Shown: positions 1-27,204 of the stretch, one piece after another
How positions within the stretch are numbered: the stretch's first letter is position 1
How the letters are laid out: each line of letters opens with the position of its first letter
Virus record (IMG/VR): IMGVR_UViG_3300042569_001009
Location: 1-27,204 of that record
Origin: a virus
Length of the DNA stretch: 27,204 bases
Strand: one strand, 5' to 3'
Notes under the pieces: generated by a model
What the model saw: the letters and a program-made list of their open reading frames with translations, nothing else
Told to the model about the DNA's origin: nothing
Databases searched by the model: none
Made by a program: the position numbers and the translations under genes

Positions 1-802
1 TAGCATCTGCTGGTGTGTAAACAACTTTCTTACCCTCATCAATGTTGAATCCGAAACCTTCGAATTTATCAGAGAATAACTCATTTGTTTTATCAGCAAA
101 ATACTTAGACTTCTTTGCTTGGTCTTCCTGGGCTTCAACTCCAGACTCTATTTGTTTCTTGTAAGCTTCGTATGCATCTCTTTCTTCTTGTGGAACAAAG
201 GCTTCCCTTGACTCAAGCGGAACCTTGTACTGATCCTTCAGTTGATTAAAATACTCCTTAGCTTTAGCAAGCTCTTTTTTCTTTGCTACTTGTTTTTTCT
301 TGATTTCCTTTTCGTCATCAAAATCTTCATCGTAACCAAACTTTGTCTCTAACTCAAACTTTACATCATCTAAGTCTAGACCTTTGTTTTGTTCTCGATT
401 ATATTCAAGAAGCAAAGTATCCTGATCCATGGTGTTGTAGTCTCTATTTAAATTAATAAAGTCTTCAATACCACGCCCAGTTTCTTTCTTGTATTTAAGG
501 AATGCCGAAACATCTTCAGGAAGATCGTCGTTAGCTGCACGTTGATCAGCTAAGTCATCTAATGAATTAATTTCCCTATTCCATCTCTTACCTAAGTAAG
601 ATACAACAGTAGATTCGTCTAATTCAACCGGCTCGTTTGCCGGAGGTGTTTCTATAGGTGCATTTGTTGGCGTTTCAACATTTGAAAGATCAATTGTTGG
701 AGTTTCCTCCGGTTGCTCTTCATGCGCCTTTAATAATTCTGTCTCTTTTTCTGCCAGTGACTTCTCTTCGTAGTCAACTGTTCTTACTGTAAATTCACTC
801 AT
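1..802 (-). CDS. Scaffold-like acidic coiled-coil protein (partial)
   Basis: The frame is open from the ATG at 802 to the window edge, giving 267 codons; the C-terminus lies outside. The protein begins MSEFTVRTVD and is strongly charged. A Glu/Pro/Thr-rich N-terminal stretch (about residues 15-60) is followed by long Glu/Lys-rich helical segments. It follows the portal gene in transcription order, where tailed phages usually place a scaffold or head-maturation gene just before the capsid gene. The acidic, helical composition fits a scaffolding protein acting inside the procapsid, but I see no diagnostic motif. Function is inferred from position and composition; the reading frame itself is secure. 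Confidence 0.72.
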   Translation of the reverse strand, partial: MSEFTVRTVDYEEKSLAEKETELLKAHEEQPEETPTIDLSNVETPTNAPIETPPANEPVELDESTVVSYLGKRWNREINSLDDLADQRAANDDLPEDVSAFLKYKKETGRGIEDFINLNRDYNTMDQDTLLLEYNREQNKGLDLDDVKFELETKFGYDEDFDDEKEIKKKQVAKKKELAKAKEYFNQLKDQYKVPLESREAFVPQEERDAYEAYKKQIESGVEAQEDQAKKSKYFADKTNELFSDKFEGFGFNIDEGKKVVYTPADA

Positions 803-823
803 TATAATTGGATTTAATTGTTA

Positions 824-831
824 CAAAGTTA
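824..831 (-). promoter_or_regulatory. -7 promoter box TAACTTTG upstream of scaffold-like gene
   Basis: On the minus strand TAACTTTG matches the Bacteroidota -7 consensus TAnnTTTG and lies 21 nt before the ATG at 802, in the short gap after the portal stop codon. I see no TTTG -33 element at the expected spacing, so this is a weak candidate for an extra late promoter for head genes. Confidence 0.35.
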
Positions 832-849
832 AGTATTATTTACTTACGT

Positions 850-3279
850 CTATTTTGGTCCAAAAGACTCTAAGTCAAATCCATCAAGACTATCCTCAGT
901 ACTCTCGAAATTCTTAGGAGGTAAATTGTTTTGTCTTTGATTAATTAGCTCAGATTGACGTGTAGCTTGTAAGTCAATTCGTTTATCTTTTGCCTTCTCT
1001 TTATCCATGTCTCTATCCTTGATAACCTGTCCCTCCATACCTTTTAATTGCATGTTATATTGGAACTCGACATCCATTAATTGACGCTTAAGTTCAACCT
1101 CTGCCTGCATCTCTTGAATTCTATATTGAGCTTCAGCTTGCTTAAGTTGTATTTTAGATTGTGCCTCTAATTGGATAAGTTGTGCTTTCTGTTCAGACGC
1201 AGCTTGTTGAGATTGAATGTTCGATTGCATTTGCATCTGGAACTCCATCTCTTTTTGTTTCTGTTGTTGCTCCATTCGACGCTTACGCTTAACCTTAAGC
1301 ATCTCATTAGCCAACTTAACATTGTTAATCATTCGGATATCAATTGCATCCTCTAAGTCAATTGTTTGTTGCTGAAGAGCGATCTGAATATTTGCCTCTA
1401 GTCTTTGTTTCTCTTCCTCATCTGGAGCAAGATCAATAAAGATCCCAAAGTCATGTAAGTATAAGTCTTTAATATCGTTTAATATAGCCACATTATACTT
1501 ACCTATCTGCATAGCAAACTCCTCAGCGAAATCAGAATACTCTAATACGTCAGCGATACGAACTGATAAACAATCAGCTAATCGTTTAGTAGTATATAAT
1601 CCTGACTCAAGGATATGTCTTGTTGCTGTGTTTGAGTTAAGCGCAGCTAATTTCTGAACACCAACCAATGCATCAGGATGAGGAGTAGATGCATCTCTAG
1701 CCTCATTGATACCTGTCACATCGCGGATCATATTTAAGTAGTGATTGTAGTTACCAATTAACGCAGCCATCTTACCTTGACCAGAGTTAGTATTTAACTC
1801 TTGGATAGGAATACGCGCATTGTTAAAATCACCATCTTGAGTATAACTACGTCCGATAACACTACCTGTTTGGAAATATAGCTTCAATGCATCCTCTGGG
1901 TTGTATGCTGCACCTGTACCTAAGTCAACCTCATTAATACCATCGGCATCTATAAATACACCATCCGGAACAACTCGTGCCATCACTTGTTGCAACTTAA
2001 GGTGAGTTAACTGAATCTGATCAGCAAAAGGAATCATACGTCGAACCAAAGATTCGATGTTTCCTTTATACATTCTTGGAGCATGGACCACATAGTTAGG
2101 AAGCGCTTTCTGACTAGCAGATTTAGGCCTAACCATATTTTTCATCATCTCCCACTTGACAAGGATATTAGATCCACCTACAAGGATACCATCATACCAA
2201 ACATCACGAACTGCTTCTACTCTTTCGTATAGCATTCCGTCTTCTATAATTGGATTAAATGACTCATCCTTACGAATAACTCTCTCTCCTCCGTTCTCAA
2301 GTAATTTCTTTTTCCACACAAAACGTTTGTCAGTTTTGTAGTTAAAGTATAGCAATGTAACAACTTCATTTAAAAATGAGTCATCTTGATAATTTCTTAC
2401 AATAGGGAAGTAATCATACCATGCAGAACTAGCATTTCTAATTTCCTGAAGTTGCTCGTCTGTAAGTGTAGGATCAATTTTAAGTAACTCAGTATAGTGA
2501 ACCATTTTAACCTCACCAAAATAATAACAGTCAGAGAAATCATTTTTCTCAGTATAACTGTAGATCATATTAGCTGGGTCAACATAGTCAACCTTAACTC
2601 CATCGTTTACTAAGAATGTATGTCTTACAGCTCCTATACCAATAGTGGTAACATCATAGTCATATAACTTTTTGATATGCTCATAGTCATTCATCTTGAG
2701 CAATGTATCAATAGCCACCTCTTCTGCGATCTCAATACTTGGTTTGTATTTTAATTGCATGTACAACGATAGCTCTTCATCGTTCTCAGGAAGTTCATTT
2801 GGATCAACATTAAATGCATCAATACCAAACTCATCTTTAGTTAACTGAAGGAAGTCTTTTGCTACCATATCAGCCTCGATCATATCTTGGAAGATATTCT
2901 TTTTCTCAGCCGACATAATATCTTGAGCCTCTGCCTTGATAGCATAAGGACGCTCAGACATACCGTTTACAACAAGGTCTACGAACTTGGGAATAATGGG
3001 AATAGGAGACCAGTCTAAGTTTAACATAGACATATCTCCGTTAATAGACAATTCATCTTTATATTTCTGAATTGGCTGCTCTCCTCTTGCGTATAGCCTC
3101 AATCGGTGGAATTCCCCCCACTGATGATAGAACCTACACGAATTTGCTTTTCTTTTGAACCACTCACCCTCAATAGACTTTGCTACCTTAAGACCGTACT
3201 CGAAAGTAGCTTTCTCTTCGTCGGTAGCCATCTGATTCGGGAACGGCCTTTGGGAAATTAAAACTTGTGGTTTCTCCAT
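850..3279 (-). CDS. Portal protein
   Basis: This 809 aa protein is the dodecameric head-vertex channel through which DNA is packaged and to which the tail attaches. The body (about 1-660) has the helix-rich character of large Bacteroidota-phage portals, with segments such as YDYDVTTIGIGAVRHTFLVN and YVDPANMIYSYTEKNDFSD. The C-terminal ~150 residues form a Gln/Glu/Lys-rich coiled coil (about 665-780), typical of the ~800 aa portals of crAss-like and related phages and longer than the 500-600 aa of many other phages. Its ATG overlaps the TerL stop (TAATG at 3277-3281), the classic TerL-portal pair. The assignment rests on position, size and the coiled-coil tail; no enzymatic motif is expected. 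Confidence 0.88.
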   Translation of the reverse strand: MEKPQVLISQRPFPNQMATDEEKATFEYGLKVAKSIEGEWFKRKANSCRFYHQWGEFHRLRLYARGEQPIQKYKDELSINGDMSMLNLDWSPIPIIPKFVDLVVNGMSERPYAIKAEAQDIMSAEKKNIFQDMIEADMVAKDFLQLTKDEFGIDAFNVDPNELPENDEELSLYMQLKYKPSIEIAEEVAIDTLLKMNDYEHIKKLYDYDVTTIGIGAVRHTFLVNDGVKVDYVDPANMIYSYTEKNDFSDCYYFGEVKMVHYTELLKIDPTLTDEQLQEIRNASSAWYDYFPIVRNYQDDSFLNEVVTLLYFNYKTDKRFVWKKKLLENGGERVIRKDESFNPIIEDGMLYERVEAVRDVWYDGILVGGSNILVKWEMMKNMVRPKSASQKALPNYVVHAPRMYKGNIESLVRRMIPFADQIQLTHLKLQQVMARVVPDGVFIDADGINEVDLGTGAAYNPEDALKLYFQTGSVIGRSYTQDGDFNNARIPIQELNTNSGQGKMAALIGNYNHYLNMIRDVTGINEARDASTPHPDALVGVQKLAALNSNTATRHILESGLYTTKRLADCLSVRIADVLEYSDFAEEFAMQIGKYNVAILNDIKDLYLHDFGIFIDLAPDEEEKQRLEANIQIALQQQTIDLEDAIDIRMINNVKLANEMLKVKRKRRMEQQQKQKEMEFQMQMQSNIQSQQAASEQKAQLIQLEAQSKIQLKQAEAQYRIQEMQAEVELKRQLMDVEFQYNMQLKGMEGQVIKDRDMDKEKAKDKRIDLQATRQSELINQRQNNLPPKNFESTEDSLDGFDLESFGPK

Positions 3280-5498
3280 TATTTTATTATTTCGCTTCTG
3301 TTTCCACGATTATCGTATTTTACAAATTTAATACTTATTTTTGATTCCTTCTTCTCAGGTGTAAACATATACTTGCGTGTAGCCATAATAGCTAAACCTG
3401 AACTGATGGAGGCATCGTGTTTTGTTCTATTATTAATATCAAATCGAGCCCAATCTTCTAATGTTCTAGTAAAATACATAGAACCCATCGAATCAGAATC
3501 TCTATAAGTTCCTTCGCTATCTAAACCAACATACTCCTCTATATAAGACTCAATAGCTGCCGCGTGAGCCTGCTTAACATCCTCAGATGAGTTAGGTATT
3601 CCACCAAGCTCTAATTCGGTCTTAGATAGCTTGTGTGTCTGCTTATCAGGTCTGTTCATTACATAACCCCTATACCCTCTATTTTTAAAGTGATATAACA
3701 GTCGGGCCTTATTATTCTCAGGAAGTATTGACATGCCGTAGAATACACATGCCATCAATACATCCTCAAAGAATATCTCTGCTGTTTGTGGTCTAGCCAC
3801 ATACTCTAAAAAGAACTCATTTGTAGGGGCCTTCTCCATATGGAATTTAGTTAGCCCATGTAGTGCACCATTCGATCCACCACCACCTACTACTCCAGAG
3901 ATGTCATAGGGGTCACATCCAAACGCTCCGATATGCTCATTTGCCGGGAACCTTCTTCCGTTCTTGTATACAATACGGTTTCTTAATCCCTGCTCAGGAA
4001 TCCATGACACATAGAACCTACCCTTAGGGTCAGGCGTCCAAATAACCTCGCTATCTTTTACTCCACCTTTCCAATGGAAGTAACCTCTAGTAATGACGCG
4101 GTCCTTTATCATCGAGTCGTTGTAGTCAATCTGTTGGTATATCTTAGTCAAGTTAAATAACGATTGCCTTGACTCATCCCTAAACGCATGAGACTCTGTG
4201 CGAGGGAACTGACGATAGAACTCATTGAGTGCATCAGCATCAGACTTTAATGCTGCTACCTCATTGTTCCAATAGGTAATTACACCGTTATAAATCATCT
4301 CACCATCGACTCCTTTTACCGGCTTCTTTGGGTCTTCAAATACAGGCCAACCATACTCATCGATATAACCCTCGTAGTTCCACTCCATAGGAATGAACAA
4401 GGCATATAATCCTGACTTAGTCTGACCATTGGCAGATCGTTGTCTAGGATCGCTATCATTAAATAGTTTCTTGAAGTTCTCACCACCTTTTGATAGTGCG
4501 TTTGATGTTGATCCCATCATACACTTACCGATGATCTTAGATCCCAATCGAAGACAGGTCTTTGTTACTCGCCAGTTGTTTAAAATGTTCTCAGGCTTCT
4601 CCCACTTACCGCTCTCATCATGTACAAGTAACAATAACTTCTCACCATCATAACTGTTGTCAGCTGTGTTCTTCCAGTCGATGGTAGTATCCAACCCTTC
4701 TATGTCATCCTCGCGCTCCTCATCCATGTTCTTACGAGTAATCTTACTCGCAGGAACACGGAAGGCTAACTCCGTCTTCGGGTTATCCATACCGTCCTGG
4801 ATCGGCTTGAAAAAGAAGGGGTAATTTCTTACAATAGGTACAACCTTGTCGGTAAACATCTTCTTAGCATCCGATCCTGTTTTAGATAGGATTCCAAGAC
4901 GAGAGTCACGGACAATTGTACCTTGATTCGATGTCTCAGAAGACGACATGAAGGAGAAACCTGAACGACGGTTCTTTAGGTAACACATACCGAACGATCT
5001 GTTGTCAGCCTTACATGCCTCCCAATATATGTAGAATATCCGGTTGGATTCACGGAAGTCAGGTAGACCGACGTCAATCTTAGTCCACTGCAAATACATA
5101 TAATGTGTTCCGGTAAGATAGGTAGGTTGACCGTTGTTCATAAACCAATGCCCATGCTCACGTCTGTCAAACTCACTCTCAATACTATCTACATACTTAG
5201 ATTTGAATGCATTGTCTTTCCTATTCCAATCAAATATTGACTTGATCTTCTGTAGTTCAGCAGGATACTCTTGTGCCTTCCATCTGTTATTTGTATTCTC
5301 TATTTCTTTTGGTATAGATGGTATAGCTATCTTTAACCCATTGATCTCGTATATTGGACCAATTGTTCCATCTTTTGATATGACTATAAGGTCGTACTCA
5401 GGGTGATACCCATAATTCCAAGACTTATGTTTGTTCTTAGTCGATACAACTTGACGTTGTAGGTAGTTATCTAATATGGAGTATAACTTATTTTCCAT
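3279..5498 (-). CDS. terL: Terminase large subunit (TerL)
   Basis: This is the ATPase/nuclease motor that cuts concatemers and drives DNA into the procapsid through the portal. Numbering from an upstream GTG at 5531, it has an atypical Walker A-like segment KNRRSGFSFMSS (about 186-197), a clear Walker B LLLLVHDESGKW (299-310, acidic pair D305/E306), a coupling-motif-like GSTSN (340-344), and a C-terminal RNase H-like nuclease start GAFGCDPYD (D540). I chose the ATG at 5498 (739 aa), which overlaps the upstream gene by 11 nt; the GTG at 5531 (750 aa) would overlap by 44 nt. The lack of a lysine at the usual Walker A position is known in divergent phage terminases. It is translationally coupled to the portal gene. 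Confidence 0.92.
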   Translation of the reverse strand: MENKLYSILDNYLQRQVVSTKNKHKSWNYGYHPEYDLIVISKDGTIGPIYEINGLKIAIPSIPKEIENTNNRWKAQEYPAELQKIKSIFDWNRKDNAFKSKYVDSIESEFDRREHGHWFMNNGQPTYLTGTHYMYLQWTKIDVGLPDFRESNRIFYIYWEACKADNRSFGMCYLKNRRSGFSFMSSSETSNQGTIVRDSRLGILSKTGSDAKKMFTDKVVPIVRNYPFFFKPIQDGMDNPKTELAFRVPASKITRKNMDEEREDDIEGLDTTIDWKNTADNSYDGEKLLLLVHDESGKWEKPENILNNWRVTKTCLRLGSKIIGKCMMGSTSNALSKGGENFKKLFNDSDPRQRSANGQTKSGLYALFIPMEWNYEGYIDEYGWPVFEDPKKPVKGVDGEMIYNGVITYWNNEVAALKSDADALNEFYRQFPRTESHAFRDESRQSLFNLTKIYQQIDYNDSMIKDRVITRGYFHWKGGVKDSEVIWTPDPKGRFYVSWIPEQGLRNRIVYKNGRRFPANEHIGAFGCDPYDISGVVGGGGSNGALHGLTKFHMEKAPTNEFFLEYVARPQTAEIFFEDVLMACVFYGMSILPENNKARLLYHFKNRGYRGYVMNRPDKQTHKLSKTELELGGIPNSSEDVKQAHAAAIESYIEEYVGLDSEGTYRDSDSMGSMYFTRTLEDWARFDINNRTKHDASISSGLAIMATRKYMFTPEKKESKISIKFVKYDNRGNRSEIIK

Positions 5499-5763
5499 TT
5501 CTTGTCTTAGCCCTTCCTTCAGCCCAACCACCTTTACCGGCAGTTACTTCGGCAGGTTGAGCCTCTCTGCTTTCCTCCTCCTCAATCTTTGTAAGCATAT
5601 ACATAGCATCCTCAAATGCTAGACGTTTAGCTGACGCAGCGTTCTTCATCTTATCTGCCGATATATCATCCTCAGCGTGAGTAATAATAGGCGACTTAAG
5701 TACTTTGATCAACTCATCAATTGCTTGCTTAGCTGCTTCTACAATCTCTATTTTTTTAGACAT
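5488..5763 (-). CDS. Small helical protein before TerL, possible terminase small subunit
   Basis: This 91 aa acidic helical protein lies directly upstream of TerL. A central helix SADKMKNAASAKRLAFEDAM (about 34-53) is followed by a Glu-rich stretch and a Gly/Lys/Arg tail (KGGWAEGRAKTRNGK). Similar short proteins sit just before TerL in many Bacteroidota phages. Size, charge and location suit a terminase small subunit or packaging co-factor, but I see no helix-turn-helix motif, so the role is inferred from context. The start overlaps the upstream gene by 16 nt. Confidence 0.72.
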   Translation of the reverse strand: MSKKIEIVEAAKQAIDELIKVLKSPIITHAEDDISADKMKNAASAKRLAFEDAMYMLTKIEEEESREAQPAEVTAGKGGWAEGRAKTRNGK

Positions 5764-6305
5764 ATGTTCCGGTTATACATTCGGTAAAGAATCTCATCGT
5801 CAATCTTAAACTCATACTCGCAGTCAGGGGTATAGGAAACAATGTCTCCTTGCTCAACCTCATCCATCTTCTCATTCTTATATACCAACTCACCCCACAT
5901 CTGCTCTAGGCCGCCTGTTTGATTAAACATTCGGTCTTCTGATTCAATTGGTCTAACAAAAACAAATGGATATGGAGCCTGCCAATCTTCACCTCTTTTA
6001 AAGAGATAAATCTGATCTGGTTCAGCAATAAATAGGTCATCAATTAAATGATGCCAACTACTGCGTTGTCTACCCTTCATATCGTAGTAGAACTTAAAAA
6101 CATTGTGGTGTACACATACAGTATCGCCCGGTTGGATTGGACCATCGTAATATATAGGCACGGAGACAACCTCTGCGAATCTATTAGATACGCGATGGTC
6201 TTCCTGAGAGGTACTAATAATAAACTCGGAGTCTCCGAATTGTCTTATGTTGTCGTACCGCCTCAAGCCAACCGGCTTTATGATGAAGCAGTAGGGAGCT
6301 TTCAT
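5748..6305 (-). CDS. Tandem GroES-fold-like (co-chaperonin-like) protein
   Basis: 185 aa starting MKAPYCFIIKPVG. The ATG at 6305 overlaps the upstream stop as TAATG; the frame extends 29 codons upstream, but that would lie fully inside the neighbouring gene. Two copies of a GroES-like pattern are visible: FIIKPVGLRRYD ... RFAEVVSVP ... IQPGDTVCVHHN ... DQIYLF (7-102), then FVFVRPIESEDR ... WGELVYKN ... VEQGDIVSYTPDCEYEF ... RMYNRNICL (114-183). Each has the N-terminal strand, a turn, the G-D-x-V strand and a C-terminal strand. T4 gp31 is a known phage co-chaperonin of this fold that helps capsid protein fold. This gene may do the same or be a virion protein using the fold; it is separate from the GroES gene at 14584-14844. 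Confidence 0.68.
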   Translation of the reverse strand: MKAPYCFIIKPVGLRRYDNIRQFGDSEFIISTSQEDHRVSNRFAEVVSVPIYYDGPIQPGDTVCVHHNVFKFYYDMKGRQRSSWHHLIDDLFIAEPDQIYLFKRGEDWQAPYPFVFVRPIESEDRMFNQTGGLEQMWGELVYKNEKMDEVEQGDIVSYTPDCEYEFKIDDEILYRMYNRNICLKK

Positions 6306-6526
6306 TAGAAATCTATTTTGTACTCTGTTGAGATTGGCATATTTGCCGAGAAGTTTTTCCAACAAACAATCGCGCCATCCTGCATGATCCAAATAGAAAT
6401 AGATCCATCATCATTCTTGATAATAGACTCGATCTCATACTCATCTCGGAGAACGCGTTGTCCTACAACGTAGTGCATGCACTTCATGTAGTCAGGACCA
6501 ACCGATATTTTTCTAATTAAATTCAC
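6305..6526 (-). CDS. Conserved hypothetical phage protein
   Basis: 73 aa from a GTG start that overlaps the upstream stop by 14 nt; an internal ATG at 6487 would give 60 aa. Segments VGPDYMKCMHYVVGQRVL and IWIMQDGAIVCWKNF, ending ISTEYKIDF, look like a compact mainly beta domain. I recall similar small proteins in Bacteroidota phage head/packaging regions, but no function is known to me. It is coupled by TAATG to the double GroES-fold gene. Confidence 0.65.
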   Translation of the reverse strand: MNLIRKISVGPDYMKCMHYVVGQRVLRDEYEIESIIKNDDGSISIWIMQDGAIVCWKNFSANMPISTEYKIDF

Positions 6527-6755
6527 CTGTTTGAAGGTTTACTTTTACATCGCCATACTCGTTGTAAATCTCTTCTTGAACAGAAGCCAAATCATGAGCA
6601 GCGATTTCCATGTTTGCCATTATTTGGTTTTTCTGAACTTTAAGACGCTCGAAATTAATCTCGATATCTGCGATGTTAAACTTAAGGTCTCTGAATTTTC
6701 TGTTAGCCTCGATCAATCGATCAAGCTGTTCTTGTTTGATTTTCTTTGTTTTCAT
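6513..6755 (-). CDS. Small coiled-coil protein
   Basis: 80 aa from an ATG at 6755. A long amphipathic helix runs from about residue 5 to 66 (KQEQLDRLIEANRKFRDLKF, then FERLKVQKNQIMANMEIAAH), followed by a short tail GDVKVNLQTGEFN. The pattern of a single coiled coil plus a V-N-L-Q-T-G-E-like end recurs in small proteins near packaging genes of Bacteroidota phages. Its role is unknown; an oligomeric connector or assembly factor is possible. Confidence 0.72.
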   Translation of the reverse strand: MKTKKIKQEQLDRLIEANRKFRDLKFNIADIEINFERLKVQKNQIMANMEIAAHDLASVQEEIYNEYGDVKVNLQTGEFN

Positions 6756-6785
6756 TTTATTAGATTTGATGTAAAGGTACTATTT

Positions 6786-7406
6786 TTATTCGTATTTAAC
6801 AGCTCTTGCCATCTCAACAACTGAACTGTCAGCTGCATTTGACAACTGGATGCTAAATAAAAGATAGTTGTCAATCAAAGGATTAAATGCAACTGATTGT
6901 TGTACATTATTTACAACTGAATAATCATTTGTTGCTGCAGAAAAAATAGTAAATACCGTCAATGTGTTTGAATTTATTCTTGCTGTTCTAATACCTTGAA
7001 TAAAATTATTTGTATTAAGAAGAGAAAAAGAAGCTACAAGTGAAGCACTTACATTAATTACAGGAGTTGTGTTTAAATATACATTACAAGACTGATTTCC
7101 TGATGCACCTGTTTTTTGATATCTAGCCATAAACTCAAGCATACCACCTGCAGCTGTAAAAGTATTTGCAGGAATAAGAATAGTTTGAGAAATTGTATTT
7201 GTAGTTGTACCTGTTACTGCAGTACCATTTGTAACTTTTAAATCAATTACTTGTGGGTTTGATGATACACTCGCAGACACAGTATCTACAATGTCGTCCA
7301 TCGTATAAATATCTTTCTGAGAATTAACTAATGATGATCCACGTTCTTTCGTGGCTACATTACTTGCTATTGTGTGGAACTTTTGTCCATTTGGAATTAT
7401 TGCCAT
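6786..7406 (-). CDS. Virion surface or fibre-type structural protein
   Basis: 206 aa. The N-terminus (MAIIPNGQKFHTIASNVATK, then IYTMDDIVDTV) is a segment I recognise as recurrent in Bacteroidota phage structural proteins and is likely the virion-attachment part. The rest is rich in Thr, Ser, Asn and Val, with alternating beta-strand character (about 60-206), as in fibre or decoration proteins. It sits in a run of similar beta-rich genes. Which structure it belongs to (head fibre, tail fibre) cannot be told from the sequence. Confidence 0.72.
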   Translation of the reverse strand: MAIIPNGQKFHTIASNVATKERGSSLVNSQKDIYTMDDIVDTVSASVSSNPQVIDLKVTNGTAVTGTTTNTISQTILIPANTFTAAGGMLEFMARYQKTGASGNQSCNVYLNTTPVINVSASLVASFSLLNTNNFIQGIRTARINSNTLTVFTIFSAATNDYSVVNNVQQSVAFNPLIDNYLLFSIQLSNAADSSVVEMARAVKYE

Positions 7407-7409
7407 AAT

Positions 7410-7811
7410 TTATAAAGATATGTACCAAGTTGCGTTGGCGTGATTATATTGCAAACACACTGGCGTGTTTGCTGTTAATGTTGATGGAGCTCCTATAATT
7501 GTAGCGCCTGATGATATCCATGTCGTTGTAGAACGAGTTTCAGTTGCCATTACGACATACTTAGCGCCATTTAAATTTGAGTTAGATGCCGGAAGAGTAA
7601 TCGCAAATGATGCACCTGCTGTTCCTGTAAAGTATGTGTTGGTCTTAGTAATCGTATGAGACGTTAATAAGTTTGTAGTAACAACCTCAGGCGTAGCATT
7701 CAATGCCAATAAAGCTTGTACGTTAAAATTCTTTTGATCACCATTCTCATTTGTACCGAATACGGTACAATTAACATTTGGTGCTACTACGTTATAATTA
7801 TTTACTTTCAT
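7410..7811 (-). CDS. Beta-rich virion structural protein
   Basis: 133 aa, separated by only 3 nt from the next structural gene. The sequence is Thr/Asn/Ala-rich: an N-terminal segment MKVNNYNVVAPNVNCTVFGT is followed by a beta domain with ITLPASNSNLNGAKYVVM and an ending LQYNHANATWYISL. This ending, with Trp and Tyr in the last strand, is common in small phage surface or fibre proteins. Its start overlaps the upstream stop as ATGA. Function is inferred from composition and neighbours. Confidence 0.65.
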   Translation of the reverse strand: MKVNNYNVVAPNVNCTVFGTNENGDQKNFNVQALLALNATPEVVTTNLLTSHTITKTNTYFTGTAGASFAITLPASNSNLNGAKYVVMATETRSTTTWISSGATIIGAPSTLTANTPVCLQYNHANATWYISL

Positions 7812-7942
7812 CTTCCTTGTCCTCGGTTAAGTTTCTTATAGTTCTTTGAAGACTTCAATTTAGATGTCTTGCATTTTGAATGAATTCCAGGGCGACTTAC
7901 CTTCACCTTGATCAATGACGTAGATTCTCCCTTCTTTTTCAT
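7808..7942 (-). CDS. Short, very basic conserved phage protein
   Basis: 44 aa, too short for most gene callers. The ATG is at 7942 and the stop overlaps the next start as ATGA (7808-7811). It reads MKKKGESTSLIKVKV, then SRPGIHSKCKTSKLKSSKNY and KKLNRGQGR, so roughly a third of residues are Lys or Arg. The pattern H-S-K-x-K-T-S ... S-K-N-Y-K-K ... G-Q-G-R recurs in short proteins of Bacteroidota and other environmental phages, as I recall, which supports a real gene. A TAAATTTG promoter box lies 4 nt upstream of the ATG. A nucleic-acid-binding or virion-internal role is plausible but unproven. Confidence 0.72.
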   Translation of the reverse strand: MKKKGESTSLIKVKVSRPGIHSKCKTSKLKSSKNYKKLNRGQGR

Positions 7943-7946
7943 ATCA

Positions 7947-7954
7947 CAAATTTA
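7947..7954 (-). promoter_or_regulatory. -7 promoter box TAAATTTG before the 44 aa gene
   Basis: The minus-strand TAAATTTG matches the Bacteroidota -7 consensus and ends 4 nt before the ATG at 7942. At that spacing the transcript would start at or very near the start codon. It lies between the end of the lysis cassette and the next structural genes, a sensible place for an internal late promoter. Confidence 0.42.
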
Positions 7955-7963
7955 ATAAAAAAA

Positions 7964-8638
7964 TTAGAGACTCTTCAACATAGCAATCATTCGTGGGCAA
8001 GGATAGATATCAGACTTGTCTTTTCTAAATGAGTTATGGCTATATACACCATTCTCCCCCTTTAATCCTCTAACTGAAATATCCCACATATCTGCTTCAC
8101 GGTACGTCAGATCAATATTATATATATTAGCCCAATACAACATCAATTGACGTAGAGATTCGATCTGTGCGTCTGTGTATGCATGGTAATACTTACGTCC
8201 TTTGTATGGCTTCTCTAGTTCACATACCTGATCGATAGGAACCTCTCTACTCACATAGTTATAGAATTTATCACCCTTCTTAGTTAATGGACCCCAATTG
8301 CATATCTCAACAGCTACACACATTGGATCGATTGACTTATAAGGAACACCCTTAGCTCTGAATATATCTTGCTTAAGGCCTAGGTGATATCCCCAATACT
8401 TTGAACTAAACGCTTGACAGATCTCTCCGTCGTATGTATCTTTTGATTGTCCCTTTCCTGAGATAACTACACATGTTGCAATACGACCTCTATCGTCATT
8501 GTCCCACATCTTAATTGTACCCACCCCTGAGCTGTTTCCTGCTGTGTGGTGTAATACGATCATACTCTTCTTTGTCTCAGTCTTAATGTACTGAGATTCC
8601 TTCATAGGAACCTGTTTGATATTAGATGGTAACTTCAT
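7964..8638 (-). CDS. Endolysin: N-acetylmuramoyl-L-alanine amidase (Amidase_2/PGRP fold)
   Basis: 224 aa. It cleaves the amide bond between N-acetylmuramic acid and the stem peptide of peptidoglycan at lysis. The Amidase_2 pattern is complete: a zinc-ligand strand MIVLHHTAG (H30/H31), VAVEICNWG in the core, a long insert with KPYKGRKYYHAYTDAQIESL, and the C-terminal HNSFRKDKSDIYPCP with H201 and D210 as the other likely zinc ligands and K208 near the catalytic lysine position of T7 lysozyme. There is no signal peptide, so release should depend on the holin encoded just upstream (8640-9089). The usual length for such domains is 150-220 aa. Confidence 0.93.
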   Translation of the reverse strand: MKLPSNIKQVPMKESQYIKTETKKSMIVLHHTAGNSSGVGTIKMWDNDDRGRIATCVVISGKGQSKDTYDGEICQAFSSKYWGYHLGLKQDIFRAKGVPYKSIDPMCVAVEICNWGPLTKKGDKFYNYVSREVPIDQVCELEKPYKGRKYYHAYTDAQIESLRQLMLYWANIYNIDLTYREADMWDISVRGLKGENGVYSHNSFRKDKSDIYPCPRMIAMLKSL

Positions 8639-8639
8639 A

Positions 8640-9089
8640 TTATCTCCATTTATCGCTCTCGCTTTTAAGACCTGTGATAAAGTCTCTAAACGATTTTAAA
8701 ATATCTTTTCCGGTAACATCTTTATAACTCTCGTTCATGCTCTTAACTTCGATGAAAACAAAGAACAATGCAACAGCTTTAGTTAACAATAACTCGATTG
8801 ATATGAAGTGAGATATGATGTCACCTGCGATATACTTCTCTACCAAGTAAAAGAAAAATATTGCGGCTGCATATATAAGGCATTTGATACCTGTTGCCAA
8901 CATCTTCTGGCTAGTAATTATATCTCCAATCTTAGCAGTTGATCCAGCCTTACGTCTGCTTTTAATAGATCTCCAGATTCCGAACCCGAAATCAAAGGCG
9001 ATAGAAATTAATGCAACTGTGACTAATGGTCCGACCGGCGCAAATAGCGTGACAAAGCTTGACAAAATGATAATGGTGTTTGTTTTCAT
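8640..9089 (-). CDS. Holin (phage_holin_4-like)
   Basis: 149 aa membrane protein that permeabilises the inner membrane to time lysis. Hydrophobic segments lie at about 5-40 (SSFVTLFAPVGPLVTVALIS and the following FDFGFGIW), 66-90 and 95-117, giving three or four membrane spans. The motif after the first pair (W-R-S-I-K-S-R-R-K-A-G-S-T-A) and the charged C-terminus match the Bacteroidota phage holin family with a D-x-x-x-G-I-W/R turn. The gene lies between the spanin (4 nt overlap) and the amidase (1 nt gap), a standard lysis cassette. Confidence 0.85.
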   Translation of the reverse strand: MKTNTIIILSSFVTLFAPVGPLVTVALISIAFDFGFGIWRSIKSRRKAGSTAKIGDIITSQKMLATGIKCLIYAAAIFFFYLVEKYIAGDIISHFISIELLLTKAVALFFVFIEVKSMNESYKDVTGKDILKSFRDFITGLKSESDKWR

Positions 9090-9517
9090 CTAAAAAATTT
9101 ATATGCTCGATATAAGATATAAAGTACTACAAATATAATCAAAAAAGCCAACAGGTTGTTTAGCAGTTTCTTCCACCATGGGTACTTCTCGTAATACTTA
9201 ACAGGTATCCTCTTTTCCACAACCTTAGTGATATAAACAGGATCACACTTACCTTCGATATAAACCTTTTTTTCTTTAGGAACATACCAAGTCTTAACAG
9301 ACAATCTTTCCTTTTCAATTGTAACTGTATCTATTAATTGTTGTATTGTAACTACTGTATCAGTCTCTACCTTTGGAATATATATAGATATAGTGTCATG
9401 AATAGTTATCGTATCACTAGTAAGTAAATATGGATACTTCTCAACTAGACGAGTAAAACGTTTTATTGGGCTACAACTAGCTAATAGTATCGAAATTATT
9501 ATAATCGTTGTTCTCAT
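9086..9517 (-). CDS. Candidate unimolecular spanin (lipoprotein with C-terminal membrane span)
   Basis: 143 aa. The N-terminus MRTTIIIISILLASCSP is a type II signal peptide with lipobox L-A-S-C15, so the mature N-terminus would be lipidated and held in the outer membrane. A periplasmic beta-rich stretch (about 35-105, repeated D-T-I/V and V-x-V patterns) is followed by WWKKLLNN and a membrane span at about 118-137 (LLAFLIIFVVLYILY). Lipid anchor at one end and inner-membrane span at the other is the topology of u-spanins such as phage T1 gp11, which fuse outer and inner membranes in the last step of lysis. Its place beside holin and amidase supports this. An alternative is an ordinary phage lipoprotein. 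Confidence 0.75.
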   Translation of the reverse strand: MRTTIIIISILLASCSPIKRFTRLVEKYPYLLTSDTITIHDTISIYIPKVETDTVVTIQQLIDTVTIEKERLSVKTWYVPKEKKVYIEGKCDPVYITKVVEKRIPVKYYEKYPWWKKLLNNLLAFLIIFVVLYILYRAYKFFR

Positions 9518-9669
9518 TCTCCTTTCAGTGCTTTCAGTTCATTGTACATTGCAAGAAGTTCTGCTTCCTTTTGTGCAATTAATTCTTCTTGTGTAGGTTC
9601 GTCTACTTCGATGAACTCAACTCGAACTAATCCGTTCTCATCATAAATTTCGTTTCTTACTTGTGGCAT
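9514..9669 (-). CDS. Short acidic helical protein between fibre and spanin genes
   Basis: 51 aa from ATG 9669; the stop overlaps the spanin start as ATGA. It reads MPQVRNEIYDENGLVRVEFI, then EVDEPTQEELIAQKEAELLA and MYNELKALKGE: a short beta hairpin followed by one long acidic helix. Small proteins of this kind directly follow fibre genes in many phages and can be fibre chaperones or caps, but nothing in the sequence proves it. The tight coupling and coding character support a real gene. Confidence 0.65.
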   Translation of the reverse strand: MPQVRNEIYDENGLVRVEFIEVDEPTQEELIAQKEAELLAMYNELKALKGE

Positions 9670-9681
9670 AATTATTTATTT

Positions 9682-11352
9682 TTATAAGGCTTGAATGAAA
9701 ACTCCTATATGACCATTATTCGCAAGGCTGAAAGCTGTTGGACTAATAGGTCCTGCTGGAGGTACTAAAAAATTAAAACTATTATTCAATACAAAATAAT
9801 TCATCGTTGATCCTGGAGTTGAAACCCCCAAAGGCAATACGCTACTACTTCCAAAACCAGTAAATGTTGCTCCAGCTTGATTTGAAATTGTTCCTACCCA
9901 ATAAATTGTGTTTGCATTAAAAACAAAACTACTGGCGGTCGCTGTTTTTACGCCACCCGTTGAACAATCTAAATCAGTAGATTGATAAAGTTTTGTACTC
10001 GGATACCCGTTTAAATCACTGTATATCAAAATTTTGCATAATGATCCCGCCGTCGTATTTACTACATTTATAGCGAAATTGCTTGCTGTAAATGTAGTTT
10101 TTGGAATAATAGGAATAAAGGTCATTCGGTTTGCCGAAGTTGCTTGGCTTGCCCCACCCCCCGCGTTTACTAATTGACCGCTGAAATATTGTCCGGAAAT
10201 CGGTTTTGTATTAAAATGAACGCCACCGCCACTACCTCCAACAATTAAATCACCTGATCCCAAAACGGAAGATCCATTTATTGTTTTGATATTCGTTCCG
10301 GAAACTAATGCATTTTGCTTACCGTTAAATGTATTCCAATTACTTGAACTTAAATAACCGTTGGTTGTTGAATTCGCTTGGTCTATTGAAATACTACCAA
10401 TACCACCCGTTAAAATAGAAGTATTAATTGGACTATTTCCGCTTAAGCCAGCAACTAAATTCATGTTCCCACTTGTTAAAAGAGTGGTTGAATTAATTGT
10501 TTTGATATCGGTCCCACTTACCAAGGTTGGTTGAATACCTGCATTTGACAATGACTCATTTTTCCATAGTGATGTAGCTGAGTCGTACTGAAGTATGTCA
10601 TTGTTTGCAACAGATGTGATTGCAACATCATGTAGTTCATTTAATTGATCTACACCTTCACTTACGCTGACAAATATTTTACCGTTATTAGCATGTGCGT
10701 AAATAACATATCCAATTTGAACAGGGTGAGTATTTGGCTCAATGTTTGTCAATTGGCCTGCTGTTGTTTCAGATAGCCATAATACATCGCCATCTAACCA
10801 AGTTTCACCTTGAATAGAACCTGTTGTATTTATTTTTCTTACCTCTCCAAAAGTAGTAATAAAACCTTCTTGATTATTATTTATTGTCTCAGTAACAAGT
10901 CCTAAAATACCTGTATGATTTGCTTTATTATTTGCTTGCGCTAATTTAACAGCTAATCGTTGCCCTTGAGCTCCACCTTCTGCTTGTGTCCTAACTCTTA
11001 CACATTGATAATTCGCTTCTAATAAATTAACTCCGGCTTTATTTACGACTCTTATTACTTCTTCTTGCCCTACTTGTAGTGTTACATTTCCACCCTTTAA
11101 TCCAAGATCAACAGTACCATCTTGATCGTTCCATCTCATAACAGCAACACCTGCTGTTCCTGTTGGCGTTTGGTCTAACTCTAATTGACCTGCCTTTAGT
11201 TCATACTCACCAAGGTCAACATTTCCTGTGGCTCCTGTATATGGAACATAAGGACCACCTCCACCACCTGTGGTTTTGGGCTTACCGTCTGCTCCTATGA
11301 TCTCTAGATGATCATACCCGAACATATTACCATTCGCGTCAACTACCTGCAT
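9682..11352 (-). CDS. Tail fibre / receptor-binding protein
   Basis: 556 aa. The N-terminal part (MQVVDANGNMFGYDHLEIIG, a GGGGG linker, VPYTGATGNVDLGEYELKAG, then DQDGTVDLGLKGGNVTLQVG) is a typical virion-anchoring fibre head. The middle carries two copies of a fibre-shaft repeat, LVSGTDIKTINSTTLLTSGN and LVSGTNIKTINGSSVLGSGD, followed by a Gly-rich hinge. The C-terminal ~180 residues form a separate beta domain (MTFIPIIPKTTFTASNF, ILIYSDLNGYPSTKLYQSTD, IYWVGT) that I recognise from many phage fibre tips and that probably contacts the host surface. Its start overlaps the upstream gene by 10 nt. Receptor identity cannot be read from the sequence. Confidence 0.85.
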   Translation of the reverse strand: MQVVDANGNMFGYDHLEIIGADGKPKTTGGGGGPYVPYTGATGNVDLGEYELKAGQLELDQTPTGTAGVAVMRWNDQDGTVDLGLKGGNVTLQVGQEEVIRVVNKAGVNLLEANYQCVRVRTQAEGGAQGQRLAVKLAQANNKANHTGILGLVTETINNNQEGFITTFGEVRKINTTGSIQGETWLDGDVLWLSETTAGQLTNIEPNTHPVQIGYVIYAHANNGKIFVSVSEGVDQLNELHDVAITSVANNDILQYDSATSLWKNESLSNAGIQPTLVSGTDIKTINSTTLLTSGNMNLVAGLSGNSPINTSILTGGIGSISIDQANSTTNGYLSSSNWNTFNGKQNALVSGTNIKTINGSSVLGSGDLIVGGSGGGVHFNTKPISGQYFSGQLVNAGGGASQATSANRMTFIPIIPKTTFTASNFAINVVNTTAGSLCKILIYSDLNGYPSTKLYQSTDLDCSTGGVKTATASSFVFNANTIYWVGTISNQAGATFTGFGSSSVLPLGVSTPGSTMNYFVLNNSFNFLVPPAGPISPTAFSLANNGHIGVFIQAL

Positions 11353-11672
11353 CTCACAACATTTATATTAGGCATGTCTTCACCCTCAGCTATAAATGTT
11401 GTTCCTGAAATACTAGAGGTAACTGTGATATAATCGCCTTCGTTTAAAAAATATGGGAATGAGTCAGTGATGGTATCACCGGCTGATAGATTGACTGAAT
11501 AAACTTTCGTTGTAGTCGTTGTAGCTAATGTATATTTGAATACAGTTAATGTGTATGCAAGTGGGTTATTAAATCGCATATAACGAAGTTCAGACACATT
11601 ATTGTCAGGGGCCGTATGTATAATAGTCCCTGATGTAGATAACGTCCCTTGATTCGTAAATTGACCTATCAT
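11343..11672 (-). CDS. Small beta-rich virion protein
   Basis: 109 aa, Thr/Ser-rich, beginning MIGQFTNQGTLSTSGTIIHT and containing LRYMRFNNPLAYTLTVFKYT and VNLSAGDTITDSFPYFLNEG. The alternation suggests a single beta-sandwich, as in small tail or head surface proteins. The start overlaps the upstream stop (TAATG at 11670-11674) and its end overlaps the fibre gene by 10 nt, so it is probably made together with the fibre. Confidence 0.65.
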   Translation of the reverse strand: MIGQFTNQGTLSTSGTIIHTAPDNNVSELRYMRFNNPLAYTLTVFKYTLATTTTTKVYSVNLSAGDTITDSFPYFLNEGDYITVTSSISGTTFIAEGEDMPNINVVRCR

Positions 11673-11821
11673 TACTCCTCAGTTGGTACGATTTCAACTA
11701 ACTCATTAATCTTATTGATAGCTTTAACAATGGTAGCTGAATCGCTTAAGCTAAATACACCTGCCTTTGCAGATGCCTCAAGTGCTTGAACTAAAACTTG
11801 CATTGCTTGATCCTTATTCAT
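11672..11821 (-). CDS. Short helical protein in fibre operon
   Basis: 49 aa from ATG 11821, joined to the next gene by TAATG and overlapping the upstream gene by 8 nt. It reads MNKDQAMQVLVQALEASAKA, then GVFSLSDSATIVKAINKINE and LVEIVPTEE: two helices with an A-x-x-A-x-x-A pattern. I recall similar short proteins (helix, A-G-V/I-L/F-S-L, helix) in fibre regions of Bacteroidota phages. Function unknown. Confidence 0.65.
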   Translation of the reverse strand: MNKDQAMQVLVQALEASAKAGVFSLSDSATIVKAINKINELVEIVPTEE

Positions 11822-12026
11822 TGATAATTGCATTAATTTGTTCTGTCTGCTCTGCTGTTAAAGCTGTTACAAACCACTCATGCCCCATCATAATACGAAG
11901 GTGCTCAACGTTTCTTGAAATCGTATCTAAGTCGTCTTGTGTTTTATCCGTTTTTGCGTTTAATTCGTTAATCAAATTTACGCTATCAAATGCAGCGTTT
12001 ACGCTTTGTAGTATTTCGTTTTCCAT
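11814..12026 (-). CDS. Small helical hypothetical protein
   Basis: 70 aa, acidic: MENEILQSVNAAFDSVNLIN, a helical linker, then VEHLRIMMGHEWFVTALTAE and QTEQINAIINE. The segment V-E-H-L-x-I-M-M-G-x-x-W-F recurs in small proteins of Bacteroidota phage tail regions, as I recall. The start forms TAATG with the stop of the adhesin-like gene, so it is translated in the same operon. A chaperone or assembly role for the neighbouring fibres is possible but only inferred. Confidence 0.68.
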   Translation of the reverse strand: MENEILQSVNAAFDSVNLINELNAKTDKTQDDLDTISRNVEHLRIMMGHEWFVTALTAEQTEQINAIINE

Positions 12027-12817
12027 TATGCTAAAAGTATTTTTTGAACTGTTCCGTTAATTGTTACTTGCCAATATTTTGTAGATGTGTTGACTTGTGA
12101 TGCTACTGTCCCTGCAGGATAAGATGAGCTTCCAATACCAATTTCTCCTGCTCCTACAACAATGTTACACCCGATAGCTATCCCTCCAGAATCAGCAGTT
12201 GAAAAAGCACCAAGAGCAACGCTGCCTTCACCTACAAAAGTATTGAAACCTACTGCTGTTCCAAACATTGTAGAACCCGTTACAACATTACCTCCAATAC
12301 AAACATTCAATTGACCACTTACGTTGTCAGAACCAGCACCATTTCCAATTATTACATTGTTGGCAGCTGTTGTTGCAAATTTATGAGCAGTTGCTCCGAT
12401 TGCTACATTTGAGCTTCCTGTTGTAAGTGAAGATTGTGCATCATATCCGATTGCTACATTTGAACTTCCTGTTGTTGTAGCACCTAAGGCTTCTGAACCA
12501 ATTGCCACATTGCTCTGAGCAGTTGTTGAAGCATCCGATGCATTACGCCCTACTATTGTATTGTTTGCTCCCGAAGTATTACTCTTTAAAGCACCATCTC
12601 CAAATGAAGTATTTGTTGCAATGTTACCTTTTCCGTTATTCCACAAAGTTAAGTCAGTTGCATTTGTCTCTACCCATGCAGGAAGGCCTGCTGCTGCAAT
12701 AATTTGTGCTCCTGTAATCTTACGACTACCAGTAGCGCCTGCTAATGATACCTCTAGTTCATCAGTCGGGTCTAAGTTTCGTCCTAATGCCGTTAGGTCG
12801 TTTATTTTATATGCCAT
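12026..12817 (-). CDS. YadA-head-repeat fibre/adhesin
   Basis: 263 aa. After a short N-terminal anchor (MAYKINDLTALGRNLDPTDE, then LAGATGSRKITGAQIIAAAG), residues about 60-235 contain a series of ~14-residue units with the core N-V-A-I-G (NVAIGSEALGATTTGS, NVAIGYDAQSSLTTGS, NVAIGATAHKFATT, NVIIGNGAG, and others). This is the left-handed beta-roll repeat of trimeric YadA-type adhesin heads, widely reused in phage fibres. It likely forms a trimeric host-contact or shaft structure. The repeats are also visible in DNA, for example near 12395 and 12449. Confidence 0.82.
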   Translation of the reverse strand: MAYKINDLTALGRNLDPTDELEVSLAGATGSRKITGAQIIAAAGLPAWVETNATDLTLWNNGKGNIATNTSFGDGALKSNTSGANNTIVGRNASDASTTAQSNVAIGSEALGATTTGSSNVAIGYDAQSSLTTGSSNVAIGATAHKFATTAANNVIIGNGAGSDNVSGQLNVCIGGNVVTGSTMFGTAVGFNTFVGEGSVALGAFSTADSGGIAIGCNIVVGAGEIGIGSSSYPAGTVASQVNTSTKYWQVTINGTVQKILLA

Positions 12818-12819
12818 GT

Positions 12820-12966
12820 CTAATCTATTATTCGTGTTTGGTTATCGTCAGTAATTCGTTCCACAAGATCGTCAGTGATCCTAGCATTTGCAGGTATACC
12901 TCCTCCAGCAGATGCAGTCTGTCCATCGACAGCTACCTCAATAGCTATTTGAATACCTATCATCAT
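12820..12966 (-). CDS. Small hypothetical protein in structural operon
   Basis: 48 aa from tandem ATG codons (12966 or 12963), ending 2 nt before the adhesin-like gene and starting 1 nt after the stop of the gene upstream. It reads MMIGIQIAIEVAVDGQTASA, then GGGIPANARITDDLVERITD and DNQTRIID. It fills an otherwise empty gap exactly, which supports it. I do not recognise a family; a short beta strand plus acidic tail is all that can be seen. Confidence 0.6.
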   Translation of the reverse strand: MMIGIQIAIEVAVDGQTASAGGGIPANARITDDLVERITDDNQTRIID

Positions 12967-12967
12967 A

Positions 12968-13228
12968 CTACCAGAGAGCTACAATATTCGTAGCTGATGT
13001 ACCTGAAGCGAATACTCTATTCACCTGTACCGGTAAAAAAGATCCAGCTAATACACCGTTAAATGTAACGTCATCGCCACCTGCTGTTAATACTCGTAGG
13101 TTACCTGCTCCACCAATATATAGAACGCAAGGCCAAGCAATGTCTCCGCCCCCAACGAATGGGATATCTACGGTATTACTTGGAGTAACCGCTGCCGCTC
13201 TAGCGACTTGTAATTTTTGATTTGCCAT
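12968..13228 (-). CDS. Small virion protein (spike-base/decoration-like)
   Basis: 86 aa, beta-rich and Gly/Ala/Val-rich: MANQKLQVARAAAVTPSNTV, IPFVGGGDIAWPCVLYIGGA, then GSFLPVQVNRVFASGTSATN and IVALW. The ending Q-V-x-R-V-x-A-S-G-T-x-A-x-x-I-V-A-L-W is a strong signature of a small structural protein found in many tailed phages, sometimes called spike base protein by comparison with a gene transfer agent protein. It opens the surface-protein cassette. Confidence 0.75.
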   Translation of the reverse strand: MANQKLQVARAAAVTPSNTVDIPFVGGGDIAWPCVLYIGGAGNLRVLTAGGDDVTFNGVLAGSFLPVQVNRVFASGTSATNIVALW

Positions 13229-13231
13229 CTT

Positions 13232-13492
13232 TTATTTTTTTGTTGTCTTACCGTTCGCACCATTGCGCGCACGATTAATACTTGGTTTTTCTTTTACAAA
13301 TTTACCACTTTTTGTGGAACTCATATCAGGGCCTCCCTTGCCATCAATGTCAAGAGCACGACGAGCCTTTGTATGTGCCGCTCTATATGACTTTCTTTCT
13401 TCTGTAGAGTTCAACTCACGCTGATATTCTCTCCTCTTCTCCGCTGCCTTCGGATTGCTCGCGTAGTACTTCGACGTCTTGCTTTGTCCCAT
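13232..13492 (-). CDS. Conserved basic phage protein (SKYYASNP family)
   Basis: 86 aa, about a third Lys/Arg. It reads MGQSKTSKYYASNPKAAEKR, with a helix EYQRELNSTEERKSYRAAHT, then RRALDIDGKGGPDMSSTKSG and a basic tail SINRARNGANGKTTKK. Proteins with S-K-Y-Y-x-x-N-P, a central K/R helix and G-x-D-x-S-H/S-x-K-x-G occur in many marine and freshwater phages, usually beside structural genes, and their function is unknown to me. The 5' end overlaps the upstream gene by 77 nt in another frame. Confidence 0.75.
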   Translation of the reverse strand: MGQSKTSKYYASNPKAAEKRREYQRELNSTEERKSYRAAHTKARRALDIDGKGGPDMSSTKSGKFVKEKPSINRARNGANGKTTKK

Positions 13493-13658
13493 AAAATATT
13501 CTATTTACTAATAACCTAGGATCGTTCCACGCTTCTTGTCGTTCACCACAACCGCAGTCCTCTCCAACTAATTTATCTAGTCGGGTAGCTTTAGTAATAG
13601 CAGCAACCGTGTCACCGATCCCTTTATGTCTTTTTATAATGATCACCCTTTTTTCCAT
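13416..13658 (-). CDS. Conserved small phage protein with CGC motif
   Basis: 80 aa: a basic start MEKRVIIIKRHKGIGDTVAA, a helix ITKATRLDKLV, then EDCGCGERQEAWNDPRLLVN. The pattern G-I/L-G-D-x-V-x-x-I-T-K-A-T followed by D-C-G-C-x-x-R is a recurrent small phage protein family, as I recall, with the paired cysteines suggesting metal binding. The last 26 residues, which overlap the next gene by 77 nt, look unlike the family and may be an extension shaped by the overlap. Function unknown. Confidence 0.7.
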   Translation of the reverse strand: MEKRVIIIKRHKGIGDTVAAITKATRLDKLVGEDCGCGERQEAWNDPRLLVNRIFYGTKQDVEVLREQSEGSGEEERISA

Positions 13659-13942
13659 TTAGTGCTAGGAGATGCAGTCTTACTTGGTGACCACTTAACT
13701 TTGTCGGCCCAATATGCAGCACTCATCTTACCCTTAGCAATGTTTTTAGCGTGTCTGCTCTCAAAAGCTTTTCGTTGACCTACCGTCTGATTGGTTTTTA
13801 CACCCTGTTGACCAAAACGAATAAGCTTCACTTCATCACCGGACTTGGCTACCACAACGTGGCTCTTCGTCGGATGACTTGGCGTTCTCTTAGGTTGATT
13901 GTACCCACTAACGCCTGCTCGTTCTAGTCTTGGGTCTTTCAT
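13643..13942 (-). CDS. Conserved basic phage protein (KSHVVVAK family)
   Basis: 99 aa, basic. The signature runs across the whole protein: DPRLERAGVSGYNQPKRTPS, KSHVVVAKSGDEVKLIRFGQ, QGVKTNQTV, RHAKNIAKGKMSAAYWADKV, KWSP. This family is common in phages of aquatic bacteria and some eukaryotic viruses; its biochemical role is unknown to me. The small beta domain and basic tail suggest contact with DNA or packing inside the virion, which is inference. The ATG overlaps the upstream stop as ATGA and the end overlaps the next gene by 16 nt. Confidence 0.8.
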   Translation of the reverse strand: MKDPRLERAGVSGYNQPKRTPSHPTKSHVVVAKSGDEVKLIRFGQQGVKTNQTVGQRKAFESRHAKNIAKGKMSAAYWADKVKWSPSKTASPSTKWKKG

Positions 13943-14091
13943 TGCTTCTTTTTTACCGGTTTAGCTGTTTTAGCGGCCTTCTTAAAGTTACTAGCCGTCG
14001 GTGCTCCCTTCTCTCCTTTTTTTCTCATGGTCTCGCCTGATCCAGCTTTAATTCGCTCTCTCTTTGCGTGAATGTTGCTATATAGTCCCAT
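13939..14091 (-). CDS. Conserved very basic small phage protein (NIHAKRERI family)
   Basis: 50 aa from the ATG at 14091: MGLYSNIHAKRERIKAGSGE, then TMRKKGEKGAPTASNFKKAA and KTAKPVKKKQ. An upstream in-frame ATG at 14130 would lie inside the divergent gene and upstream of the promoter, so 14091 is preferred. The pattern M-G-L-Y-x-N-I-H-A-K-R-x-R-I-x-x-G-S-G-E is one I recognise in many environmental phages. It is the first gene of the left arm, immediately after the palindromic promoter. Confidence 0.78.
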   Translation of the reverse strand: MGLYSNIHAKRERIKAGSGETMRKKGEKGAPTASNFKKAAKTAKPVKKKQ

Positions 14092-14097
14092 TATGAA

Positions 14098-14115
14098 TAT
14101 ATTTGTACAAATATA
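14098..14115. promoter_or_regulatory. Palindromic bidirectional promoter
   Basis: An 18-bp perfect palindrome, TATATTTGTACAAATATA, places one TATATTTG (TAnnTTTG, Bacteroidota -7 consensus) on each strand. The plus copy (14098-14105) is 15 nt before the ATG at 14121; the minus copy (14115-14108) is 16 nt before the ATG at 14091. A GTTG at 14074-14077, 20 bp upstream of the plus -7 box, is a near match to the TTTG -33 element. The two promoters overlap, so firing of one should block the other; a dimeric repressor could also use the dyad. Confidence 0.62.
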
Positions 14116-14120
14116 ATAAA

Positions 14121-14645
14121 ATGAAACCAAAAGTAAAAATTCATAAGCGTAGAAGACGCAGAAAAAAGGTATATACCGGTAGAGAGACTAGATGGGACTT
14201 CATGCAACATTGGACAGTTATAAGAAAATGGGCCGTCCTTAACTATGAACTTAAGAGCACGGCAGACCTAGAGATCTTAATGCACCTATACTCACGACAA
14301 CTGTTTACCCTGCCCGAATGCTATGAATGGGCAAAGTTTATGTCTTGGGATCGACACCGATTTAATAGATTGCTTGCTGAAGGTTGGATACATGTATGGA
14401 GGACTAGAAGTCTAGGTGAGTCAGCCATGTATGAACTGACACATAAGGCTAAGAAGATGATCACCTCAGTGTATAAGAAAATGACAGGCCTAGAGCCAAT
14501 TCCTGAATCATCTAGACGAAATAAGGCGTTCAGAAAGAACGCCCCATTCGCACAAAAAACATTAGCTAATGCTATCCGTTCATTTAATCAAGAACACAAA
14601 CAACATCTTTCTCTTGTATTAGATAAAGACGAGTTTCCCCAATAA
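14121..14645 (+). CDS. Winged-helix-like phage protein, possible regulator
   Basis: 174 aa from ATG 14121; an in-frame ATG at 14103 lies inside the promoter palindrome and is unlikely. A very basic N-terminus (KPKVKIHKRRRRRKK) precedes TRWDFMQHWTVIRKWAVLNY, helices LEILMHLYSRQLFTLPECYE and SWDRHRFNRLLAEGWIHVWR, and a beta-wing-like region with AMYELTHKAKKMITSVYKKM. Helices followed by G-W-I-x-V-W-R and Y-E-L-T-x-K-A-K resemble MarR-type winged-helix proteins, and similar proteins are common in Bacteroidota phages. It is transcribed against the structural arm and may be a regulator. Its 3' end overlaps the GroES gene by 62 nt on the opposite strand. Confidence 0.75.
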   Translation: MKPKVKIHKRRRRRKKVYTGRETRWDFMQHWTVIRKWAVLNYELKSTADLEILMHLYSRQLFTLPECYEWAKFMSWDRHRFNRLLAEGWIHVWRTRSLGESAMYELTHKAKKMITSVYKKMTGLEPIPESSRRNKAFRKNAPFAQKTLANAIRSFNQEHKQHLSLVLDKDEFPQ

Positions 14646-14844
14646 AGACATCATGGCCTGCCACCTTATCAAATAGGATGGTATCCCCTGCCTTAATGTC
14701 TAAGACATTAGTGCCAGGCTCAACGATGCGTGCCTTGTGGTATCTTAAATCGTCAGAGTCCTCCCCCGATAGGAGAAGACCTGACTTTGTTTCCTTTTGC
14801 TCGATGATCTTGTCGATCAGGATGAACTTATTTATTACCTTCAT
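14584..14844 (-). CDS. groES: Co-chaperonin GroES
   Basis: 86 aa single-domain GroES, slightly shorter than the usual ~95. It begins MKVINKFILIDKIIEQKETK. The segment SGLLLSGED matches the mobile-loop region that contacts GroEL; then RIVEPGTNVLDIKAGDTILF carries the conserved G-D-x-I/V-L-F strand, and YLIQEKDVVCVLD is the closing strand. It forms the heptameric lid of the chaperonin encoded just upstream, overlapping it by 17 nt, so the two are likely made together. Bacterial operons normally run groES then groEL; here the order is reversed. Confidence 0.9.
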   Translation of the reverse strand: MKVINKFILIDKIIEQKETKSGLLLSGEDSDDLRYHKARIVEPGTNVLDIKAGDTILFDKVAGHDVFIGETRLYLIQEKDVVCVLD

Positions 14845-16390
14845 AGTCTCTTACGTTTGTGATGATTGAACTTGTGCTCATGATCGTCGTAGCGACTGAT
14901 ACGGCATTTAATAAGGCGTTCTTAGTAACTTTAGCTGGGTCAATGATGCCAAGCTTCATCATGTCACCGTACTGCTCTCCTTTGACGTCGTAGCCCTCAT
15001 TCTCGAAAGGTAACATACTAGAGATAATGTCCTCATCATCTTTACCTGCGTTTGTGATGATCTGAGCCATAGGAGCAGCTAGTGCATGCTTCATAATAAG
15101 GCAAGCTGTTGAGTTACCCGGTAAAGTTCTAGCACAATACATTAATGCCGATCCACCACCCGGAAGGATACCCTCCTCTTTTGCAGCTCTTACCGCACAC
15201 ACAGCATCGTCAATACGATCCTTCTTCTCCTTCTGCTCAATGTCGCTCAATGCTCCAACATAGATCACAGCAACACCGCCCGATAGATTGGCAACTCTCT
15301 CGTTCACAAAGTCAACCTCGTTCTTGTCAGTTATTCCGTTCGTTGATTCCTTTAATGATGCAATATGAGATTCAACGGCGTCAGCCGTTTCGATTGTTGG
15401 GATAAAAATCGTATTATCCTTACCAACAACTACGCGTGCAGCTGTTCCCAACGTATCTAATGTGATCAACGATAAGTCATCACCAGTGTTCTCACTGAAA
15501 TATGTTCCACCCAATGCAATAGCCAAGTCGTCCAATAGGTCTTTCTGACGGTAACCAAATGATGGAGGTAATATGTTACATGCCTTAATTTTACCCTGAG
15601 CAACGTTCATGTTTAACGTAGCCAAAGCATTTGCACCTAACTCACCGATTATTAATAAAGACTTTCCTTGAGATACAATCGGAGCCAATATCTTCTCCAA
15701 GTTCATCAAGTTACTGATCTCATGGTCGCTGATCAAGATGTATGGATTCTCCAATACACACTCCTGACGTTTGTGGTCGTTGATGAAATACTTCGATGTC
15801 ATACCTCGTTCGATACGCATACCCTTCAATACGTCAACATATGTGTTGGTCGTTTGACTGTTCTCAACAGTAACCATGTCAACCTGACTAAATGCATCAC
15901 CAATCATCTTACCAATCTCCTTGTCATTGTTTGCAGAGATTGATGCCACGTCGTATAACTTCTTACCGGTAACTTTCTTACTCATTTTGCTAAGGTCTTT
16001 TACGACTTTAGCTGTAATGTCGTTCATCTCACGGATCACCTCAGTAACATTATCATCATCTGTAAGGTGAATGTCAGCAGCGTCGATAATAGCCTCAGCC
16101 AATACAATTGATGTAGTCGTTCCGTCACCTGCAACCGTCGCAGTGCGCTCAGCTGCCTGACGCATCATGATCACAGCCAAATTCTCAACCGGATCTAACA
16201 GGTTGATTGACTTAGCGACCGTCACACCGTCCTTTGTTACTGTAATACCACCGATATGGTTCTCTGATTCAATAAGTACCGTGCGTCCGCGCGCACCTAA
16301 TGTACTTTTGACTGCTCCGGCAATCGTCTTGATTCCCTTTTTGAGCTTTTTTTGGCCCTCAGAGGCCTCTAATACTTGTTTTACTACCAT
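14828..16390 (-). CDS. groEL: Phage-encoded chaperonin GroEL (Hsp60)
   Basis: 520 aa from the ATG at 16390; an ATG at 16411 would lie inside the promoter box. It is a group I chaperonin that refolds proteins, here probably capsid or other phage proteins, with ATP and GroES. Visible motifs are KKGIKTIAGAVKSTLGARGR, TITKDG-like ITVTKDGVTVAK (D54), GDGTTTS (88-94, equivalent of E. coli D87), the late DDAVCAVRAAKEEGILPGGG carrying the D398-equivalent aspartate and the G-G-G nucleotide loop. The protein is about 28 residues shorter than E. coli GroEL and lacks the Gly-Gly-Met tail, ending NVRDYEGNK. Active-site residues look intact. Own promoter at 16409. Confidence 0.95.
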   Translation of the reverse strand: MVVKQVLEASEGQKKLKKGIKTIAGAVKSTLGARGRTVLIESENHIGGITVTKDGVTVAKSINLLDPVENLAVIMMRQAAERTATVAGDGTTTSIVLAEAIIDAADIHLTDDDNVTEVIREMNDITAKVVKDLSKMSKKVTGKKLYDVASISANNDKEIGKMIGDAFSQVDMVTVENSQTTNTYVDVLKGMRIERGMTSKYFINDHKRQECVLENPYILISDHEISNLMNLEKILAPIVSQGKSLLIIGELGANALATLNMNVAQGKIKACNILPPSFGYRQKDLLDDLAIALGGTYFSENTGDDLSLITLDTLGTAARVVVGKDNTIFIPTIETADAVESHIASLKESTNGITDKNEVDFVNERVANLSGGVAVIYVGALSDIEQKEKKDRIDDAVCAVRAAKEEGILPGGGSALMYCARTLPGNSTACLIMKHALAAPMAQIITNAGKDDEDIISSMLPFENEGYDVKGEQYGDMMKLGIIDPAKVTKNALLNAVSVATTIMSTSSIITNVRDYEGNK

Positions 16391-16408
16391 TTTATTTGAA
16401 TTTAGATA

Positions 16409-16416
16409 CAAAAATA
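16409..16416 (-). promoter_or_regulatory. -7 promoter box TATTTTTG for groEL-groES
   Basis: The minus-strand TATTTTTG fits TAnnTTTG and ends 18 nt upstream of the groEL ATG. No clear -33 TTTG is present. It is divergent from the promoter at 16501; the gap between them holds a 5-bp dyad ACCTA/TAGGT (16445-16459) that could be an operator. Confidence 0.48.
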
Positions 16417-16500
16417 GTAATAAAATAGGATTTTAGCATCATTAACCTATTTTTTAGGTGTAATGTTGATTAAAAAGCACATTATAATATGTTTTTGGCT

Positions 16501-16508
16501 TATATTTG
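16501..16508 (+). promoter_or_regulatory. -7 promoter box TATATTTG, near-leaderless start
   Basis: TATATTTG on the plus strand matches the Bacteroidota -7 consensus exactly and stands 4 nt before the ATG at 16513, so the transcript would begin at or just before the start codon. This box also argues against the upstream in-frame start at 16489. Confidence 0.52.
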
Positions 16509-16512
16509 TACT

Positions 16513-17145
16513 ATGGCATACATAGAACACAACTTTTTCCCACTAAAGGTATTCGTTAGAAACGAGTACATGTACCAACACACCAAAGGACACGGTGAAT
16601 TTACTCCTGGAGTAATAATGTCGGTCAGATGTATGCCCGGACAGGCTGCCTTGTTTCAAGTACTACTTGAAAATGGTGTTATGAGAGACAAGTTACCTAG
16701 TCACGCACTACTCACCGAGCCTGAGACGCCTGAGGTGGATCTGCCGTTTCACTTTTTACAGATATGGAACTGCTTCTCATACAACTTTACACTCCTACAC
16801 CTCTCATATGTATATGATACCAAGGTAGAAGTGTTTATGAAGGACCATAAGTTCTATCCAGGTAGCTACTATGCGACAATAAACTGGGGAGCAAACGATC
16901 TAAATACTGATCTATCACTAGCAGAGGATCCGCTAGAACATAAGTCGCACCATATCATATTACTTGACAACGGTCAGATTGCCCTACAGCCTAATAATCG
17001 TATCAAATGGTCTGAGCCTAGCTTTGTAACTAAACCATTCCCTGAACGACCTGACTATATGGTCAACAAAGACTACTATAACTGTGAGGGATTTGAGAAG
17101 TGGCAGACCGAAGACTCCGAGAGGATGTTCTACGATACGGAATAA
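16513..17145 (+). CDS. Conserved phage protein of unknown function
   Basis: 210 aa from ATG 16513, just after a promoter box. It starts MAYIEHNFFPLKVFVRNEYM and contains GEFTPGVIMSVRCMPGQAAL, RDKLPSHALLTEP, LQIWNCFSYNFTLLHLSYVY, a segment KDHKFYPGSYYATINWGAND, and HKSHHIILLDNGQIALQPNN. The combination F-V-R-x-E-Y-x-Y, G-E-F-x-P-G-V, D-K-L-P and D-N-G-Q-x-A-L-Q-P-N-N-R recurs in a protein family of Bacteroidota and marine phages. Function is unknown; an auxiliary or structural role has not been settled as far as I know. Single gene on its own transcript between groEL and a convergent terminator region. Confidence 0.8.
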   Translation: MAYIEHNFFPLKVFVRNEYMYQHTKGHGEFTPGVIMSVRCMPGQAALFQVLLENGVMRDKLPSHALLTEPETPEVDLPFHFLQIWNCFSYNFTLLHLSYVYDTKVEVFMKDHKFYPGSYYATINWGANDLNTDLSLAEDPLEHKSHHIILLDNGQIALQPNNRIKWSEPSFVTKPFPERPDYMVNKDYYNCEGFEKWQTEDSERMFYDTE

Positions 17146-17158
17146 TTTGTCGCAAAAT

Positions 17159-17210
17159 TAAGGCTATAAGCTGATAAAATAATTTTTTTTTAAGGCTATA
17201 GGCTGATAAA
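17159..17210. repeat. Direct repeat pair, 20 bp with one mismatch
   Basis: Two 20-bp units (17159-17178 and 17191-17210) with the core AAGGCTATA-A/G-GCTGATAAA are separated by an AT stretch with a T tract. They lie just after the stop codon of the plus-strand gene, outside any coding region. They could be binding sites or remnants of a duplication. Confidence 0.7.
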
Positions 17211-17225
17211 TTGCTAAAAACAATG

Positions 17226-17265
17226 CGCATAAACGGATATAAACCGATTATGTCAAGTTTATGCG
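17226..17265. other. Stem-loop CGCATAAAC/GTTTATGCG in convergent gap
   Basis: A perfect 9-bp inverted repeat (17226-17234 and 17257-17265) encloses a smaller CGG/CCG stem (17234-17236, 17244-17246). A second long-range inverted repeat, TTTGTCGCA at 17146-17154 and TGCGACAAA at 17262-17270, shares the right-hand arm, so alternative folds are possible. On the plus strand it could protect or end the transcript of the 210 aa gene. Confidence 0.5.
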
Positions 17266-17267
17266 AC

Positions 17268-17295
17268 AAAAAAAGGGCTACCTTTCGATAGCCCC
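17268..17295 (-). terminator. Rho-independent terminator of the 416 aa gene
   Basis: On the minus strand GGGCTA-TCGAAAGG-TAGCCC (17294-17275) forms a GC-rich stem and is followed directly by seven Ts (17274-17268). It starts 9 nt after the stop codon at 17304, ending the minus-strand block 17304-18831. Confidence 0.82.
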
Positions 17296-17303
17296 TCTAG
17301 AAT

Positions 17304-18554
17304 TTATTGTTGACTAAAGTTATTATATTGGAAACCTCCTCTTGTATAAGCAGCTCTATCTGCCGCTTCCTTTTTAGCTTTATCACCAATTGCTTTCAAT
17401 TTAGTGTCGATAGTATTTCTATTGGTTGCATTATCTTGAGAATATTTGTATTCAGCAATACGACCTCTTTTGTCGATTGGCTCCTCATTCTTATTTTTAC
17501 CCTCGTTGTATCCAGGGGTAAAATAACTAAGCTTACCCTTCTCCATCTTTGTAGTATATCTCTGTCCTTGTCTAGATTGCTTAATTTCCATCTTAGCAGC
17601 AGCTATTTTTTTAGCTTTTGATTCTGGAGTAGAATTAACGTCTCTTCTAGCTTCTTTAAGATCAGCTCTCAAATAATCTTTACGGATACCCTTAATTTCT
17701 TTTGAAGACATGTCAGAGATATCAAGATTTGCAGCTCCAGTACTAGCTTTAGCTTTGAATAATTTCTCTTCTCTTTTGTACCCTCTAGAATTATCTCCTG
17801 TTTTACCAATCGATCCAATTACTTGCTTAACATAACGTTTGCCAGAACCTTTAGTCGTAGCTCCCTTAGCAAATAGGTTCATATCAGGACTTTTACCTCT
17901 GCGCATTGGCTTAAGAGGACTAACAAAATCTTGTTTTTCTTCTTCAGGTTTAACCTTTATGCTACGCTTTTTGATGTCAATTTTACCAGGCTTAGGAATA
18001 GGTATCTTGTCTAAAGTTAAGTCATCTGCTTTTGGTGGTTCTGGTTTCTTTGGTTCTGGGGTAAATTCACCCGGCTTTGGTCTGTATCTATTAAGATCTA
18101 CACCACCACCACCACCAGATGATGCCCATTCTTTTATATTTTGCGCCGTCTCACCAGTGTCGTAGTAATTCATGCTACCTTCTGTTGAGGGTTTTCTACC
18201 TACAGCTTTTTCCACTCTAGAATAGTTCTTTCCACCCTTTCTATAAAAAGTACTAAGGTCAGAGTATTCTTTAAGTCCATTATTCATTTTACTTAATATA
18301 GGCTCTTCAAATTCCTTATCATCTAATTTATTTGTCTTACCTTCTAAGTAGCTTTTAACCTGAGGATTAATAGCACGGCCTTTTAACGATTCATTAAATT
18401 GACCAGATTGATACATCTCTCTAACTTTAGGCCAGCTACTAACAGTCTGATTTGAACTTATCTTCTTACCGACAACATCAGGATCAGCTATACGATTACC
18501 TTGTGGGTCTGTTGTTTGAGGAGTCAGTCTTCTCCCTGTCTTCATTCTTGCCAT
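17304..18554 (-). CDS. Large basic, low-complexity protein of unknown function
   Basis: 416 aa, rich in Lys, Arg, Ser, Gly and Pro, with no clear globular domain. It starts MARMKTGRRLTPQTTDPQGN. Segments include a GGGGG hinge (about 147-151), a Pro/Lys tract (RPKPGEFTPEPKKPEPPKAD), repeated K-P-G-K-I-like patches, and a long basic helical stretch (about 270-330). It resembles the disordered basic proteins that phages pack with their DNA or attach to the virion, but I recognise no family. It is the third gene of a small operon from the promoter at 18847 and has its own terminator. The start overlaps the upstream gene by 13 nt. Confidence 0.72.
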   Translation of the reverse strand: MARMKTGRRLTPQTTDPQGNRIADPDVVGKKISSNQTVSSWPKVREMYQSGQFNESLKGRAINPQVKSYLEGKTNKLDDKEFEEPILSKMNNGLKEYSDLSTFYRKGGKNYSRVEKAVGRKPSTEGSMNYYDTGETAQNIKEWASSGGGGGVDLNRYRPKPGEFTPEPKKPEPPKADDLTLDKIPIPKPGKIDIKKRSIKVKPEEEKQDFVSPLKPMRRGKSPDMNLFAKGATTKGSGKRYVKQVIGSIGKTGDNSRGYKREEKLFKAKASTGAANLDISDMSSKEIKGIRKDYLRADLKEARRDVNSTPESKAKKIAAAKMEIKQSRQGQRYTTKMEKGKLSYFTPGYNEGKNKNEEPIDKRGRIAEYKYSQDNATNRNTIDTKLKAIGDKAKKEAADRAAYTRGGFQYNNFSQQ

Positions 18555-18682
18555 TCTAGCACTATTTTAAGGATTAATAAATTTATGTGTAACTCATAAG
18601 AGTCCAAGAGATCGTCCGGTCGGTAGTACTCAAAGCCTACGTTTAGACCATACGGTATCCTGTTCTCTATATAGATGTTCAT
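18542..18682 (-). CDS. Small conserved-looking protein (MNIYIEN type)
   Basis: 46 aa, missed by most callers. It reads MNIYIENRIPYGLNVGFEYY, then RPDDLLDSYELHINLLILKI and VLEWQE: a beta strand, a Y-Y-R-P-D-D turn and a hydrophobic strand. Short phage proteins with this N-x-G-x-E-F/Y-Y-x-P ... L-x-I-x-L-x-I-x-x-I-x-W layout are frequent in Bacteroidota phages, as I recall. The start is coupled by ATGA to the upstream gene, which supports translation. Function unknown. Confidence 0.62.
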   Translation of the reverse strand: MNIYIENRIPYGLNVGFEYYRPDDLLDSYELHINLLILKIVLEWQE

Positions 18683-18831
18683 GGTTTCATGTGTCTTTTT
18701 CTGACCTTTGGTTCGTATTCTCTGCCTACCTTGCTTTTTACTATCCTTGAGATAAGAGGCATCTTAGTAGTCTGATGAGTCAAACGATCGATCGCTGCGT
18801 TCTTAAATGGGATGTCCTTGTAGTCTTCCAT
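18679..18831 (-). CDS. Small basic hypothetical protein
   Basis: 50 aa from ATG 18831: MEDYKDIPFKNAAIDRLTHQ, then TTKMPLISRIVKSKVGREYE and PKVRKRHMKP. It is basic at the C-terminus and begins 15 nt after a TATATTTG promoter box. It is the first gene of the operon ending in the 416 aa protein and overlaps the next start by ATGA. I do not recognise a family. Confidence 0.62.
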   Translation of the reverse strand: MEDYKDIPFKNAAIDRLTHQTTKMPLISRIVKSKVGREYEPKVRKRHMKP

Positions 18832-18846
18832 AACTATTTTTTTTTA

Positions 18847-18854
18847 CAAATATA
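18847..18854 (-). promoter_or_regulatory. -7 promoter box TATATTTG for the 17304-18831 operon
   Basis: The minus-strand TATATTTG exactly matches the Bacteroidota -7 consensus and lies 15 nt before the ATG at 18831, the same spacing seen at the 14098 promoter. There is no clear -33 TTTG. It marks the left edge of the large non-coding control region. Confidence 0.55.
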
Positions 18855-18859
18855 ATAAT

Positions 18860-19240
18860 TTTTTAGATGGTCGGAGATTTTGGGTAATGGGGGGGTTTCA
18901 CGCGAACGCTCGCAAAAGGAAAACGTTTTAGAAATCGACCGGGGGGTTGCCATTTCCAAAAGTTCGGCCAGGATTTTTGGCTTTTTGGTTTGGGCTGTCG
19001 GTCTGACGTTAGGTCGGTCATTCCGTGCGGTCGGTCGGTGGGTTGGTGTGCGTGTTGTGTGGGTAGGCAAGCCGTATTGATTCCGCGCCCATGTTATTGA
19101 TACCATACCCATCCCCTCGAGCGCTCGACCAATCGGTCGGTCAATCAATCAATCGGTCGGACGTTTTGCGCGGTTGCTCTGACGTGCGGAGGGGAGGGGT
19201 TACGTCTCCTGTAATTAATACCAATCAAACCGAATGCATT
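18860..19240. other. GC-rich non-coding island with CGGTCGG repeats
   Basis: About 380 bp without a credible gene, markedly more GC-rich than its surroundings. The plus strand is G/T-rich from about 18930 to 19075. CGGTCGG-type units recur: TCGGTC and GGTCGGTCGG near 19000-19050, AATCGGTCGG at 19131-19140 and again at 19151-19160 separated by TCAATCAATC. A 12-bp palindrome TCGAGCGCTCGA lies at 19117-19128. The island sits at the divergence of the two transcription arms. An origin, packaging site or regulator-binding array are all possible; nothing decides between them. Confidence 0.6.
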
Positions 19241-19247
19241 CATTTGT

Positions 19248-19296
19248 CGTATCGTTTCACGCTGAAAGCCTTTGTCAGTAAGCGTTTGATACGCTT
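19248..19296 (+). promoter_or_regulatory. Alternative hairpins resembling a terminator/antiterminator
   Basis: A short hairpin AAGCGT-TTGAT-ACGCTT (19280-19296) is followed by TTATT, terminator-like. Its left arm can instead pair upstream: CGTATC (19248-19253) with GATACG (19288-19293) and ACGCT (19259-19263) with AGCGT (19281-19285) form a longer nested stem that excludes the short one. This is the geometry of an attenuator. I see no strong promoter just upstream, so what transcript would carry it is unclear. Confidence 0.4.
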
Positions 19297-19374
19297 TTAT
19301 TCCGTGTTCAAACGTGTCTCCTTATTTAGAATGAATATAAATTAGCATTTATTTGAATATTTTTGTTGAAAATG

Positions 19375-19406
19375 TTTGCACAATCCAAATTGTTGACGTA
19401 TATTTG
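19375..19406 (+). promoter_or_regulatory. Full consensus Bacteroidota promoter (-33 TTTG, -7 TATATTTG)
   Basis: TTTG at 19375-19378 and TATATTTG at 19399-19406 are separated by 20 bp, matching the known Bacteroidota sigma-70 consensus TTTG-N19/20-TAnnTTTG. It is the only promoter in the window with both boxes well matched. Transcription should start at about 19411-19414, reading through a ~400 nt structured region into the right arm. Confidence 0.75.
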
Positions 19407-19409
19407 ATA

Positions 19410-19814
19410 CAAGCAAACGAGCTAAACATATCACTTGAGGTTACGATGACGAATCAGTATTCAAGTGGTAGATTGAAAAGATAAAGTTTTACTAAGCTCC
19501 TTTCGAGGAATAAGCCGGGGTAAAATGGTTCAAAGTAAATTAGTTTAGATAGCTTTATTAATGTTCATTGACTTAAGATATTATTTGAGACTAAAAGCGG
19601 TGCGGAGGTCGATACGATAACACAAATCTAGGACGAACCTAGGGCATGCGATACACTACTCAGGTGGTCGCATGTCGGAACCACGACTTAGGTCGTAGGG
19701 AATAAGAAGAGGGCCGGCGGTTTCACGCGGTCGGCAAATTTACCTCTAGCATGCTATGAGCACTTAATAGGAGCGAAACCTAGCTAGAGGACTAACCATT
19801 AAATCCAACTAACC
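19410..19814 (+). ncRNA. Structured RNA / long structured leader, unknown family
   Basis: About 400 nt between the strong promoter and the first early gene, with no credible ORF and many stems. They are TATCACTTGA/TCAAGTGGTA (19429-19438 with 19461-19470, one G-U); TCCT-UUCG-AGGA (19498-19509); CTAGG-ACGAA-CCTAG (19628-19642); GGCATGCGA/TCGCATGTC (19643-19651 with 19668-19676, one G-U) enclosing CAC/GTG; ACGAC-UUAG-GUCGU (19683-19696); GCCG-GCG/CGC-CGGC (19713-19735). Last is a three-way junction closed by CCTCTAGC/GCTAGAGG (19743-19750, 19783-19790) with inner TGCT/AGCA and TAGG/CCTA hairpins. It does not match tmRNA, RNase P or tRNA by eye. It could be a free phage ncRNA or a regulatory leader. 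The boundaries are approximate. Confidence 0.58.
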
Positions 19815-19925
19815 ATGGAAGCAAGAATCATCAGAATCGAGGGGCGCTATGAAATCATAGGCTTTTTTCAAGACGGCGTATTGGTACGCACTCGCAAATT
19901 ATTAATCCCTTTTAGAGCACGTTAA
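19815..19925 (+). CDS. Very small basic protein, first gene after the structured leader
   Basis: 36 aa: MEARIIRIEGRYEIIGFFQD, then GVLVRTRKLLIPFRAR. A beta-strand pattern (R-I-I-R-I-E-G-R-Y-E-I-I-G-F-F) suggests a small beta domain. Its ATG lies in a repeat of ACTAACCAT (19791-19799 and 19808-19816). It ends 2 nt before the next gene. No family is recognised; coding status rests on spacing and an in-phase open frame. Confidence 0.52.
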   Translation: MEARIIRIEGRYEIIGFFQDGVLVRTRKLLIPFRAR

Positions 19926-19927
19926 TT

Positions 19928-20131
19928 ATGACAACTTTACAGACATTCAAAGCGCTTATCAACGGGACGTTGGTAAGTGTAGACCAATTAAGAGGCAACA
20001 GAGGTCGCCAAGATATTCAGTACAAAATCAAAGCTACAACCTACACCAGTGGAAGTTGGGAGATTATTCTACCTGAAACACTTTTGAGCGCTGATGAATT
20101 TTGGAAATTAAACCCAATTAAAAAATCATGA
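19928..20131 (+). CDS. Small early protein, unknown
   Basis: 67 aa: MTTLQTFKALINGTLVSVDQ, LRGNRGRQDIQYKIKATTYT, then SGSWEIILPETLLSADEFWK. Mixed alpha/beta, mildly basic. It overlaps the next start by 4 nt (ATGA). One of a row of small genes expected to be expressed early from the 19375 promoter. Function unknown. Confidence 0.68.
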   Translation: MTTLQTFKALINGTLVSVDQLRGNRGRQDIQYKIKATTYTSGSWEIILPETLLSADEFWKLNPIKKS

Positions 20132-20274
20132 AAGCAACAATCCAGTTCATTAACAACTACGGAAGACAGGTCCTAATGGAGGGCCTGTTATTCAACGACA
20201 AAAGACACTTAGATAATTACATTAACTACATCCAACGCAAGTACAACTATACGTTTGACGAGGTTTGGTATTAA
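20128..20274 (+). CDS. Small early protein, unknown
   Basis: 48 aa: MKATIQFINNYGRQVLMEGL, then LFNDKRHLDNYINYIQRKYN and YTFDEVWY. Coupled to the gene before it by ATGA. The opening (K-A-T-I-Q-F-I-N-N-Y-G) resembles the start of the 21111 gene (Q-A-I-I-Q-I-N-S-N-Y-G), hinting that the two are distant relatives. Function unknown. Confidence 0.6.
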   Translation: MKATIQFINNYGRQVLMEGLLFNDKRHLDNYINYIQRKYNYTFDEVWY

Positions 20275-20286
20275 AACTTAGAAATT

Positions 20287-20493
20287 ATGACATCAGTAGA
20301 AAGAGATTTTATCAAAAGACTAAAGTTAGTCATCGACGACGCCAATGTAATCATTGAGCATCTAGAACAGGGGAAAGGTTTAGAAAATGACACTAAGCAT
20401 GGATCTACAATCTACACCCACTTAGACAACATTTCAATCGCGCTAGACTTAGGTAGCTATGAGCATTTGAAATGGAATTTATTCAAAGATTAG
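20287..20493 (+). CDS. Small helical early protein
   Basis: 68 aa: MTSVERDFIKRLKLVIDDAN, VIIEHLEQGKGLENDTKHGS, then TIYTHLDNISIALDLGSYEH. Two amphipathic helices joined by a polar loop. The start follows the segment TAGAAATTATG shared with other small genes here. No family is recognised. It is followed by a hairpin at 20541 that may end this transcript section. Confidence 0.66.
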   Translation: MTSVERDFIKRLKLVIDDANVIIEHLEQGKGLENDTKHGSTIYTHLDNISIALDLGSYEHLKWNLFKD

Positions 20494-20540
20494 CTGACGA
20501 GTATTCAGTATACGAAAACAATTAAATGAGGGTATCCTCA

Positions 20541-20561
20541 GCCCGCTCAGGCGGGTTTGTT
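20541..20561 (+). terminator. GC-rich hairpin, probable terminator
   Basis: CCCGC-TCAG-GCGGG (20542-20555) is a perfect 5-bp GC stem with a tetraloop followed by TTTGTT. It lies in the only gap (20494-20585) among the small genes. The T tract is interrupted by a G, so termination may be partial. Confidence 0.6.
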
Positions 20562-20585
20562 CCTAATCATTAAAACCTTTTAAAC

Positions 20586-20708
20586 ATGGAAAAAATTCTT
20601 AACGGCGTATTGACTGCGGTAGCGGTTGGTATGGGTAGCACATTAGTGTATGCAATCAGCTTTGCAATCTACCAAATAGTAACAAATCGTCCAACCTTAT
20701 ACATCTAG
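20586..20708 (+). CDS. Small membrane protein
   Basis: 40 aa: MEKILNGVLTAVAVGMGSTL, then VYAISFAIYQIVTNRPTLYI. One hydrophobic segment (about 5-31) makes this a likely single-pass inner-membrane peptide. Short phage membrane peptides made early can alter host transport or block superinfection; that is a family-level possibility, not shown here. It lies 5 nt before the next gene. Confidence 0.58.
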   Translation: MEKILNGVLTAVAVGMGSTLVYAISFAIYQIVTNRPTLYI

Positions 20709-20713
20709 AAATC

Positions 20714-20896
20714 ATGGAAATCAGACTCTTTGAAAAAGAAACAATGATGATTGACGGAATGCAATTCATCTTGACAGGATTATACGATGTAGTAGGACCA
20801 TTAAACGGAACACCATATTCCGTAGTCAAATGTCCAGACACCCAGGCTACTTATATTGTCGAACTAACAAACTTTAGAAATCATGAGAGTAATTAG
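20714..20896 (+). CDS. Small beta-rich early protein
   Basis: 60 aa: MEIRLFEKETMMIDGMQFIL, TGLYDVVGPLNGTPYSVVKC, then PDTQATYIVELTNFRNHESN. The strand pattern and G-T-P-Y turn suggest a small barrel. The start follows TAGAAATCATG and the C-terminus overlaps the next gene by 14 nt. Unrecognised. Confidence 0.66.
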   Translation: MEIRLFEKETMMIDGMQFILTGLYDVVGPLNGTPYSVVKCPDTQATYIVELTNFRNHESN

Positions 20897-21107
20897 AATC
20901 AAAACAACGGCATGGTTAGAAGAAGACTTCTACCTAGTAACAACATTGGACGATGACCAAATCATCGCGGTAATCCAACCAATCGTTAAAATGGAACGTG
21001 AAGGTGAGGAATATTATGACAACCAATCATTGGTAGACGCCTTAAGAAAAGAATATCCAACGGCACATGTAGACATGTACCAAGAATTTGACGAATTAAC
21101 ATTTTAA
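20883..21107 (+). CDS. Small acidic early protein
   Basis: 74 aa: MRVIRIKTTAWLEEDFYLVT, TLDDDQIIAVIQPIVKMERE, GEEYYDNQSLVDALRKEYPT, then AHVDMYQEFDELTF. Strongly acidic after the first strand. Its start region repeats the TAGAAATCATG motif of the preceding gene. A mimic of nucleic acid or an inhibitor is conceivable from the charge but is not supported by any motif. Confidence 0.66.
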   Translation: MRVIRIKTTAWLEEDFYLVTTLDDDQIIAVIQPIVKMEREGEEYYDNQSLVDALRKEYPTAHVDMYQEFDELTF

Positions 21108-21110
21108 GAC

Positions 21111-21398
21111 ATGCAAGCAATCATTCAAATCAACAGTAACTACGGCTTCGACCACAATTGGACGTTGCACATGGAAACAAAGCAAGGACTTAAATCCTTT
21201 TATCTAGGCCAGGACGTAAAGTTTTGCAACCGGATACTACAAATGACACCAAGTCAAGTTGTCGAGGCAATCGGCACGGCTGAGATAACAACCGAGGCCG
21301 GCAATAAGAAGCTAGCAAAATTTATCATCTCCACTTTAAAGAAGAGACATTTAATTAACTTTCAAAACTTACAACCATGGGACCTATGCGCAGAATAA
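21111..21398 (+). CDS. Small hypothetical protein
   Basis: 95 aa: MQAIIQINSNYGFDHNWTLH, METKQGLKSFYLGQDVKFCN, RILQMTPSQVVEAIGTAEIT, then a basic helical end. The motif S-F-Y-L-G-Q-D-x-K-F-x-x-R, followed by a helix G-x-A-E-I-T-T, resembles small proteins from other Bacteroidota phage early regions, though I cannot name a family. It overlaps the next gene by 22 nt. Confidence 0.66.
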   Translation: MQAIIQINSNYGFDHNWTLHMETKQGLKSFYLGQDVKFCNRILQMTPSQVVEAIGTAEITTEAGNKKLAKFIISTLKKRHLINFQNLQPWDLCAE

Positions 21399-21559
21399 CA
21401 ACCTTAGCGGTCGGCATAATGATAGGCATGTCGATCGTTGCAACAATCCAATTAGGCAACAAACCAAAACCACGACCTTACAGACCAATCAGTGTAGAGC
21501 AGTTCGAAAGGGAACAACCCCCGGTCTTACAAAAGTACGGCAAGTTAATCGTTGATTAA
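21377..21559 (+). CDS. Small single-pass membrane protein
   Basis: 60 aa: MGPMRRITTLAVGIMIGMSI, VATIQLGNKPKPRPYRPISV, then EQFEREQPPVLQKYGKLIVD. A basic start is followed by one hydrophobic span (about 8-25) and a Pro-rich soluble tail, so it may be anchored in the inner membrane with the tail in the periplasm, or be secreted. Last gene before the AT-rich repeat region. Confidence 0.62.
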   Translation: MGPMRRITTLAVGIMIGMSIVATIQLGNKPKPRPYRPISVEQFEREQPPVLQKYGKLIVD

Positions 21560-21885
21560 AGCTTTACTTTAAGTATGTTACGTTTGTGCCTCACAATCAA
21601 CAAGTTATGTTAACTCATGTTGATTTCATGTTGATTTTTATTCTGCAACTTCTTAATTTTCAAGCAGTTATGGTGAAATGTCAAAAAACACTCTCGACTT
21701 TTATATTTTTATATCACAGAGATACTATTGTATTATATATAATTTTTAATTTTTTTTCTATAGTAGGGGGTAAAATTAACATTCTGACATAAACCCTTAT
21801 AGAATAAGGGATTAGGAAAAAAAAATCAACATAAAACCAACACTAACTACCCCAAAACCAACATTAAACACCCAAAACCAACATT
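21560..21885 (+). other. AT-rich repeat region, candidate origin or control region
   Basis: A gap of 326 bp; the 68-codon frame within it has no coding character. It holds a tandem TCATGTTGATT pair (21615-21636), whose reverse complement core AAATCAACAT recurs at 21823-21832; a very AT-rich tract at 21700-21765; a perfect dyad CCCTTAT-AGA-ATAAGGG (21794-21810); and three AAAACCAACA units at 21833, 21854 and 21874, the last two being part of a 16-bp direct repeat at 20-bp spacing that runs into the next ATG. Repeated short units flanking an AT tract are typical of replication origins or operator arrays. Confidence 0.55.
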
Positions 21886-22473
21886 ATGAACGCAGTAATC
21901 GAAGCCTTTTTAGTAGGCAAAAAAAGAAAACAAGGTAACGGCCAAACAGACGGCCGTTCGCTCTACCTATTCGGCAACCTTATCGCTGAACACCGCGAAG
22001 ACGGAATGTATGTATCGAATGCCGGCTGGCCAACCAGGACGACAAACAAATGGTTAAACATGCTACCTGATACTCGTGTATACTCACATAAAAAAACTCC
22101 TCACCTGAACGGCGAGAAATGGGACGGCGAGATGACAAAGGTAAACGACAACGTTCAGCCTGAGGCAAAGCATGTCGGCGAGATATTCGACATGACATGC
22201 GAGTACATTCGCTTAGACGGTTGGAGGGGATATTCAAAACCAATCTATTCAGTTCACATGGAACCGGACACAGGAGGGTGGGACGACAGTCCATATCCAA
22301 ACGCTCAGGCGTTGATCAAGGAAAAATTAGCTGAGCTAAAGGCTATAGGAATTCCGGCAAAAGTTGTAACATCTGAGACGTCAAACGTTTTCTGTGTAAA
22401 CCATTTCATTATTGTACCACCTAAATTTTATAACGATGCAACCACAAGACTTGAACTTCGAAACGTGGGATGA
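21886..22473 (+). CDS. Conserved phage protein of unknown function
   Basis: 195 aa. The N-terminal ~85 residues (MNAVIEAFLVGKKRKQGNGQ, SLYLFGNLIAEHREDGMYVS, NAGWPTRTTNKWLNMLPDTR, then HLNGEKWDGEM) follow a pattern common in phage early regions: A-F-L-x-G-K-x-R-K-x-G-N, L-Y-L-x-G-N-L-I-A, N-A-G-W, T-x-x-x-L-N-x-L-P, and L-N-G-x-x-W-D/N-G. The C-terminal half (EYIRLDGWRGYSKPIYSVHM, AELKAIGIPAKVVTSETSNV) looks like a second alpha/beta domain. Function unknown. Its start sits inside the upstream repeat array, so a repeat-binding protein could control it. Confidence 0.78.
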   Translation: MNAVIEAFLVGKKRKQGNGQTDGRSLYLFGNLIAEHREDGMYVSNAGWPTRTTNKWLNMLPDTRVYSHKKTPHLNGEKWDGEMTKVNDNVQPEAKHVGEIFDMTCEYIRLDGWRGYSKPIYSVHMEPDTGGWDDSPYPNAQALIKEKLAELKAIGIPAKVVTSETSNVFCVNHFIIVPPKFYNDATTRLELRNVG

Positions 22474-22678
22474 GTTATTCGACTACATCCTAGAGAGTAA
22501 AATTAACGGCCAAAAGAAGCAGTCGTTAGAATTATTTAACGCGCTCCCAAATCGGGAGCATAGACAAATGTTCATTGACCATGTCAGTGAGGCATATCAT
22601 TACGAGGCGATGCATAACGGCCAACAGAACGAGTTAGCAGACACATTAAAATTTTATTATGAAAGTAGAGATAGTTGA
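22436..22678 (+). CDS. Small acidic helical protein
   Basis: 80 aa from ATG 22436, overlapping the previous gene by 38 nt: MQPQDLNFETWDELFDYILE, SKINGQKKQSLELFNALPNR, EHRQMFIDHVSEAYHYEAMH, then a helical acidic end. All-helical by pattern. An in-frame ATG eight codons upstream is possible but deepens the overlap. It overlaps the following gene by 20 nt. Function unknown. Confidence 0.66.
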   Translation: MQPQDLNFETWDELFDYILESKINGQKKQSLELFNALPNREHRQMFIDHVSEAYHYEAMHNGQQNELADTLKFYYESRDS

Positions 22679-22784
22679 GAGCTGGTCATCAGCCAAGACA
22701 ATCGGATTTGCGGTTAGCTATTCGATTGAGGATAAGGAGATACTTATTCATTTTTTGTTTCACGGCATATTCATAAAGCTATGA
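22659..22784 (+). CDS. Tiny early protein, unknown
   Basis: 41 aa: MKVEIVESWSSAKTIGFAVS, then YSIEDKEILIHFLFHGIFIK. A beta pattern with a hydrophobic end. It is linked by overlap on both sides (20 nt before, 4 nt after), which supports translation. Unrecognised. Confidence 0.52.
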   Translation: MKVEIVESWSSAKTIGFAVSYSIEDKEILIHFLFHGIFIKL

Positions 22785-22942
22785 GATTTTATGCAAAGTA
22801 CACCTTGTTCGGGTATAAGTTTCGGCAAGGTGAGATGAAACGAAACAAAGACTTAATCAGGCGTTATCATCATAGGGCAGTTGTCAATGAAGATGGTAAC
22901 ATTATTATTCAAATCGGTAAATTTAAAATTGTATTAACATGA
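22781..22942 (+). CDS. Small basic early protein
   Basis: 53 aa: MRFYAKYTLFGYKFRQGEMK, RNKDLIRRYHHRAVVNEDGN, then IIIQIGKFKIVLT. Basic centre with two His, beta-rich ends. Both start and stop share ATGA overlaps with neighbours. Unrecognised. Confidence 0.58.
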   Translation: MRFYAKYTLFGYKFRQGEMKRNKDLIRRYHHRAVVNEDGNIIIQIGKFKIVLT

Positions 22943-23277
22943 GAGCACAAACGAAAGAAAAGTACATGACAGTATTGAGATACATGCATGAACAAAACAA
23001 ACCATTTTCCCTTTTAGAAATCAAGCAGAAAGCAGGTGCGCATAGCACGATGCTATCGTCATGCGTAAGGCTTGGATTGATAGAGCGTAAGAAAGGCAAG
23101 TACAGTTGGGTAGGCGACGTGCCAACAAAGACAACTGCCAATCGGGTGCATGCAAATCTACGCAAGACGTATGAAAAGCCAGTCGAAAGGAAGGTAGTCC
23201 AACCGATCAAACGATCACCGCGACGTAGAGTTCGCACGGCAAGTATTTTATGGGGTCTAATTAAATTCAACTACTAA
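22939..23277 (+). CDS. Winged-helix DNA-binding candidate
   Basis: 112 aa, basic. The first ~60 residues read as a winged helix: KEKYMTVLRYMHEQNKPFSL, LEIKQKAGAHSTMLSSCVRL, GLIERKKGKYSWVGD, that is, helix, turn, recognition helix ending in C-V-R-L-G-L-I-E-R-K and a G-K-Y-x-W wing. A basic linker (ANLRKTYEKPVERKVVQPIK, RSPRRRVRT) and a hydrophobic end follow. It probably regulates early genes or binds the origin. Coupled by ATGA and TAATG to its neighbours. Confidence 0.75.
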   Translation: MRAQTKEKYMTVLRYMHEQNKPFSLLEIKQKAGAHSTMLSSCVRLGLIERKKGKYSWVGDVPTKTTANRVHANLRKTYEKPVERKVVQPIKRSPRRRVRTASILWGLIKFNY

Positions 23278-23444
23278 TGTATCACATCTGCTACCTCCTC
23301 ACAAATGGTGATTGTGATGGGATAAAATGCTCAGGCATTAACATCGAAGCGTCAAGCTATCAGGACGCAATTAAAAAATTCCAGAAGGAATGTTCTAATC
23401 AGATAGTTTATATTTGTAAGCAAGAAATAATACACCAATGTTAA
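23277..23444 (+). CDS. Small Cys-rich protein
   Basis: 55 aa: MYHICYLLTNGDCDGIKCSG, INIEASSYQDAIKKFQKECS, then NQIVYICKQEIIHQC. Six cysteines in 55 residues suggest a metal-binding or disulfide fold, or simply a small beta/alpha domain. It starts with TAATG and overlaps the next gene by 7 nt. Unrecognised. Confidence 0.57.
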   Translation: MYHICYLLTNGDCDGIKCSGINIEASSYQDAIKKFQKECSNQIVYICKQEIIHQC

Positions 23445-23605
23445 CTGCTTACGACATAAAGTTTGACAACGGCAAACACACGCGAGTGATGGCTCCCAAC
23501 AAGAGCATTGCCGTTGTATACTTTATGTTATTCTTCGACATGGACATAGAGTCCATTGAAGAATGTAGAGTTCAAATCATTATCGAACAATTTAATCTTA
23601 ACTAA
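23438..23605 (+). CDS. Small early protein, unknown
   Basis: 55 aa: MLTAYDIKFDNGKHTRVMAP, NKSIAVVYFMLFFDMDIESI, then EECRVQIIIEQFNLN. A beta/alpha/beta layout with a hydrophobic middle. A TATATTTG box at 23409-23416, inside the preceding gene, is 21 nt before its ATG and might be an internal promoter. Unrecognised. Confidence 0.57.
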   Translation: MLTAYDIKFDNGKHTRVMAPNKSIAVVYFMLFFDMDIESIEECRVQIIIEQFNLN

Positions 23606-23607
23606 CC

Positions 23608-23748
23608 ATGGCAATTCTATTTTGCGCCTTGATGTTTATCACGGCACATTCTCGCTACGCGGTAGTGAGATATCTAGGCGTATCTACCGGATTTATCGGT
23701 ATGATGTTTTACACAATTGTATTTACTAATCAATACCTTTTAAAATGA
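23608..23748 (+). CDS. Small two-span membrane protein
   Basis: 46 aa: MAILFCALMFITAHSRYAVV, then RYLGVSTGFIGMMFYTIVFT and NQYLLK. Two hydrophobic segments (about 2-13 and 25-41) around a charged turn suggest a membrane hairpin. The ATG follows AACTAACCATG, the same context as at 19808, and its stop overlaps the next ATG (ATGA). Confidence 0.57.
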   Translation: MAILFCALMFITAHSRYAVVRYLGVSTGFIGMMFYTIVFTNQYLLK

Positions 23749-24113
23749 GAAAATTATTTATTATGTTGCTGTTGGCAGGGAGTGCCAACGCACAATGGGT
23801 TCCAATCAAGGGCTTTCAAGAGGATAGCCCAGGCAACTTCAGTTACTATTCAATGGACAAGCAGAACGCCATTGACATGTGCAAGGAAGCTTTGCGAATT
23901 AACAACGTCAACCTATCTACAATTGGCGTAGATAAGAAACACGACCCGATGATCAACAACCACTTACACAAACCTGATCAACCTGAGATGGTGTACATGG
24001 TTTATGTTGCAAAGTCAACTAGTGGGTATGTCGTTCGCTTGGTATTCAGAGAGAATCAATACTTTGAGATTGAAGAGGACTTTATGACAATTGTGTATGA
24101 AGGCGTGGAGTGA
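23745..24113 (+). CDS. Exported protein with signal peptide
   Basis: 122 aa. The start MRKLFIMLLLAGSANAQW is a clear Sec signal peptide with an A-N-A cleavage site after residue 16 and no lipobox. The mature part (FQEDSPGNFSYYSMDKQNAI, CKEALRINNVNLSTIGVDKK, then VAKSTSGYVVRLVFRENQYF) is a small alpha/beta domain with one Cys. An early-region phage protein sent to the periplasm could affect the envelope or superinfection; function is otherwise unknown. It overlaps the next gene by 17 nt. Confidence 0.68.
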   Translation: MRKLFIMLLLAGSANAQWVPIKGFQEDSPGNFSYYSMDKQNAIDMCKEALRINNVNLSTIGVDKKHDPMINNHLHKPDQPEMVYMVYVAKSTSGYVVRLVFRENQYFEIEEDFMTIVYEGVE

Positions 24114-24483
24114 TTTAATATCTGACAAGTATGTCACCATGTACACGACTGAGAAGTCAATGTATTACATCGACAAGGGCATTCGTATCGAGCGCTTCAA
24201 CGATGGCGGTGACATAATTGTTCAGAACACCATGACAAACTCAGAGAAGTTTGTTAAGGTTACACCTCAGCAGTATGAGGTGTTCGAGAACTTGGGTTGG
24301 TACCCTGGTATACTGAGAGTCAACATCGATATCATCGACAGTAAGTTAATAAAGGTCAACTACTTAATGAAGCTGGCGCTCAACAATGAACAGCCAACTG
24401 AAAAAATATATGCTGACCGTGAAAAATTATTGTTGAAATATTTTGAATATAAGAAACGTTTTAATAAATTTGTAGACTTATGA
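24097..24483 (+). CDS. Hypothetical protein, beta-rich N-terminus
   Basis: 128 aa from ATG 24097; a TTG at 24091 in frame is less likely. It reads MKAWSDLISDKYVTMYTTEK, then IDKGIRIERFNDGGDIIVQN, KFVKVTPQQYEVFENLGWYP, ILRVNIDIIDSKLIKVNYLM, and a basic helical tail. Strands with F-N-D-G-G-D-I-I-V suggest a small beta domain. Its stop overlaps the next ATG (ATGA at 24480-24483). Unrecognised. Confidence 0.68.
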   Translation: MKAWSDLISDKYVTMYTTEKSMYYIDKGIRIERFNDGGDIIVQNTMTNSEKFVKVTPQQYEVFENLGWYPGILRVNIDIIDSKLIKVNYLMKLALNNEQPTEKIYADREKLLLKYFEYKKRFNKFVDL

Positions 24484-24638
24484 AGAAATGGCAAATGGTT
24501 AATACTATAAAAGCATTAAATGAGCTCGTTGGAGAACAATATCGTATTATGAAATCTGAAGAGAAAATTTTAAAAGCTTGGTTTAAAAGAATAAAAGAAT
24601 TAGAAGAACAACTTAAACAAAAAGACTCAAACAAATAA
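24480..24638 (+). CDS. Small basic coiled-coil protein
   Basis: 52 aa: MKKWQMVNTIKALNELVGEQ, then YRIMKSEEKILKAWFKRIKE and LEEQLKQKDSNK. Nearly all one amphipathic, Lys/Glu-rich helix; likely an oligomeric helical bundle or accessory subunit. It precedes the recombination genes by 3 nt and may be expressed with them. Confidence 0.6.
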   Translation: MKKWQMVNTIKALNELVGEQYRIMKSEEKILKAWFKRIKELEEQLKQKDSNK

Positions 24639-24641
24639 ATT

Positions 24642-25118
24642 ATGCACTGGAGAAATCTAATGAAAGACAACAAATACCTTGGGGCATGGGACCTAGAGGT
24701 AGCCGGTAAGTACGAGCCGAAGGTCGTAACGATTGAGCGCATCTATCAGGACACTATGGTCGGAGAGATGGGTAAGGAGGACAAGGTGTTCGCCAAGCTT
24801 AAGGAGTTTCCAAAGGCTATGGTATGCAACCGAACAAACTTCAAACGTTTAGAGACATTCTTCGGGTCATTCAACCCAGACGACTACGTCGGTAAGCAAA
24901 TCGTTTTGACGACTGAGAAGGTTAAGAGTCCACAAGGTTTGGTTGATGCGTTACGGTTCAGCACACGACCAATTCCTCAGAAGACCAAGGCTAAGCTGAC
25001 TAAGTTAGATGCCGCGGTTGACTCTATTAAGAACGGTCGATCAACATATGAGAAGATTGCTGAGGCGTATGATTTGACTGACGATCAGGTTAAAGCTTTG
25101 AAGGATGCTTCGAATTAG
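24642..25118 (+). CDS. Conserved replication/recombination-module protein
   Basis: 158 aa. It starts MHWRNLMKDNKYLGAWDLEV, then KYEPKVVTIERIYQDTMVGE, KVFAKLKEFPKAMVCNRTNF, KRLETFF, DDYVGKQIVLTTEKVKSPQG. This W-R-x-L-x-x-x-x-Y-L-x-A-W-D-L ... K-P/A-M-x-x-N-R/K-T-N-x-K ... W/Y-x-G-K-x-I-x-L layout is one I recognise in many phages, always next to a PD-(D/E)XK nuclease and an SSB-like gene, as here. A beta-rich OB-like core is likely and DNA binding is inferred. The last ~50 residues add a helical tail with a possible helix-turn-helix (TYEKIAEAYDLTDDQVKALK). Overlaps the nuclease gene by 14 nt. Confidence 0.78.
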   Translation: MHWRNLMKDNKYLGAWDLEVAGKYEPKVVTIERIYQDTMVGEMGKEDKVFAKLKEFPKAMVCNRTNFKRLETFFGSFNPDDYVGKQIVLTTEKVKSPQGLVDALRFSTRPIPQKTKAKLTKLDAAVDSIKNGRSTYEKIAEAYDLTDDQVKALKDASN

Positions 25119-25890
25119 GTCATCTAAATGTAGCGCTCTCTTTTCAGGACCGATTGGAGGGCTTACGCCTAAGCAGAAGGAAACACTAGCTGACTACCTA
25201 TCAAAGATACAGTTAACAGTTAAGCAAGCAGAGGAGAGAGATAGACTACAGCAAAAGGAGAAGGATGTCAATGAGCTACCTGAGGGTGCTAAGACATTAA
25301 TACAGGAGATAATCGATGAGAAGCTGTACGAGTATCATGTGGAGTTGGATAAGCGTGAGCTTGAGAAGGGCTGGTCTGTTGAGGAAGCATCGATTGATCG
25401 TTATAACCGATTGTTCTTTACTGACTACAAGAAGTTAGAGGATGGTGACATGTATGCATCGCTTGAGTACGGCATATCAAAGGGTCATCCTGACGTTGCT
25501 GATGATCGCGATTTGTTGGTATTAGACGTGAAAAGTTCTTGGAATAAGAAGACATTCCCGAAGACTATCGAGAAGGCTACCAAGAAAGTTAAGGAGTCAG
25601 GGTATGATTGGCAGGTTAAACACTACCTATACATGCTACGCAAGATGACCGGCAAGGACTGGCGAAATGGTGTGGTCGCATTTGTATTGTGTTCAACACC
25701 TGAGGAGTTAGTACCTGAGTGGGAGGGTGATCAGTTACACTATGTAGACCACCTACCTGACAACATGTTGGTGACTAGAGTTGAATTTACGTTGACTGAT
25801 GAGGAGATTGAGTTCATGGAGGCTAGGCTTGAGTCAGCTGAGAAGTATGCCAATGAGTATATTAAGTACCTGAAAAACAAGAACTTATGA
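25105..25890 (+). CDS. PD-(D/E)XK superfamily nuclease (YqaJ/Cas4-exonuclease-like)
   Basis: 261 aa. The N-terminus (LRIRSSKCSALF, then GGLTPKQKETLADYLSKIQL) resembles the opening of phage exonucleases of this superfamily. The catalytic core is visible: E-E-A at about 93-95, KGHPDVADDRDLLVLDVKSS with D130, D141 and K143 forming the D-x(n)-D-x-K active site, then W169-Q170 and YLYML as the motif IV helix. It probably resects DNA ends for single-strand annealing together with the neighbouring genes. Metal dependence and polarity cannot be read from the sequence. Its stop overlaps the next ATG. Confidence 0.87.
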   Translation: MLRIRSSKCSALFSGPIGGLTPKQKETLADYLSKIQLTVKQAEERDRLQQKEKDVNELPEGAKTLIQEIIDEKLYEYHVELDKRELEKGWSVEEASIDRYNRLFFTDYKKLEDGDMYASLEYGISKGHPDVADDRDLLVLDVKSSWNKKTFPKTIEKATKKVKESGYDWQVKHYLYMLRKMTGKDWRNGVVAFVLCSTPEELVPEWEGDQLHYVDHLPDNMLVTRVEFTLTDEEIEFMEARLESAEKYANEYIKYLKNKNL

Positions 25891-26171
25891 AAGTAAGAAT
25901 CAAATCAGCTAAGACGTATGTAGGTCTTGATCACTTGGTGGGTAAGACATTCGATGCTGTCAAGGTTAATTCCGACTACAGTGGGTATTATGTAGACGTT
26001 GAGATAATCAAGGGTAAGACTTCATCACTATACTTCCTACCATGGGAAGTTGAGGAGGTTGACGAAGTAATTGAAAAGATACATGACTATCAATCAGCAA
26101 TTTCTCTTGCGTCTATATCAGTATTTTTAATAGCAGTTATCTTAATGATAATTTTAAAATTTGTAATCTAA
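25887..26171 (+). CDS. Small protein with C-terminal membrane span
   Basis: 94 aa: MKVRIKSAKTYVGLDHLVGK, TFDAVKVNSDYSGYYVDVEI, then LYFLPWEVEEVDE, a short helix and a hydrophobic tail ISVFLIAVILMIILKFVI (about 77-94). The soluble part looks like a small SH3-like beta barrel (K-V-R-I-K, Y-x-V, L-P-W-E-V-E-E-V). The tail anchor is unusual for such a domain. Coupled to the nuclease gene by ATGA. Confidence 0.68.
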   Translation: MKVRIKSAKTYVGLDHLVGKTFDAVKVNSDYSGYYVDVEIIKGKTSSLYFLPWEVEEVDEVIEKIHDYQSAISLASISVFLIAVILMIILKFVI

Positions 26172-26183
26172 TAATTAATCTAT

Positions 26184-26510
26184 ATGTTTAAATTCAAAGG
26201 GATCGTCCACAAAGTAGGGGCGACAAATCAAGTGTCTGACAAGTTCAGAAAGCGTGACGTAGTGTTAACTGATGGAGCAACTGAGTATCCTCAGTACATA
26301 CCATTTACATTTGTTCAGGACAAGTGTTCACTAGCTGACGGCTTGATTGAGGGGCAAGAGGTTGAGTTTTCATTCAGTCTTAAGGGACGTGAGTGGACAA
26401 GCCCACAAGGTGAGGTTAAGTTCTTCGCAACAATCGAGGCATTCAATGTAGCTGGAGCTCCTGCTCCTGTAGCATCTGCGCCTGCTGAGGACGAGGATTT
26501 ACCATTCTAA
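26184..26510 (+). CDS. DUF3127 SSB-like protein
   Basis: 108 aa matching DUF3127 along its length: FKGIVHKVGATNQVSDKFRK (4-23), RDVVLTD, YPQYIPFTFVQDKC (35-48), then SLKGREWTSPQGEVKFFATI (66-85). The C-terminus is a Pro/Ala linker ending AEDEDLPF, the acidic D-x-x-P-F tip that SSB proteins use to recruit partner enzymes. DUF3127 is a mainly Bacteroidota family predicted to have an OB fold. It is followed at once by a strong hairpin. The likely role is binding single-stranded DNA for replication and recombination with the two upstream genes. Confidence 0.87.
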   Translation: MFKFKGIVHKVGATNQVSDKFRKRDVVLTDGATEYPQYIPFTFVQDKCSLADGLIEGQEVEFSFSLKGREWTSPQGEVKFFATIEAFNVAGAPAPVASAPAEDEDLPF

Positions 26511-26539
26511 TAATAAGGGGGAGTAATCCCCCTATTATT
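26509..26539 (+). terminator. Strong stem-loop terminator after DUF3127 gene
   Basis: AATAAT-A-AGGGGG with AGTAAT loop and CCCCCT-ATTATT forms a 12-bp stem with one bulged A (26509-26521 with 26528-26539); its left arm includes the last two bases of the stop codon. It is followed by CTTATC rather than a clean T tract, so it may also act as an mRNA-stabilising hairpin. It probably ends the recombination operon. Confidence 0.72.
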
Positions 26540-26541
26540 CT

Positions 26542-26549
26542 TATCTTTG
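26542..26549 (+). promoter_or_regulatory. -7 promoter box TATCTTTG
   Basis: TATCTTTG matches TAnnTTTG and lies 16 nt before the ATG at 26566, the same spacing seen at 14098 and 18847. It begins 2 nt after the terminator stem, as expected for a new transcript. No -33 TTTG is present. Confidence 0.5.
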
Positions 26550-26565
26550 TTAAAAAGTTATAACT

Positions 26566-26907
26566 ATGGCACCAAACAAATTTATCGGGATGTTATTCCA
26601 ATCGCGCGACATGATGCATATTGCGCATTTACAAACTACATCATTCGCTGAGCACAAGGCATTGAACGCTTATTATGATGGGATTCTTGACTTGACTGAC
26701 TCATTTACTGAGAAGTATTTCGGTCGCAACAAACGAGTTGAGTTTACAATCCCTGAGTCTAAGAACATGGATGCTGTTGCTCACATGAAAGATATGCAGA
26801 AACTTATTGAGGGTGAGCGTGCTAACTACAGCTCTGACCTCCAAAACATTATGGATGAGATGCTCGGTCTAGTACACGAGACATTATATCTTTTGACTTT
26901 AGTTTAG
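26566..26907 (+). CDS. DUF5856-like helical protein
   Basis: 113 aa, all helical: FIGMLFQSRDMMHIAHLQTT, SFAEHKALNAYYDGILDLTD, SFTEKYFGRNKRVEFTIPES, then MKDMQKLIEGERANYSSDLQ and a last helix NIMDEMLGLVHETLYLLTL. The pattern H-x-x-H-L-Q-T-x-S-F/Y-A-x-H-K-A-L, D-L-x-D, E-x-Y and N-x-x-D-E-x-x-x-L is that of DUF5856, a phage family with a ferritin/Dps-like four-helix look. The His, Glu and Asp positions in the first helices could bind metal. Function is not established. Confidence 0.78.
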   Translation: MAPNKFIGMLFQSRDMMHIAHLQTTSFAEHKALNAYYDGILDLTDSFTEKYFGRNKRVEFTIPESKNMDAVAHMKDMQKLIEGERANYSSDLQNIMDEMLGLVHETLYLLTLV

Positions 26908-26932
26908 GGTAGCAGTTAGAATTCTGAGGTTA

Positions 26933-26989
26933 GCCCTCCATGTAGGGGAAAAATTCTAGGTAGGTGTACATGGGCATCCTATCTTTTTT
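26933..26989 (+). promoter_or_regulatory. Attenuator-like region before the last gene
   Basis: GGTAGG (26959-26964) pairs with CCTATC (26978-26983, one G-U) and is followed by six Ts (26984-26989), a rho-independent terminator placed before the last gene. The upstream CCATGTA (26938-26944) can pair with TACATGG (26967-26973) in the terminator loop, and CCCT (26934-26937) with the AGGG at 26944-26947. These pairings partly compete, giving a possible terminator/antiterminator pair or pseudoknot. It may simply be the end of the 26566 transcript. Confidence 0.5.
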
Positions 26990-27001
26990 AAATCAAATCA
27001 A

Positions 27002-27204
27002 ATGTGGACATCAACATCAACTGCTGACGAGTCTCCAAGAGACTATATTGTCGAATCAGTAATCAGGAAATATAATAAACGTTCCCAAATTGGGATCGAT
27101 AAGTATAACACAACAATGGACCGAGAAGATCTATCTACATTAGATTGGCTACGCCATGCACAGGAAGAAGCTATGGATTTAAGCATATATCTTGAGAAGT
27201 TGAT
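27002..27204 (+). CDS. Conserved phage protein (partial)
   Basis: 67 codons to the window edge: MWTSTSTADESPRDYIVESV, then YNKRSQIGIDKYNTTMDRED, LSTLDWLRHAQEEAMDLSIY, LEKL. The pattern R-S-x-x-G-x-x-K-Y-x-T-T-x-x-R-x-D-L-S-x-x-D-W-L-x-H-A-Q-E-E-x-M-D-x-x-x-Y-L-E-K is a widespread small phage protein, usually about 80-100 aa, whose E-E-x-x-D helix recalls all-alpha nucleotide pyrophosphatases. That enzymatic link is inference. The gene lies 12 nt after the terminator-like T tract. Confidence 0.78.
   Translation, partial: MWTSTSTADESPRDYIVESVIRKYNKRSQIGIDKYNTTMDREDLSTLDWLRHAQEEAMDLSIYLEKL

Follow-up and report, generated by a model that had tools for sequence, protein, structure and literature searches.

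At the divergence point between the minus- and plus-strand genes of a virus record in IMG/VR (IMGVR_UViG_3300042569_001009) lies a stretch of about 400 nt whose sequence looks like structured RNA. This raises the question of whether the phage makes such an RNA and, if so, what the RNA does. The window, by which we mean the whole 27 kb (27,204 nt) of DNA that was analysed, has portal, terminase, GroES-like and GroEL-like genes on the minus strand left of 18.6 kb, and a series of short genes on the plus strand starting at 19.8 kb. We call the plus-strand genes early because their content and position suggest it. TerL of the window phage shares 71% identity with its counterpart in an uncultured podovirus from Manatee Spring, ~44% with those of Flavobacterium phages of the elemo group and 33-39% with those of Cellulophaga and Tenacibaculum phages; a search for close relatives among deposited phages gave no nucleotide match. 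The divergence point also includes a repeat-rich intergenic stretch (18860-19190) with many CGGTCGGTC-like repeats, and similar repeats are present in the related phage L032.

The elements that we recognize at this locus are as follows.

19375-19406, plus strand: early promoter of Bacteroidota type, with -33 box TTTGCA at 19375-19380 and -7 box TATATTTG at 19399-19406 (from sequence, pattern and conserved position)
19411-19425, plus strand: conserved 5' end of the RNA, AAGCAAACGAGCTAA, nearly invariant in 16 of 16 aligned leaders and degenerate in L051 and L062
19432-19467, plus strand: hairpin 1 of the 5' domain, 19432-19437/19462-19467 with inner helix 19442-19447/19453-19459 (covariation)
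19471-19541, plus strand: closing helix of the 5' domain, 19471-19474/19538-19541 (covariation)
19486-19492/19520-19526, plus strand: helix inside the closing helix (covariation)
19496-19498/19513-19515 and 19499-19501/19506-19508, plus strand: UUCG hairpin, also inside the closing helix (covariation)
19563-19572, plus strand: boxA core GTTCATTGAC (GTTCWTTGACATATTG in relatives), matching the boxA found beside 16S and 23S in Bacteroidota rrn operons
19589-19623, plus strand: type A pseudoknot-like element, 19589-19592/19607-19610, with putative pairing of loop 19600-19602 to 19621-19623
19628-19642, plus strand: type A core hairpin CTAGG-ACGAA-CCTAG, invariant in 11 type A phages and so without covariation signal
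19643-19676, plus strand: core hairpin 1, apical TACAYTACTCRGGTGG nearly invariant (94.9% paired, two-sided changes at 6 pairs)
19680-19700, plus strand: core hairpin 2 (two-sided changes at 6 pairs)
19713-19735, plus strand: core hairpin 3, apical GTTTMACGYG conserved (100% paired, two-sided changes at 6 of 7 pairs)
19743-19790, plus strand: 3' three-way junction, loops ATGA and AGCGANA and linker TTNA conserved (99.1% paired)
19815-19925, plus strand: gene for a 36-aa basic protein, MEARIIRIEGRYEIIGFFQDGVLVRTRKLLIPFRAR, present in 24 of 26 phages and the first conserved ORF downstream of the RNA

In the promoter, the TTG at 19376 is followed after 20 nt by the -7 box, whose position suggests a transcription start near 19411. 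The same promoter stands upstream of the leaders of 15 related phages (16 aligned leaders including that of the window). The original prediction described it as the only promoter here with both boxes at 20-bp spacing. The promoter itself is well founded, but it is not the only candidate, as the window holds 11 matches to the pattern TTG-N17-23-TAnnTTTG; according to the list of ORFs, most of the others fall inside genes. Upstream of the promoter, at about 19319-19348, CTTATTTAGAATGAATATAAATTAGCAT is strongly conserved and partly palindromic, and it occupies the same place in most relatives. It is possibly the site of a host regulator; one Sphingobacterium genome contained a handful of near matches, little above the control.

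We are nearly certain that 19411-19790 specifies a real structured RNA of ~380 nt that is transcribed rightward. When compared with shuffled controls, the 404 nt from 19411 to 19814 folded far better than expected (-114.1 kcal/mol versus -91.3 +/- 4.4; z = -5.14; 0 of 100 shuffles were as good), whereas the minus strand of the same interval gave z = -1.68. Conserved G-U pairs fix the plus strand as the RNA strand. The leader contains no conserved ORF, and the longest overlapping frame (43 aa) has its start upstream of the -7 box, in keeping with the earlier statement that the region holds no credible reading frame. This RNA represents a family absent from Rfam. At the gathering threshold there was no match; at E <= 10 there were only two chance snoRNA matches, neither on the body of the element; and ARAGORN called neither a tRNA nor a tmRNA on it. 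The impression that it is not a tmRNA, RNase P RNA or tRNA, and that it belongs to no recognisable family, was therefore correct.

Strong compensatory changes were found in the related leaders. Together with the fold, they bear out the prediction of ~400 nt of structured RNA before the early genes, including the three structures that had been singled out from the sequence, namely a stem at 19429-19470, a UUCG hairpin (19496-19515) and the three-way junction, all of which are present with compensatory changes. Hairpin 1 of the 5' domain shows two-sided, pair-keeping changes at 9 of its 11 pairs, and its inner helix is 100% paired. Across the whole 5' domain, 94.4% of cells in 18 phages are paired and 20 of 28 pairs have two-sided changes; the core hairpins are paired in 94.2% of cells in 26 phages; and in 15 distinct sequences of the three-way junction, two-sided changes occur at 13 of 15 pairs. 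Measured against shuffles, a control that ignores kinship among the leaders, two-sided changes numbered 83 versus 24.6 in the 5' domain, 114 versus 32.3 +/- 4.2 in the core hairpins and 45 cells versus 10.1 in the junction. Sliding the partner strand of the core hairpins by 1-3 columns reduced pairing to 26-39%; this second control allows for kinship, and it leans in favour of the structures as they were read from the same sequences. The fold is best supported by the number of independent pair types and by several stems that exist in two widely different versions; a stem of the junction, for one, occurs both as CTCTAGC/GCTAGAG and as GGTGCAG/CTGCACC.

Two interchangeable pseudoknot-like elements, type A and type B, are found between boxA and the core hairpins. 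The window carries type A, the sequence of which is too conserved for covariation to decide its pairing. In type B (11 rows) the stems are well supported and the pseudoknot strand is nearly invariant; the putative pseudoknot pairs themselves are mostly invariant.

The set of leaders was gathered in three ways. The early protein encoded at 21886-22473, used as a query, led to 28 loci; the core hairpin pattern picked out 33 stretches, of which some are chance matches; and a third pattern scan added L183 and L186. After duplicates were removed there were 26 distinct leaders, or 28 counting two divergent ones. At least 26 related phages conserve the predicted fold, which stands first in the early operon, and the leaders of some phages contain modular insertions of ~150 nt. 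R1, a covariance model built from the core, found exactly one copy per phage in each of 13 phage records that were searched whole. The core pattern was not found in genome contigs, where it was sought as prophage or host copies, and R1 had no match in the three Bacteroidota genomes to which it was applied. Nor did R1 match the isolates MW202828 and elemoA, the first 50 kb of phi38:1 or 43 kb of phi46:3. This suggests that the core is limited to one phage group; boxA leaders seem to be spread more widely.

The boxA is the feature that connects these leaders with their hosts. Most relatives carry the full motif GTTC(A/T)TTGACATATTG between the 5' domain and the core, and type A phages have only its first ten bases. 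Judged by its sequence, this motif is the boxA of Bacteroidota rRNA operons. In bacterial contigs, rRNA landmarks accompanied 59 of 81 sites with the exact 18-mer AGTTCTTTGACATATTGG among the matches listed; the rRNA-linked sites among them lay mostly 56-295 nt before the start of 23S, and the named hosts among these matches were mostly Bacteroidota. Related motifs (GTTCTTTGAAA and similar) precede 16S in 10 of 34 leaders under a strict pattern. In the window, the full motif is absent even when 3 mismatches are allowed, and the core alone is present. As the window contains four copies of the 9-nt core GTTCWTTRA, the match is weak by itself, and we call it boxA from its homologous position in relatives, not from its own score. 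BoxA is degenerate or lost in L032, L051, L062 and L011. Apart from boxA, comparison of the leader with rrn operons gave short chance matches only. We therefore rejected a broader mimicry of rRNA; boxA is the only clear resemblance. The leader, like an rRNA transcript, is untranslated and structured, with the core GTTCWTTRA in the window and the full motif in relatives, but the rest of it is unrelated to rrn sequence and it precedes mRNA genes.

Sites resembling boxA are also found in the early leaders of more distant phages that have no recognisable core, namely phi46:3, phi38:1 and MW202828. In phi38:1, GTTCTTTAA lies downstream of a promoter-like site. Two further phages, phi13:2 and Gundel_1, were examined after the idea had been formed, and both early leaders have a boxA-like site shortly past the promoter; the phi13:2 leader is close to that of phi46:3, which brings the pair closer to a single independent success than to two. 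No boxA was found in the early leader of elemoA. On MW202828.1, an annotated CDS (43480-43803, minus strand) lies opposite the early leader with the boxA-like site and overlaps it; this CDS is probably not a gene.

Phages appear to use boxA on other untranslated transcripts as well, because a tRNA follows within 313 nt on the same strand at 44 of 73 distinct boxA sites in phage contigs (61 of 365 random windows had a tRNA, counted on either strand). Many phage contigs of the IMG/VR set L205-L281 have the boxA motif AGTTCWTTGACATATTG before tRNA arrays. The other 29 of the 73 sites precede something else, and some of these resemble other untranslated leaders.

Downstream of the core, the leaders end in alternative 3' modules: the three-way junction in most phages, a hammerhead ribozyme or a tRNA-like T-arm hairpin in others. 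In L032 and L035, a hammerhead core directly after hairpin 3 replaces the junction, and two more hammerheads follow further on, one of which scored 26.5 bits with the Rfam type III model, below the cut-off. The early leader of elemoA has a type III hammerhead at its end (36.3 bits, E 1.3e-5, again below the cut-off). A T-loop hairpin (UUCGAUU or UUCGACU), closed by an additional stem, is present in L040, L051 and L062; ARAGORN did not call these hairpins tRNAs, and the three-way junction follows in L040 and L051 and was not found in L062. Gundel_1 has a comparable tRNA-like element. As consensus matches, the hammerhead and T-arm modules are candidate cleavage elements. At the 3' end of the window RNA, neither a ribozyme nor a T-arm was found. 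A hammerhead identity for its covarying junction was rejected: the core nucleotides CUGANGA and GAAA are absent, and the linkers of the junction are 0, TTNA and 0.

In all, hammerhead cores are spread over the early operons of these phages, several of them between early genes: at ~897, 1479 and 1655 in L032, at 17341 and 19112 in L199 (elemoA), at 2921 in L040 and at 3183 in L051, all on the minus strand of their records. One of those in elemoA stands immediately before the first start codon. In the window, a candidate hammerhead lies between two early genes (20488-20568, plus strand; GAUUAG-CUGACGA-stem II-GAAA-stem III AACAA/UUGUU-C-CUAAUC). It is conserved in L004, L007 and L029, the stem III extension shows compensatory changes, and it had no Rfam hammerhead match at E <= 10. 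Hammerhead ribozymes flanking phage genes have been described before (PMC3088659).

We propose a model, which we hold with roughly even confidence, in which 19411-19790 is the 5' untranslated leader of the early operon and acts through boxA-dependent antitermination. Host RNA polymerase would start at the early promoter and make the leader. Once boxA (19563) appears in the growing transcript, host NusB-S10 together with further Nus factors would bind it, just as they do in rRNA operons. The polymerase so equipped would become resistant to termination and could then pass through ~400 nt that are not translated and on through the series of short early genes. The folded body of the leader (5' domain, pseudoknot-like element, three hairpins and junction) may dock on the complex of polymerase and Nus factors and stabilize the resistant state. 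The 3' module would insulate the leader from the mRNA or, in some phages, cut it off. We infer Nus binding and antitermination here from the established role of boxA in rRNA operons and in lambda and from the put RNA (PMC9378689); the part assigned to the folded body is likewise our reading of the structure.

Two observations tilt the evidence towards a leader. First, ~25 nt separate the 3' end of the RNA from the first start codon, and neither a terminator nor a promoter was seen in this gap; by sequence, this puts the RNA upstream of the operon on the same predicted transcript. Second, a host-type boxA is present. Several points count against antitermination. The early region has few intrinsic terminators on its plus strand that would make antitermination necessary, boxA is lost or degenerate in some members and reduced to its core in the window, and the RNA is much larger than put or nut. 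In addition, a ribozyme after the core, as in L032, would sever the RNA from the polymerase and is ill suited to a tethered antiterminator.

That the RNA is so large, that some members have lost boxA and that cleavage modules occur all speaks instead for a processed stable RNA. It is conceivable, if somewhat unlikely, that the element is a stand-alone ncRNA that acts in trans, shares the early promoter and is released by processing at its 3' module; boxA would then merely keep polymerase on a long untranslated transcript, as it does before rRNA and phage tRNAs. The ribozyme and T-arm modules of relatives keep this option alive, since the hammerhead swap in L032 and L035 and the T-arm hairpin in L040, L051 and L062 suggest 3' processing, and the complexity of the RNA, its ~150-nt insertions and the use of boxA on phage tRNA arrays point the same way. 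However, the window RNA runs into the first gene and has no such module, its position is the head of the early operon and not the vicinity of tRNA islands, and it has no known trans target. The leader and the stable RNA are not mutually exclusive, and the leader RNA is possibly also released as a stable RNA.

We consider it improbable that the RNA is instead a regulatory leader for the translation or stability of the early mRNA, whether as a riboswitch-like sensor or as a site for the 36-aa protein in autoregulation. The RNA does precede the first gene, and the 36-aa ORF, in which differences fall mostly at third codon positions (1347/1007/3664), comes next in 24 of 26 phages. However, several phages have other ORFs inserted between the RNA and the 36-aa gene, the structure stops short of the start codon region with no alternative terminator or anti-start hairpin to be seen, and two alternative pseudoknot-like elements speak against a single small-molecule pocket. 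Finally, a conserved DNA function that only resembles RNA, such as a replication origin or packaging site, is suggested by the adjoining repeat-rich region at the divergence point, but it is already disfavoured and scarcely credible, because G-U pairs persist at positions that hardly vary, folding is much better on the plus than on the minus strand, and pairing is retained where both partners have changed.

How does the leader compare with known systems? RNA-mediated antitermination is well known from lambdoid phages. Lambda nut sites likewise rely on boxA, and nutL is followed first by a gene for a small basic protein. The put RNA of HK022, which lies just downstream of an early promoter and suppresses termination, is ~70 nt long and has two stem-loops (PMC9378689). 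The leader described here resembles put and nut in being structured and cis-encoded, directly after an early promoter and at the head of the early operon. It differs in its ~380 nt, its some ten helices and the Bacteroidota-type boxA of relatives, and its antitermination activity is our proposal; on size and helix count, we rejected an identity with put. As a large modular phage RNA with complex secondary structure, it also recalls GOLLD and ROOL. Many GOLLD RNAs exceed 800 nt and their linkers may hold tRNAs, the ROOL studied was 659 nt, and both are often found near tRNA islands (PMC12286853). The leader heads an early operon, so the resemblance is in character, not in sequence or place, and neither covariance model matched at the gathering threshold or at E <= 10.

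A small search of the open-access literature found no description of this leader RNA or of boxA leaders or RNA antitermination in Bacteroidota phages. What is new here is the presence of the boxA of Bacteroidota rRNA operons in most of these phage early leaders. A covarying ~380-nt RNA with a host-type boxA at the head of an early operon is a defined, testable element. Cultured hosts exist for isolates with boxA leaders (Cellulophaga phages phi46:3, phi13:2 and phi38:1 and Tenacibaculum phage Gundel_1), so a test of the boxA part is already feasible. The family is also a large structured RNA missing from Rfam, with natural exchange of modules that include ribozymes. We tentatively suggest that large phage RNAs may include a new class formed by these leaders, modular and pseudoknotted, which would use boxA to attract host transcription factors of the rRNA type, then be detached by interchangeable 3' modules (three-way junction, hammerhead or T-arm hairpin) and serve as a stable RNA in early takeover, and that the arrangement of promoter, boxA, structured leader and first gene might be general in Bacteroidota phages.
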